DNA of 64,000 nucleotides from Asparagopsis taxiformis (Eukaryota; Rhodophyta; Florideophyceae; Bonnemaisoniales; Bonnemaisoniaceae), in NCBI GenBank assembly GCA_030407315.1, contig JALQPE010000931.1, positions 62,001-126,000 on the forward strand. The letters run 5' to 3'. The translations under genes were made by a program, and so were the position numbers. Positions within the stretch are counted from its first letter, which is position 1. Every line of letters starts with the position of its first letter. The notes below the pieces were generated by a model, which had not been told where the DNA came from, did no database searches, and was given only the letters and a program-made list of their open reading frames with translations. Positions 1 to 64,000 of the stretch are shown piece after piece.

Positions 1-43
1 AAGGGGAGCAGCACTACACTACGTCGAACAAACAACTAGACAA

Positions 44-382
44 CTACTCGGCAGCTTGCGGTTCCGACTTGTCCGCGGCGCCGGTGACGGCGGCTACAGC
101 GGTGGTTGCGGCATCCTTGGCAGCATCCATAGTGGCGGTCGCTGCATCCGACGCGCCTGTCTTGTCGTCGACGGTCTTGACGGCTTCCACGCCCTTATCG
201 ACGGCGGTCTTTGCGGCATCGGCCGTGGCGTCGACGGCCTTATCGGCGCCGGTCTTCTCAGCGACGGTGTTGACAGCGCCAGCGGTGGCATCCACGCCCT
301 TCTTGGCGGCGTCACCTGCGGCCTCTGCAGTTTTCTCGGCGCCCTTCTTCGCGCGTCCGGCGGTGGATTGGATGCAGCCCAT
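44..382 (-). CDS. LEA-like amphipathic-repeat protein with MGC acylation start (paralogue 1)
   Basis: The 112-residue protein begins MGCIQST. This fits an N-myristoylation site (Gly2, small residue at position 6) followed by a palmitoylatable Cys3, so membrane anchoring by dual acylation is inferred. The rest is a low-complexity run of Ala, Lys, Asp, Thr and Val in about 11-residue steps (units such as AKKGVDATAGAV and DKAVDATADAAK), the composition of group 3 LEA/apolipoprotein-like helices. There are no other cysteines and no hydrophobic segment. It ends AAE, like the 1418-1756 gene, which has the same length, strand and start, so the two are tandem duplicates. A minus-strand GTAAGT about 140 bp upstream (near 520) could open a 5' UTR intron, but this is unproven. 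A desiccation or membrane-protective role is inferred from composition only. Confidence 0.75.
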   Translation of the reverse strand: MGCIQSTAGRAKKGAEKTAEAAGDAAKKGVDATAGAVNTVAEKTGADKAVDATADAAKTAVDKGVEAVKTVDDKTGASDAATATMDAAKDAATTAVAAVTGAADKSEPQAAE

Positions 383-1417
383 TGTGGGAGGTGTGGAGCG
401 AGCGAAGCGAAACGAGGCGGGGATGGGCGGATGAGGGGTGGCGGCGGCGAGGAAGAGCTGGGGACGGGCGGTCGCGTAGCGATGCGGGGATGTGTAGAGT
501 CGGTGAACAAATTAAGTTGGACTTACTGTAGGTGCCGTGCCGAGCCGAGCCGTGCCGCTCTATGCGCGCACAGCCATTGTGGAGGCCCAATGAGAGGGCG
601 CGAACAAGCGGGTGATATGAGGTGATGTGTGGGTTGCGATCTGCTTGCGCATCGGGATATTGATCAGAAAAAGTTCGGTCCGTTGGGATTTTGCGCTGTA
701 CAGATGAGTTTGATGAAAAATCGGCGCCCAATCGGCGTATTAACGCTATGACGTGTACACTGGTGGAACGTTGAAATTCAGTCGTGCACCAGACCGAGCA
801 CCTGCGCTAGACGGGCGTTGCGCTCTACGTGGGCGCGTAACGAACACATGCTCGCTTAATTAGCGCCTATTTTTAGAGTCAATCAAAGGCCTCCACCGCT
901 TTTTGGCTGTAAGTCGCGCCCGCTGTAATGTGGACGTTGGAACAAACAACCGTTTGTTCGATGCCATTGGTTGGCGCCGATGGTGGCACACTCTATTACG
1001 TTCGATTTCAATTCCACCGCCTTACACTAAACAGTCCAATTTACCTTCTCTTTGCCAGCTGTAAGCATGCAAATTAGCTAGCACTGCTTCCAATGCCCAA
1101 ATTCACGTCGATGCGCGCTGGCGCCTCACCGGTGCAATTTTTACGTTTATCCTCGTCATGCCGCACAACGTACGCTGCTTTCCGCACGCATTGCACCGCT
1201 CCCTCACTACTACAGCACAATTCAAAGCATTGCATCACCTCTAGAACAATCGCGTCCAACTAGCTCTTGTTGTACAACCTACATGGTTTCCATTTTACAA
1301 TAGCACGCAAACTACAATCACCTGCAGTTGCGCAACCAAAATTGAGATACTCCACACATAAACTCCGAAAAACATCTAACCATCACATCACGTACTGCAA
1401 CTAACTAGACTGAGGCA
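383..1417. other. Intergenic, no gene seen
   Basis: This stretch holds the upstream region of the first LEA-like gene and the downstream region of its paralogue. Short open frames exist but none has recognisable content. No tRNA or tandem repeat was seen. Confidence 0.5.
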
Positions 1418-1756
1418 TCACTCAGCGGCGGGCGTCTCCTTACTAGGCATGGCGTCCATAACCTTATCCTTTGTGTCACCCACAACCTCGGCAGTTTTAT
1501 CGACGACAGCGCCAGCGGCATCGGCCGTCTTAGCGGCGACATCCTTGGTGGTATCTACGGCAGCTTCAGCGGCACCCTTTGCAGTATCAGCGGCGGTGGA
1601 GGCGACATCCTTGGTGGTATCGACCGTCTTATCGGCGACGGTCTTTCCAGCGTCGACCGTCTTACCGGCGGCGTCCTTGGTGACGTCCTTGGCCTTGGTG
1701 GCGGCGTCCTTGGTGGCGTCACCGGTCTTCTTCATAGCGGACATTCCGCAGCCCAT
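1418..1756 (-). CDS. LEA-like amphipathic-repeat protein with MGC acylation start (paralogue 2)
   Basis: A longer open frame extends upstream to 1864. The ATG at 1756 is chosen because it gives MGCGMSAMKK, matching the MGC start of the 44-382 gene, and exactly the same length (112 residues). The body is built from repeats such as TKDVASTAADTAKGAA and TKDVAAKTADAAG, alternating Lys/Asp/Thr with Ala in about 11-residue periods typical of group 3 LEA-like helices. Gly2 plus Cys3 suggests myristoylation and palmitoylation, which would fix one end of an otherwise soluble, probably disordered helix to a membrane. A TTTAAA element lies about 110 bp upstream (near 1870), and a minus-strand GTAAGT near 1960 is a possible 5' UTR splice donor. 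Function is inferred only. Confidence 0.75.
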   Translation of the reverse strand: MGCGMSAMKKTGDATKDAATKAKDVTKDAAGKTVDAGKTVADKTVDTTKDVASTAADTAKGAAEAAVDTTKDVAAKTADAAGAVVDKTAEVVGDTKDKVMDAMPSKETPAAE

Positions 1757-3467
1757 GGTGGCGAGTTTGTAGTGGTGCGAGTGTGAAGCGGGGAAAGTGG
1801 GAGCGGATCGGGGTGCGATGGCGCGACTGCAATGTGCGGGACGGATGGGAGCGGTGGATGGCAAGTGCGTTTAAAAGGCAGCGGCGGCAGGCGCTGCAGC
1901 AGGCGCGTAGATTGAGAAGAGCGTGTAGAGCGGATTGAAACGGGCCATTTGGGCGGCACTTACAGGGAACGGTGGGCGGGAAATGTTGCGATGCGAGTGA
2001 CAGCTGGAGCGATGTCGCGCGCGCCAAGTTTCATGGCCCGATCAAAGTAACGATCAAGTGTGTGTGTCCAACTTTTGCAGATGATGGATTGTGCAATCAT
2101 GTCATATCGTCATGTGCTCCGTGGCCCTCTCTCTCGATAGCGGTATTTTATAGCAGTAGAAGGCATGACCTAAAAATACGGCATGGGCTTGAATTTGGGG
2201 CCGTCGGACACGTTGCTGTTTTCGGTTATTTGTATGAGTGATTTGTAGCGGGACATACATGTTCCATGTCACACTCACTGTCAGTTTTTGTACCAGCGGA
2301 AGGGGGCAAGCGCGCGCAGCTTGCGGCCGCCACCCAGCCGCCCGCCATTCACCCGGGGGACCGTTTCTCTGGCCCGTCCGTATCGGCACCAATTGCACAT
2401 GACATCATATGCCGCTCATCAACGTACTGCACTCTGCACCTAGAAATTCAAACGTCCAGGTCATTCGTCCGTCCTGATGGCCCCCGCGCGTCTGGGCGCT
2501 CGACTTGGGTCACGTTGTGAAACTGCGCTTTGTTGGGTGTATCACAACGCCATGATGGGAGTGTATACACTGGCGCCACATTGCGGTGCAGTGTCACTAT
2601 CGCCCGCACTGAAATGTCTTGACAATCACATGCTACCAGGGTATCTGCCGCATCTGAGATCTGATGCATGCATACGTGCGTGCGCGAGCTCAACGCGTGC
2701 CCGCCCAGTTTGCATGCACCATCGCACAGTGGCCAATCGTCACGCGCGAGGTGGAGCACCCGGCGCGGAAGATCTATGATACGTTTCCGAGACAGCTGTC
2801 GATGTGGCCACGCACAGTTAGGGTTGGTACATGGCACTCGCGCAATGTGCAAAGGCAGGCGGCTCACGAAAAAAAAACGTTGGTGCCGTTGCTGGTAGAG
2901 AATCTATTGTGCTGCTGTGAATATACGAAACACGCGGACGGATTCCTTTCGCATGTGCTGACAGCCATTCATCAAATTGGACATGGTGGGCACAATTACA
3001 GAGAACAAAAGGGAAGAGGTCAAAGGGCATGACGAGGACTCGACCTTTTTTACAACTGTGTGAGGAGTCCAGCGGTGGAAAAGGCGATTCCAACAAAACA
3101 ATTTTCGGTGAATTTCACTGCGTCATCGAAAAAAAAAACTAACAATTTCTTACCTTCCATTCGCTATTCCACGGATGATGACTCATTTTGCAATTGAAAA
3201 ACATGCAGTTTCTACTGCATCAATGTCAGTCAGATGTCCTTACATCATATGCGAGAGAAAAGTGTGTCCCAACTAAATTTATGACCTCGTCTACACAGCG
3301 TGGCAATGCATCGTCGCATTGACAAGCTCCACGCGTCCGTCCTCAACCACATGACGTTGATCTACACATACTTACATGTAAACTCCACCCCGCCTGCCAA
3401 ACATATAATCCGCATCAACACACCGCCGCCCTAGTCCACAGACACCAATTTACCCAACAATCGCCGC
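1757..3467. other. Intergenic, no gene supported
   Basis: About 1.7 kb between the divergent LEA-like gene and the kinase. Several 60-140 codon open frames overlap on both strands but share no family resemblance and look like chance frames in mixed-composition DNA. Two A-runs occur near 2869 and 3130. Confidence 0.5.
3404..3409 (+). promoter_or_regulatory. TATA-like element of the kinase gene
   Basis: TATAAT sits 59 bp before the kinase ATG at 3468, a spacing like that of other genes here (TATA-like boxes roughly 55-130 bp before the start codon). Inferred from sequence and position only. Confidence 0.4.
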
Positions 3468-4775
3468 ATGCACATTCAATCCTCCCCACCGCGTCGTTCA
3501 CGTCCCAAAATGTCCGATACCTGTCCCGCCCTCCTGGTGACTGGTCCGCCTCTCTTTGCGACCAAAACGCCGACCCTTTTGACCATCAACGCCTCCGGCA
3601 CACATCTCACCGTCGCCGGTACCCAGTTACCGCTGCGCAATCTCTCCGTATCCTCCGGCCTCCGCGCGCACGAACTGGTATTCACCTCGCGACGAACCGT
3701 CCTCTGCGTGCTGCCCGTCCCCGCACACGAGCAGCAGCTTGTGCGCTTTCAACGCTCCCTGCGCCTCGCCTGTTTGTCGCCGCCGGGGTACAGACTGCTC
3801 GCCGAGATTGGGAAGGGCGCTTTTGGCGTGGTTTATTCTGCTCGTTGTCTGCAAACTGGCGAGTTTAGGGCTGTGAAAATGGTGAGTAAGAGTGGACTCA
3901 AGCGAGCTAATGTTCCATTGCATGTCGCCAGAAATGAGTTGGTAATTGCACAGAGTCTTGCTCCTCATCCTAGTGTTGTGTATGTGCATGAGGTTCAGGA
4001 AAATAGCGCCTACTTTATTGTTGTCATGGACCTGGCTCGTGGCGGAAGCTTGTTTGAATATGCTGCCACTCGAGACATCAGTGCACAGGTCATTAGTCAT
4101 ATTATGCTCCAGTTGCTGAATGCGATTTCGCATCTTCATTGTCACAGGATTATTCATCGTGATGTCAAACTAGAAAACATCCTCGTCAAGGATGCCGATG
4201 CGGAGTGGCCCCAAATAATCGTCGTGGACCTCGGATTGGCCACCGATGCCATGGGAGACGCGTCTGATGAAACGCTGACGATGCGCGTCGGTACCGAATA
4301 TGCACAGGCTCCAGAAATGATCCGCTCCAATGCGCAAAATGGATATGGACCCGCTGTCGATGTTTGGGCTTGTGGAATTGTTTTGTTTGCATTGCTGTAT
4401 GGACGTCTACCCTGGATGAATGACCGTAAGTTGCAGTTGGGACTAATGGATAACATGCATTCGCAGAGTAAAGCGGGCAAGAGCAGCATTCATGTCATTC
4501 AGACACTGGAAGAACGCTTGAGGACGCCGCGCGCATTGCACAGTCTCTTGTGCGGCCTACTGCAACCCGATGTGAATCGACGGCTTACGGCACGAGCTGC
4601 GCTGGAACACACTATCTTTGCAACCATGTCGGACGCGAAAAAGAAGACTGTTTGTTCGCCGCGCCCCAGCAGTCCTCGTTCCCTGCGCGATGCTACTTTT
4701 AGGGTGATGAACGTGATGAGAGTGGTCGATAATCTGCAATTGCAGCGCTGTGACCAACCTCAAGTGCAGGCGTGA
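3468..4775 (+). CDS. Ser/Thr protein kinase with N-terminal extension and DLG variant
   Basis: 435 residues; an alternative start is Met15. The kinase domain spans about residues 108-385. It has the glycine loop GKGAFGVV (115-122), the ATP-anchoring lysine in AVKMV (K137), glutamate E157, the catalytic loop HRDVKLEN (D232, K234, N237), the magnesium aspartate in VVDLGLA (D254, so DLG replaces DFG), GTEYAQAPE, and DVWACGIVLF in the F-helix. All catalytic residues are present, so it should be active. The arrangement is closest to CAMK/SNF1-like kinases, but the subfamily is not resolved. Residues 30-100 form a separate beta-rich-looking segment of unknown type. A GTAAGT/CAG pair near 4429-4469 was considered as an intron and rejected because removing those 41 nt breaks the frame. 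The gene is convergent with the peroxidase. Confidence 0.9.
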   Translation: MHIQSSPPRRSRPKMSDTCPALLVTGPPLFATKTPTLLTINASGTHLTVAGTQLPLRNLSVSSGLRAHELVFTSRRTVLCVLPVPAHEQQLVRFQRSLRLACLSPPGYRLLAEIGKGAFGVVYSARCLQTGEFRAVKMVSKSGLKRANVPLHVARNELVIAQSLAPHPSVVYVHEVQENSAYFIVVMDLARGGSLFEYAATRDISAQVISHIMLQLLNAISHLHCHRIIHRDVKLENILVKDADAEWPQIIVVDLGLATDAMGDASDETLTMRVGTEYAQAPEMIRSNAQNGYGPAVDVWACGIVLFALLYGRLPWMNDRKLQLGLMDNMHSQSKAGKSSIHVIQTLEERLRTPRALHSLLCGLLQPDVNRRLTARAALEHTIFATMSDAKKKTVCSPRPSSPRSLRDATFRVMNVMRVVDNLQLQRCDQPQVQA

Positions 4776-5041
4776 TTCCACACCAATTTTGTTTGTTGTA
4801 GCGGCGTGAATTTTGCCAGTTGGTTATAAATATGCTATTTATATTTCGATCACAATTGTGCTTGTTTAATCCCCTGTCTGGCTGTTGTCATTGTTGTGCT
4901 CGTTACACAAAAGTTTCGCCTCCTCTTTCAGAGTTTGTTCGATCAACGGTTCCCGTTTTCCAGCAAGCCCATGACTCTCTGACAACAAGTTACGTTCCAC
5001 TTTGCCAACAGGCGCTCCCAATCCTACACTACAATAATCTA

Positions 5042-5929
5042 TCAATGCGCTACAGTCTTATCCGTCAGTCGTGATTGTTTGATCAAATACTTTGCATAGT
5101 CAATCTTCAACCTCCATAGTCCCGCCCTCCTGTCAAACCCACCGTAATAATACCCAGCGTAATACTTAATCCACAGCTTACCCTCCGGGTCTGTCAGCCA
5201 CGCCAAGTCCGACGACATTGTATTGAACCCCGGCTCATTTCGACCACTTCTCAATCTCTGCACCAAATTCTCTGCATACGCATTGTTGAACACGCCGGGT
5301 CTCGGTGTGAATTTCTTCTCCACACCAGATTCCTGAAACCCACCGAGTGCATGGCCACCGACATTGGAAACGACCATTTCACGCACATTAAAACCCTTGC
5401 GTGCATAAATCTTCTTCAATTTCGCAAAGTTGTTCTCCGCAATCGGAATCTCACCATCTATCTTGTCCTGTCGCGCGGCGTCTGTGCGACCTCTACCGAG
5501 AAACACACGCGGACCGCCAGTGACGCGCATAGCGACCTCAGTACCAATCTGGAACGCGTCCGCCCAGGACACACACGTATCCTTTAGGATGGGCGCCAAG
5601 AATGCACGCAACTCGAAGAAGGCGCTGTTCTGCGGATGTATCAATTCTTCACGTAGACGTAAACTACCGTTGCAACCGGAACCTCTACGCGATTTGGTCG
5701 CGGTGATACAATCATGAAAGGCGGCACGCACCAGCATGGCTGCCTTGCTCCTATCGGCTATGACAGCGCGTTTGATCGCGCTCCATACGCGGCTGGTCTG
5801 GCGCTGGCAGCGAGTTTGGGCGTTGTTGTTGTTGTTGGTGGAGGTGTAGTAGACGGCGGGCGGACGACTGGCCGTGGTCGCTGTGAAGAGGATAAGCAGC
5901 GTTGTCAGGAGGATCGGGGAGAAATACAT
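5042..5929 (-). CDS. Secreted class II/III-type haem peroxidase
   Basis: The frame is open upstream to 6013, but the ATG at 5929 is preferred because it starts directly with a signal peptide (MYFSPILLTTLLILFTATTA), giving 295 residues. Distal catalytic residues are in LVRAAFHDC (Arg68, His72) and the proximal haem-ligand histidine is in VVSNVGGHALGG (His193). The segment VSWADAFQIGTEVAMRV.GGP, the GRGRTDA block and the C-terminal SSDLAWLTDP are conserved plant/fungal peroxidase landmarks. The distal calcium loop reads GCNGS instead of GCDGS, replacing a usual calcium-ligand Asp with Asn. A poly-Asn tract follows the signal peptide. The likely role is peroxide-dependent oxidation in the cell wall or apoplast; the substrate is unknown. 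Confidence 0.88.
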   Translation of the reverse strand: MYFSPILLTTLLILFTATTASRPPAVYYTSTNNNNNAQTRCQRQTSRVWSAIKRAVIADRSKAAMLVRAAFHDCITATKSRRGSGCNGSLRLREELIHPQNSAFFELRAFLAPILKDTCVSWADAFQIGTEVAMRVTGGPRVFLGRGRTDAARQDKIDGEIPIAENNFAKLKKIYARKGFNVREMVVSNVGGHALGGFQESGVEKKFTPRPGVFNNAYAENLVQRLRSGRNEPGFNTMSSDLAWLTDPEGKLWIKYYAGYYYGGFDRRAGLWRLKIDYAKYLIKQSRLTDKTVAH

Positions 5930-5991
5930 GGTGGGATCGGATGTTGTTGTTGTTGATGACGATGGGATGGGCGGTCTGTTGACATGCGCGG

Positions 5992-5999
5992 TATTTATA
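5992..5999 (-). promoter_or_regulatory. TATA box of the peroxidase gene
   Basis: Read on the minus strand this is TATAAATA, 63 bp upstream of the chosen ATG at 5929. This supports the shorter start, because the ATG at 6013 would lie upstream of the box. Confidence 0.6.
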
Positions 6000-6672
6000 C
6001 GCGGTGTTGACATGGATGGAGGGTGTGGAGTGAATGGTGGTGTTTTGCTTCCATTGTTTGTTGAGAGGTTGCTATCGGTTTAGCGGCGGTGCGCCAATGA
6101 GGGAACGATAGTTTAGATTAGTGTTGTAAGGTGAATGGATCGAATGTGAAAATGTGTACGGAAAGCGGACGCGCAACCGTATGTCACTGCGGCGGATCGG
6201 GTGCATGTCGACCATATTTTTTGTTTATCGAAACTGAGATTGACAAGATGAACCGAGTCGAGTCGTGCCGGCACATTTCTCGCGAGCAACGACACATCTC
6301 TCCACTCGTAAGGACATTACGAGCACACAGTGTATGGCGCAGACACCTTGTCCAATGCATCGGTTTCATATTTATGCTCTGTATGTAATAAAGTATGATA
6401 TATTGTACACAATTCATTTCTTTCTGTACCTTCCAACATATAATCCATTACTCCTTCAATCCCAGACCTGTCAATCTCCCTTCCGCCAGGGTGTAGTTCA
6501 TTTAATTATACTCCCAACTGTAATCAACGTTTTGGAAACGATTCCGTGTACAGAACCTCCTTCGACATGTCTCCCTTCTTTATGTGCCTTTGCATCAACT
6601 CGATTCTTCCGGTGTGACCTTTGCTGTAGTAATAAAAATCACTCTGGACGCAAGAAGAAACGTCGTCTCAGA
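6000..6672. other. Intergenic, no gene seen
   Basis: The DNA between the peroxidase promoter and the first tRNA-Ala has no recognisable coding content. AT-rich from about 6380 to 6500. Confidence 0.5.
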
Positions 6673-6756
6673 GGGGCTATGGCGCAGTGGTTCATCAAAT
6701 TATAGCGCGTCCGTTTTGCATACGGAAGGTCGGGGGTTCAATCCCCCCTAGCTCCA
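6673..6756 (+). tRNA. tRNA-Ala(UGC) with enlarged, intron-bearing D-loop
   Basis: The cloverleaf folds by eye. Acceptor GGGGCTA (6673-6679) pairs with TAGCTCC (6749-6755), including a G3:U70 wobble, the classic alanine identity element. The D-stem GCGC/GCGC is 6682-6685/6705-6708. The anticodon stem is 6710-6714/6722-6726 around loop TTTGCAT, with anticodon TGC at 6717-6719. The variable loop has 5 nt, and the T-arm GGGGG/CCCCC surrounds TTCAATC. The discriminator is A at 6756 and no CCA is encoded. The D-loop (6686-6704) is 19 nt; removing 11 nt gives a normal AGTGGTTA loop and a 73-nt tRNA. A T-run downstream near 6775 could end Pol III transcription. An identical copy lies inverted at 7067-7150. 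Confidence 0.93.
6693..6703 (+). other. Putative 11-nt tRNA intron in the D-loop
   Basis: CATCAAATTAT interrupts an otherwise normal D-loop between U20a and A21. The exact borders are ambiguous by a base or two. Ectopic D-arm introns are described for nuclear tRNAs of the red alga Cyanidioschyzon merolae; applying that here is inference. Confidence 0.6.
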
Positions 6757-7066
6757 GAGTGATAACGACATCTTTTGGCCGTCGTCTGAAACCTGACGAA
6801 GGAAACGTTTAGTAGCCGACGTACGTATATTTTTTTCTTGCCATCACGGATCATGCGGATCGTGAAGCCTCGACAGATGTAAAAGATTGTATGCGTGCTG
6901 TTGAATTATTTTCTCTGCACACTTTGCTGTTCGCCAATCGAGAGTAATAGCTGATGTTTATGTTTTCTTCGCAGTGGAATGGCAACTGTAAGGCGCGAGG
7001 CTCGTCATTCCATACAAATTGAAAAAATTTCTCACGCTGATCACTGCAGGGAATCAAAAATTAGGA
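6757..7066. other. Spacer between inverted tRNA genes
   Basis: 310 bp separate the 3' ends of the two convergent tRNA genes. Each tRNA is followed by a T-run on its own strand (near 6775 on plus, near 7060 on minus). Nothing else is recognised. Confidence 0.5.
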
Positions 7067-7150
7067 TGGAGCTAGGGGGGATTGAACCCCCGACCTTCCG
7101 TATGCAAAACGGACGCGCTATAATTTGATGAACCACTGCGCCATAGCCCC
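7067..7150 (-). tRNA. tRNA-Ala(UGC), identical inverted copy with the same D-loop insert
   Basis: The reverse complement is identical to 6673-6756 over all 84 positions, including the G3:U70 pair, anticodon TGC and the 19-nt D-loop. Similarity stops at the gene borders, since the flanks on both sides differ. The putative intron is at 7120-7130. A TTTTT run follows on the minus strand near 7060. Confidence 0.93.
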
Positions 7151-7324
7151 CATTTCTTGTCCGATATGGGGATTGTCACATTATTAATATCCAGAATTGA
7201 AATGATCAGCATCATTCTGCCAAGCCGTTCCCAGCGCATAGTTTCAACATCGCATCACTCGAGGCAGCCACCATATCGTTGCATCAAACGCCATCCACGG
7301 GTTATTATCCGACAGAGAATCACA

Positions 7325-7936
7325 ATGGTCGCCATTCTCATAAACGCTGAAATTCGCACCATCCTAAACGAAAGCACGACAGACCCAAAAGTCCAGACAT
7401 CTGGCAAAACATCAACAATCTCGCACAAATCGCTTTCAGCTGCGCTAAAATCGCTCCCCAACCCACCAAAGCTACACAATCTTCTCTCCCGTTGTGAGCT
7501 TCATTTCTCACATTCCGATGCTGTGGCGCACCACACCCCTCATCAGCGCGATCCTGCGCTCGAAAAGCGCGTGGCGCGTCTGAAAGCGCGTCTGCAAGAT
7601 GCACAATACGCAAGCATTGTGCGTGACGTTTCGCGTGCCGCTGCATCGTCGGCAGAGGTGGAGGATGCGCGCATGGCCAAATTCGCACCGCAGATGTCCC
7701 TTGCGGCCAATGTCATCATCACGATGGCGACCTGCTTTGCTGCGGGTTATTTCGTGGTCAAGAATACTTCGGGTAGTGACACCAAGGCGCTTATTGGTGG
7801 CGTTGCAGGGCTTATTATTGCACTCGTGGTCGAGTCTGTTCTTTTGCTCTCTAAGATGTATACCATTGATGATGCGGTCCAGCGCACTGCTAGGCGGCGA
7901 CAGAGATTAGCACAGAAGCAGTCCAAGTCATCATAA
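7325..7936 (+). CDS. Vma12/TMEM199-like ER factor for V-ATPase assembly
   Basis: The frame is open from 7157, but that first part lies next to the tRNA and reads as non-coding. The ATG at 7325 gives 203 residues. A central helical segment, ALEKRVARLKARLQDAQYAS, resembles the conserved block before the membrane hairpin in the Vma12 family. Two membrane spans follow (roughly residues 124-144 and 151-172, ending ALVVESVLLLSKMY), separated by a short SGSDTKAL loop, and the tail is strongly basic (RTARRRQRLAQKQSKSS). In yeast and animals such proteins sit in the ER with Vma21/Vma22 and help build the V0 sector. Assignment rests on architecture and this one block. Confidence 0.65.
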   Translation: MVAILINAEIRTILNESTTDPKVQTSGKTSTISHKSLSAALKSLPNPPKLHNLLSRCELHFSHSDAVAHHTPHQRDPALEKRVARLKARLQDAQYASIVRDVSRAAASSAEVEDARMAKFAPQMSLAANVIITMATCFAAGYFVVKNTSGSDTKALIGGVAGLIIALVVESVLLLSKMYTIDDAVQRTARRRQRLAQKQSKSS

Positions 7937-8459
7937 CTTGCTTGGTATTAGCTCTATTTCGCCGCTTTGTGTTTTTCTGGCGTGTGACGAGTTTCCCAGC
8001 AGAGCGAAGAGGTGGCGGAGTAGAATGGCAGCAAATGTGGTTTGCTGAACTAGATTCGAAATTGTATGAAGATTGCGGAAGAGCTAAAAGTGTGCTGTTG
8101 GCGGAGCTGCAGCACTTTGTATTTTTACAGTTTTACAGTTGATGAATAGCACAGTCTACTGGGGTTTGCGTATTGTTCTAGCCGAATGAGTGGATAGCGA
8201 TACGCAGCATTTAAATGAGGGGGCATGGACCAGTGTATGCGACGAAAACACAAACTTATCGTCTGAGCTGAAAATCAAAACTGTCCCAAGGGTCAGTTTG
8301 GTGAGATCAAACGCAGTCTACCACATACGAAGCTGGTCGATTTGCAGCATTATGGCTGCAGGGGAAAGAAAATAAGGGATACATGGTATTTTCGCTCGAT
8401 TGCGTCTGTCAATCCGTCTATTGTTCGGTTTAGTTAGCAGTCGGATGACGCTCAAACAA
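7937..8459. other. Convergent 3' flanks, no gene seen
   Basis: 523 bp between the stop codons of the Vma12-like gene (+) and the ssSPT gene (-). Nothing recognisable; probably 3' UTRs. Confidence 0.5.
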
Positions 8460-8816
8460 TCACATGTATGAAGAAGCCAGCCGTTCGAGAAGAGGATGTA
8501 GAGCAGCGCAGTACAATCCATAAACAATGTACGCCAACACAATAAGCACAACTGTATTAAAAAGTGCCTTCTCCCATGGTTCGAGCATGTACAGCGCAGT
8601 GCCAAGGTCGTACCGATATATCCTACACAGCCAAATAACAAGAACGTGTCAAGATGCGGTTCAGGGGCAAGGAGTGAAGAGATAATGAATCTAGATATCG
8701 AGCGCAACGTACCATAGTTTGATAGTCTGTGTGAATGAACGTTTGCGCGGGGAAAGCGGCGAATTAGTTTCGGATTGGTTGGAATCGGTGCGCTGTGAAG
8801 ATGTGCAAGTAGCCAT
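8460..8816 (-). CDS. Serine palmitoyltransferase small subunit (ssSPT-like), spliced
   Basis: Two exons: 8713-8816 and 8460-8622, with a 90-nt intron (8623-8712) starting GTACGT and ending GTAG, phase 2. The product has 88 residues. An N-terminal 35-residue Ser/basic stretch is followed by LWIYRYDLGTALYMLEPWEK, which matches the diagnostic segment of animal SPTSSA/B (YQY..TALYMLEPWER). One membrane span follows (FNTVVLIVLAYIVYGLYCAA), then a short tail. Small subunits bind and activate the LCB1/LCB2 serine palmitoyltransferase in the ER, the first step of sphingoid-base synthesis. The unspliced DNA has a misleading 225-codon open frame in another phase. The splice junction restores a single continuous family-matching frame, which is strong evidence for the intron. 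Confidence 0.9.
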
Positions 8817-9929
8817 ATCGGATTACTGGATGATTGCGGCACACGAATGTCAAGTTGAGGGCTTGGAGTGTGGCAAGAGTGGTGAAGACCGGGAATGAGA
8901 CGAGGGAAAAAAGGGAATAGTTTGGTCATGGAAGGCGGACTCAATGGTACGTTGCAACATACACTGCCAACACGTGTATATGCTGTCAAAGTCATACACA
9001 GATGTCATACTCGGATTCGGGCAATTCGTTCAGGTCTGATATGACCTTATGCGGACTTGCAACAGTGTCGGTATGCAAAGGAACTAAAGTGGAACCAAAC
9101 GTGCACGTTCACCATGTAGGTTGTAGATACGTACATATTCCATTGTTGCTGTGTTTCCTTGCTGTCGATAGCAGCTGTATCCCACTCTCTGTTCAACACC
9201 TGTCCTCCTCCTCCGCCACTTCACACAAGATTTCGTGCCAGATGACATATCTCATTTACTGCCGCGTCACACAATCTCTACACTACCTCATAGGAGAAAT
9301 GGCTTTTCATGCCGTCATATTTGTCATGTTGTGCAATCCTTGCACGCGGCTGTTCTAATTTAGTTTTCGTTGACCCTTTCTCTTGATTGAACCACTATCT
9401 CTCTTTAACGACAGTTCACTCCGTACAACTCCAAAGGAGCTCAAAAATCACAGCCCCTCGGCAGATCTTCTTCACATAGCCATATCAATGTATTTCTTTC
9501 CATGGCATCATGATAGCAATTGCTCAACTCCATCACTACTACAATATAGAAGAAAACACATCAGATGAACATAATTCGTGAATCAATGCAGTCGTTTTAC
9601 CAGGTTTATCCACTCTAGCTAAATGAGATGAGTATTCGAGGACACTGCATCAATGCGATGCGCATGTCTGTTGTTTTGAGCAATCGATGTGTGCTGTGAG
9701 TGTAATCGTGTTCGACATGGTCAAGTTGTGACAACAGAGCCGCTTACTGCAACACTTGCCCAAACACTAAGTCACTACCCAATACGTTTCTTTAATGTCC
9801 TGCACAGAGACGCGACGGACAAAACATATTAACAGCTCCGTGCCTCTCAATGTGTCCTCATAATATACAGGGTTGTACTCGTTCTAAGCACACCTTAAGC
9901 TCTTCCCCAACACCGACCCAATCCATCTA
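8817..9929. other. Intergenic, no gene supported
   Basis: 1.1 kb between the ssSPT start and the end of the Pcf11-like gene. A 118-codon plus-strand frame at 9002-9358 has no recognisable features. No RNA gene was seen. Confidence 0.45.
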
Positions 9930-11966
9930 CTAGTTGTTCTTCACTAAGCTTGCAGCTCCTGCTGCTTCATTGCTCGGCACTTGTGCCTCAAGCTTCGCTT
10001 CGTTGCTCGAATACTTGTCGCCGTGTGGTAGTACATGCTTGACAGTTTCATTCAAGACATTTACTGTCTGTGGCTCTGTGTAACCACTCGGTCCACTCTT
10101 TATATCCTGGTATGTTGCCTCCGCTTCTATCTTCGGCTTCTTAACCTTTGGTTCGCTCGCCTCAGCTTCCCGCTCATGCGCATCCTCTGATGCATCCTCA
10201 TCCCGTCCATGTTTCCTGCCACTTTGATTGTGCTCTTCTTCCGTCCACTCCACTTTCCCGATCGCTGCCACGCCACCTTCCTCTTTAGTTGGCGTCGCAT
10301 CCGTCAGCACTACACAGCGAGTGTGGTACACCTCACCATCCTCCGTTCGCGTCGCTTCCTTCAACATCCAAGATCGTCTGTCGTCATCCCAGAATGATTC
10401 GAAACCTTCCTGACAAACGGGACAGATCTCGTTCTCACCTCTGGCTTCAACAGCGTCGTCCAAAACCTTTTCGTTTTCGTCATTAATTTTATCAGCAGCG
10501 TTCATGCCGTCTGTAGACGGATTCGTAGCGTTTCTATCGTTCAAGTTGGAGCCGACTTGCAAATTTGTACTTGACACACCGGTGCTGGTACCCGCATCGG
10601 CAGTGTCTTTGTTGACAAACACGCGAATGGGATCATACCAGCAGCGGGACATACCTCCAGTGGTAAGGTTCTGACTGCGGGCACGCTTACGCCTGTTCTG
10701 TTTGAAGAGCCAGTCCAAGTGATCGCGCAGACCCTCCTTTGTCTCAAACCGCATTCCATCGCTCTTTGACAGATGCGGTAGTTCTGTGTAAAGGGCGCGC
10801 ACCGCAGCTGCATGTGACATTGTCTTGAGATCAGAGAATTTCAATGTGGTCGGCATGGAAGGCTGAAAGACAGGAGCAGCTGCGGGCGGACGGCGAGGAA
10901 TACTGGGCGGCGGCATTGTTGAAGCCGACTGTACTGGGGCGACAAGGCCAGGAGGTAGTGCACGGATGAGACCGCTGAGGGCCGCAGATGACACCGGTGG
11001 AATAGGGGTTACAGCAGCTGGATGCGTTGGGACTGTCGGTGGAATAGGAGCACTACTAGGGAAGGGGGGTTGTGCGGTGGGAGCGGCTGAGGAAATTTCA
11101 CGGAGCTGCTGCTGGAAGCGTAAAAGTTGATCGCGAATAGGAGGGGGCGGCGAAGATTGAAGCTGTGTGGTAATCAACGTATTAATTGTTAAGAGTTGAC
11201 GGTTTGATGGGCGGATTGCCATGCTAGCTTTCCTAGAGATATCTGCCATCAAATTTTGAATCTGAAGCATGTGCTCCGAGGGCGGCGCATTGAGATGCTG
11301 CGGCGGGGGAGGCATTGAGTTTAGAATAGGAGCGGGGTTTGTAAGTATCTGATTGCGAAGCGGAATGGACTGAGGCTGCTGCGACTGCAACGCGACGGGA
11401 GCGGAGCGTGGCGGAGCGGAACGAAAGTTGTACTTGTTCGGTTGAGAAGCGACAGGCGCTGGGTGGGAAGGTGCGGAGTCATAATCGGCAGCTCGGCGAC
11501 GCATCGCGGTGACAATGTCCATTCCAAATATCGGGGGCCAAGTGTTTAGCAAACGATGCATCGACATGCGAACCTGGGGCGGAGCGACGGCATAGGCGGC
11601 AGTAAAGGTGTGAAAGAGGTTGCGTGCGAAACATGCAATGTAAGCGGCGCCGATGTTCTTGACGATGGAGTCGATGAGATACAAGAAGGGTAGTTTGGAG
11701 AGCGGAGGAGCGGTGAAGGCGCGCTGCTCAATGGTAGCGGCGATACCGGCGGCAGCTCCCAGGTTTTCGCCAGCGACACGTGTGAGGCTGGTGATGACGT
11801 CTTTGGAATTGAACGTGAGCTCGGAGAGAAAGGCGTCGTATTCCATGGCGGCCTCGCGGTCGTCCGGGGGAACGACGCTGAGGTCGAGGGGGCGCGGAGC
11901 GGGTGGTAGGGCTGGTGCATCGTTGGGTATGGCGCCTGGAGCGACGTATTGTGGTTGATGGAACAT
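9930..11966 (-). CDS. Pcf11-like pre-mRNA cleavage/termination factor (CID protein)
   Basis: 678 residues. Residues about 40-160 form an RNA polymerase II CTD-interacting domain: YDAFLSELTFNSKDVITSLT, then LPFLYLIDSIVKNIG and the helix ending LLNTWPPIFG. The middle is Pro/Gln/Ala-rich and disordered. Residues about 388-455 match the Pcf11 block HLDW..QNRR and a following Trp-Tyr, but the usual zinc ligands of that first finger are gone. Residues about 515-555 keep the second finger: CPVCQEGFESFWDDD, ending VYHTRC. The tail is charged, with a KKPK basic patch. Pcf11 bridges the CTD and CFIIm/CF IA for 3'-end cleavage and termination. The order CID, linker, two finger blocks agrees. Divergent from the HSBP1-like gene, 335 bp apart. 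Confidence 0.85.
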   Translation of the reverse strand: MFHQPQYVAPGAIPNDAPALPPAPRPLDLSVVPPDDREAAMEYDAFLSELTFNSKDVITSLTRVAGENLGAAAGIAATIEQRAFTAPPLSKLPFLYLIDSIVKNIGAAYIACFARNLFHTFTAAYAVAPPQVRMSMHRLLNTWPPIFGMDIVTAMRRRAADYDSAPSHPAPVASQPNKYNFRSAPPRSAPVALQSQQPQSIPLRNQILTNPAPILNSMPPPPQHLNAPPSEHMLQIQNLMADISRKASMAIRPSNRQLLTINTLITTQLQSSPPPPIRDQLLRFQQQLREISSAAPTAQPPFPSSAPIPPTVPTHPAAVTPIPPVSSAALSGLIRALPPGLVAPVQSASTMPPPSIPRRPPAAAPVFQPSMPTTLKFSDLKTMSHAAAVRALYTELPHLSKSDGMRFETKEGLRDHLDWLFKQNRRKRARSQNLTTGGMSRCWYDPIRVFVNKDTADAGTSTGVSSTNLQVGSNLNDRNATNPSTDGMNAADKINDENEKVLDDAVEARGENEICPVCQEGFESFWDDDRRSWMLKEATRTEDGEVYHTRCVVLTDATPTKEEGGVAAIGKVEWTEEEHNQSGRKHGRDEDASEDAHEREAEASEPKVKKPKIEAEATYQDIKSGPSGYTEPQTVNVLNETVKHVLPHGDKYSSNEAKLEAQVPSNEAAGAASLVKNN

Positions 11967-12020
11967 GTTTGCGGTGCAAGGGGAAGATGGTTGAGCGAAT
12001 AAACAGGGAGGAGGCGCGAC

Positions 12021-12027
12021 TTTAAAT
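12021..12027 (-). promoter_or_regulatory. TATA-like element of the Pcf11-like gene
   Basis: Minus-strand ATTTAAA lies 55 bp upstream of the ATG at 11966. Position and composition fit the TTTAAA-type boxes seen at other genes in the window. Confidence 0.4.
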
Positions 12028-12301
12028 GGTGCGGACTGCGGGTGGGTTGGGCTGCTCGGCGGACAGCGAAGAGATAGTCGGCAGCGCGAGTCACGATTAC
12101 AAATTTAGTATCGGTGGAGAGGATAAGTGCAAGTTGACGCTGCCAGCGCTCACCAGTTTGTGACAAACTGTCTTGAAATTGATTAGATTGCCCAGGACAG
12201 TCTGTCTTGTATCTGTTGTGCTGCCACGAAATCTTTTCATTATCAGCGACTTGTTATCGAACCAGTGCGTCCATCGTAAGCAGCTCTTTGCCCATCGCAA
12301 C

Positions 12302-12654
12302 ATGAGTTCTCCGCGTAAAAATTCTGCCGACGATGCCTTCACGGACAAGGAACGTGAAAAGCATGCGCAGATAGAAGCTGATATACAACAATTGCTCACA
12401 GACATGCAAACATCCTTCAAATCATTCTCAGAAACTATATTCACCAAGAGTAGGTTGCTCACAATTTTACCTCGTCCTTGTCCAACTACTCGAATCACTA
12501 ATCCATTCTCCCAGTCGACACAATGCAACAAAAGTTCAGCGCTCTGGAAAAGAGCGTAACACAACTACCGACATCAGCAACCGAAGAAGAACCGACATCG
12601 GACCCGGAGCCACCTACCAACGACGTCACACATACAAATTCGCATTCAAATTAA
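12302..12654 (+). CDS. HSBP1-like small coiled-coil protein, spliced
   Basis: Exons 12302-12449 and 12515-12654; the 65-nt intron (12450-12514) starts GTAGGT and ends CCCAG, phase 1. The product has 95 residues. Residues about 25-65 form a heptad coiled coil; QLLTDMQTSFKSFSETIF joined to TKIDTMQQKFSALEKSVTQL aligns along its length with heat shock factor binding protein 1 (LLQQMQ..F......I..RIDDM....D.LEK...DL). The splice junction creates the Ile of the conserved I-D-x-M step, supporting the intron. The C-terminal 30 residues are acidic and Pro/Thr-rich. HSBP1 proteins trimerise and bind the HSF1 trimer or the WASH complex; which applies here is unknown. The AlgH gene follows on the same strand with only 52 bp between stop and start. 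Confidence 0.85.
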
Positions 12655-12706
12655 ATTTTCCCAATTCGCCTTCATCTGCGCTCCAGCGCCCATGCACAAC
12701 CAGCTG

Positions 12707-13450
12707 ATGGCCTTCCTCGCCGCACCGTCCCTCCCCCTTTCCGCGCGACCGCGCGCAGCGCGATGCCAAGCGCGCAGGAAACCGGGTCCGCGCGCTTCCG
12801 CAGACCAAATCTCTAGCGAAGATTGGCGCGCCTTTCGCGCTCGTCTCGTCCAGCAGCAATCACAATCCGCTGCCGAATCCGACGCTTCCTTTGCGCACAA
12901 GCTCGTCGTACCGGAGACCGGTGCATTGCTCGTGGCCAATCCCTCGCTATTCACCGAACAGCAGGCGTATTTTCACCACGCAGTTATTCTGCTCTTCATG
13001 CATAACAACGAAGGTAGTGCCGGTATCATACTCAATCGTCCCCATCACGCCTCTTCGCCAACCCCGATCCCGCCCCCACCGTTCCAAGACCACCCCGTCC
13101 GGCTTGGTGGCGATGTGGGTAATGGTAGTTTGTTCGCTTGCTACCCCACTCCAGATTCCAATGCTGATGTCATTGCGTCCGACGCATGCGTCGTTTTGCC
13201 AGGCGTTTCTCTCACCGTTGATGTGGATGAATTGGCTCGTGGCGTTACTCGTGGTGTGTGTGATCGCTCTCAGGTGCGCTTCTACACAAAGTATTGCGGC
13301 TGGGCTGCCGGTCAGCTTGAGAGTGAACTTGAACGTGATGTATGGTATTTAGCCTCTGTCTCTAGCAATTATGTTACGTCTAAGGATACCGACTCTCTCT
13401 ACGCGCGCATTTTGGAACAGCTGGATATGAATCAAAGCAATGGCACTTAG
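12707..13450 (+). CDS. AlgH/YqgE (UPF0301) family protein, probably plastid-targeted
   Basis: The ATG at 12707 (MAFLAAPSLPLSARPRAARC) is chosen over the one at 12692 because red algal plastid transit peptides usually place Phe near the start; it gives 247 residues. After a basic, Ser/Ala-rich leader of about 50 residues comes the family core: GALLVANPSLF, then HHAVILLFMHNNEGSAGIIL, RLGGDVGNGSLF, and YCGWAAGQLESEL...WYLAS. These are the conserved blocks of the bacterial AlgH/YqgE fold, found in plants and algae as plastid proteins of unknown biochemical function. The usual length is about 190 residues plus the leader. Convergent with chlH, with 81 bp between stops. Confidence 0.85.
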   Translation: MAFLAAPSLPLSARPRAARCQARRKPGPRASADQISSEDWRAFRARLVQQQSQSAAESDASFAHKLVVPETGALLVANPSLFTEQQAYFHHAVILLFMHNNEGSAGIILNRPHHASSPTPIPPPPFQDHPVRLGGDVGNGSLFACYPTPDSNADVIASDACVVLPGVSLTVDVDELARGVTRGVCDRSQVRFYTKYCGWAAGQLESELERDVWYLASVSSNYVTSKDTDSLYARILEQLDMNQSNGT

Positions 13451-13531
13451 CTAACCTCTACTCTGCTACGATTTTGCGCTTGTCGTGATCGTCTAATAAT
13501 AGTTATTACTACGCACACACATCTTCTATTA

Positions 13532-16500
13532 TTAAACATCTACACCCTCTATTTCAGAGTCGATCTCTTCCAGTTCCTCACGAATCCTGCTCAGTAGCTC
13601 TTCATCTGGGTTTTCCCAAATTCCTCTACCCGCTGCTTCCAGGAACCTGGACAACACATTCCTGCAGTTCACATACAAAACAACAAAGTCAGAAATATCG
13701 CAAAGTACAACATACAAACCATTGCAATCAGTCCACAACAAACCTGTATGCCTCGGGTGAGGAACTGCGCAGCGTCTCCCTGTTCTTCTCATCCAACACA
13801 TATCGCTCAGCAGCCTGTGCAAACACAAAGTCGTCACCGAATCCGGCCGTTCCACCCCATCCAATCAAAGCGGTCATTCTCGTGGACACTTCGAATGCAC
13901 CACCAGCCCCATTTTCCAGCATCTTTTCTGCCCATTTCGGGTTCAAAAGCCTCGTTCGCAGCTCCATTCGCAAAACCTCTTCCAATTCCTTAGGCTCACG
14001 ACCGGCACCCCCATCGCGCGCAGCTCCAAACGATTCGACAATCGACGCACCAACTTTCTCATTCTTGCTTTCCACACGAGCTGCTCGCAGCAGTGCCCCA
14101 GTATTCGCATAATATTCTTGGATATCACTCAGACCATATTCAACGCTATCGATCTGTTGCACAACTCTTGCTGTTGTTGAGAGTACTTTTTTGAACGTTG
14201 ATTCACTTCTCTTCCCATTGTTATTGCGTCCATACATATATGCATTCCTATTTACAAAAGTTGCTGCGAGTTCATCCCCTTCTTCCCAAGTAGAATCAGC
14301 GACTTGTTCGTTGACCATCGATCCATAATCTGCTGGTGGGTTGGAAAACAATCTTGCTCCAGCATCGACTTCTTCATCTTCTCCATCATCCTTTATGCTG
14401 AGCGCATGCTTCTTGACAAAATTCATCTCGATTGGTTCTGGAGCTTCTGCCGCTCTACGACACATGTCGTCCAACAAGAACACAACGTGTTCAAACGAAT
14501 CTCTGAAAATTCCACTTAGGTTCAGGAGGACGTCTACTCGTGGTCTTCCAAGCACTTCCAAGGCAATCAACTCAAAACGTACCACTCTACCAGTACCATC
14601 TAGAACTGGCTCAGCACCAATCAGACCTAGTGCAATTCCAACAGATTCTCCCTTGGTCTTGATGTTATCCAGACCCCACAGAGGTACCGCTATCGTTTCC
14701 GGATATGAACCGTCATTGGCGTCACGATGAGCCTGAATAACACGGTTTGCAATCGCTCGCCCTGTTACAAACGCGCTCGGAGATGGCATCCTATACGGAT
14801 CTAGTGCATGTATATTTGTCCCGGTCGGCAATACCCCCACACCGTCACGAAGAACATCACCGCCTGGTAATGCTTCGATAAATTCACCATTAAGACCACG
14901 CACAATATTATCGAGCTCATTCCCCGTTTCTTTCAATTTCTCAACAATCTCCTTCGCTTTCACAACGACATCAAGTTCTTCCAATTCCAGCATATTGGAC
15001 ATTTGCCATGATTTTCCATCTTCTACAGCAGAGACGTCCATCATTGATGCCACAATCGCCCGAGCTACTGACAGGCGATTTTCTTCAGTGATAACTTTGT
15101 GATCTTCCCCAAGAATAGCTTCTACAAATCCTACAGCTTCTTCTGGACTGGGAGGGCGCCCAAGCACATGCAAACCTGATGAGAAGAGGCGTGATTCCAA
15201 TGTCTTCAGGTAGGTTGAAATTTGCCCAACGAAGTCAGTTGTAGACTGCTTCTCAATATCAATGCCAAGATCAACGTTCAGACCTGATGTAATAAGTTTT
15301 TCTTCAATAGCTTTGCGAATTTCTTCCAGACGCTCCGGAGAACCAGAGCCTTGCATGGCCTCGTTAAAATCCCATATTAAAGACTTCATTTCCTCCAGTT
15401 GGCCATAGAGCGCGGCGCGACCGTACGGGGGAACATTATGAGATATAATCGTTGCATAACCACGCCGCTTAGCAAGAGATCCTTCACTTGGGTTGTTCGC
15501 TGTGTAAACATACAAATTCGGTAGATTCCCGATAAATATATCTGACCAATTCTCCTCCGTGTTGCCGAGTGCAACACCGGGAAGCCATTCGTACGTGCCA
15601 TGAGTGCCTACGTGTATTGCCGCATCTGCTCCAAATCCTTGCTCAATCCATCGGTAGAATGCTGCGTATTGCGGATGTGGCGTCAGATCCCTTTCAAACA
15701 TCATTCGCATTGGGTCGCCTACAATACCCAACGGGGGCTGGACACCAATCCAAATATTGCCAAACTGGACACCGCCGAGTAGATGCCTCTCGGTAATGGT
15801 CTTGATATTATTGGAGGATCCGAGCTCCCCTTTCCACGATCGTTCGATTCGCTGGGAATTAATTGGACCAATCCATTCCCGAAGATCATTAGAAGCTACA
15901 GTTGTTGTACGTTCTAGAGCCTCGCGGGCTGATGAAGCATTGAGCTTACCCCCCTGCATCACTTCGTCACTTTGTTTGACAGCATCTAAAATTTCTTCAG
16001 CGCTTAGCGTGTCTCCGTTGCCGACGTCATATCCCTCCATTTTGAGTCTGCGTAATATATTAGAAAGTGAGAGTGGAACATTGAGCAAAGCTGCTGTACC
16101 GGTTGCACCAATAGACGGTGGAAAGCCATAAATGATGATTGCAACCTTCTTTTCCGCATTGGGTTTGCGACGCAAGGAAACCCAGTTGTGCAGACGACCA
16201 GTGAGGCGTTGCACACGGTTGGGAATAAGTTGAATCTCATCACCGACCAATCCACCGATGCAAACGGTATCAATGGCACCATCGAGCTCTGGGAGACTGT
16301 ACAACACCACGGACTGTAGACCAGCTACACCGCTCTTTCGCCACGACTGCAAGTCTTGAATAAGCAATGGGGCTGCAACAATGTACGGAACGTTTAGCTG
16401 ACGTAGAATGATCTGTCCAACATCAGCGTTTCGTCCACCAGCCATCGAGCCGGCAGGCCCACCAACAAGCGGGAAACTATGAGACAGAAAAGAAGCGAAG

Positions 16501-17712
16501 AAAATAAAACCGTCAGTCCACTCGCTCGCCTGAAAAGTGTGTTCTATTTGCAGATTGGGGACATACGTACCCAATAGTTGAAACAATCGCATCCACCATA
16601 GCAGATTTGCCGCGTCGGAAGGATCCATAAACGCGCTGACCAGTGTCTCGCATAGATTGCTTAGTAGTCGATGTGAGAAAATCTCTCGCGATGATGTGTG
16701 CTTCGACGCCTGTTATAAACACTGGCACAGGAATGAGCTCGGCATCTTCAAAGAAATTGATAAGCTGTGGGATATATTGAAGCTTGGACACAACATGCTT
16801 GCGATAAAGTAATATCCCAACACGGCTCCACGCGGTCCTGTGCGGAAATGTGTGCTCATACCATTTGATATATTCGTTTGGATGTTCAAAAAAATAGTCG
16901 GGACGTTGGGGATGGAGGAGGCCAACATTTGGTATTTGCACAATTTGTTGTATCACTCCGACGCCGGGGCGACAAAGTACTTCACGGGTGATGTACTCGA
17001 GCATCGAGACAACATTGTCAGTGCCACCAGCATTCCAGTATCCATATACGGTGAGCCAATGACGGAGATCCCTAGCAGCACGGCCTGGCACGGCACGCAA
17101 CATTATAGGAGCGTTTTTGAGTAAAGCCAAGTAGCCTGCAAGTTTATCTTCTTCACGACCAATGAGGCCCAATTTTTTCAACACGCTACGAACGAAGGGG
17201 GGCATACCGGAGGCAGACGAAGCCATTCGAAATTGACCGACGCGTGTGGAGGCCATGAGCTCGAGGGCGCTTTCGAAGACAAAAACGGTGGCTTGCGGGG
17301 GGATACGTTGGCGCAGCCATTCAACTTGGTCATAGTCGAAAATCAAACTGGAAAAGACCACGTCTGCAGAGCTCAATGCTTGTGTGATTGATGGTTGAGC
17401 AGCTGGGCCGAGCTGAGTGTCGGTGATGACAGTAACGCTGATAGCACTACGTGCAGCACGGGAAGCAGCAAGCGTGTAGGTTTGTAAATTGAAGGTCTCG
17501 AAGCCGCATATGAGAACGATGCGGGCGCGGGGTGCGGGGGCGGGGGTTGGAATGGGCTTTTGGATTGGAGACGGCGTGGGTGAAGAGGCAGGCGCACGGT
17601 GGGCAAGAATGTCGGGGCATGGACGGGTGGTACAACGGTTTTGAATCGAAAAGGTGGCGCGTGCTGAACGGACGGGAACAAGAGTTTGGAAAGCCGGATG
17701 CGTTGTGTACAT
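13532..17712 (-). CDS. chlH: Magnesium chelatase subunit H, three exons
   Basis: Exons 16571-17712, 13744-16476 and 13532-13661 sum to 4005 nt (1334 residues, normal for ChlH). Intron 1 (16477-16570, 94 nt, GTACGT..ATAG) and intron 2 (13662-13743, 82 nt, GTTTGT..GCAG) are both phase 2. Joined exons restore family sequence STIGFPLVGGP and EAYRNVLSRFLEAAGRG at the junctions. ChlH binds protoporphyrin IX and, with ChlI/ChlD and ATP, inserts Mg2+ as the first step of the chlorophyll branch in the plastid. Landmarks include PELDGAID, EKKVAIIIYGFPP, HVGTHGTYEWLPG and a C-terminal EIEGVDV. The ATG at 17712 starts a Ser/Arg/Pro-rich leader of about 60 residues that fits a transit peptide; the frame is open to 17928 but that part looks untranslated. 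Confidence 0.93.
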
Positions 17713-18159
17713 TACGTCTACGACTAGACAAATGTAGCGAGTGCGTGTGCGCGAGTGGCTGTGAAGGTAAAACGTAGTGTGGAGATGATGGGTGGCGGGC
17801 TGCGCGTTGCGTCCAATGTGCGGTGATCGTTGCTCAAGCGCTGAGCTGAACTGAACTGAAGTGAACTGAGCAGAGTAGAGCAAAACGGAGCGCGGCGTGT
17901 ACACGTGGAAAGAGGCGATTTTTTGCACGTCGTCCTCTCGGCTATCATCGACAAATGCTCGCGCTGCTCAATCAATGGCAACAATTGCCAAGTCATTGCA
18001 CGCACGCATTGCAAAACAAGCGAGAGCTGTACGCTGTCGAAGCAAAAACGAATGATCAATTAAAGGATACGACGGTTAGGTTAATAGCGGCGCGTCTATG
18101 AAGGAGAACACATTGCGCAACTGGCTTGAAGCAAAAGCTAACGATTCATCGCTACACGA

Positions 18160-18201
18160 CGCGCCGCGCCGCGCCGCACCGCGCAGCGCAGCGCAGCGCC
18201 A
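18160..18201. repeat. GCGCC / GCGCA simple repeat
   Basis: A run of GCGCC-type units is followed by CGCAG units, strongly alternating G and C in about 40 bp. Confidence 0.7.
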
Positions 18202-18359
18202 CAATATTGGACCAACGTGTACGCGCATACGTTTTAAACACGCGCGAGTCGACACGACGGCAACTCGGGCGTCACACTTTGTGACTCTACTTGCCGATCC
18301 GACGACACTGCATCCCAACAGTGCAACATGTTATCGGCGCGCCGCGCGAGTAGTCCACC

Positions 18360-18386
18360 CGCGCGCGCGCGCGCACACACACACGC
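18360..18386. repeat. (CG)n-(CA)n microsatellite
   Basis: A CG dinucleotide run passes directly into a CA run, forming alternating purine-pyrimidine DNA. Confidence 0.8.
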
Positions 18387-18697
18387 CCATCACGCTGCCT
18401 CGACGCGTGCCACCGCCTTTTGTCAGCCCATTGTCAGTGTACCGATAGATCATACGCCCCGTACGGTACAATTTCAGCTGGAAGCAACCTGCATATATTG
18501 TCCAATCCCCCCCTGACAAGTACTCTCCTCGCTTTTGATTGGATGTGGGACAACCAACCTCGCCGTGCCCTTCAAACAATTTAATTTAATTCTTCATCAC
18601 ATCTTTATGTGTACAGACCTTTGCCTACCCACGCGCAGTTACCGAAATTCATTCTACCAAACACCACTCTCGACATTACACATCTTTATAAACTATT

Positions 18698-20149
18698 TCA
18701 AGCATTGTATGCATTGCTAGTCACATTACCACCAGATCCAGTCCAATCCGTATGGAAGTACTCTCCCTTGGGCTTATCCAACCGCTCATACGTATGCGCA
18801 CCAAAGTAATCACGCTGCGCCTGCAGCAGGTTAGCCGGCACAACCGCTGAGCGATACCCGTCGAAGAACGACAGAGCTGTCATGAACGTCGGAACTGGAA
18901 CGCCGTACTTGGCCGCAACTCCCACCGTTTCCCTCCATCCGTTCTGCGACCTTTCGACAGCTTCCCTGAAAAAGTCGTCCAGTAGCAAGTTTTTCAGATC
19001 CGGCTTCTTCGTAAACGCATCACGAATATTGCCGAGGAAACGCGATCGGATGATGCAACCACCGCGCCACATCAATGCGATACCCGCATTGTTCAGTTCC
19101 CATCCATACTCTACAGCAGCCTCACGCAACAACATGTAACCCTGAGCATACGAAACAATCTTCGACGCATACAGAGCCTGTCGGATGTTCTCCAACATTT
19201 CCTTCTTGTCACCCGTGTACTTTTCCGCACCAGGGCCCGACAAGGAACTAGACGCTTCCACACGTTCCTCCTTCATGGACGACAGCGTACGCGCAAACAC
19301 TGCCTCGGAAATAAGCGTGACCGGAACACCCATGTCCAAAGAGGAAAGCACAGTCCACTTTCCAGTACCCTTCTGCATGGCGCGATCCATGATCTTGTCC
19401 ACAAGAGCGCCACCGTCGGTGTCCTTGTAGCGAAGAATGTTAGCCGTAATCTCAATGAGATATGAGTCGAGCTCGCCAGCATTCCACTCGGTGAAAACGT
19501 CAGCACACTCGTCAGCGGACATGCCAAGCACCGTCTTCATAATGGCGTACGCCTCACAGATGAGCTGCATGTCACCGTACTCGATACCGTTGTGCACCAT
19601 CTTCACGTAGTGGCCCGACCCGGAGGCGCCGACCCAGTCACAGCAAGGCTCGCCGTTGGACTTTGCAGCAATGCTCTGGAAGATGGGTTTAATGGCTGGC
19701 CATGCGGCGGCGGAACCTCCAGGCATGAGTGACGGGCCGTAACGGGCACCTTCCTCACCTCCGGAGACACCGGAGCCTACAAAGTACAGACCCTTGCTTT
19801 CAACGTATTTGGTGCGACGGTTCGAGTCTGGGAAGTGCGAGTTGCCTCCATCAATGATGATATCGCCGGCTTCGAGGTGGGGCAGCAGCTGTTCGATAAA
19901 ATCGTCAACGGCATCACCGGCACGCACGAGCATCATGACACAACGGGGCTTCTTGAGCGTGGCACACAGCTGCTCGATGGAATGGGTTCCGACGATTTGT
20001 GTGTCCTTGGCCTCGTTTTGGAGGAAAGCATCGACCTTGGCCGTTGTACGGTTGTACACAGCGACTTTGAAACCGTGGTCGTTCATGTTGAGGACGAGGT
20101 TCTGGCCCATAACGGCGAGGCCGATGAGACCAAAGTCAGCGGTTGCCAT
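18698..20149 (-). CDS. gnd: 6-phosphogluconate dehydrogenase (decarboxylating)
   Basis: 483 residues, full length for the family and intron-free. The NADP-binding start is FGLIGLAVMGQNLVLNMNDHG with NRT after beta-2. The substrate site includes GGNSHFPDS, the signature VGSGVSGGEEGARYGPSLMPGG region, and the catalytic lysine in HYVKMVHNGIEYGDMQL. The C-terminal block ends FHTDWTGSGGNVTSNAYNA. It oxidises 6-phosphogluconate to ribulose-5-phosphate with CO2 release, making NADPH in the oxidative pentose phosphate pathway. No transit peptide precedes the fold, so a cytosolic location is inferred. Confidence 0.97.
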   Translation of the reverse strand: MATADFGLIGLAVMGQNLVLNMNDHGFKVAVYNRTTAKVDAFLQNEAKDTQIVGTHSIEQLCATLKKPRCVMMLVRAGDAVDDFIEQLLPHLEAGDIIIDGGNSHFPDSNRRTKYVESKGLYFVGSGVSGGEEGARYGPSLMPGGSAAAWPAIKPIFQSIAAKSNGEPCCDWVGASGSGHYVKMVHNGIEYGDMQLICEAYAIMKTVLGMSADECADVFTEWNAGELDSYLIEITANILRYKDTDGGALVDKIMDRAMQKGTGKWTVLSSLDMGVPVTLISEAVFARTLSSMKEERVEASSSLSGPGAEKYTGDKKEMLENIRQALYASKIVSYAQGYMLLREAAVEYGWELNNAGIALMWRGGCIIRSRFLGNIRDAFTKKPDLKNLLLDDFFREAVERSQNGWRETVGVAAKYGVPVPTFMTALSFFDGYRSAVVPANLLQAQRDYFGAHTYERLDKPKGEYFHTDWTGSGGNVTSNAYNA

Positions 20150-20951
20150 GGTAGAGTGTGTGGTTTACGAACGTGTAACGGGGATATCGGTAAAGCGAGG
20201 CGGGGGGCAGGGAGGATGATGGATTGTCGAGGGTGCGTATAGTGGGAATGGCGATACGGAGTGATATTTATATGTGGGGATTGGTTTTTCAGTGGGATCG
20301 GTTTCAAGCTGCAGGCAGTTGTAAGTAGAAACTCGCACTGCACTGTTATCGGTTTGGGGCAATAATCAGGCTGCCGTTGATGCTAGTAGAGCATGGCACA
20401 TGTGGCAGCCAGCGTCATCATTTGGACGGCGAGAAATTATTATAAATCTACTTCAATCAACTACTCTCTTTTATGCTCTGTTTCGCGCTTATTATTTCCA
20501 ATATCTTGAGTTAAAACTCGGTTATGATAGTACAAACGACAATATCTACCTGTCGACGATTGACTGGCTGCCAACTGGACGTTGGAGTAGGAGCTTTCCA
20601 CCGATGCATCAACTCGATGCGATGCTGACGCTGCAAAAATACTTGTTAAGCAACTACAATGCACCACTACAAATTTGTAATTTCCATCTCTCTCTCGATT
20701 CCCGCATCCTTTTTATTCGCTCTCCACCCCGCGTCTCTCGCAATCTGGAAACAAACTCGTCTACCTCCTACCTCCTTACAGCCCTCGCCTCCTATCATCC
20801 ATCGCATGCGTCCACCCGACAACAACTGCTCCACTCTATAAACGCTAAACATACATACAAGCGACGCCCGCCCGCCCGCCCGGCGCCGCAATGCGACCGC
20901 GTCGCAACACAAACAGCTACAGTAGATCAAGTTTAACAGCCTGTGTCAAAT
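20150..20951. other. Intergenic, no gene supported
   Basis: 802 bp upstream of the 6PGD gene and downstream of the CDCA7-like gene. A 178-codon plus-strand frame (20400-20936) has no recognisable domain and runs through a CGCC simple repeat near 20871. Confidence 0.45.
20264..20273 (-). promoter_or_regulatory. TATA box of the 6PGD gene
   Basis: Minus-strand ATATAAATAT lies 115-124 bp upstream of the ATG at 20149. Confidence 0.5.
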
Positions 20952-22211
20952 CTACAACTCCTTTCGATGAACTACCACTGAAGCTGAGTCTCTATCTATA
21001 CAATACTCTGGCCCCAAGGTCAATCGAAAGTTTGGCGGCGGCTGCAAAATCTGTTGCGCAGCGCCTCCCTGAAATAGATGCACGTACGGTCCGAGAAGAA
21101 CGTCGCTGGATGCAAGTGCAGCTGCAACACTATTACTCCCGCTAGATGATGCAACCTTGGAACCACTTCTCTTTCGTCGTGCGTTGATCCTATTGTAGAT
21201 GTGGCACTGTGACTTTGCTGGACATATCTCAGCACAGTGCGGACACAACCAACTTCGAGGATTCTTTGCAATATCTTCATAGTTCCATCCCTGTTCTCTC
21301 AAGCACTGTTCGCACACAATTTTGCGACAAAAGCCCTCCGCCATTCGTCTACACGTTGCACTGCCCTGTCCACGTCTTGGCATCCTAGAGCAGATATGGC
21401 AGAAACGACTGGCAACCGGTTTAGAGTAAGTTTTCGGCTTGCGACCCGTCTTTCTCGGCTTACTGATAGCGCCATTATGTGTGGCTTGTTGTTCCGACAT
21501 TTTCTTCACGTCCAAATCCCTGATAGCTACTGGCGATGTATTTGCACCTGCTACGCCACGCACGCCGCCTGAGCTGGTGCTGGACGATAGCACAAGTGCT
21601 GGTGCATGCGTCTGTTGTGGTGCGGTGTTCACTGCATCTGTAGTGAACTCGTGGCCAAGTGCAACGGGTGCGGCTCGGTACACCTGGTTCGCGAGTGCGT
21701 CTGCATCGGACACGGAGGACATTTCAGTGGTGGCAAGAGGATAGGCGAGCGGGACCTGCATGGACATGGAGCTCTGCGGTCTTTGGGCGCGAACATCAAA
21801 ATGGTCAGGGGCACGCATTGGCTTGGCGGACGTTGGTAACAAGTTGTCTTCATCTTTGAAGGACGGTGCATCTGAATCGGGCATGGTACTGACGATCTGT
21901 GCGGGTATTGAGCACAGGGTGGTGGTGGCGCCGGTGACGGAACTGAGACAGTCTTGAAAGTGCGGCTCGAAGACGGGTTCTGTTGGCTCTGCAACTGGTT
22001 GCGGGAGTTGCAAGTGAATGTCACATTCGGGCGGGAGGAGCGCTTCCATCTTGTCGGCCATATTCATAAGCGAAGTGATGCTGTCCTGCACGGTTGCTGC
22101 GGTGTCTGAAGGGTCGTCGACGAAGGGCAGCTGGGCGGCGGCATCGGGTGGAGGGTGAATGGGATTTGGCTGGAGTGCGGGGTCATTGGCGATCTTTGGA
22201 AAGAAATCCAT
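20952..22211 (-). CDS. CDCA7-type zinc-finger (zf-4CXXC_R1) protein
   Basis: The ATG at 22211 gives 419 residues; an upstream frame to 22436 is low-complexity and probably 5' UTR. Residues 1-250 are disordered. A basic patch KPRKTGRKPKTYSK (251-264) resembles an AT-hook. Residues 271-336 carry the R1 zinc finger: CHIC, C287, GFCRKIVCEQC, WNYEDI, then WLCPHCAEIC and C336. This is the family of CDCA7/CDCA7L, which recruits the HELLS/DDM1 remodeller and supports DNA-methylation maintenance in animals and plants. A role here in silencing repeats is inference. The roughly 80 residues after the finger are not conserved to my eye. TATAAA on the minus strand near 22484 could be its promoter. Confidence 0.82.
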   Translation of the reverse strand: MDFFPKIANDPALQPNPIHPPPDAAAQLPFVDDPSDTAATVQDSITSLMNMADKMEALLPPECDIHLQLPQPVAEPTEPVFEPHFQDCLSSVTGATTTLCSIPAQIVSTMPDSDAPSFKDEDNLLPTSAKPMRAPDHFDVRAQRPQSSMSMQVPLAYPLATTEMSSVSDADALANQVYRAAPVALGHEFTTDAVNTAPQQTHAPALVLSSSTSSGGVRGVAGANTSPVAIRDLDVKKMSEQQATHNGAISKPRKTGRKPKTYSKPVASRFCHICSRMPRRGQGSATCRRMAEGFCRKIVCEQCLREQGWNYEDIAKNPRSWLCPHCAEICPAKSQCHIYNRINARRKRSGSKVASSSGSNSVAAALASSDVLLGPYVHLFQGGAAQQILQPPPNFRLTLGPEYCIDRDSASVVVHRKEL

Positions 22212-25200
22212 GTGGAGAGTGTGCGAGTTGAGTTTGTAGGTGCGAGGCGGTACGGCGATAAGAAGAGCAGAGCGGAGTGTCTGGCGGTGCGGGGCGAAGC
22301 GGGCAGAGCGTATATGTACGACGGAGAGGGTTGGAGCAGGGAGTGTGCAGTGGGTGGTGGTTGCGGTTTTGTACGGTGCTGGGGTGGGCTGGTTGGCTTT
22401 TGTGTGTGAAGCGAAGCAAAGCAGACAGAGGAGCAACTCACGGAAGTTGTGCCGCCTGCGGATGGCACGTACGAGGCGCTGCGTTTATACAGTAGTAGTG
22501 AGAGCAAGTCTGGCAGCCAGTACTGACCATACGGGTGGGCTAGCGAGGGCAGCGCTGGGCACAGGTACGGCACGCAGCTAGTGTTTGAGCTGCGTTTGCT
22601 TAGTTTTTTGGTGTCGGCTCGGGTGCGTGTCGAGTCGTGCCTTTTACAAACGGGCCGTCAGTAACGATAGTGTGCAACACGGGGATCGTGACATCACGGA
22701 GTGGATTAAAGGGCCTGTATGTGCGATACTGATTAGGAGTGTTCATTTACACAAGCGTGCTTTAAATGTCACGTGTTTTTAGAGAAGCGTCATACACGAT
22801 CGCACCAAGATGCTGGGCAGAGGCTTTTCAAACGCCGCTTTGCATTTGGGACAAATAAATTAGCTTAGTGTAGACGGGCCTTGCGCCCGCTGAAACATAA
22901 TCTGCGTCGGTAAAGCTCGAAGCAGCGACGGCGACCGACACATATCATACGACGAAATTATTGTCACAATGGCCCGTGTAGCCATATCAAATGCGCTCTA
23001 TTTTTGAAACATGGCGCGTGCAAGCTGCCGGCCTCCTTACACAAAATCGACATTCCAATCACAACCGCTCATATGGCGCCGTGCCCACTGGCACGCATGC
23101 CGCCATCCGTTCAGGCGCAAATGGCCTGTTGGCGTGCCACCATTGACGCCGACGCTGACGCTCCCCGCAGCTGACAGAATCCGCTTTACCGATAATTTAA
23201 TCTGTAAGAGTTTAAATCATGAATGCCCAAATATATCGTCAAACTGGATGTGCACGTCAGCCCAGCACCAACAATCTGATGGACTCGCCTCAGTCCATCC
23301 GTCCTGCCTCCGCCCATGCGTGACCACCCACCGTGTACACCTTTGATCATAATTACAGAAACTAATTCCAACTCCCCTGCTTCCTATCCATCCGCATCAC
23401 AAGCGCACACCGCACGCCATTCGAACCCCCAATCCTACTTCGCCGCTTGCTCCAACTCGAGACCACACCGCCGACTCCACTTTCCGACCTTTTCCCAAAA
23501 CCTACAATCTCTGGCTCATCAACACCAGCCCCACCCCCACCGTAATATTGCCGCGCGTCCTCACGAATGATTGTACGCCCTCCACTCTTTCTCCTACTGC
23601 AGCCGTCTTCGATCCTTTTCCATTACCTCCCACCCCACTCCCCCGCTGCCCTCGCTCCCACGTGTCTCCACTCCCGAGAACCGCCAATTGAATACTCACT
23701 TTTCTGCAGGCACACCGTCGCTCCAGCCCGCTCCGCCGTCACGTCCATACTTATAATCCATCAATATGTTTCTAGACCAGTAAAATTATTCGTCGCTGTG
23801 TCGATGTGATTGTTGGAACCATGTTGCCTAGCGAGCAATCATTTCGATTCACTCAAGCAAACATTTGCATTATGTACTCGCTTTTTTCTTTCGTATTTCT
23901 AGAAACTAATAGCCATTCAAACGTCACAACGACGATATTATGAATCTCGACATGACTGATACCTCGTAATGGTGCAATGCCTTCATCCTAAGCGGTAAAC
24001 TATGTTTATTTCTTCCATATCATGTACTTTGTTACTTGTGCAAAAGGAGTACCGAGTACCGACCACCATACGAGGCGCAAGTGCATGCTTTATTTATAAT
24101 TTAGCTTCCTTTTCTTGTTATTCCCAGTAACCATTCTATACCATACCATACCATTACACTCTGCAGATTCAAACTCACGCATACACCTCATCTCGAGACT
24201 CTAGTTTTTGCGCTTCGCCGCAGTACCAAATGGTACGACGCCGAAGCACTTAGCTGATGACAAATTCTTCTCCCGCTAGGATCGAGCTGGAGCCATCGCA
24301 GGAGAGCTTTACTGTTGTTTATGATACTTTGTCCATCCATCCTGGTTGCGGCGGGCACGTGCTCAGAGTCACCGCCCGCGGGACTGTTTAGATCAACGCA
24401 GTGGAAGCGGGGTGCGCATGTCGTTTGGATTGCCGTCAACCTCATGCGGTGGGACAATTATGATCAGCGATGTTTACTCTAAATTTGTTCAAGTGCAGTG
24501 TCGGACGGACAGCTCGCTCAACTCAACCCAGTTGAGGAGTTTTGCGTCATGGGATTTTTAATTTTCTAACTTCCCCTCTGGTTCAATGAGGCTCTGGCCA
24601 GGCGCACGTGGAGATATGGTGGGCCAGAGTAGGAGGACCAAGTGTTTATTTTGATCGGGGGCAATCGCAATGTAGTGATCCAGTCCTTTCCCAAGAATGA
24701 GCAGTGGTCTAAATTTCAACTCCCATCGTCGGGGGCGCCGGTCTGGAGCAGTGGGGAAGAGAAATGACGGTAGGGGCCGTAGGCGACGTAGGGTGCCTAA
24801 AGAATAATAGCTCATTTTGTTAGCAATATCATATCGTCACGCTCGTGCCCATAATATGATAATTAGCACCATAATCATACCGCCAACCCAGATGCTGACA
24901 ACGGATTGTGAGAAGCAAAACGAAATGCTTTCTGCGTTATAATCTTTGAAACTCTGGATTCAAAAATAGACCATATCGAGGCAATGTTGAAACGCAGTAA
25001 TTTTTATGAAGGCATACACGGCATGAGCTGGTTGGCACTGGATGGCCTGCTGCATCACCGTGACCAGGCCCCGTCTCGTCTTCGATTAGACACCGATCTG
25101 CCGAATACAGATATAGACCGGACGAGCCAGCTATCTTCGGCTCGGGCCGGGCACACGCGCGTGGGCGCACCCGCCAAAAATTTTTTTAACCCGTGTCATC

Positions 25201-28200
25201 CTTGCACTCTGACATCATCCGCCACGCAAAATTGAAAATATCCAGCCTCTAGCCAGTCAGGTCGTGTCATTGTTGGATACAACATGCATGATTGCCTCTT
25301 GCGCCCAGAAAGACTCACCAGTTCTTGCCGCCATCTTGGCGCTGACATTTCTCGCTCACAGTGTACGATTGTTTCATTTCTACAGTTACATTGAAAGCGT
25401 TTTATTTTCTTACCAACGTTTACTCTGTGCCAAGTTACGTTGCAAGGGAGTTTCGGCGAATTGCTGCATTTCACAATAGATTCATCCGTGGCTCGCGACC
25501 ATATTTTGCGCGCCCAGCACAGTCAAACCCGCAACACGTTTCCCTGGTTCTAAATTGGATTTTCTCTGCGTACAGATCATTACATTGCAGCTTTCCTATC
25601 ACTTTTTTACGACCTGGAATATGACTAATGATACCAGCAGGGGTGAAACATATATCTTCCAATCTTTCTCCGATTTCCAAAACGCAAACATCGATAATGA
25701 CGGCGATGAGTCATCTCACAACCCTATCAGATTTCAGTCCACAAATTCTGTTCATTACGGTTAGAAGAAATGTACTACTGCTGTAATGGTGGAGCAAGTC
25801 TCTATGTCTGCGCTGTGATCTCTGTCGGGATTTTTGGGAAGCCAGCTGCTCAGTGGTATCGCCTTGTCTTCTCTATCTAAATTGTATAGTGATATGGACA
25901 GCTGGGTGGGATGGACTTTCCAAGTATAGACTGTCGGAAGTCAGAAACGTGTCCGTTTGGATGTGGCGCGCGCGGCTATTGGGCTGACAAAGCGCCTTGT
26001 TTTTGATTAGATACAAATTTGTCGCCGTGTCCCATTGCGAAGTCATGAGAGTAAGGTTATGACAAGGGAAAGTGTAATTTCTTTCACATACAGGTAATGC
26101 TTGATAATATTGAGAAAAATAAGATTCGTTGTTGAGGTAGTACAGTCATGCTGGTCAACGGATCTGATACGACGTCTGGGGGTGCTGTCCGTCCTCCTTG
26201 TCTATCGCCATGTAGTAAGGCAAAGCAATCGGGACACACTTCGTTTTCCATATTATGATTAGTTAGTACCTACTCCAATGCACAGCGAGCGGCGTCACCT
26301 TTCATACCCGCGCCACTTTGGCGCAGCTCGTTCATCTTGAAGTTCCAGGCTGCACGCTGTTCCGGCGCATTCCTTGTCATGGCCCCTGATGAGCAAGATG
26401 CTCTCAATTCAAACATCAACAGCGATCCGACAACTACGTATTTGCAATACGCTGCCTGTCACTTGCCAATGCTTGACTGTCTACAATATCTTTTGCGTTG
26501 TGATGACAGTGGTGAAGTTTAGCTTTGCTGACGAGTACGTTTGACACTGAGAAGGGAACAACAATGTAGGCATGGAGGGAAAACCTAGAATGTCTCCCAT
26601 GCTGCGGAAACAAAATAAACATACGTCTCTACGTTCCATACAATATCGCAAATGCGCAAAGATGTAGAACGGAAAAGAGTATTCAAATTGGTACCATGCT
26701 GACTGTCGTTTCAGGGCGTAAGCACTGCTTACCAAGCAGTTGTCTTGAAAAACGTCTCGAGAGTGGCTTTCCACAGGTCTTCTAGCTTAAATTAAATAAG
26801 TAGACAAGACACCGCTCACTGTGCCCTCCGCAACGTTGAGGTGAATGGGCGCGTGTTTAAACCAAGGGGGCTTCACACGATGCCAGGATTTGTTGTAAAT
26901 TCCTCGCGAACATGGTACAGTCGGAAGATACTGGCGTCTGCCAGGCGTGCACGATAGTTGCAAAAGTCAATGGCGTCTTTCTAGCGTAGTCACCTTTCTT
27001 CTTTTCGTACCGCTTTTCTGATTGTTTTATTGAGAACCGCTGCTTGTTACATACGCTATATATTTCGAGGCTGAAATGGAATAAATGAATGACACATTAT
27101 ATGGTTCTGTAATGGATCGCAACATTTGCGTTGTCCCCTTACGATTGTAGCGAGAAAACAATTCGCAAGAAGTCAACATACAGGTTCATTTTCGCAATAG
27201 CTTTGCGTTCCCTTGGTTTCGGTATCCCCTGTTACGTATCGCCAGCCTACTTCCAATCCGTTCATCCTCGCTATGCTGCCATTACTCGCATTGCTGCTAC
27301 ACGCTCATGTCTCCCTACTCTGTCCTTTCTGGATGACTCTATTTTGAACATCTTCATCGCCAAGTATCGTTATTCGATACAAATACACAACTTGGTGATT
27401 CTTTGTCAGTACATCAACTTGAATTGACCTATCAGCAAGCCTCCTCACCAGGAGAGCAGTTGGCCGCAGTATTCTCCTTCTCTTTCTATTTCAACTTGAA
27501 CAAAAGAATCTTCACAGTGACGCAACCATCGCAACCTGCGCTGGCCTCACTCTACACGCCAGGGCTACCTGTTTATTTCCCAGTATCTTCCAACGTTCAC
27601 CATCATGGCTGATGGTCCAAAGAGGCTTACAAAGTGCGTTGACCCAAAATAGAATCGACCGCAACTGCTTGAAACTGCGCATCTTCCTACACTTCTTGAA
27701 AACCTACTGAATTGAAGGTTCCTGGAGAGTATCATGACCGATCTCTCATGCCCTTTAGTAATTGGCGTGAGAAAGCAGGCTAGTTACACATTCCTTTCGT
27801 ACAAGTCACTTGAGCACGCATGGCTTTGATTTCACCTCTATCTCGGTAGTCATGATATCTAGATTCCTCACTCCAGCTATGCCTGCTTGGCGGTTGTTTT
27901 TGGCTTGAACTGAAATGCCATAGTATCCAATGAGATATTTTCCAGAATGTTGGGTACTGGAATAATATCTAGACAAACGCGAGCACTTCTCATGCTCATG
28001 GTCCTCCAGGTGATTAGCTGTGCTGTGATGATGTGATTTCACGTTCTAACGAGAGATATAACCGCTCCCCTGAGAATAGAAATGCCCCATGAACTTTGCA
28101 ACGTTGAAAGTCTGTCTCAACTTGAGCAAAGGTGACTACACACAAAGAGGTATTGCTTACATAAAAGTGCATCTTTGAAATTCTCTACGTTTGCAAGAGG

Positions 28201-29358
28201 GCGCTGCTTTGCAGCACGATACGGGGAGCTGTGCTGTGCATGCTGAGGAAAAGATATAATGCATCAATGATAAATGATCGAGTAACATGACAACGGTTGA
28301 AAGTGTGTTGAATGCGGTATTGTAGTGAAAGGATTCAAGAAAAAAGCAACGTGCTGTTTCTCCTTCTCAGAAACAAAATAAAAAGGCAGGTGAGTCGCTG
28401 AAGTGTGTGAGAAAGTGGAAGGAATTAAAAAGTGCTGAGAAGAATAACGGGATGTGTTAATGATGATGTGGTTCGTTGCTAGAAAAAGCGTCAAACACGG
28501 GTAGGGTTTGCATGTCACGCTTCTATTTTGACACACTGAATATTTGCAGGTCGACATAGACGAAGGCTGTTTGGTTTTTTTTTCTAGATGCTTCGCTGTG
28601 TGAGGTGTTGGATTGAGCTTGGTAATGTATTGTGTAGCTTGATATAGACTAGACTAGGTTTTTGGATAAAGTCGTTGATGGATTTGATTGCCAGGGATTT
28701 AATATGGATGTCAAGGTAAGAGAACACGTGTACATGTGGGAGATGGTGATTGGGTGTGCGGAAGAGGGGGAGGTGCAGATGGGTACAGCCAATGGAAAGA
28801 GAGAAGAGATGAAAAGATCACGGACAAGGCGCCAAGTGGAAGTAATGTAAGCTGGATGGAAGATACGAACCATACGTGCATAGTGCTGCATAATGCGCAA
28901 CGTGTGGCCAGCAAGTGGGCCAGCGTAGCAACATGATTGGATCGCGGATCCAGTAGCGGTCGGCGTCGGCGGAGGAAAATGAAGGAAAAAAATTGTGCGT
29001 GGGTGGCGGCGCGAAGAGCCAATGATTGGCCAAAATGGGATGTCCATCTGGTAGAGTCGGCGTTGGTACAATATTTCTCCCTCTGTCTGTTTCGAGCATT
29101 TGCCGGTAAATACCCTTAAAATTTTACCGTTTTTCAATTTTCAATCCCCTCCACGCCACCATCTCCTACTGCAATTCAATACAATATTCAAGTTGCCTCC
29201 CCAACCTACACCACCCTCCTCCCGATGTCATCATCGTTCCGCCCGCTTCCGCTCCCTTCACAAGCACACAAAAGCAGGCGCCTCGCGCGCTTTGCACGCC
29301 GCGCTTCCGCGCACGCGTTCGACTTGGCGCACCGCTTTCCGCCAGTTAACGCACCTAC
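22212..29358. other. Gene-poor region of about 7 kb
   Basis: No open frame here shows a recognisable domain, and I find no tRNA, rRNA or snRNA signature. The longest frames (under 170 codons) overlap on opposite strands and look random. Composition drifts from pyrimidine-rich (23340-23720) to AT-rich (about 26000-28600). Spliced genes of unfamiliar families or decayed repeats could be hidden here. Confidence 0.45.
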
Positions 29359-31512
29359 ATGACCAAGTCGACTACCTTCAACTACGACTCCACGGGCACC
29401 TCCCCGTGCGCTTCTATCAAAATGCTTCCCCATCCGCGTCCCTATCGACGTCACTCTCCCATTCCGCTTTCACAGTCCCTCCACGCTTCCAGGGCTGTCA
29501 TCAGCGCTGTTCTCGCTACCCGCGCACGCGCTGGAGACGACTTTCTAGCCTTGGCACGCGCCTCCCCACATGCTTTCGACCTCCACTCAACAATTCGAAT
29601 TGCTCCACTTCCGCGTCTCAATACTCCACCCCATCCACACACTCCTCACGATGCCACTTATTTTTCCACCCTCTATCGTTCTGCCCTGCGTCCCCTCCCG
29701 ACCGTTTTCGACGCAGAGACCCCCCCGAGCGTCTCCATTCATGACTATGTGGAAAGAATTGTCACCTATGGATGTGTTAGCAATGTCGTCTTTTTGTCCG
29801 CTATGATGCTTGTTGATAGGCTCTCTAATACCACCCCCTCCATGATTTTGACTACCTACAACATTCACAGGGTCTTCATTGCAGCATTCGTAATTGCTAC
29901 CAAGTTTCACGAGGATTCCTACTTTGCCAACACTTTCTTTTCTACTCTGGCCGGCGTTCCTACCTCGGAGATTAATGCGCTGGAAATGGCCATGCTTAAA
30001 ATGCTCAACTTCCGCGCCGCCGTTTCAGTGGAGCAGCTCGAGGATGCAGAATGCGTTCTCATGTCCGAGGCTTTCGACTCCTCCTGGGGACTCACCGTCT
30101 ACCAGACCTTGCGACAAGAGAACATTGCCTCCCTTGACCTTGCTGTCGCAGCCTCCACAACCTGGAATACCTACGAGAAAGTTCAAGACACTACTGGTAC
30201 CACTTCTATGAAGCTCGTCTCTGGTCCAGATGTTTTGCAACTACCTCCACTACACTTCCCGGACAACCAGTTGCACCCTGCTATTCAAGCTCTAGCTCTG
30301 GTGCAGGCCGAAGTGGATTTCCCCAACGTGGATCTTCTTGCCGAAATTGACCCAGAACCCGGCCTCGTCCCGCTCTATTCCGACACCGCCCTCTCTAGGT
30401 TCCGCAGACTCCGCGCGCTCGCGATGGGAAATGTTGTGGACACTATGCTCCCAGCCCTCGAGCGCCGCGGTTGTCAATTCGAATGGTCTGCAACCCACGA
30501 TCGTGGACCCGCGTACAACACAGACTGGTCGTATCGCGCGAGCGAATGGCAGCCACAGCAGCCTGACTGGTCTAAACCCGAGCCGTCGCGTGATTGGCAC
30601 CGTCCGGAGTGGACAAACACCATTAATTGGCAGCCACCGGCCACTACTTGGCAAACTCAGGACAGCAAGTGGCTCCCAAATGATACATGGGCGCCGCATG
30701 CACAGTCCGAGTGGCAGCGCCCTACTGAATGGCCAAAGGCGGAGTGGGAGCAGCGTCCCACCGCTGAGTGGTCTCACAACAAGACTGCCTGGCCTAATCA
30801 AACAACACACTGGTCACCCCGGCGAGACGTTACATGGGCGCAGCAGTCGGATTGGGTTGCCTCTTCTACTGCGGATTGGACACAACAAGGGAAGGGCGAT
30901 TGGGCTGCCCAGTCTAAGAATCAATGGACTCGGCCGACGCAGCCGAAAAGTGACTGGGTTGTTCAGGCAAAGAACGAGTGGGCAGCGCATACAAAAAGTG
31001 AGTGGACTCATGCAAAAGGTGAATGGACGGCGCAGGCAAGAAATGATTGGAATATGCAGCAGCCTGGTAGCGAATGGAGTAAGCAGTCAAGTGTTAACTG
31101 GGCTGCAACGAAGAACACAGACTGGGCAACGCAAAGTGCTGGCGAGCAATCTGTGCCCATGAATACAGACTGGCCGCAGCAAAACAATGCAGATTGGTCT
31201 GTAGATCGTGGAAACAGTTGGGCATATCAGCCAAAAGGTGAATGTGCTAATGAAGCTAGGAGCAGCTGGCTGCAAGAACACAGGAGTTGTTGGGAGCAGG
31301 AATCACAGAGCTCCAAGATTGAGCATCATGTGCATCAAGCGTCTTCCGATGTAGCGATGTGTAATGCGGCGGCACCTGCGCTGGGCTCAACGTCTCTAAA
31401 CATTCCGAGAGATCATTTTAGTAATGCGAAGGGTGTTGCAACTATGTGCGACAAACCGTATACCGATAATGTTCCCTTTTCGTTTTTCGAGAACTTTGGG
31501 CAGTATGTTTAA
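29359..31512 (+). CDS. PHO80-like (P/U-type) cyclin with a tryptophan-periodic tail
   Basis: 717 residues; Met22 is an alternative start. Residues about 120-222 are a cyclin box of the Pho80/CycP-U type: VSIHDYVERIVTYG, VFLSAMMLVDRL, IHRVFIAAFVIATKFHEDSYF and AGVPTSEINALEMAMLKMLNF. Such cyclins partner Pho85/CDKA-type kinases in nutrient signalling. Residues about 376-645 form a tail with 34 Trp in about 270 positions, mostly 7-8 apart and usually preceded by Asp, Glu or Asn, with Gln/Lys/Ser/Thr between. Toward the C-terminus some units have lost the Trp (GEQ, GEC). The final 70 residues are ordinary. The tail resembles no cyclin extension I know and is probably a disordered multivalent binding region. 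Confidence 0.85.
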   Translation: MTKSTTFNYDSTGTSPCASIKMLPHPRPYRRHSPIPLSQSLHASRAVISAVLATRARAGDDFLALARASPHAFDLHSTIRIAPLPRLNTPPHPHTPHDATYFSTLYRSALRPLPTVFDAETPPSVSIHDYVERIVTYGCVSNVVFLSAMMLVDRLSNTTPSMILTTYNIHRVFIAAFVIATKFHEDSYFANTFFSTLAGVPTSEINALEMAMLKMLNFRAAVSVEQLEDAECVLMSEAFDSSWGLTVYQTLRQENIASLDLAVAASTTWNTYEKVQDTTGTTSMKLVSGPDVLQLPPLHFPDNQLHPAIQALALVQAEVDFPNVDLLAEIDPEPGLVPLYSDTALSRFRRLRALAMGNVVDTMLPALERRGCQFEWSATHDRGPAYNTDWSYRASEWQPQQPDWSKPEPSRDWHRPEWTNTINWQPPATTWQTQDSKWLPNDTWAPHAQSEWQRPTEWPKAEWEQRPTAEWSHNKTAWPNQTTHWSPRRDVTWAQQSDWVASSTADWTQQGKGDWAAQSKNQWTRPTQPKSDWVVQAKNEWAAHTKSEWTHAKGEWTAQARNDWNMQQPGSEWSKQSSVNWAATKNTDWATQSAGEQSVPMNTDWPQQNNADWSVDRGNSWAYQPKGECANEARSSWLQEHRSCWEQESQSSKIEHHVHQASSDVAMCNAAAPALGSTSLNIPRDHFSNAKGVATMCDKPYTDNVPFSFFENFGQYV
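30484..31293 (+). repeat. Coding repeat: Trp every 7-8 codons
   Basis: About 34 degenerate units of the form (D/E/N)-W-x5-6 encoded in tandem. Codon-level divergence is high, so this is an old, selected repeat, not a fresh expansion. Confidence 0.85.
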
Positions 31513-32002
31513 CTGAACCGTTTTGCTCTGGTAGATTCTAGAACTAAAGCATCCTAGCCATTCCCCTAAACGTTTTGCTGTTCAAGACTAGGCTATAGGT
31601 GAACGAGATTCAAAGTGCTACTCGAATGGTAATACCGAAGGGGAAATTGGCGATTTTTACTGGTCTGGAATCAGCCATTTGCTCGTACTCAAGAGGCAGC
31701 CGAGCTTTGTCATCCATGAATGCTGAGGCCGAGATTCTCGACTAGTGTTTTACAGCAATGTCGACAAACAAATCACAGATACCTTGCTGTTTGCTTTTGT
31801 GTGACCCGTACAACTTCCCTGTTTGCGTAAACATTATCACAAGCTTTCATGTTGGTCAACGCTACATTTCAAAGACAACAATAAAGGAGCTGTGCAGGCT
31901 TTGCTGGCAAACAACAAATGCTACTCGACAAAAACAAACAACGTTCAATGCCAGTTGCCAAACCCCATCACACCACATCACATATAGTGTTTGTTGTACA
32001 CT
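31513..32002. other. 3' flanks, no gene seen
   Basis: 490 bp between the convergent cyclin and glycine-rich genes. Nothing recognisable. Confidence 0.5.
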
Positions 32003-32401
32003 TTAACCGTCATCACGAGATTGTTGTCGAAATAGTTTCAAAATGCTCTTTCTCAAGTTGAAGAAAACAGTCTGTACCCCATTTGGAATACCTTGTTGTC
32101 GAAATTCCTCCACTCTGCGCTCAGCCCAGCCAAGTCTCGGTGTGAAAAAAAAACTTGTGCTGAGGCCGTACGGAATGTAACCAGAGCCACTTCCCCCTAC
32201 TGCACCAGCAGCAAAGCCTACACCACAAAACGCACCTACACCTGCACCTGCTCCATACATAACACGTGGATTCAAACCGACACCGATCCCGAGAAATGGG
32301 CCTACCCCGCATCCAATCCCATATCCCCAGCCTGTTCCTATGAAGAGAAATGACCGCGGTGGCGACGGCCGACTGTAGTAAACCGGAGGTAAACGGCTCA
32401 T
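32003..32401 (-). CDS. Glycine-rich membrane-like protein, AS8-like
   Basis: 132 residues. Residues about 20-75 alternate Gly with aromatic or aliphatic residues (GTGWGYGIGCGVGPFLGIGV, GAGAGVGAFCGVGFAAG), able to form a tight-packed membrane segment. This recalls the Gly-patterned plant protein named cadmium-induced AS8, whose biochemical role is unknown; the likeness is from memory and could be convergent. The C-terminal 50 residues are soluble and basic (RRVEEFRQQGIPNGVQTVFF, KSILKLFRQQ). It is divergently arranged with the phycobiliprotein-like gene, 178 bp between starts, so they may share a promoter. Confidence 0.6.
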   Translation of the reverse strand: MSRLPPVYYSRPSPPRSFLFIGTGWGYGIGCGVGPFLGIGVGLNPRVMYGAGAGVGAFCGVGFAAGAVGGSGSGYIPYGLSTSFFFTPRLGWAERRVEEFRQQGIPNGVQTVFFNLRKSILKLFRQQSRDDG

Positions 32402-32579
32402 TGTTGTAAACGAAGAAGTAGGATGCTAACGAGCGGAGCAATTTGCATGGGGGAAATTCGCGTGCTTTTCAGAAAAAGTTTTACACGAAATCTGGAGATG
32501 CAATCCACGTTGCTCGACAAGCAGCATCAACACGAAACCCTACAATCTTTCATTCGTCCGATTCGCCCACACGGACATG

Positions 32580-33314
32580 ATGGCATTTGTTATCCCTTTT
32601 CCAACTAGCACTCATGCTCACCAGGGGAAACGGATACACTCCCCCTCCAGACCCTACTTCCGAGTATCACCACGCGCCTTACAAGACAGTACGACAAGTC
32701 GATCTGGTGCCGCACGCAGCTCATCTGTCCAGTCTGGCGAAACATCTTTACTATCGCCACAAGCCGAAGCACTCATAGCTGCTCAAATAGCCCGTCCGAT
32801 ATTCGATGAAAAAACTGTAGAGCCCCATCTTGCCACCCTTTGCGCGCAAGCTCAGCAGGCTTCACGCTTTCTCACCAATGAAGAGTTGTCTACACTTCCC
32901 GAATCGGCTGGGACACAGGCTGCCGTTCTATTAGGTGAATCTGTGAACACAATTATTTCCAAAAGTAGTGAGCATGTACGCAAAGTTCATCCTGGTATTA
33001 CCGAGCCGGGTGGTGGTCTATATCCGCCCTTCCGAGCTACTGCATGCTGGAGAGACTTCTGGCAGTTCGTTCGCGTCGTCAGTTATGGTGTGGCTGCCGG
33101 AGGCGTGGATGTGTTCTCGGAAGAAGGTATGGATATCATGGAACGTATCTATCGTGAGCTAGAAGTGCCTCTTGATGCAATGATTACAGGTGTCACTTCT
33201 CTCAAGGTGCAGAGTTCGCTCGTTGTACAAAACGCGGAAAATGGGGAGGATATGATTGCGGTCACTGAAGCTGCTTACGGTGCACTGATCAACCGTTTGA
33301 CACGATTCACCTGA
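32580..33314 (+). CDS. Nuclear-encoded phycobiliprotein-family protein with transit peptide
   Basis: The second of two adjacent ATGs gives MAFVIPFP, matching the Phe-led red algal transit-peptide start; 244 residues. After a Ser/Arg/Pro-rich leader of about 55 residues comes a globin-like phycobiliprotein fold of normal length. ITEPGGGLYPPFRATACWRD aligns with the bilin site of allophycocyanin/phycocyanin subunits (PGGN.Y...R.AAC.RD), retaining the chromophore-type Cys and the following Arg and Asp (Cys156, Arg158, Asp159 from this start). Next come VRVVSYGVAAG and a helix ending ELEVPLDAMITGVTSLK, equivalent to the conserved LG.P..A....I..MK region. Phycobiliprotein subunits of red algae are normally plastid-encoded, so this is a divergent relative; bilin binding is possible but unproven. 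Confidence 0.82.
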   Translation: MAFVIPFPTSTHAHQGKRIHSPSRPYFRVSPRALQDSTTSRSGAARSSSVQSGETSLLSPQAEALIAAQIARPIFDEKTVEPHLATLCAQAQQASRFLTNEELSTLPESAGTQAAVLLGESVNTIISKSSEHVRKVHPGITEPGGGLYPPFRATACWRDFWQFVRVVSYGVAAGGVDVFSEEGMDIMERIYRELEVPLDAMITGVTSLKVQSSLVVQNAENGEDMIAVTEAAYGALINRLTRFT

Positions 33315-36300
33315 CCATACCATGTAGCTGTTTATACTTTAGTCTAAACTTTCCCGAACCAAATGCTGTCGCTTCTCGTTACAGATGCTCTTCAGGACAG
33401 CATTTGCAGTTTGAGTTCCGCCCATTTCTCCAGCACCCACAATTTGATTCCAGTTACTCTGATGCAAATGCTCAACTAAACGCTTATACAATGGCTCCAG
33501 ACCCCGCCTTTTTCATTTTCGTCGCTGCTATGACGGAGCCGTTGGGAATGCTGACGAAAGAGCGGGAGAACAATCGGTATTCAAAACGGGCCAAATGATA
33601 TTCTTACCACACGCAAAGATGTGTGGCAACGTAACGATCCTGAGAGGATTTTCTCGTGTCGAAAGCATGACGAGGTCCCTAATTTATGCACTCTCGAACA
33701 ATTAGTGCGAAGTTGAGTTGAGGCATTTCAGTGTTCCATCAGGTTTGCCCCTTAAAACGCGGTGGTCAAAGTGACAAGCGCATGTCGGATAGGTGCAACG
33801 ATGCTCCCCGCCTTAGCGGAAGCATTACGCCATGATGGCTCCGTGTTTGTGGATATAACATGCGTCACGCAGCGGAATGTACATTAGGGTTTTGGAGCGC
33901 AGCAGAAAACGTAAGCGTACCATGTTACGGACGGTACCTTTCAGCATTTTGACTCGCGCAGCCTAACGTAAGCGTTAAGACGCGCACTGACAGACGTGCT
34001 GGATTTACTACACGTCCCGAAATGACGTAAGAGATCTAGAAAACAGCAGTCCCTTTCCACAAGGCTTATACTTGTCGCGACGGATTACGTTTCTGTTCAA
34101 GATTGGGTATGCAGTTGACAGTAATCTGATGCGCGAAAATATGAGCAAGGCATCCCCGCGCGCGCTGGAAGTGAAATCGCACCGCTGTTCCGTGGCAGTA
34201 CGTATTGCATTTTTGCAGAGGGTCGGCCATTCATACAAGTACCCAATAGTGAGCATACATATATGGCATGCAGCCATGCACAGTGCACCTGTTCCATACT
34301 GAGATCAGATGTCGAACATTGCAGCATGGCTGCAGGGGTGACTAGAGAAAATGGGAACCCAGGTCAGTTGTCGCACATCAGGGGTGGAGTTCAGTTGAGA
34401 GCTGCTTGACCGTGGAATGCTGAATCGAAGACTTCGAGACCTGGGCCTTTGGTGCACAAAACAACTCGACTGTCACTTTGTCAAAGTGCCGCGGCGGATA
34501 AATTGCGAGCTTCCAATAGCTGCAACCCCATCCACCGCATGGGAACCGTAGCCGGGGCTAATTCAATTTGTTGGGCCGAAATTGAGCGGCTATTTACAGT
34601 GGCGATCGCTATTCGCCGTCCGTCACAATCTGCTCCTTGCACTCCAACAGTTGCCATCTTTGGCAAACAAGAACAAGCCGACCAGGACTTTAGAGTACTG
34701 AGTTTCCGAAATCGAAGCCATCTGTTCACTATACAATGACATTTGAAAATGTTCATGACTCCCCATGGATGTCTCTTCACCAACACACAAGGTCCGTGTG
34801 GCAGCGCGGCTCGTTCCATTGAACTGGAGACATTATGTAAAACTGTGCTCGATCACCACTTCCGCATTCTATCCGTTCTACTGTCAAGAAGAATTGCAGT
34901 ATAACAGAAGCTGAGTTGTGTGAACTTGCTCACAGACAAACATGCCATACCTGGTTATGGTAAATGGTCACGTACGGCCGCCCACACGGTTTGCATAGAC
35001 TATCATCGATATTGAATTACGTCTGATACTATTTTCATGACACTTCATAATTCGCTCTGACATGTGTGTGTAAAGCACTGTACGGAGGGGCGATGTGATG
35101 CTTTTCTTGAGATTAAGATGCACAGAAAATCAAAACAGTCCTTCCTCTAGCTATTCATAGTTGCATTGTTGGGATGACAATGATTGTCACTATTATCGCA
35201 GAGCAGAGTTCCCCTTGCATATCAGTGCTAGATCGGTGTGCACAGATGGGTTATGTACCGAAAGGCAAAGTCCGGATGGTGAAGTATTATGGTGAAGTAG
35301 AAAGTGTAGTCTTACTGGACAATACCAAAATGAATTGACAAGCACCCTGTGCGCAGTATGACATAGTATGTAATGCCAGTTTCTCAATATAAAGATGGTT
35401 ACTATTTCTGGGCTAAATACCATGCTGTGGGAGGAGTATTGAAGTAGACTCCTCGTGGAACAGTAAGGTCAGCTCTCGAGTCCCAAGGGATAGCCAGAGG
35501 ACTGGAGTATTTTAAGAGGATATGGGAGCTGAGTATAGTCTGTTGCTACTGTGATATTGCTAGGAGGCGGGCCGGGACGCCGTTGCAGAAGGAGCGAAAA
35601 TGTAATTTGGTTGTGGAAGTAAGGTTAGTCAAGCCAGGGGTAAAGATAGTATTGTATTTTTAGTGCATAGGTCAAGTTACAGTCATCGAACACCCGGACG
35701 CAAAAGCAAGTAGCCGAGGAGCTAACAATAGGAAAAAGCATAGAGAATTGCGACGACCAATAACGAGGTGCCGCGGCGAGCTGTAACGCATTTGGCAGCT
35801 GTGTTGTATGTTTATGGTGAGTCTGTCTGTCCTAGATTGGCGTCAATTCAAATGTTCAAATTGATATTGTGTAGTTGCAATTGTGGGTTGTAGGCGTCAA
35901 TGCGGATCAATTGGGCAGAGTAGACCACTTGGCATGGAGGCGACGCGTATACGTAACGCAAGGTATGCGCGTCTACAAGATATGATCGGGGCGGCGGCGG
36001 GCGGATGCACGGCGCGGACAGAGACAAGAGACTGGCTGACTGACTGATTTAAATGAGGTGTGGATTCAGCAGAAAGTGATGGCACTTGACACCTATGATA
36101 TGATCCGATCATTGCCGAGTTGTAAGCCAATAATTTTCATTCGCCAAGTGGCGCCACGTTTCGCGGATTCGTGTAATGCCAGTTTAGGTAGTACCTCCTT
36201 AGTTTGTTGACCGGACCGCCATTGGCTGCAGCCGTCTCACTGCCTTCCCTAATTGGTTCCATCCAACACTTGTCACATCTGCACAACTCCCACGTACTAT

Positions 36301-36747
36301 TCCCAAAACTTAACTCACGGAGCCGCTGTTCTCCCACGTAACTGCCAAACCCTTCTCACGGTGCATCCTCCCACGGCGCGTTCGCAATTCCAATAATTCA
36401 TGTGCGATGCATCTCATGTCGCTGACGTCTTGAGTATCATATAATCTCTATCAAAGACCGTTCACTATATCAGCTTTACCGCAGAAGAGCTCAGCGCACA
36501 TCCCTTTATTCTCTTTCCCTACAGAAAAATAATTAACATCACCCACCAAACCGTTCTCTAATCTGTTCGCCGTCCCCTCCCACTCATTCCATCCCCATCT
36601 CATCGCAACCGCTCTTTTCCCAATTTTCTCTCACATCCACCACGATTCCTCCTCCGCCACTATCACTTTCATCCAACCAACAGGCCGCCAACTTTACCCG
36701 ACTCAACCCCATACCTCACCCGAACCTACCCTTATTCGCACACATCC
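33315..36747. other. Intergenic of 3.4 kb, no gene supported
   Basis: No recognisable protein or RNA gene. Frames under 115 codons occur on both strands. Pyrimidine-rich DNA from about 36480 to 36740 directly before the next ATG looks like a 5' UTR/promoter region. Confidence 0.45.
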
Positions 36748-38649
36748 ATGGCTTACGTTCGCTCCTTAGCCGCAAAGTACGAAGCTGCATTACAATCTCA
36801 GCTCAAAGAGCAAAAGCAGCATGCGAAAGAGTGCTATGCCGCAAGCACAGATGTATCTCGGCCAACTAGTGCAATTTCAACGGAACAATTTCCCGTCACT
36901 TCGCGCCGTCCGCGTGGCACACGCGTACGCGCGATGACTCACGTCCTCGAAATGCGTGTGAGGGAGGAGGCCATCTCTAAATTTCTCGCCCCATCGACTT
37001 CTCCAATTACTTCCGCTTCTGCCTCACCGAAAATTCCCGACTGTCTTGCTCTTCCATCTGCAAAGCCAGACCAACCTTCTTACGAAGCTACCGACCCTGC
37101 AAGCCGCAGTTCGACCCTCACAACGTCTTTCTCTAGCTCGCAATCCTCTCAGCCCCCGGATACAGAGCAGCTTCTCGAGATAAGTCTGGATTCTTCTCGT
37201 GATCCTGCGTCTCCAGTAGAATCTCCTGTTTGTGGAAAGTCTTTCGCGCACATGCCATCGGTATCTTCCCATCACCCGTTCCACTCTTTCGACCGTCATT
37301 CCAATTCCAACGACCCTTCGCTCTCCACACCGCATGCACTGGCCAAAAATCAACCATCGCAGTTCCCATCCCCACCCGTCATCGACGACATTCATTTCGG
37401 TGAAAGCAGTTCTGAATACTGCTTTTCCGATGGCAGTGTCGAAAATGTGCAGCCAGTTGAAGATTTGGAAGCCGATGATTTAGATAATATTGAAGGTGTG
37501 GAACATGTAGAAGACTTTGATTCGCAAGGCGGTCTAGATTCTGACAGCGAGACAGACACCGTGCGGCGTGCAGACACCATTAGAGACCTCGATTTGGACA
37601 TACCCTATCTTGAAATCCCCAAGCAGCCAGATGTCTCAACACATCGTGAGCCTGACCACGTAGAGGCCTTGGATGATTCCCCGAACACATCCGAACAAAA
37701 TATTGCACACACGCGCGCTAAATTAATGCGAAGAAGTATTTCGCGAAGACCAAGACCGCAATCAGCACCTTTACCATCATTACCATCGCCGTCGAAGCCT
37801 CCGAGATCGGTTTCAAGTGACCAGGAAAAGTTGAAGCCGTACCGTGAAGAGTGTAGAAATGCCGGTGGAACAAATCGACAATCCATTGACCGCGTCATTG
37901 TGGATAGCAGTTCTCTGAAGAAACTGCCGAAAGCGAAAGTGATGATTGCGCGTAAACGGTCTCATAGCATCAACTCGGACGTATATCAAGGGGAGTCAAA
38001 ATCGGATTTTGACTCTGGAATTATGCCGCACTCTAGCCCTGCTGGCCTGGACATGAGTACACCAGACAAGCCTGCGCGGCGCTTAGTCAGAGAATATTCT
38101 AATCCGAAGGAACTGTTTGAAGGACCGATACGGATGCTGGGTGAAGAAGAAGAGGTTGCCCCTATCTATCGCAAGCCGTCACCGGCGCAGACGAAGAAAA
38201 GCGAAGAGGTTGGTACCGTCAATCGTCGGAATGAGCGTGAGGGAGCCTACAAGAAACGGTACGATGAATTCCTGGACGCTGAAGAAATTGAAACGAGGAG
38301 ACATGGCAAGATTATCGAGGATTTGTCATACGGAGGAAACTTTGCACCGCCAGGTGCCAGCAAGGAAAAATATCGGAATAAAAAGAAGCTGTTTGGCGGA
38401 AAACGTGTTTCTAACATCGACAAGGAACGACATCGCGCTGGCCGACACGACAGGCATGTGGAGACGATCCGGAGACGCAGCACATTCGTGAGTGGCGCAC
38501 TGGACCGCGTATCTATGGCAGCCGACCCGTGGATCGATTTCATTACCGATGCAAATGCGATGCCAGGTACGGCGAAAGCGCGCGGTCCGTTCCGGAGAGC
38601 AATGAAACGGCTGTTCCGGTTGGGGAAGCAGGACATGATCAGATACTAG
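36748..38649 (+). CDS. Large disordered Ser-rich protein with basic C-terminus, unknown
   Basis: 633 residues; I recognise no family. Residues 1-90 are mixed helical (ALQSQLKEQKQHAKECYAA). 100-230 are Ser/Pro-rich. About 215-330 are strongly acidic (DLEADDLDNIEGVEHVEDFD). From about 330 it becomes basic and Ser/Arg-rich. Residues 450-633 are the most ordered-looking: EYSNPKELFEGP, EGAYKKRYDEFLDAEEIETR, KKKLFGGKRVSN, and a terminal amphipathic basic helix PFRRAMKRLFRLGKQ. No signal peptide or membrane span. The long open frame with sustained charge structure supports a real gene. Convergent with the 38880-39905 gene, which also ends in a basic helix. Confidence 0.75.
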   Translation: MAYVRSLAAKYEAALQSQLKEQKQHAKECYAASTDVSRPTSAISTEQFPVTSRRPRGTRVRAMTHVLEMRVREEAISKFLAPSTSPITSASASPKIPDCLALPSAKPDQPSYEATDPASRSSTLTTSFSSSQSSQPPDTEQLLEISLDSSRDPASPVESPVCGKSFAHMPSVSSHHPFHSFDRHSNSNDPSLSTPHALAKNQPSQFPSPPVIDDIHFGESSSEYCFSDGSVENVQPVEDLEADDLDNIEGVEHVEDFDSQGGLDSDSETDTVRRADTIRDLDLDIPYLEIPKQPDVSTHREPDHVEALDDSPNTSEQNIAHTRAKLMRRSISRRPRPQSAPLPSLPSPSKPPRSVSSDQEKLKPYREECRNAGGTNRQSIDRVIVDSSSLKKLPKAKVMIARKRSHSINSDVYQGESKSDFDSGIMPHSSPAGLDMSTPDKPARRLVREYSNPKELFEGPIRMLGEEEEVAPIYRKPSPAQTKKSEEVGTVNRRNEREGAYKKRYDEFLDAEEIETRRHGKIIEDLSYGGNFAPPGASKEKYRNKKKLFGGKRVSNIDKERHRAGRHDRHVETIRRRSTFVSGALDRVSMAADPWIDFITDANAMPGTAKARGPFRRAMKRLFRLGKQDMIRY

Positions 38650-38879
38650 AAATAGATGCACAGCAGTATTGTATAATGCGCATGTTTTGTTCATGACGGC
38701 CCACTTTGTAAAACTACCAAGGCAAGACATGCACACGTACGTGTGCTAGCACGTGAAACAATTGTTTTCCCATGAATAGCAATGTGACAGTTAGGTACAA
38801 TCTACAGAGTCTAACCCCTACACCCCTCAACACAGCCACGGCTGCGACTGTCGACCAGTCGTGCGCGTCACGTTCCAAT

Positions 38880-39905
38880 CTAGACACGGCGTAATCTGGA
38901 GAACATTCTGGTGAACAAGGAGGGATTATTAGGGCTGTGCATAAAGTCGTCATAGGCTAGTATACTAATAAAGTGCACATCGTCAACAGTTTTGTCGTCC
39001 ATGACGGCCGAGCATCGTTCTGTTTCTCTCTTCGCCTCAAAACGGTGCTTTTGTGGCGTATCAGCGTCTTCATTCTTTGTCCTGGGCACAAATACCTTTG
39101 AGATAAAACTTGCACATCCCTTTGGCGGCGCTTCCGAGGTAACACTTACCGACGGTGTACATTTAATCTGTGCTGCTCGCCTCCAATCGTTCACGATACT
39201 GTCGTCTACATCGCATTCGCGTCGGGCGAGCGGAAGAGGGGCCTTTTTGATTTGCACTTGATCTTCTTGACGGCGCGCGGTCGGATGTACAGCGATTCTC
39301 TTGCGAATGGAGGAGGCGAAGGATGGTCGCTCCGAAGTGGTAAAGGAACACGGAGTTCCGCGAGTCAGATCGACGTCAGCGTGTTCGACTCTAACTGGGG
39401 TTCGGGACTTTGGCGGATGCGAAACAGGGCTGCTCACAGGCTCGGAGCCGTGAATTGAGGTAAAGTCATCCGAAAATGCGTACTGCTTTCGACGATCGCG
39501 AATTTCATCGGATGGGGCATCGCTATGAGCGCGGGTGGATTCGGAGGCGGCGATGGAGGGAAAGTCGTCATGGAATTCGTAGCGGCGGTTTGAAGCGGTG
39601 GATGAGGAAGAAGAGAGCAGGGTTATTGTGTGATGGCGTGGGAGTTCCATTTCCATGCGTACGGGAGCGTCGTCTGAGAGAAAGGAGTAGCGCGGGGGGA
39701 GGGGGTGCAGATCGTGTGTTACTGGAGGGCGATTGATGAAGACTGGCGCTTTCGGAAGGGGACGGCGCGATAGCGTGGAAGGCGGTGTAGGTGATATGGT
39801 GCTCGGTTGCAGTGAGGTGCAGGATGAGAAAGGGGACGGCAGATGGGAGGAGGGTGTTGTGCCTTCAGGAAAGACAGTAGGTTGCGGTGGGTGCGGGAGC
39901 ACCAT
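38880..39905 (-). CDS. Disordered Ser/Pro-rich protein with internal repeat, unknown
   Basis: The ATG at 39905 (MVLPHPPQPTVFPEG) gives 341 residues; an upstream frame to 40058 is low-complexity. I recognise no family. Two related blocks, RYEFHDDFPSIAASES and QYAFSDDFTSIHGSEP, lie about 35 residues apart, an internal duplication of a (Y)xFxDDFxSIxxSE motif. The C-terminus SLFTRMFSRLRRV is a short basic amphipathic helix. No signal peptide. The paired motif might be a short linear docking element. Medium confidence that it is translated as drawn. Confidence 0.6.
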   Translation of the reverse strand: MVLPHPPQPTVFPEGTTPSSHLPSPFSSCTSLQPSTISPTPPSTLSRRPLPKAPVFINRPPVTHDLHPLPPRYSFLSDDAPVRMEMELPRHHTITLLSSSSSTASNRRYEFHDDFPSIAASESTRAHSDAPSDEIRDRRKQYAFSDDFTSIHGSEPVSSPVSHPPKSRTPVRVEHADVDLTRGTPCSFTTSERPSFASSIRKRIAVHPTARRQEDQVQIKKAPLPLARRECDVDDSIVNDWRRAAQIKCTPSVSVTSEAPPKGCASFISKVFVPRTKNEDADTPQKHRFEAKRETERCSAVMDDKTVDDVHFISILAYDDFMHSPNNPSLFTRMFSRLRRV

Positions 39906-42602
39906 GATGACGATGAGTGTGTGGGCGGCGGATGAATGAATGGGAGAGAGAATGAGAACAGTACGTGGGGTGGCTGCAGTGCGTACCAGAAAGGGAGGAG
40001 GGTGGGGCGACAACGGGTTGTTGTGTCTATAGTAGGATATAGGACATGGTACGGACAAACGGCGGACGGGGACGGATGGGAGAGCGGGCTTGGTGGCTTT
40101 TGTGGCGGCGTGCTGCAGAGAGTGTTGGGGAATGTGTTGGCGAGTGGGTTGTGGTAGGTTGCGGAGGGCGACGGAGGGCGCAGTGAGAGAGTCGATGTGT
40201 TTTCAATGCTGGTGGACTTTGGGTGTGCGATGCTTCGCTCTCTCAAGTTGTGTCGATGGAATAGCTGTTGCTCATTGTGTGGAGGAAGTGATGGATGAAT
40301 GATGACATGGAAGTTACGCTGTGACGTCTACAAGAAGGGAGATTTAATGTGAAAGAGTTGGATGATGGAATATAATTGGAAGAGTATGGATGGATATTTG
40401 ATTGACGCGGTGGCTGTGCGATTAGATTCCATTTGATTTGTCCGTTTTCCGGTTACAGTGAGCGAGCTTACATTAATCGATCATGATTTGCTTCCAACTA
40501 ACGACGGGAATGCGTGCGGGGTGCGTCACGCGATTGCTTCCACAATCGAGCAATCTATCTTGCACGATGGCGCAACACCGGTGTCCCGCGGGGCGGGGGT
40601 GGGGGCGGCGTGTCGTGTCGTGGCGTTGAGCACCGCTCTGATGTGCGTGTTGCAGAGAGCCGAGCCGCAACATTTGTAGCGGCGATGGTGCGTACCTACT
40701 GACGGGTTGAGCTGAGGCGAAGCGGTGCGTAAATAGCCCAAGCACAGACACGTGGCCCTATCATCAATCCGACTTTGAATTCATTTTGTGTCTGGAGCGC
40801 TTTACAGAGGTCTATCGCTGCGATACGGCTGGTCATCTGTCCTGAGATCACTGGAACCAGTTCGCTCGCTTGCTTGCCCGTCGGCAGAAGGCGTGCCAAC
40901 CACGTGGCGACGCTGTTTCCACAACGACGCCCGATTTGTCATTCGAGATAGACAGAGTACACCGTCCGCCATACCATATCGGTTGCGTTGTTATGAAACG
41001 GTCTAATGGCGGTTATACGTCAGGCACCGCCGCAATTCAGCTCATCTCATTGCCACTTTCGTCAGCGCTGCATTTTGACGAATCACACATGTTACCATAA
41101 GATGGTGGAGATTGTGTGCGCGGCGCTCGTTCAAATCGGCGCCTTCCACGTGATGAGCACCCGTGCCAATCGGCCGATTAGTTGCTGCCAGACGCCTTGA
41201 TGCGCGGCTAGGTTGGGCGAGGTTTGAAATCATGGAATTTGTTGTTTCGATCTGCAGTGGCATACCCGGCATGTTTCTAACATTTAAAGAGAAGGTAGTA
41301 TCAGTCATTGCGGCGGAGAAGCTGAATTGTTCGAAACCCTAGTCGCTACGGATGCTGCGTCCGTGTGTACGCAACTATTGTTTGGCATTGGTAATTGCCA
41401 TGATCTACAATGGAATCAATCTCGTTTCGACTTTTCTGGGGGTGGAAATGCACACCAGCTTGAAAGTCGTATCTGGAAGACAATCTCAATATCTGAGCTT
41501 GAGCATCGACATGCTGTTGGTGGAGGCGTAGGTGATGCATACAGCGTCATAGGCTGTTCGTTTTTGTCAGACATGTTCATGCGAAGAATTTGTACTGGAG
41601 CACTGTTTGGCAACGCAACTTGCAAGGTCTCGGTGTTGAAGAAAATAGACAAACCGCCACCAATAGATATGTATGCGTTGTAAAGCTTGGTTGGTTTGCC
41701 ATGCGACAGAAGAAAAGTTGCCTTTGTTCGATTACGTCATTCGTTGCATCGCAATTGAAAGAGAAGAAATGGTAGTGGCGTACGAGTAAATTTGTTTTGG
41801 GGTTATGAAATTACAAAGTGATTTATGGTGTACAATGCGCGTCGAGCAGACAGTGCGTTATCATTTTTAAATTTTATTGACAAAAAAGGAAATTAGTTTG
41901 AGCGGTCACAAGAAGACTAGCGAAAGAAGCGTAGAGTATTACAGCATGGCCCTCTTTCGCAACCAACCCTGAAAAACGGTAGAAAAGCTTGTCCGCCTTG
42001 CAACAGAAGATCGATTGTCGGTTGGTGATCGACGAAAGAGGGGAGGCGCATGTCATCGAACAAATCAATGGCTCCAATACACTTGACATATAGTAATCAA
42101 TGGCTGTCGTCGACGCTCTCGTCGGGAACACAGCCAATCAGAAATATTCTCCAAACGTACCGCGCGCCCCCCTATGAAACAGCAAATGACTTATCATGGA
42201 TTACTGTCAATGAGCCACTCAATTGTGGACAGATCACAGTGATACCGGATCAACTGGATTGCGAAATGTGCTGCGACCTATTACAAGTTGCACCTCAATA
42301 CAGCGCGCCGTAGCGCAAACCGTTTTGGACTTGCAGCACCGCTTCGACACTTGGCCATTGCAGCATACGAATGCGTCCCCCGTTGTCTCGCAACGCATCA
42401 CATGCTCCTCACCTCCAACTGCGCTGCATGCACCTCGTGACGCACAATACCGTTGGTCTGGCGTCACTCTCTACCTCTACCGCTTCCGACTATGCCTACT
42501 TAAGAAACCCCTTGACCTCCCTACCGCTTCCTCCTCCAATTCTATCACCACCAAATAGCTTGGATCCTTTCACCGATCCCTCCTATCCACATCACCTCTA
42601 GC
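39906..42602. other. Intergenic of 2.7 kb, no gene supported
   Basis: Overlapping short frames on both strands, including a 118-codon plus-strand frame at 41327-41683 without recognisable features. The part nearest 42600 is the NRT2 promoter and 5' UTR. Confidence 0.45.
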
Positions 42603-44072
42603 ATGGCCGACACAGCCCCCGCCCAAAACGGTGAAAATCCAACATGGAACAACCCCCAGGATGACCAACAACCCCCGGTTCGCCAATTCAGATTGCCCGT
42701 CGATGAGAACAATCGCGCAACAAAACTTGTCATCTGGAACTTTTCCAGACCTCACATGCGCGCCTTCCATTTCGCATGGTCCTCTTTCTTCCTTGCTTTC
42801 TTCGGTTGGTTTGCTCTCGCACCGCTCCAGACCAGGATCCGCGACAATGATATAGACACTCCATGGTTGAATAGCAGCAACTTTAAGATTCAAAATATTG
42901 TTGCCGTCCTGGGAACAATTCTCATGCGTCTTGCTGTTGGGCCCTTCTGCGATCGCTTCGGTCCTAGGATCGCCCAATCAAGTCTTCTCGGCATCTTCTC
43001 CATTCCAGTGTTCCTTGTCGGCACATCATCAAGTTTTGCTCAATGGATTATTGCCCGCTTTTTCATTGGTTTCATTGGCGCTTCCTTCGTGGTTACCCAG
43101 TTCTGGACTTCTATGATGTTCTCTGGTAACATTGTCGGAACAGCCAACGCAACTTCCGCTGGATGGGGTAACCTTGGTGGCGGTGTCACTAACATTCTCA
43201 TGCCGCAGATTTTCAACGGAATCGAGGCTGCAGGTGCATCTCCAGACCAAGCATGGAGAATTTCTATGGTTATTCCTGGCGCTGCTCTCGTCATCACGTC
43301 TATTGCCATGTTCTTATTGTCTGATGACCTTCCAGATGGAAACTATGCAGATCTCCACAAGGCCGGTACGAAGGAAAAGACAAATCCATTTGTCGCCATG
43401 GGCAAAGCAGCACTCAACTGGAGAGTATGGATCCTGTTCCTCTTGTACGCCGGATGTTTCGGAGTAGAACTCATTATGAACCTCAACTTGTCGAACTATT
43501 TCCAAACAGGCACTGAGAGTTTCGGGTTGGAGCAGAGTAGTGCCGGCCTTATTGCTGGATTGTTTGGTCTGATGAACATCTTTGCTCGTTCTCTTGGTGG
43601 AATCTTCTCTGACGTTATGGCTGCCAAGTTTGGAATGCGTGGACGTCTTTGGGCGTTCTTTATTGTACAGGCTCTGGAAGGATGCGTTTTTGTCCTCTTC
43701 TCCCGTATTAGGGTTATCGGTGCCGCCATCCCAGCACTGATCGGCTTTTCTCTTTTCGTTCAGATGGCTGAGGGTGCGACATTCGGTATTGTACCATTTG
43801 TCGACCCGACTGCAACTGGTGCGGTGTCCGGTATTGTCGGAGCAGGTGGTAACTTTGGAGCCGTTGTCGGTGGTTTCCTTCTGAACCCCAGCCAGCAAAA
43901 TGGTTTGTCAGACGGATTCAGGAACCTTGGCTTCATTGTTATTGGAACAGCATTCCTCATTCCGCTGCTGTGGTGGCCACAGTACGGTTCTATGTTCACC
44001 AAGCCAACGATTACTGCAAAGGTTATCGATGACGAAGTAGACGTGACGCCAGTTGAAGAGCAGACCAAGTGA
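42603..44072 (+). CDS. NRT2: High-affinity nitrate transporter, NRT2/NNP family
   Basis: 489 residues, intron-free, within the usual length. Major facilitator topology with about 12 hydrophobic spans from residue 55 on. The first nitrate signature AGWGNLGGGVTN is at 186-197 and the second, GAGGNFGAVVGG, near 427-438. The conserved span-2 motif is LMRLAVGPFCDRFGPR, whose Arg (109) belongs to the nitrate site in this family. A short cytosolic C-terminus ends VTPVEEQTK. It imports nitrate (possibly nitrite) with protons across the plasma membrane. No nitrate or nitrite reductase gene adjoins it here. The algal/plant NAR2 partner is also not in the window. Confidence 0.95.
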   Translation: MADTAPAQNGENPTWNNPQDDQQPPVRQFRLPVDENNRATKLVIWNFSRPHMRAFHFAWSSFFLAFFGWFALAPLQTRIRDNDIDTPWLNSSNFKIQNIVAVLGTILMRLAVGPFCDRFGPRIAQSSLLGIFSIPVFLVGTSSSFAQWIIARFFIGFIGASFVVTQFWTSMMFSGNIVGTANATSAGWGNLGGGVTNILMPQIFNGIEAAGASPDQAWRISMVIPGAALVITSIAMFLLSDDLPDGNYADLHKAGTKEKTNPFVAMGKAALNWRVWILFLLYAGCFGVELIMNLNLSNYFQTGTESFGLEQSSAGLIAGLFGLMNIFARSLGGIFSDVMAAKFGMRGRLWAFFIVQALEGCVFVLFSRIRVIGAAIPALIGFSLFVQMAEGATFGIVPFVDPTATGAVSGIVGAGGNFGAVVGGFLLNPSQQNGLSDGFRNLGFIVIGTAFLIPLLWWPQYGSMFTKPTITAKVIDDEVDVTPVEEQTK

Positions 44073-44918
44073 AGGACTGAAAAGCTGTTTGTTTGAGGAA
44101 GGTGTGGAGAGTTGTTTAAGAAAATGTGCAGAATTGGCTTCCTTGGAATAGGTCGTGCTGAAGCGTCTTTTTCAGATCGCTAGCAATCATTGGTATGTTC
44201 TGACATCTTCCGTGTATAATTTTCGAATAAAAAATGAAGTATATCGTACAGTACTGAGGATGTGGGACCCAGTACGTAAGAAATTTTCGACTGTTTTTCT
44301 TCAACTTGTTGTCTTGCCATCCACGTCTCAAGAAGGTAGTCTTTGGTTTTCTACGAGCTGTGAAGTGCATAGAGGCCTCGTTGGAAAATAAGTTGTAGCA
44401 GCGACTTACGGGGAAAACGTATTACCAGTTCACAGCATCGCTCAACATGATGAGAACAAAGCTACGTATGTTGCCTGTGGCAGTCAGGTCATTGTTTACA
44501 GTACTGTATACACCCCAGAAATTTTATCGAAAACAGTACCATACGTCGGTGGCAGTGCCGCCACGGATCAGTGCGGCTGCCACGTGAGTAGTGCAAACTA
44601 GTTCAACTGTAAGGTAAAGCAACGTCGACGACTGGCTCAGCTGGCCATTCATTGGTAGCCGACAAGTTGCTTTTTGGCCGCAGCAGAGCAGCTGGATCAA
44701 ATCGCGCTTGCGTCAGTTCACGAGCCTCGAGACGGCGTAGCTATGCAGAATAGCACACGCAAGCCGGACGCTGACGTGGGCTCAAACGATCTATCACGAT
44801 ACTCGTCGACGATATTGCACTTGGTCTCACATGAAGCAATGGTTACGAAAAATAGATCATGTGTCCATGTCTTTATACACACATATCCTACGAATCAACT
44901 CGGAGTAAAAACAGACGA
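44073..44918. other. Convergent 3' flanks, no gene seen
   Basis: 846 bp between the NRT2 stop and the first spondin_N stop; nothing recognised. Confidence 0.5.
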
Positions 44919-45587
44919 TTAATCAATTCTTTCGATACTATACCTGCCGACGAAACGGCCAGCGAAACGATCGGTCTCATCCTCCACCAACGGAGCAATG
45001 TTCAGCTGCGGCACAGTCGGAATGTCCAGGCTGGGGTCAGCAGGATCTGTGAACTCGCGTCCACTGTCGACACCGGCATCATAGGTGATGAGCAGGCCGC
45101 TCCTGGATCGGACGAATCCAGAACCTTCGCGGTAGACATTAAAGTTGTTCACCTGCACGATCCAGTCAGGGGATGGTGCAATCATAGCTAGAGCAGTGAT
45201 GAAGGTGTGCTTGCAGTCAACCTCCACCATGACACTCCTCTTCATGCCGGGCATGACGGGGCCAGAGTCGCGGTCGACCGACTTGACACCGAAACCCATG
45301 CGCTGCAGGCGAAGCGCACGACGGTAGAGACGGCTATTGTCACCAGTCTTAGCAATGTCGATGACTGGCTGGGTAGCAAAGCCACGGACGGTGAGGATGG
45401 AGATACGGTTGGTGTGAGAGACGGCGATGAGAGGCGAATAAACGAGTCCGGATTCTGGGATCATGCCCGCAAAATTGCGTCCCGACAGAAAGTTGGAGAA
45501 GGAGACGCGATACTTGGCGGATGGGCAGTCATCGCTCGCGAGTGCGACGGAGACGAGAAGGAGGAGGGTGAGACAGCGGGCAAACAT
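44919..45587 (-). CDS. Secreted spondin_N-domain protein 1
   Basis: 222 residues with a clear signal peptide (MFARCLTLLLLVSVALASDD). The rest is a single spondin_N-type domain: YRVSFSNFLSGRNFAGMIP, then SPLIAVSHTNR, IAKTGDNSRL, AMIAPSPDWIVQVNN, and ITYDAGVDSGREFTDPADPS. The last two are the hallmark segments of the F-spondin/mindin N-terminal domain (SPDW and YDAGTDSG). Bacterial and animal homologues are extracellular and adhesive or matrix-associated; an extracellular-matrix role here is inference. Two further copies follow at 52001 and 54041. Confidence 0.9.
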   Translation of the reverse strand: MFARCLTLLLLVSVALASDDCPSAKYRVSFSNFLSGRNFAGMIPESGLVYSPLIAVSHTNRISILTVRGFATQPVIDIAKTGDNSRLYRRALRLQRMGFGVKSVDRDSGPVMPGMKRSVMVEVDCKHTFITALAMIAPSPDWIVQVNNFNVYREGSGFVRSRSGLLITYDAGVDSGREFTDPADPSLDIPTVPQLNIAPLVEDETDRFAGRFVGRYSIERID

Positions 45588-47874
45588 TTTTGGGCAACTG
45601 CAAAGATGGTGCGGATAGGCACTAACGCAGACGGTAATTGTTTATATGGCGGCACGACCCGGTGGTGTGAGAGTACGGGAGACGGTCGGGTGGGGAATTT
45701 GCGTTGTGCTCTATTTAAATCGAGTGTGGCGTAGCGTCGGTAGTGTCCGTAGGCGTGAATGGTAACGATGACTGGGCCGCGACACGGCTTGCATTGCTAT
45801 GAGTGATGCAGTGCTAACAATGACGGCTCGTGTGTGTTGCGGGCCCAATGGCATGTCACGTCACTCGGTATACAGTAGCCGTGAAGTGTAGCGTAGAATC
45901 AACGCGATTCATGACACGCTGGAGAATTGGTGCATTCAAATTTCTACGGTTTTGTTATGTCCCACAAATCGGAAAAATTGTAGCGGACACATTACATGAT
46001 TATAGTAGAAACGTGAGTTTTTAGAGCATCAGGTGGGACGACGCCGCCCGTTCGACCACATGCTCTATGTAAGTGGCGAGGCAAGCGTGGCGTCGGCATA
46101 ACAACCCAACTGCCTGCATGCCTCCTCTTGCGGCAACGTGCAGGTCACGCTCTGCACGACGTGACACTGCCGCGCGCTACACCATCGCTCGCGCGCATTG
46201 CACCACTCGTGCCAAGGAAAGCACTCGACTGGCGCCGATGGTAGATATTTCCACGCAACGCGTAGCTGCCCGTGTCACGTATAACCGCCATGCGTTTTTG
46301 GCGTTGTACAATCTTTTCAACAGCGCATTGTTTTGAGACACAATTGCTGCAGCATCGCGCAATTCGACGAGCATCACGTACTGATCTCGTACGTCGCGCG
46401 TGTAGTACGTTATGATGCGCACGCCCTATGAATCACATCTAGTGATGACGAGATCACTTCCGACTAACCGCCACCTCGGTAGAAAAGTCGTGTTGTAGAC
46501 GGTCGCCAATTTGGATGAAAATAGTTGTGATCTTTCGCAATGTGCATGGATGTTGTAGATGCTGCCATGCTGTCCGGACGACAGTGCAATGGATCGGTTG
46601 TCAAGTTGCAGTTTCTCGTTGCAAGCCACAAGTTTGTGGATGCCAAACATGCAACGAATTGGCCTACCCAAAACTACAGGCAGCAAATCGAATCGTGTAG
46701 CCCTCCAGCCTGAATCTGTATACACATGCAGGGTGATGATCACAGGATACGCTGCTCGCGGGATTATTGGTCTAAACGCAAGGAGCATATATTGAATCAA
46801 TTTTCATTCATGCTATTCGCCCCACACAAATCAACAGAATAGCGCTCAACATGTTATTGGCCGCATTTTCTCTCGGCACTTCTATTTCGATCAAGCATTG
46901 CGCTTTCCGCCCCATGCAATCAACACGATACGGATGACACATTTTACCCTATCATCCACAAGTGTGCCGGCCGCACGTTGTCAGACGTTCCAGACTTGCG
47001 CTCCTCTCGGTTCCCAGTGCATCGAACCCTGTTTCCAAGCATCGGCAACACACCGCTTCCATACTTGCACTCTCCCAGCACAGCAGCTGCCAACCAAAAC
47101 TATTCTGAAACTTGATAGCATATTCGCGATGCCGCCTGTTTACAGTATCGTGCCGTCTATACGACGATTGCATGCCCTCGAGTTGCAATGATTAATCCCC
47201 GCACATCGGTGCAGGCAGACAGCAGGACGGACATGGCCCAGAGTCTAGACCCAAGCGCAGCGGTGCTTAAATTTGGATCGCACTGCCCAAACAGCTGTCG
47301 CTGCTGCTTTGCGTGCGTGCACTGCTGATTTGTTCAGACCTCTCATCGCTTTTCCCTTTTGCGTGTGTAATATCTGTTTATCATCAAGCATCATCTGTGC
47401 TTGCCGCCATGACATGAGACATGCATATAACTGTATTACAAAAATTGGGTTCAAGCCCATACGCCTTCTGAAATTACTCCGTTACTGTATGATGCTTGTG
47501 AAACATCACATGATCCATTAATCACTCCAACGGAATAATATAATCAGAAACTCCATTAAATTTTATCTGATGCACACCTTACAAACACGTGGATAGCCCT
47601 TCTTCTCCATTTGCCCAGATCACCGATACCGATCGGTCAAGCATCTCCTTTCTCCGACGTGACTTTGCATTGCTTCCCATTTTTCCCTTCCATCATCTGA
47701 CTTCGTGATCACGATCATGCCCATTCCTGCCGTCTCTTCTATCGCTTCGACCCGTCGTAGCACTAAATTCAACACAACGGCGTAGCGGTTTGAGCACATT
47801 CACCGCCTCCCGGACAACAATTGTTCCATGCGTGAACACATTCTTCAACTGGATTACGTTGGCACATTTACTGT
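45588..47874. other. Intergenic of 2.3 kb, no gene seen
   Basis: Short unremarkable frames only. It ends where the left arm of the large inverted repeat begins at 47875. Confidence 0.45.
45712..45720 (-). promoter_or_regulatory. TATA-like element of spondin_N gene 1
   Basis: ATTTAAATA on the minus strand, 125 bp before the ATG at 45587. Confidence 0.4.
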
Positions 47875-48025
47875 GGGATATCTTTTCTTACCCTATTGGG
47901 ATACATCCGATTTCTCATTCCACTCCCACCTTCTACCCCCTTCTACGCGCCGTGATATCACCTACATGTTACCAAAACTATAACTATGACGCTCTCCGCT
48001 GACCTTCTCCTGCACCAATTCCTCT

Positions 48026-48982
48026 TCAATTGTTCAAACAAGACCTCACACAACTGGCCACTCGCTCAGACGCAGAGCAGTTGTCCATCGGCCTCGGTGC
48101 CGCCCTAGAAGCAATCCCACACGTCTTCTTCGCACTCTTACTGTTCTTGCGAATACACGTGTTCTGATAGCAAATGCGAGACTTGCATTGACGATTGGTG
48201 TTGCACGGGGAGCACTGTTCCCTGTTCTTGGAGGGGAGTGCGGGAGGCTTGGGGGTCTGGACAGACCTGGCGGCACCGTTCCTGTTGGACCTGCTGGACC
48301 TGCCCCTGAGGAAGTCCTGAGTGTTCTTGGACAGCCTGTCGAGGAGACACTTTGTGGGCGGCAAGGTGGTGATTTTGGGGACAAAATTGCTGGTGGTTGC
48401 GGGGCGGTTGGGGCTGAGGAGCTCGAAGCGAATGAGGAAACTGAAGCGAGCAACGACGTCGTTGGGGCAGCCGCCGTCGTTCTCACACCAGATGAGGAAG
48501 GTGTTGTTGGCGGTGCGGGTGGCGGTGCCGGGCATAGTGATGCCGGAGAAGCATGCGAAGGGCTCTGAGAAGGAACCGGAAACGCCGTTGACATTGGTGG
48601 GGAGCGGTTCGATGCCGAACTGAGTGATGGAGGAGCGGTGGAAGTAGCAGCCGTCGGAGCACTTGCACTCGGTGGCCTTGATGTGGTCTGAGGAAGCGGT
48701 GTTGAGGTCGTTATAAATGGGCTGGACGAGGAAAGTTCCGGCGACTTCTGGTTTGTAGAGGCGGAGGCCGCAGAGGTCGCAGCCGTTACCGGCGAGGGGG
48801 AGATTGCACTTTGTAGGGTCTGGAACGATTTGGGAAACGGCGGTGATGACCCTTGGGGTGCAGCCTTGAATGACCGTACCGATGAATGACTGGGGGATCT
48901 GCGGGGGGACGGAGTGGCCTGCGCATGCTTCACAGTGGATGACAGCGGAGAGGGCGACGACGAGGAAGAGGAAGAGCTTCAT
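48026..48982 (-). CDS. Secreted Cys-rich protein, palindrome copy A
   Basis: 318 residues with a signal peptide (MKLFLFLVVALSAVIHCEAC). The mature protein has many Cys in pairs: NGCDLCGL, ECKCSDGCYF, WCENDGGC, then a basic Ser/Arg linker (RGRSSRSNRNGAARS) and a C-terminal Cys-rich knot-like module (EQCSPCNTNRQCKSR, ICYQNTCIRK). I recognise no family. Disulphide-bonded and extracellular is inferred. It differs from copy B (50167-51123) at one residue, Ala versus Ser in GI(A/S)SRAA. Because two different reading frames of both copies translate identically except at that codon, the coding DNA differs at essentially one base (GCT/TCT). Divergently oriented to copy B. Confidence 0.88.
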   Translation of the reverse strand: MKLFLFLVVALSAVIHCEACAGHSVPPQIPQSFIGTVIQGCTPRVITAVSQIVPDPTKCNLPLAGNGCDLCGLRLYKPEVAGTFLVQPIYNDLNTASSDHIKATECKCSDGCYFHRSSITQFGIEPLPTNVNGVSGSFSEPFACFSGITMPGTATRTANNTFLIWCENDGGCPNDVVARFSFLIRFELLSPNRPATTSNFVPKITTLPPTKCLLDRLSKNTQDFLRGRSSRSNRNGAARSVQTPKPPALPSKNREQCSPCNTNRQCKSRICYQNTCIRKNSKSAKKTCGIASRAAPRPMDNCSASERVASCVRSCLNN

Positions 48983-49065
48983 TGTGAGAGGGGGCGATGG
49001 GGAGAGGATGATGATGAAGTGATGAGGATGGGAGTGGAATAGGGGAGGTGAGAAGAGATAACATC

Positions 49066-49073
49066 TTTAAATA
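49066..49073 (-). promoter_or_regulatory. TATA-like element of copy A
   Basis: TATTTAAA on the minus strand, 84-91 bp before the ATG; mirrored by the box of copy B. Confidence 0.5.
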
Positions 49074-49440
49074 GTGTGAGGCAAAACCTTGATGTTGAGG
49101 ATCTACTGGTAGCAGAAGAGTGCATCTGATTTTTTGACCGAAACTGCGATGGTCATGGCTGGCTGTAAAGAAGTGAAGATAATATGACGAGAGATTTGTG
49201 CGCAGGTAAGAATAACTTACACTCGGAATTGATCTCAAAATAGTATCACTATGAGAACAGATGCCATGTTCAACATACGCAAAGTTGATGAATATGACGT
49301 TTTCCAGCTGAGATGAGATTTGTGGCGTGTGGGTAGGGTGAGCTACTGTAATACAATTGTTTAACAGCGAGGACATGGGATGCACGGTTATTTCTATTGC
49401 CGGAGGGTTGAATATGACCGACTGCAGTTGACAGTTCAAC

Positions 49441-49564
49441 AGGTTTACAGTATTGACATAAGCCAACGAATAATTTAGAGAAGAGGCGAGAGAGATTTTC
49501 CATGATGAGGCAACATCAACTAAAAGACAGATTTAGATACGTCTTACACTGCATCTGAATTCCA
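49441..49564. repeat. Inner arm of palindrome (left), perfect 124-bp inverted repeat
   Basis: It is the exact reverse complement of 49597-49720 over all 124 positions. The 32-nt spacer begins with its own small hairpin (TGTCAC ... GTGACA at 49565-49582). Confidence 0.95.
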
Positions 49565-49596
49565 TGTCACAGACAAGTGACAGGTTGACTATGACG

Positions 49597-49720
49597 TGGA
49601 ATTCAGATGCAGTGTAAGACGTATCTAAATCTGTCTTTTAGTTGATGTTGCCTCATCATGGAAAATCTCTCTCGCCTCTTCTCTAAATTATTCGTTGGCT
49701 TATGTCAATACTGTAAACCT
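49597..49720. repeat. Inner arm of palindrome (right)
   Basis: Partner of 49441-49564; see that entry. Between inner and outer arms lie about 330 bp (left) and 315 bp (right) that match only in islands, such as AAAGAAGTGAAGAT and GAGATGAGATTTGTGGCGTGT. Confidence 0.95.
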
Positions 49721-50068
49721 GTAGACATTTGGCAGGTGCGTGAGATCGCAAAGTGTTGGCTATAGAAAAACCGTGCATCATCTGTGCACCCTCACCGATT
49801 CGAACATTGTATTACATCTCTCGCTATAAACACGCCACAAATCTCATCTCATATGGAAAATATTCCCTCTCCACGGGCACTTTTACTGTCTCTTTCTTCC
49901 CAATTCAGGCTCTTCAACACCTTGTTCTAATGTCAAGATGATTTGTGTGCGCCATTCCGGCATAACATCTTCACTTCTTTGAGCGATGGTAACATAGTTT
50001 GACTCACAAGCCCGTTGCTCTTCTGTCCAGACCAAGTAGATCCTCAACATCAAGGTTTTGCCTCACAC

Positions 50069-50076
50069 TATTTAAA
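50069..50076 (+). promoter_or_regulatory. TATA-like element of copy B
   Basis: TATTTAAA, 91-98 bp before the ATG at 50167. Spacing differs by 7 bp from copy A because of the indel in the 5' UTR. Confidence 0.5.
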
Positions 50077-50166
50077 GATGTTATCTCTTCTGCACCATCC
50101 TTCATCACGTTCCACTCCCATCCTCATCACTTCATCATCATCCTCTCCCCATCGCCCCCTCTCACA

Positions 50167-51123
50167 ATGAAGCTCTTCCTCTTCCTCGTCGTCGCCCTCT
50201 CCGCTGTCATCCACTGTGAAGCATGCGCAGGCCACTCCGTCCCCCCGCAGATCCCCCAGTCATTCATCGGTACGGTCATTCAAGGCTGCACCCCAAGGGT
50301 CATCACCGCCGTTTCCCAAATCGTTCCAGACCCTACAAAGTGCAATCTCCCCCTCGCCGGTAACGGCTGCGACCTCTGCGGCCTCCGCCTCTACAAACCA
50401 GAAGTCGCCGGAACTTTCCTCGTCCAGCCCATTTATAACGACCTCAACACCGCTTCCTCAGACCACATCAAGGCCACCGAGTGCAAGTGCTCCGACGGCT
50501 GCTACTTCCACCGCTCCTCCATCACTCAGTTCGGCATCGAACCGCTCCCCACCAATGTCAACGGCGTTTCCGGTTCCTTCTCAGAGCCCTTCGCATGCTT
50601 CTCCGGCATCACTATGCCCGGCACCGCCACCCGCACCGCCAACAACACCTTCCTCATCTGGTGTGAGAACGACGGCGGCTGCCCCAACGACGTCGTTGCT
50701 CGCTTCAGTTTCCTCATTCGCTTCGAGCTCCTCAGCCCCAACCGCCCCGCAACCACCAGCAATTTTGTCCCCAAAATCACCACCTTGCCGCCCACAAAGT
50801 GTCTCCTCGACAGGCTGTCCAAGAACACTCAGGACTTCCTCAGGGGCAGGTCCAGCAGGTCCAACAGGAACGGTGCCGCCAGGTCTGTCCAGACCCCCAA
50901 GCCTCCCGCACTCCCCTCCAAGAACAGGGAACAGTGCTCCCCGTGCAACACCAATCGTCAATGCAAGTCTCGCATTTGCTATCAGAACACGTGTATTCGC
51001 AAGAACAGTAAGAGTGCGAAGAAGACGTGTGGGATTTCTTCTAGGGCGGCACCGAGGCCGATGGACAACTGCTCTGCGTCTGAGCGAGTGGCCAGTTGTG
51101 TGAGGTCTTGTTTGAACAATTGA
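50167..51123 (+). CDS. Secreted Cys-rich protein, palindrome copy B
   Basis: The ATG at 50167 (the frame is open to 49999) gives the same 318-residue protein as copy A: signal peptide, Cys-paired N-terminal domain, basic linker, C-terminal Cys module. The single Ser-for-Ala change is near the C-terminus. Start choice is set by the mirrored signal peptide and TATA box. Transcription points away from the palindrome centre in both copies, so the promoters face each other across about 1 kb. Confidence 0.88.
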   Translation: MKLFLFLVVALSAVIHCEACAGHSVPPQIPQSFIGTVIQGCTPRVITAVSQIVPDPTKCNLPLAGNGCDLCGLRLYKPEVAGTFLVQPIYNDLNTASSDHIKATECKCSDGCYFHRSSITQFGIEPLPTNVNGVSGSFSEPFACFSGITMPGTATRTANNTFLIWCENDGGCPNDVVARFSFLIRFELLSPNRPATTSNFVPKITTLPPTKCLLDRLSKNTQDFLRGRSSRSNRNGAARSVQTPKPPALPSKNREQCSPCNTNRQCKSRICYQNTCIRKNSKSAKKTCGISSRAAPRPMDNCSASERVASCVRSCLNN

Positions 51124-51274
51124 AGAGGAATTGGTGCAGGAGAAGGTCAGCGGAGAGCGTCATAGTTATAGTTTTGGTAACATGTAGGTGATATCACGGC
51201 GCGTAGAAGGGGGTAGAAGGTGGGAGTGGAATGAGAAATCGGATGTATCCCAATAGGGTAAGAAAAGATATCCC

Positions 51275-52000
51275 TAGATAAACTTGATGCAACATCCAGG
51301 ACATGTCGGCCCAAGAGGGTGGTTGGTAAGCTGATCGGTCAAGCATGAAGCGGGCACCTCGTAGTGCTGGAAGTTATGAATTTATCGTGTACAGCCGCCA
51401 TGTTCCTTTCCTAGTCCCTGAAGAGTTTCCCGGGAAATGGGAATGTTGTAGAGTCAGATGCAGGCGTCTGGTATCGAACGATGTTTCGTATGGAATCGCT
51501 CCGGAACCACATTAGCCGATCCAGAATATTCGAATGTGCCGCTCTACAGCACGGAATAAACCAATAGAAATATAATACAATATTTCTTCCCTTATCATGA
51601 AAGTGTAGCGCATCTTACAGGAAAAGAATATTTTGTATAGCCTAAATTACTGTATATTCGGTCACTCGAGATAGAAATATATATAATGTAAATACTGTAC
51701 AGTAGTTATTGAAACTCACAAGGGTAGTCTGACGTAATCAACGAGCCAAGGATTCCCCTCTGCATTGGCCAGTGTGGGACAATACCATTTGTAAATGGTG
51801 AGTTGAGCATTGCTCATGTAGCTGCAGGCCAAGTAGCGATTTTGTCAAACTGGGTGTATCTCATAGTTCTGTCTTCAAGTTGTGTTCCCTGGTTTATATA
51901 CGTGCGTGACTGAAGTCGAATAATTTTTTTAAAAATGTTAACAATTGAGTGAAATGTGTTCAGTATTCGTACTCGAGTAGTCTACATGTAACCAGGAGAA
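51275..52000. other. Intergenic, no gene seen
   Basis: AT-rich DNA between the right palindrome edge and spondin_N gene 2; no recognisable content. Confidence 0.5.
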
Positions 52001-52696
52001 TTACCTAATCCTCTTAATAATGTATTTGCCAACCACGCGCCCGCGGAAACGATCAGTGCTATCCTCAACCAATGGCGCGATGTTGTCAGCTGGTGAGGTT
52101 GGAATGTCAAGAGATCTGTCTCCAGGGTCGGTGAATTCACGCCCACTGTCGGTACCAGCGTCATAGGCAATGAGCTCGCCTGAAGCAACCTTGATGAAGG
52201 AGCCTCTTCTCGCATCGAACAAGTTGCGGTTATTAATTTGAACAATCCAATCAGGCGAAGGAGCAATCATGCCAATCACAGTAACAAAAGAGTGATCGCA
52301 GTCAACTTTCAGCGTAACAGAGCTGAATTTTCCGGGCATGGTCGGACCTGAAACAGAGTCAACCGACCTAACACCGCGACCCTGTTTCATCAGGCGAGTG
52401 GCCACAGAGATGAGACGAGAGTTATCGCCAGTTTCAGCAATTTCTTGGATAGGCCTTGTTGCAAAGCCGCGAATGGTGAAGAATGACTGACGGTTGGAAT
52501 GGGAAATTCCAACAAGTGGCGAATAGACAAGGCCGCCTCGCGGTATAAGTCCGCGGAAATTGCGCTCTGTGAGGAAATTAGCAAAGAAGATCTTGAACGT
52601 TGCTGAGCCGCGGCATCTTCGAGAAGGCCCGGAAGCTGCTGCAGTTGCGATAATTGCCAAGAGCAAAATGCTGAGCGTGATGATACGGCTGGCCAT
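52001..52696 (-). CDS. Secreted spondin_N-domain protein 2
   Basis: 231 residues. Signal peptide MASRIITLSILLLAIIATAA, then a spondin_N domain with ATFKIFFANFLTERNFRGLI, SPLVGISHSNRQSFFTIRGF, AETGDNSRL, GMIAPSPDWIVQINNRNLF and IAYDAGTDSGREFTDPGDRS. It is closer in sequence to gene 3 (54041-54736), which has the same length, than to gene 1. No cysteine pattern is shared with the palindrome proteins. Extracellular location is inferred from the leader. Confidence 0.9.
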   Translation of the reverse strand: MASRIITLSILLLAIIATAAASGPSRRCRGSATFKIFFANFLTERNFRGLIPRGGLVYSPLVGISHSNRQSFFTIRGFATRPIQEIAETGDNSRLISVATRLMKQGRGVRSVDSVSGPTMPGKFSSVTLKVDCDHSFVTVIGMIAPSPDWIVQINNRNLFDARRGSFIKVASGELIAYDAGTDSGREFTDPGDRSLDIPTSPADNIAPLVEDSTDRFRGRVVGKYIIKRIR

Positions 52697-53371
52697 TTGG
52701 GGGTTGTTGTTTGTAAACAGTGGATCGATGAACTAGAATCTGGAATGATAGTGTGGTGAAGGAGAGGATGAAGGATGTGGTGGGCGATGAACGTCTTATA
52801 AACTGTTGCGTTGTGGAATGACGGACGTTAACTGGCTGCCTGAGAGTATGCTATTTTCTCCATTGTCTTTCTTGTCAACCCCAATATTGGAAGTGATAGG
52901 ATACCGTTGGTCGACCATGAGGCTGCCGTAATTTGGTTGGGGTGCAGGAGTCAGTTGACGTTCCAAACGGGTCATTGTACGCATCATGACTCTTTCGGAG
53001 AACAATTCATGAGTAGATTCATAACAACGCAAACGCATTGAGTATTTCGCATTCCGTTAGTGTCAGTCATATTCTTACCATCTACCAGTCGGCGACAAAA
53101 CGATATGTACTTGGATGAATTGAATTGAAAGAACGTGGCGGGCTGCAAAGGTAAGGTGTAAATGATTGGCCCCCATTTGGGTGATAGGAAATTGTAGAAG
53201 ATGCTTCTTGCTTCCGTCAAGAGTGACATGAAATTATTGTGAAATAGGGCTTATGATTTTGTGTTCCACGTGTTTATTTTCCCCACAGTTGAGCAACGTC
53301 GGAGAAGTAATCGCACGATGTAATTTGCTGCGACATGTTGCGTGCCCGTTCTAATCAAGCAATAATTGGCC
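52697..53371. other. Intergenic, no intact gene
   Basis: Upstream region of spondin_N gene 2; unremarkable short frames only. Confidence 0.45.
52796..52802 (-). promoter_or_regulatory. TATA-like element of spondin_N gene 2
   Basis: TTTATAA on the minus strand, 100 bp before the ATG at 52696. Confidence 0.45.
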
Positions 53372-53512
53372 TCAACGCCCATCATACATACACATAATAG
53401 AGCACAGAGGTTCCGCGATGTAGAGGTTCTGCACAGACACTTGTACTATCCACCCAGGTGCAGTGTGTGCAATACGCGAAGCATGCAAAAGTGTTGTTCC
53501 TTTGCAGTCTGA
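53372..53512 (-). pseudogene. Spondin_N relic
   Basis: A minus-strand frame between genes 2 and 3 contains DCKGTTLLHAS, APGWIVQVSVQNLY and, 14 residues on, MYDGR followed by a stop. These align in order with DC...MIAPSPDWIVQINNRNLF and the YDAG hallmark of the intact genes. The hallmark Ser-Pro-Asp is degraded and the frame stops inside the YDAGTDSG segment. Upstream DNA is not recognisable, so only about 45 residues survive. Confidence 0.7.
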
Positions 53513-54040
53513 AATAATCGTTTTTTCTGTTATTAGGCAGAACAGTTGGAACCCTCGCACACTTGAACAGTTGCCACTTTGAAGCTTTTCAGTGGATGTC
53601 ACATCATGGGTCGACCAATACGAACATTTCCGTAGGAGACAGATCACTTCGGCTGTCTGCAAACCTCGATACACGTTGCAGATGGCATCGCTGGTAACGA
53701 CATTGGATGCAGACCCGCCACCGCGGTCCTCTAGAGATTCACGTGCGACAGAAATAAATTCTCGCGTCCGGTTGATTGGCAGTTTCTACACTGTGTTAAC
53801 ATTTCTCGACGATGGATTTCATCGAGGTGTAGCAATACTGTTGGATACAGATGTAGCCAAAGGTAGAAATTAACTTTTCTCTGCTGCTTTATTCAAGGTA
53901 GTTACTACAGATTGTGATTTTGGATCCAATGATCCGGACTCTGTGATCTAGATTTTTGACAACAAATTTTTCGCTGCCTGTTAAATGGCACAGCAAGACG
54001 GCATTAGGGGTCGAACAGAACGTCCCAGCCTCGCACCCTC
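53513..54040. other. Intergenic, no intact gene
   Basis: A 93-codon plus-strand frame (53592-53873) has no recognisable features. Confidence 0.45.
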
Positions 54041-54736
54041 TTACCCAACCCTCTTAATGATATACTTTCCGACATTGCGTCCCTCAAATCGATCAGTCTC
54101 ATCTTCGACCAACGGCGCAATGTTATCAGCCGGCTCAGTAGGAATATCCAAATTAGGATCACTCGGATCCGTAAACTCGCGACCACTATCCGTGCCAGCA
54201 TCGTAAGCAATGAGGAAGTCCCAATCAAAATTGATAAACTCCCCTCTGTCCTCATCAAACAAATTCCTGTTATTGATCTGAACGATCCAATCCGGTGAGG
54301 GAGCAATCATCGCTACAACAGTCACAAACGGATTTTCGCAGTCGACTTCTAGTTCTATCGTCGTAAATCTTCCAGGCGGCGTACCTGCACCAGCATCAAC
54401 AATACTCTTCACACCACGATTCTCGCGACGGAGACGCCTTGCCAACCTTATCAAACGACTGTTATCTCCCGTCTCTGCAATTTCTTCAATTGGACCACTA
54501 GCAAACCCACGAATTGTCAGGAAAGACTGACGGTTTGAATGCGAGATTCCAGCAATTGGCGAGAAAGAAAGCCCAGTGGGCGGGATCAATCCCCTGAAGA
54601 TTCGTCCAGTAAGGAAGTTCACAAAGGTTATTTGGTATTTTGCTGAGCCGCTGCAGCCCGGGAATGGCCCGCTGGCGGATGCAACTGCAAGAATAGTTGC
54701 TACCAGGAGGAAAACAAAACCACTTCGTACAGACAT
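54041..54736 (-). CDS. Secreted spondin_N-domain protein 3
   Basis: The ATG at 54736 gives MSVRSGFVFLLVATILAVAS, a signal peptide, and 231 residues; the frame is open to 54850 but that ATG lies upstream of the TATA box. Domain landmarks: AKYQITFVNFLTGRIFRGLI, SPIAGISHSNRQSFLTIRGF, AETGDNSRLIRLARRL, AMIAPSPDWIVQINNRNLF, IAYDAGTDSGREFTDPSDP. It is highly similar to gene 2 throughout. Confidence 0.9.
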   Translation of the reverse strand: MSVRSGFVFLLVATILAVASASGPFPGCSGSAKYQITFVNFLTGRIFRGLIPPTGLSFSPIAGISHSNRQSFLTIRGFASGPIEEIAETGDNSRLIRLARRLRRENRGVKSIVDAGAGTPPGRFTTIELEVDCENPFVTVVAMIAPSPDWIVQINNRNLFDEDRGEFINFDWDFLIAYDAGTDSGREFTDPSDPNLDIPTEPADNIAPLVEDETDRFEGRNVGKYIIKRVG

Positions 54737-54823
54737 ATTGTTGCGGAATGTGATATTCCTGATGAAAGATTGGGAATGGTGGTGAGGGGTGAAGAGGCCG
54801 GTACCAGCAACAAGAAATTGACC

Positions 54824-54830
54824 TTTTATA
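54824..54830 (-). promoter_or_regulatory. TATA box of spondin_N gene 3
   Basis: TATAAAA on the minus strand, 88-94 bp before the ATG at 54736. It decides the start, since the upstream ATG at 54850 would precede it. Confidence 0.6.
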
Positions 54831-55733
54831 TTGGGTGCCGGTTGCAGCATGCATCGTTAAGGAATTTCTACAGATAGAACACTGGCTTTGTTGGTGGTTC
54901 TAGAACTTCCTGTCTAGCTGTAAAACGGGTGTGAAGGAAGAGACATTCCTTTCAACAATTCTCTTCCAGTTGACATGTGTTGCCATGTTGCCTTTGACCC
55001 GCTGGGCATGTGATCAATATCCGCTCAGATGGTCAGCAGTGGGCACCGTAAAGAATTGATCACAGGTTGTAGATGAGGAGAAAAGTCCTGATAAGTTGTA
55101 AGTGCTTAAAACCAATTGTTTTGCAGTCTGAGTTCAGTATCAGGTAAGACAGAAATGCAATTCAAGTTGGGTACATGTCATTCAACTAAATGTCAGAGTA
55201 GCGAAAATATGCATTTTCTCCTACAATCAGAAGACGAAGGTCGAAACTCCAGCAATAGAACCTTGTTGTCACAGGCTAACTTCTGATGTGATGCTGATAT
55301 TCCATCGGCGGACCCAGTCACTGCGAGAGGAAGGAATAGTGCACGGGCGACAGGAGCGCTGAGCAGATTGGTTTGCGACTACTCATGAGAAGCTACTTCG
55401 CAGTAGGTGAGAAAAGGCCACGCAAGGCGTGTGAGATACTCGGCCCAGCCCGGGAATCATCGTCCAAACTGTGCAAGGCCTAGTCTGTGTAGATCTGTTG
55501 CAATCTGGATATTGAATGTCCAACATGTCAGGATAATAATAATGGACAGCCTGTCGAAGAGACCGCCGACAGTCCTGAGATCAAAAGTAACATATAAACA
55601 ACCTTACCATAGAACCGAATAAACCAACTAAGAGTCTCTCTTCCAACAGGTTATCGGCCGGATCGCGCCCACTGCCCACGATTGCTCCACCCATCTTCTT
55701 CCTCAACTCACACGCATTCTCCCCTTCCCCACA
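54831..55733. other. Intergenic; may include decayed element flank
   Basis: No gene seen. The right part lies directly upstream of the Copia gag relic and could contain its leader or LTR, but I cannot define an LTR border. Confidence 0.4.
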
Positions 55734-56585
55734 ATGGAATACACGCGCTTCCCTCCTCTCGAACTAGACAACTTCCCCCTCTGGAAACGAACTCTCGAAG
55801 TTCTCGCATCCGATCTCTCTCTCAACAACCACCAACCACCTTAGCGCATCCACCACTGCCCCCACCGAACCTGCTGAATTCGCCACCTTCAAACGACAAA
55901 AAGACCGTCTCACCCTTATCATCCTCTCCAGCCTTCCCGAGCAAATCACCTCCACTCTCTCAACCGACGCCCTCCAGCTCCTACCATTCCTCCTACTACA
56001 GCAAATTACCAACATCGTCCAAGAAATCACAACGATCGACCCTATCACACTCGAAGAAGAGGCACGATCCATCACCCTCCACATCGGAGACGACCTCGAA
56101 GGATACATTCAGAAACACAAGGCCATGCGCAAAAAGATGCTCCGTGACTCTTACCCCATGATCAACAATGAAGCAACCACAATCCGCTTCATGATCCACC
56201 CAATCGGACACCACCCCGAGTTCCAGCTCACGCATGCAATATTATCCCACACACCACCATCCACCGTCACAGACTTCGCAACTTCCATCCGACGCGCAAG
56301 CGCAGCCTCGCGTCAAAAAGAGCGGAAGCCCATACTCCCATCACCACCCTTCACCCCACACGCACGCTGGTCTCCACGCCAAACCCTAAAACCCAAAAAT
56401 GGTGCACTTACCATAAATCCGCCACTCATACCGATCGCGAATGCAAAGCCCAGGCACGCATGAAAATACATCCCACCGCCCACGCCGCACACATCCATGC
56501 ACCACCACAAACCATCCTAAACTATGACACCCCACGTGACACCGATGAAAACAAGTTCATACTCGACTCTGGCACTTTTCCCTAG
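55734..56585 (+). pseudogene. Ty1/Copia gag-protease fragment, frameshifted
   Basis: Three consecutive frames read as one decayed polyprotein. 55734-55844 starts MEYTRFPPLELDNFPLWKRT and stops. 55840-56463 continues one frame over (EFATFKRQKDRLTLIILSSL, helical gag core). 56397-56585 continues in a further frame with the zinc-knuckle variant WCTYHKSATHTDREC and then KFILDSGT, the aspartic-protease active site of Copia elements, ending in a stop. At least two frameshifts and no reverse transcriptase follow. The fragment seems cut on the right by the LTR-like DNA starting near 56700. Confidence 0.75.
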
Positions 56586-56699
56586 CACCTCCGCCAACCA
56601 AAAGCAGGTATGTCCCCTGTCAAGACACCATGGTTCACCACAACAGCCACTAACCGCCATCACCGTATCACACACTGCGGACCATTTCGGTTACCGACG

Positions 56700-57887
56700 A
56701 ACTTGTAGCAGGTAGAAAATCGGCTAGAGCGGCAAACCACCCGACAGGTGTCCCGAGCCTCGGTAGAGGAAGTGGTAGAGCAGATGAACCTTATAGTATA
56801 CCCAGCGGGTAGTCTCGTATGAGAGAAGGGATCGCTACCCGGAGGGGGTTGTGCGATTATAGCGCTCACGCGAGGTGCGTATTAATGGAGCAAGATGACG
56901 TAATCCGTCGAGCTGTTGGCTAACCCTAAGGTTTTCCCAGAGAGGGGTTGAACAATAGGTATGCGAACACTGTTCCTGTGGGTCGTAATTCCACTTGAGT
57001 TTACGTTACTCTAGAAACCGTGCCTACTGGCTAGTCCAGTGGCAGTTTTTACTAAGTCTACTGTAAGCTAGGGTTAGTGGTTAGGAATAAATATCCAGTT
57101 AGTGACCAATCAGAACCCAATTACTGGTGCTCGCCTACCCGCGAGGTCATTGCCAATAGGCTTACATTGTAATGTATGGCTGATCAGCCTAAGTTAAAAT
57201 TTGCCCCTTGTGGGGTCTTGGCCGGGGCCGATAGGCCCGGGTGGGGTTATTATTCAGCCTTAGCTTGTCCTAAGTATAGGAAACACGCCAGTTGGCTGGT
57301 GCCTTCTGATTGGCACATCCCGTAAGTGGGTACCCAATAGGGAAGCGACACGGCTCGATCAGCGAGGACCGCCAGGCGGTTCGACACGGCCCCCTCCTGA
57401 GAGATTTGTCGTCCCGACAAAATTTGATCAAAATAAAAATTACAATTTTTGGCTGTGGCCGTTGCATTGTGCAATTCAAAATTTTCCCGCGCGCGGCGCG
57501 TGCACACTAAATGTGTTGTCCATCCGACTCTTCCCGAGTTCCGCCGGACCGTTTCCTGTTGGAATCAATACCTGTTACAGGTTCATCATCGTCCTAACGC
57601 AAAACAGCGCATTCACCCCTTCGGTGTCCAACTGCGTCCACGCATTCGCGTCCTTTCCATTATCCCTCAAAGGGTTTTTGCGTCCATCTGCTAAATAATT
57701 AGCCGCGTGATCGCACGAGCGGTGCCAATTCGAGGCTTGCATTCGCCGTTTCGGCCCATTGCCTCGCGATCCCCTTCCTGGGTTGAATAACGCAGCTCCC
57801 TCCCGGAGACTTAAGCCAATAGGCCACTTATTCGTCCCGCTTCAGGGTTTTTATCAACGTCCGTCACCGCCTCTACTGGCTTTTAGG
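56700..57887. mobile_element. LTR/leader-like region next to the gag-like ORF
   Basis: About 1.2 kb of non-coding DNA between the Copia fragment and the gag-like ORF at 57888. A candidate LTR start is TGTAGCAGG (about 56702). Within it are short AT-rich motifs (57415-57475) that recur in style near 59080-59200. No second LTR copy is in the window, so borders and orientation are unproven. Confidence 0.4.
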
Positions 57888-58670
57888 ATGTCCCCTCGTG
57901 CTCCCATTCAATTCGAATCCTCTGAAGAGGAAGGATACAATATGGGTTCGCCCAACCGCCCTACCACACGCTCCAGCGTTCGCCGTCCCACGACTCGCCA
58001 CCAAGCTTCCTCCTCCCGCACCGGGGTTCCGCCGACACCGGCTAAGTCTTCGTCGACTTCCGCGCCACGCGCGCCGTCAGCCACCGCGGCTCAATCGCAA
58101 ACGCGAACGCGTTCGACTGCCGCCAAAGGCCCCGCTGATCCAGCGTCGCCTGCTGGCAAGGTCGTGAACACACAAGCACGTTCCGAAGAGACGGTCCCCC
58201 CTACCAGGGCAAGCGCACAAGAACGCGACTTTGTTCCGGCTGAATCGCCTGCTTCCCCGAAGCATTCCACCCCAGTGGCTAGTGTAAAACCGTCATCGGT
58301 TAATCCGCCGTTACGCGAAGGTGAGTCATCGAAGGCCGCCGGCCCGTCCCCAAAGGGAGCTATGCCGGCCAACACCGAGGAGGTGATAGAAGTCGTCGCC
58401 GAGGGAGGCGCTACGCCCAGGCTAACAAGGCAACCGAACGTCAGGCCTTCGCCAAGTTCGCGTCCGATTACTTCTCGTCCTTCCGCCCCTGCGGCTCGTA
58501 CCTCTTCTGGTCGTGACGCTTCAGCGAATCCCTATGAGGACTATGGTAGCCGCAACCAGCAGATACTGGCGGACGCTCGAAAGCGTAGAGACGCTGAATT
58601 GCGTAACGCAGCCGCCCAAGCGGAAGCCGAAAGGCCAAGTGAGCAGGCTGATGTGCCGGCGTCGGTTTGA
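57888..58670 (+). CDS. Gag-like ORF, Ser/Pro/Arg/Ala-rich
   Basis: 260 residues from the ATG at 57888 (MSPRAPIQFESSEEEG; open to 57759 upstream). It is low in complexity: a Ser/Thr/Pro/Ala-rich region to about residue 200, then an acidic-basic C-terminal helix (NPYEDYGSRNQQILADARKR, DAELRNAAAQAEAE). No zinc knuckle and no capsid hallmark that I can name. The position after an LTR-like leader and the composition suggest a retrotransposon gag N-terminal part. It could instead be an antisense accessory ORF of the minus-strand Gypsy element to its right, as known in some plant Gypsy families. Confidence 0.45.
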   Translation: MSPRAPIQFESSEEEGYNMGSPNRPTTRSSVRRPTTRHQASSSRTGVPPTPAKSSSTSAPRAPSATAAQSQTRTRSTAAKGPADPASPAGKVVNTQARSEETVPPTRASAQERDFVPAESPASPKHSTPVASVKPSSVNPPLREGESSKAAGPSPKGAMPANTEEVIEVVAEGGATPRLTRQPNVRPSPSSRPITSRPSAPAARTSSGRDASANPYEDYGSRNQQILADARKRRDAELRNAAAQAEAERPSEQADVPASV

Positions 58671-58835
58671 TGGTCATCAGCGTTTGCTGTTACGGAATGC
58701 ACCTTTGCAACGCTGATGCGTACCCATTGTGGGCTGCAGCCGGTAAGCTGATCCTGTTTCCGCCTTGGGAGATGTCCAAACAACGTTCGAAGGCCAGAAC
58801 CCGGATACTAGTGCGTATCAGAGACAAATAAAAAA

Positions 58836-58957
58836 TTGGTCCGAGTGGTCCAATAAACGACCCGACTTGTCCAAACCGAGGACCACTTGGTCCAGAAGCG
58901 GTCCACTTGGACCCCATAAGTGGTCCAAATGGGTTCGGAATGGTCCGCCTGGTCCTT
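58836..58957. repeat. Cluster of GGTCC/GGACC motifs
   Basis: About nine GGTCC or GGACC words in 120 bp, several in mirrored pairs (GGACCACTTGGTCC and CGGTCCACTTGGACC). One expects far fewer by chance. Confidence 0.8.
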
Positions 58958-59082
58958 GGGTCGACGGCGGCGGCGTTGCACACGAGATCTGATGCCAGCG
59001 ATGCTGTTGTTCCAAGGAGTGCATTGCACTTGATTTGATCAACGCACAACAGTGCTACCGCCGCCGTCGCGGCTCAAAAATC

Positions 59083-59163
59083 AAAATTTTAGAATTTCTG
59101 GCCTTCGCCCTCTCGGCAATTTTTGGCCGCCGGCGGCCAAATAAAATTTTTGAATTTCTGGCC
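59083..59163. repeat. 60-bp direct repeat spacing with internal palindrome
   Basis: AAAATTTT(A/T)GAATTTCTGGCC occurs twice, exactly 60 bp apart. Between the copies sits the palindrome TTGGCCGCCGGCGGCCAA. Confidence 0.75.
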
Positions 59164-59276
59164 GGTATCGGCTGATCAAAAAGTGCCATTTTTGGCTTCC
59201 GGCCAGCGGTGAAATATTGCGCCCTTTTTTGGCTTAACCTTCCGAGGCTCGGTAACTCCACCTGGTGGATTCCTTG

Positions 59277-60667
59277 TTAGGTTCTCGTCCCTGCGGGGTT
59301 ATGCGCCTTCTTTCCTCTTTTGGGTGTACGCGTGCGCGCTCTGCGCGATGGCTTGTCACCTTTGCGGTGTTGCGTTCGACGGAAATACCGTGATGCCCAT
59401 TCGGGGGGAACGTTTGCACGTTGCGTCCATGTTGGCTTGCGGTAGCCATACCATTTCACAAGGAACCATTGTTCCCCATCGTCGTCAGTGACGTAGTCGA
59501 TAAGGTCATCGATAGTGTACTCCTCATCCGAGGTTGCGCGTTTGGCGTCGCCACTTCCCTCTGGGGTTTCCTTCGTCCCTTCAGGGAGAGCTACTCGTTC
59601 CGAGTTCGGCTGCGTGCCCTGTGGCGCTTTCTCTTGTTCCCCATTGGGGGTGGTTTCCAAAGACCTTACGGGGTTTGCCGTGGCTATCTTCTTCTTCGCG
59701 CTTGAGCGAGTGTGTCGACCCGGTTTGGGTTTTGCCAAATGGGCGGGTGCTTGACTTGCTTGGTTCGTTATGCGAAGTTCGGCTCCCGATGGAGGGTTCG
59801 CGTCCCGTTGAGGGGAAGTCGGCGTTTGTACGCGTGCTTTGATTGAGCGTCGCCTGGTCGCGTTTGCGTTGGTCAAATGCCTTGGGGCTGAGTCTGTGGC
59901 GTCGGTGCCTGCCATACTTTGGCGAGTTGCTCGCTTGTGCGACGGATGAGCCCTGTCAGGGTTGGGACCTTGTTGATCTGCATCGGCAGTGCTGGCGTCT
60001 CTTCTTCGCAATTGTGTGCGATTATAGCCGGTCGTTACCGGGGGTGCGGGTTGTTGGTGTAATGGTAAACGACTTTGGTCGTACGTGTCGCTCCCAATCG
60101 TGGGTGAGTTACCAGGTGGTGAATGTTGAGTATGCTCATCCCAAGAGGGTGTTGCGAAATTGTTGCTTACGCGCATAGCGTCTGGGGCCCCCTCCTGAAG
60201 GGTGGTTTGTCCCAAACCACTACCTTCAGGTGTTATCCTAATTGTAGGTTGTCGTAGAGACGATGGTTGATCCCTGAAGGGGTATTCCTGATTTGGAGTT
60301 GGTAAAGGTGATTTGTTTGGCGCGTATTGATAGCCGTCGCCCGGCGGCTGACGTGGTTGTGTATTCGGCGCGAGGGCGTCTGCACCTGATGGTGACGCTT
60401 GTGCGTTAGCGGACTGTGGCCTAGGTGGCAAGGTTGGTTCCTCGGTTGGTCGCGGAGCGAGTGCAACTCTATCGAGACTAACCTTTTCGGTGATACCATC
60501 GCGGTCGATGTAAACCGTTCGCCGTCCGGCACGAATAACCCTATAGGGACCTTGAGCTATTGGAGTTAGCTTGTTCCGTTCACGGACTTCTGGGTTATCC
60601 AGATAAACGTAATCATCGGTAGTGATGAGTCGTTTAGACTTCCGGATTGACCGGTCGAAGTTACGCT
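59277..60667 (-). pseudogene. Gypsy pol C-terminus: GPY/F-like region, linker and chromodomain
   Basis: After the frameshift, a block with LTPIAQGPYRVIRAGRR (GPY/F-type integrase tail) joins a 250-residue Pro/Gln-rich linker. The chromodomain follows: EEYTIDDLIDYVTDDDGEQ, WFLVKWYGYRKPTWTQRANV. A very basic tail ends at 59277. Chromodomains direct chromovirus integration to histone-marked chromatin. Confidence 0.82.
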
Positions 60668-61924
60668 TTAGCGTGTTTGCGCGCTGTGAAGGCGTTTACC
60701 TGCCATATCAATGGTATCCGTAATACGGCGTAAGAAGTCTTGCTTCGTGAAAGAGTCTGGCGTTGCCCTCCTTTTCACCGAATGGTGTGTCGCATATGGC
60801 GGTGGAGGTCGGCTTAGGATTAGGTCGAAGGGTGTGGTACCCGTTGTGCGATGCACGTGCGTATTGTACGCATAGGTTAACGCTGATGCGTAGACATCCC
60901 AGTCGTCCTGGTTATCATTAACGTAATTACGTAGCATGCTCAATAGAGTACGGTTATACCGTTCGACTTGCCCATTTGTCTGGGGATGGTAAGCCGTCGT
61001 GAAGACGTTCTTCGTTCCTAACTGGAGGCAGACGGCCTGAAAGAACTTTGACGCAAATTGCGGACCGTTATCGGATAGTAATGTCCGTGGAGGACCATAC
61101 TTAAACACCCAATGTATACAAAAGGCTACTGCCACATGGTAAGCCGTAATGCTTCGCAGCGGAACCACCTGGGTTAGCTTGGTAAAGCGACACGAAATCA
61201 CCAGTAGGTGCACGTTACCTTTCTTGGTACGAGGTAGAGGACCGAGGAGGTCAATTGCAACGTCATCCAATGGTGTGGTAGCTGGGAACAGCTGGAGGGT
61301 ACTCGCATGTTTGCGCAACCGTAATCGGTTTCTCGCACACGCTGAACAGCGTTCAACCGTTCCGGTTATGTCCGCAGCCATTGCAGGCCAGTAATAAGAT
61401 AGGCGCATCGTGTCGTACATACGATTCTGACCAGGATGTCCTGCCAATATGCCGTGGTGGCACATCGTCAATAGACGTTGCCGTAAGGCTTTGGGTACCA
61501 CAATCTGGGATGACCCGTCCAATTTGGACTTCCTACAAATGACACCGTCTTCATCTTCGAAGAAGAGAGAGTCAGAATTCTGCGAGGCCAGGGCCTGTTG
61601 ACAGAAGTCGTCCGTTCTTTGCTCTTCGAGCCACTCTTGGAGAGTTATCGGGCAATAGTTTTCCGTTTGCGGATGAGTCGTTAAGACAGGGGTACCCTTG
61701 AGGGGTGAAGTTCCATTTGCTTGAGCTCTTGCTAGAGAAAGGTCGTAGAACTAAACATCTGTGTCATCATCCAAGGATGTTTCACCTTGCGGTGCGTGCG
61801 TGGCCAGCAGAGTTGGTATTTCATCGTCAATAGTGACGGGCGTCTCGCCGGTAGTCTCTACACGCGATAAGGCGTCTGGTAGTTGGTGAACCCGACCGGG
61901 TCGGTAGACTATTTGATAGTCAAA
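60668..61924 (-). pseudogene. Gypsy pol: integrase
   Basis: Same frame as the RNase H segment, with one more in-frame TAG at 61751-61753. Zinc-binding HHCC: HHGILAGHPGQNRM with CSAC. Catalytic Asp in AIDLLGPLP, Asp in LLSDNGPQFASKF, Glu in HPQTNGQVERYNRTL. The C-terminal part runs to a stop at 60668 where the phase changes again. Confidence 0.92.
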
Positions 61925-62785
61925 TTACGCAAGTCGGAGGCGCCAGCGGCAGAGTCTCCCTGAAGGGTCATTGATATTCATAAGCCAGCGCAGTGCGTTA
62001 TGGTCCGTCCGGACTACAAACTTTGTTTGTTCCAGGTATGGACGTAGGATAGTAACAGCCCATACGACGGCTAGACATTCACGCTCCGTAGGGGAGTAAC
62101 CTCTTTCAGGTTTAGTCAGCGTACGCGACCAATAGCCAATTGGCTTGAGATCGTTCTCTTCCCCTTGCTGCTGAAGCAGAGCGCATCCTATTTGGTATGC
62201 GGAAGCGTCCGTATCCACGGTGTAGGGATGACCCAACTTGGGTAGAGCCAGTATCGGCGGCTTGGTCATGACCTCCTTGAGAGCGTTGAACGCGCGTCGT
62301 TGGTCCTCGGTAGGAGGTTCTTTCCCGAATTTAGGGAGGCTGTCTTTGGTCAGCATTTCGTTCAAGGGGTGCGCAATTGCTGCATACCCTTTGATGAATC
62401 GTCGAAAGACGCCACAGCTTCCGAGGAAGGATCGCATTTGCGTAGGCGTTTGCGGAAAGATCGCGTCAGCGATAGCCGAAGTGGCGTTCTGTGCAACAGC
62501 TAGCTTTCCTGGCATCACGACATGCCCCAGGTAGTCGACCTTCTTTTCGAAGAAATGACACTTCGTCAACTTCAGGGTGACACCTGCTTCCCGTAGGAGG
62601 GAGAGTACTTGGTCCACATGGTGGAGATTTTCGGCCTCGTCCCGAGAGAATACGATCACATCGTCTAAGTAAATCAGACAGGTCTGCCAGCGAACGCTGC
62701 TAAGAATAATGTCGATGGAACGCTGAAACGTTGCCGGAGCATTCTTCAAGCCAAAGGGCAAACCCTTAAAGCGATATGTCCCCAA
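61925..62785 (-). pseudogene. Gypsy pol: RT palm/thumb and RNase H
   Basis: It continues RT in a different phase from the preceding segment: FKGLPFGLKNAPATFQRSID, the catalytic YLDDVIV, then thumb CGVFRRFIKGYAAIAHPLNE and RNase H VDTDASAYQIGCALLQQQGE, SPTERECLAVVWAV, VVRTDHNALRWLM. It ends in a TAA replacing a sense codon, since family-like sequence (FDYQIVYRPG, LPDALSR) continues beyond in the same frame. Confidence 0.9.
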
Positions 62786-64000
62786 GTGGGAGTAAATGCC
62801 GTTTTGTCACGGTCGTCCTGTGCAACAGGGATCTGCCAATAGCCAGAATTACAATCCAATGTGGTGAATACTTGAGCATCTCCGAGGGAGTCAATACAAT
62901 CATCCATTCGTGGAAGGGGGTACACATCATTGACCGTGATGTCGTTAAGACCCCTATAGTCGACGCAAAAGCGTAATTTACCATCCTTCTTCGGGACAAG
63001 AACCACTGGGCTAGCCCATTCGGAGGTCGACGGTTCGATCACTCCTTTTTCCAGCATGCTGGTTATTTCCTTACGGGCAATCTCTCGACGAGCGGGTCCC
63101 ATCCGGTAGGGTTGTTGCCGTCTAGGCTTACTTCCTTCGATAATATCGATTCGGTGTTCCGTAGCGCGGATGTCCCCTAGGGATCCATCCCACATAGACT
63201 CGTGTCGAGATAGCATGCTGAGGATGCGTTCCCTTAACGGGAGTTGACCAAGGTGATCTAGAGAGACTTCTTGCTTCCAACTTGATGGTTGTGTGGCCTC
63301 GGCCTCTTGCTCCTGATGGAGAGTAGTCACCATAGTGGAGGCATCTTGAGAGGAAGGGGTAGAACGGCTGAGAGCCATGGGGCGCATTGGCCGTTCGGGT
63401 GCCCGAAAGGCATAGCCTATAACAGTCCCCTTTGGGAGGTACTTGTCGGATGTACCGAAGTTAGTTAAAATAGTCAGGAATTCCTGTCGCGGGATGACTT
63501 CCGCAACCCCATTCGGGATAGAGACACGATGTCGGTGAAGGATCCGATCTCTCGGAGAGAGTATACTCAAGCCGCCACCGGCGCATACAACAGTAGTTGT
63601 TACTTGACTCCGCGGAGGAACATTCACACTTTGTGACAATCGAATGCCATGAGGTTGGCGGTCTAAGTTAATCCCATTAGAGGGTCGCGAGGCATCCACG
63701 TAGCACGAAAGGGTGGGGGATGTTTTACGCGTAGGCGACATCAATAGGATAGCTATCGACCCGCCGTCGTGAATATCAATTCGTTGGGCCCGGCACCTAA
63801 TTGCGTCTACGTGGGTATTCATTGCCCCAGTTCCCAAGATGAGTGGTACGGCCAACTTAGGCGCGACGAAGAATTCTTCCTCAAAGGACTTGTGGCCTAA
63901 CTGTAATGACAGTACTATCTTGCCTTTTATCCGAAGAGGATTGCCGTTAGCATCGGCCAGTTGCAGAACTTTCCCCGTAGGGACTTGAAATTGTTCCCAA
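62746..64000 (-). pseudogene. Gypsy pol: protease end and N-terminal reverse transcriptase
   Basis: The frame enters from outside the window (WEQFQVP...) and passes the C-terminal protease motif VPLILGTGA. A linker of about 200 residues follows, then the RT fingers: MLEKGVIEPSTSEWASPVVL, VPKKDGKLRFCVDYRGLND, YPLPRMDDCID, TLDCNSGYWQIPV. It then loses the frame near 62770, at the point where the next frame takes over. Confidence 0.88.

What the first reader, a model, noticed from the sequence alone, without database searches (positions are those of the whole stretch)
29359..31512. Cyclin fused to a 270-residue tryptophan-periodic tail
About 34 Trp spaced mostly 7-8 residues apart, usually after D/E/N, follow a PHO80-like cyclin box. 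Trp is the rarest residue, so this is strongly selected. Trp-spaced disordered tails can act as multivalent hooks (Argonaute-binding GW/WG proteins are one example), or form a phase-separating scaffold for the partner kinase. I know of no cyclin with such a tail.
Basis: partly seen in the sequence, partly recalled or inferred. Interest (0 to 1): 0.78.

Follow-up and report, generated by a model that had tools for sequence, protein, structure and literature searches.

The report
Red-algal cyclin with tryptophan-studded tail
A gene, probably from a red alga, joins an ordinary PHO80-type cyclin to a long floppy tail with a tryptophan about every eight residues; the DNA suggests the tryptophans are kept by selection, which hints at an unusual many-hooked tether for a cell-regulating kinase, though what it grips is untested.

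Summary
One open frame (29359-31512, +, 717 aa) carries a PHO80-type cyclin box (PF08613, residues 103-219) followed by a 270-residue stretch (376-645) with 34 Trp, spaced about eight residues apart; 22 of 34 follow Asp/Glu and none touches Gly. The array is not a recent DNA repeat: third codon positions of Trp-phased units agree no better than chance, yet Trp persists. In a neutral simulation run to similar decay about 3 of 34 Trp survive in register and about 11 stops appear, so the Trp look selected. The only close database relative is a 99% identical protein; the paralogous cyclins read in this genome, two sister genes included, lack the tail. AlphaFold gives the tail no confident structure. 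Function is inferred: most likely a multivalent Trp tether that docks a cyclin-CDK on a partner with indole pockets, or makes it self-associate. The Argonaute-hook idea is weakened: no GW/WG, and the two intact Argonautes each keep one of four checked pocket residues. CNOT9, another Trp-pocket protein, is strongly conserved and is a better, untested candidate. The acidic activation-domain rule fails on charge. No orthologue or transcript could be examined.

The parts
29359..31512 (+). Whole open frame, 717 aa, cyclin-Trp-tail fusion (stop codon included)
   Evidence: near-identical full-length protein P0002 in the database
29665..30015 (+). Cyclin box, residues 103-219 (PF08613, PHO80-like)
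   Evidence: Pfam E 3.3e-26; PHO80 E 1.5e-11; Foldseek PHO80/Pcl10 first
30016..30483 (+). Rest of the cyclin region and linker, residues 220-375; its first part aligns with two tail-less sister cyclins
30484..31293 (+). Trp array, residues 376-645, 34 Trp
30853..31293 (+). Second, more regular half of the array (last 17 Trp, W499-W645; 8-residue register with two lost sites Q597 and C629)
31294..31512 (+). C-terminal 72 residues without Trp, and stop
30998..31003 (+). Lone GTGAGT donor-like hexamer inside the tail; splicing not excluded without RNA data

Best explanation
A P-type (PHO80-like) cyclin whose C-terminal disordered tail is a selected, multivalent array of Trp side chains, with a local preference [K/R]-[S/T/N]-[D/E]-W-[A/S/T]-x-Q that is clearest in the second half. 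Shown: the fusion frame, the cyclin fold, the array, its regularity, the acidic -1 position, and persistence of Trp while third codon positions around it are at chance. Inferred: the cyclin box binds and activates a CDK, and the tail makes many weak equivalent contacts with a partner that accepts indole side chains, so the kinase is held at one complex or place. CCR4-NOT through CNOT9 is the better conserved of the two known Trp-pocket receptors that I checked, but binding to it is a guess. The second half probably began as a 24-bp tandem repeat and was then kept at the protein level.
For: Spacing and -1 acid bias. Third-position identity between Trp-phased units 0.262 against 0.276 expected from composition, first and second positions 0.396. 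Neutral simulation: 2.9 of 34 Trp in register on average (max 9), 11.4 stops (min 3), 200 runs; observed 34 and 0. In the near-identical protein none of six substitutions hits Trp and one (Q522E) adds an acid before Trp; with four in the tail the chance of missing Trp is 0.58, so this has no weight alone. Tail pLDDT about 30. CNOT9 is present with 414 bits to the human protein over 250 residues, and its Trp-pocket residues are said to be largely invariant in eukaryotes (PMC12819147, passages). One CDK with a PSTAIRE-like motif is encoded (L022).
Against: No partner, transcript, protein or orthologue was examined. The selection argument is intragenic and assumes either decay from an array or independent gain. 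The array is restricted to one paralogue of what looks like one species, which also fits a young, dispensable feature. AlphaFold places a low-confidence helix at 634-660, over the last two Trp. No pocket residue of CNOT9 was checked one by one.
Confidence: 0.45

Rival explanations
1. Self-associating sticker tail: the Trp make the cyclin-CDK oligomerise or condense, without a dedicated indole-pocket receptor.
For: Aromatic stickers spaced in a polar, disordered, Q/S/T/A/N-rich chain almost free of other hydrophobics (F 0, L 2, I 1, M 2, Y 3, V 7 in 270 aa); mixed charge with K/R (26) and D/E (32).
Against: A preferred side for the acid (22 at -1, 2 at +1) and a preferred context point to recognition by a partner rather than to generic stickiness. 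No biophysical data.
Confidence: 0.2
2. Transcriptional activation-domain-like tail: [D/E]W units recruit coactivators, making the cyclin-CDK a promoter-bound regulator.
For: [DE][WFY] mini-motifs, acid first, are reported to contribute to activation domains (PMC10550315, passages); the tail has 22 [DE]W.
Against: 0 tiles of the protein meet the published rule (charge <= -9 and W+F+Y+L >= 7); tail tiles average charge -0.9 (lowest -4) and K/R sit at -3 of 12 Trp.
Confidence: 0.12
3. Argonaute hook: the Trp insert into PIWI pockets and tie the kinase to small-RNA silencing.
For: Three Piwi loci, two with open frames; disordered polar chain rich in Trp; alternate Trp lie 13 or more residues apart in most of the array, compatible with the ten or more reported for AGO-binding pairs (PMC9262622, passages).
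Against: No GW or WG (0 of 34). Neighbouring Trp are mostly closer than ten residues (29 of 33 gaps). L010 and L011 each keep one of four pocket residues tested in ALG-1; plant AGO10 keeps three. L012 was not tested.
Confidence: 0.08
4. Relic of a neutral minisatellite: a 24-bp repeat expanded in frame and is decaying without function.
For: The genome has 24-bp minisatellites that encode EWPPGSEA in one frame; the second half of the tail keeps an 8-residue register.
Against: Third positions are at chance while 34 Trp and 0 stops remain; neutral decay to that point keeps at most 9 Trp in register in 200 runs.
Confidence: 0.08
5. Gene-model error: the tail is not translated with the cyclin (spliced out, or two genes).
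For: No RNA evidence; one GTGAGT donor-like hexamer in the tail.
Against: 810 bases stay open in the cyclin's own frame and third positions are the free ones in that frame; a 99% identical full-length frame is in the database, itself a prediction.
Confidence: 0.07

Closest known systems
PHO80 / Pcl10 and other P-type cyclins (PF08613)
   Same: Cyclin box by sequence and by predicted fold
   Different: Carries a 270-residue Trp array; none was seen in the other P-type cyclins read in this genome
GW182/TNRC6-type and plant WG/GW Argonaute-binding proteins
   Same: Many Trp in a disordered polar chain (Argonaute use of Trp; plant WG/GW examples recalled)
   Different: No Gly beside any tail Trp, tighter spacing, acid before Trp, cyclin fusion; Argonaute pockets here poorly kept
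Trp-containing CCR4-NOT adaptors (TNRC6 silencing domain, Puf3) that use CNOT9 pockets
   Same: Disordered region with Trp; the receptor is conserved in this genome
   Different: Those have few Trp motifs; no RNA-binding or CNOT1-binding part seen here; binding untested
Acidic activation domains with [DE][WFY] mini-motifs
   Same: Acid directly before the aromatic residue
   Different: Near-neutral net charge; fails the published tile rule

Membership tests
P-type cyclin (PF08613) | PF08613 domain above the curated cut-off | tested here: met
   92.9 bits, cut-off 21
P-type cyclin (PF08613) | Cyclin fold like PHO80 | tested here: met
   Foldseek rank 1-6 are PHO80 and Pcl10 chains, best E 5e-6; box pLDDT about 70-89, whole model 40
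P-type cyclin (PF08613) | Binds and activates a CDK | not testable with these tools
   A PSTAIRE-type kinase exists in the genome (L022); no complex was modelled
GW/WG Argonaute-hook protein | Trp next to Gly (GW or WG) | tested here: not met
   0 of 34 tail Trp
GW/WG Argonaute-hook protein | Paired Trp ten or more residues apart | tested here: inconclusive
   4 of 33 neighbouring gaps are 10 or more; alternate Trp could pair
GW/WG Argonaute-hook protein | Cognate Argonaute with Trp pockets | tested here: not met
   1 of 4 checked residues kept in each of L010 and L011; 3 of 4 in plant AGO10; L012 not tested, other pocket residues partly kept
GW/WG Argonaute-hook protein | Binds Argonaute | not testable with these tools
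   needs a pull-down
CCR4-NOT (CNOT9) adaptor | CNOT9 present and conserved | tested here: met
   one Rcd1 locus, 402.7 bits; 414 bits to human CNOT9
CCR4-NOT (CNOT9) adaptor | Trp-dependent binding to CNOT9 | not testable with these tools
   needs a binding assay or complex prediction
Acidic activation domain | 39-aa tiles with charge <= -9 and W+F+Y+L >= 7 (with the diagonal term) | tested here: not met
   0 tiles in the whole protein
Acidic activation domain | [DE][WFY] mini-motifs | tested here: met
   22 [DE]W among 34 tail Trp

The most novel reading that the evidence does not exclude
A new kind of kinase-targeting device: a cyclin that carries its own 34-tooth indole comb, each tooth a [D/E]-W unit often preceded by [K/R]-[S/T], reading a Trp-pocket receptor such as CNOT9 of CCR4-NOT so that a PHO80-type CDK is concentrated by avidity on mRNA decay or another machinery, possibly tuned by phosphorylation of the S/T beside the Trp.
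Probability: 0.25. Interest if true: 0.8.

Novelty: new variant of a known kind. Interest (0 to 1): 0.52.

Why it matters
If the tail works as a tether, Trp-comb recruitment, known from RNA silencing and deadenylation adaptors, would have been bolted straight onto a cyclin. It would also be a clean object for testing multivalency: one uninterrupted frame, tail-less sister cyclins as natural controls, and 34 near-equivalent sites for graded mutation.

Tried and rejected
Recent microsatellite: rejected; one 2-copy 21-bp repeat only, third positions at chance.

Another frame as the coding one: the +1 frame ORF 30338-31162 (274 aa, TTG start) also looks periodic because TGG recurs, but the freest positions are the third ones of frame 0; over residues 376-645 frame +1 has 2 stops and +2 has 20.

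Other Trp-periodic proteins in the genome: a protein search with the tail found only itself (5 candidates scored). DNA patterns starting GATTGG and GAGTGG gave 75 and 100 matches; the backward-read controls gave 363 and 32, so the first pattern is not enriched. Of each set 30 loci were scanned for Trp density: in the first only this gene stood out (18 Trp in 120 aa, next 9); in the second, whose 30 loci do not include this gene, the top was 11, in a TGG-rich frame. The other 45 and 70 matches were seen only as matched letters, apart from six minisatellite loci fetched. The GACTGG and GAATGG versions did not complete. A similar tail elsewhere in the genome is therefore not excluded.

Viral origin of the cyclin clade: 336 pattern stretches in viral contigs, none a relative by tblastn. 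Solved structures with a similar tail: one chance nanobody hit, E 0.54. Pfam on the tail: nothing at E <= 10. Bacterial-type promoter/terminator scan: nothing found, and not apt for a eukaryote. Tree: the first tree used gapped rows by mistake and was discarded; in the second, unrooted, nine rows, the split {this cyclin, C2618, C2426} against the other six has support 94/92, short of the tool's 95/80 star.

Literature: searches listed nothing on a cyclin with a Trp array (listings and abstract starts only; open-licence library only); one search was too loose to help. Papers seen as passages only: PMC12115072, PMC9262622, PMC5147811, PMC12819147, PMC7917804, PMC5303829, PMC10550315, PMC12026948.

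Database limits: the protein searches admit only proteins of 0.55-1.75 times the query length that share 5-residue words; one search scored only the 7994 candidates sharing most words. That no red-algal orthologue appeared is weak evidence that none exists.

Full report
WHAT IS THERE. The frame 29359-31512 (+) encodes 717 aa. Residues 103-219 match PF08613 at E 3.3e-26. The solved relatives found at E <= 0.01 are yeast PHO80 (1.5e-11) and Pcl10 (6.1e-5), and a Foldseek search of the AlphaFold model returns the same two proteins in ranks 1-6. Residues 376-645 hold 34 of the 36 Trp; the last 72 residues hold none.

IS IT MORE THAN CHANCE. Trp density is about ten times that of nine other window ORFs that I chose (34 of 270 against 58 of 4577). 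Spacing is more regular than in any of 100,000 random placements. Neighbour positions are biased: D/E at -1 in 22 of 34, K/R at -3 in 12, S/T at -2 in 16, Q/N at +3 in 15. The last 17 Trp have gaps 8,8,8,10,8,8,7,8,9,8,8,16,8,8,16,8; at the two 16s the register site is now Q597 (CAA) and C629 (TGT). The first 17 are less regular (gaps 5-9 and one 14).

IS IT SELECTED. Aligned on the Trp codon, the 34 units agree at third codon positions no better than base composition predicts (0.262 against 0.276) but agree more at first and second positions (0.396). The third base of the codon before Trp is nearly uniform (A 8, C 9, T 10, G 7), while its first two bases are mostly GA. A neutral simulation from a uniform 24-bp array, stopped at third-position identity 0.30, keeps 2.9 Trp in register on average (max 9 of 34), 5.1 Trp in all, and gains 11.4 stops (min 3) over 200 runs. 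Observed: 34 and none. Either Trp were kept through saturation or they were gained one by one; both need selection. This is an intragenic argument, not a between-species dN/dS, for which no DNA of a second lineage was available.

RELATIVES. Three searches over 5.77 billion proteins return one near-identical protein (99%; six substitutions T89V, E464V, K475N, Q522E, A630V, T678M, none at Trp) and, in the first search only, two cyclins matching over 16% of the query, one of them named as from Hammondia hammondi. The window's assembly has 141,494,207 bases in 3156 contigs, close to the published Asparagopsis taxiformis L6 assembly of 142,472,235 bp in 3308 contigs (PMC12115072, passages). The species is thus an inference; a gene with a phycobilisome domain next door fits a red alga. 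The family search gives eight PF08613 matches: this gene, five other places, and a mirrored pair at C2618. The protein query adds a mirrored pair at C2426 and three places with E 1.2-1.3 that I did not read. In the open frames read for the other places no paralogue has more than two Trp; a tail beyond an intron would have been missed. The C2618 and C2426 cyclins align with this one in its N-terminal part and beyond the cyclin box and end in short acidic tails. The three group together with support 94/92 in an unrooted nine-row tree. The tail thus looks like a feature of one paralogue.

HOW IT MIGHT WORK. The tail is predicted without confident structure (pLDDT about 30; a low-confidence helix at 634-660; nine-row alignment). 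Trp in disordered chains are known to act by insertion into indole pockets, those of the Argonaute PIWI domain and the two of CNOT9 (PMC9262622, PMC5147811, PMC12819147, PMC7917804, passages only). I asked which of these receptors is intact here. The genome search gives three Piwi loci, two with open frames, one with a stop inside the match. By the printed alignments to human AGO2, L010 keeps P590 but has H, H and N at F659, K660 and E695; L011 keeps F659 but has L and G at K660 and E695 and a gap at P590. Plant AGO10 has P, K and E, with Q at F659 (positions read by eye). These four are the human counterparts of the ALG-1 residues P733, F802, K803 and E838, mutated together's paper; the human numbers are recalled, and all four fit one offset of 143. 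Some other pocket residues are kept (for L010 C691 and P700; for L011 F653, L694, Y698 and P700). CNOT9 by contrast gives one locus, strongly conserved. This ranks CNOT9 above Argonaute as a candidate and proves nothing about binding. The [DE]W units also resemble activation-domain mini-motifs, but the published tile rule fails because K/R balance the acids.

ORIGIN. The genome holds 24-bp minisatellites which, in one frame, read EWPPGSEA, i.e. Trp every eight residues after Glu; the six loci fetched carry 4 to 16 counted units with shared flanks, as in a dispersed repeat, and show frame-breaking length changes in at least some. They show how such an array can arise. Their unit differs from the tail's and no descent is claimed.

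VERDICT. Real, apparently selected, unlike anything found in what could be searched, function unknown but testable. A new variant of a P-type cyclin.

Noticed in passing
window 32577-33314 (+): A 245-aa frame with a phycobilisome domain (PF00502, E 1.4e-28; residues 89-222; best PDB match an allophycocyanin, E 4.7e-14) and an N-terminal extension of about 88 residues, in what looks like a nuclear contig: a possible nuclear-encoded phycobiliprotein relative.
   Followed up: partly
L053 (G000:C2426:74000-79500): A sister cyclin lies in a perfect inverted repeat with arms of at least 2611 bp and a 116-bp spacer, G+C 0.38; real palindrome or long-read assembly artefact.
   Followed up: no
L054 (G000:C2618:44500-50500): The other sister cyclin lies in a 3.4-kb inverted repeat whose arms are 98.2% alike, G+C 0.40; two sister genes in two palindromes is odd.
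   Followed up: no
L087-L092: A 24-bp minisatellite (one frame reads EWPPGSEA) within similar flanks at six fetched places, 4 to 16 counted units.
   Followed up: partly
L012/L055 (G000:C1421, 21,937-bp contig): A divergent third Piwi gene with a TAA inside the match; pseudogene, intron or foreign contig not decided.
   Followed up: no
L035 and L044 (G000:C317:191411-191470 and C866:23049-23108): A protein with a hydrophobic segment and an acidic D/E tail carrying W and Y, the only other acid-W tail noticed among the loci scanned.
   Followed up: no
PMC12115072 (passages): The A. taxiformis paper reports a cyclin gene, AtaL6_9753, highly expressed in wild and absent in cultured tetrasporophytes; whether it is this gene could not be checked.
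   Followed up: no
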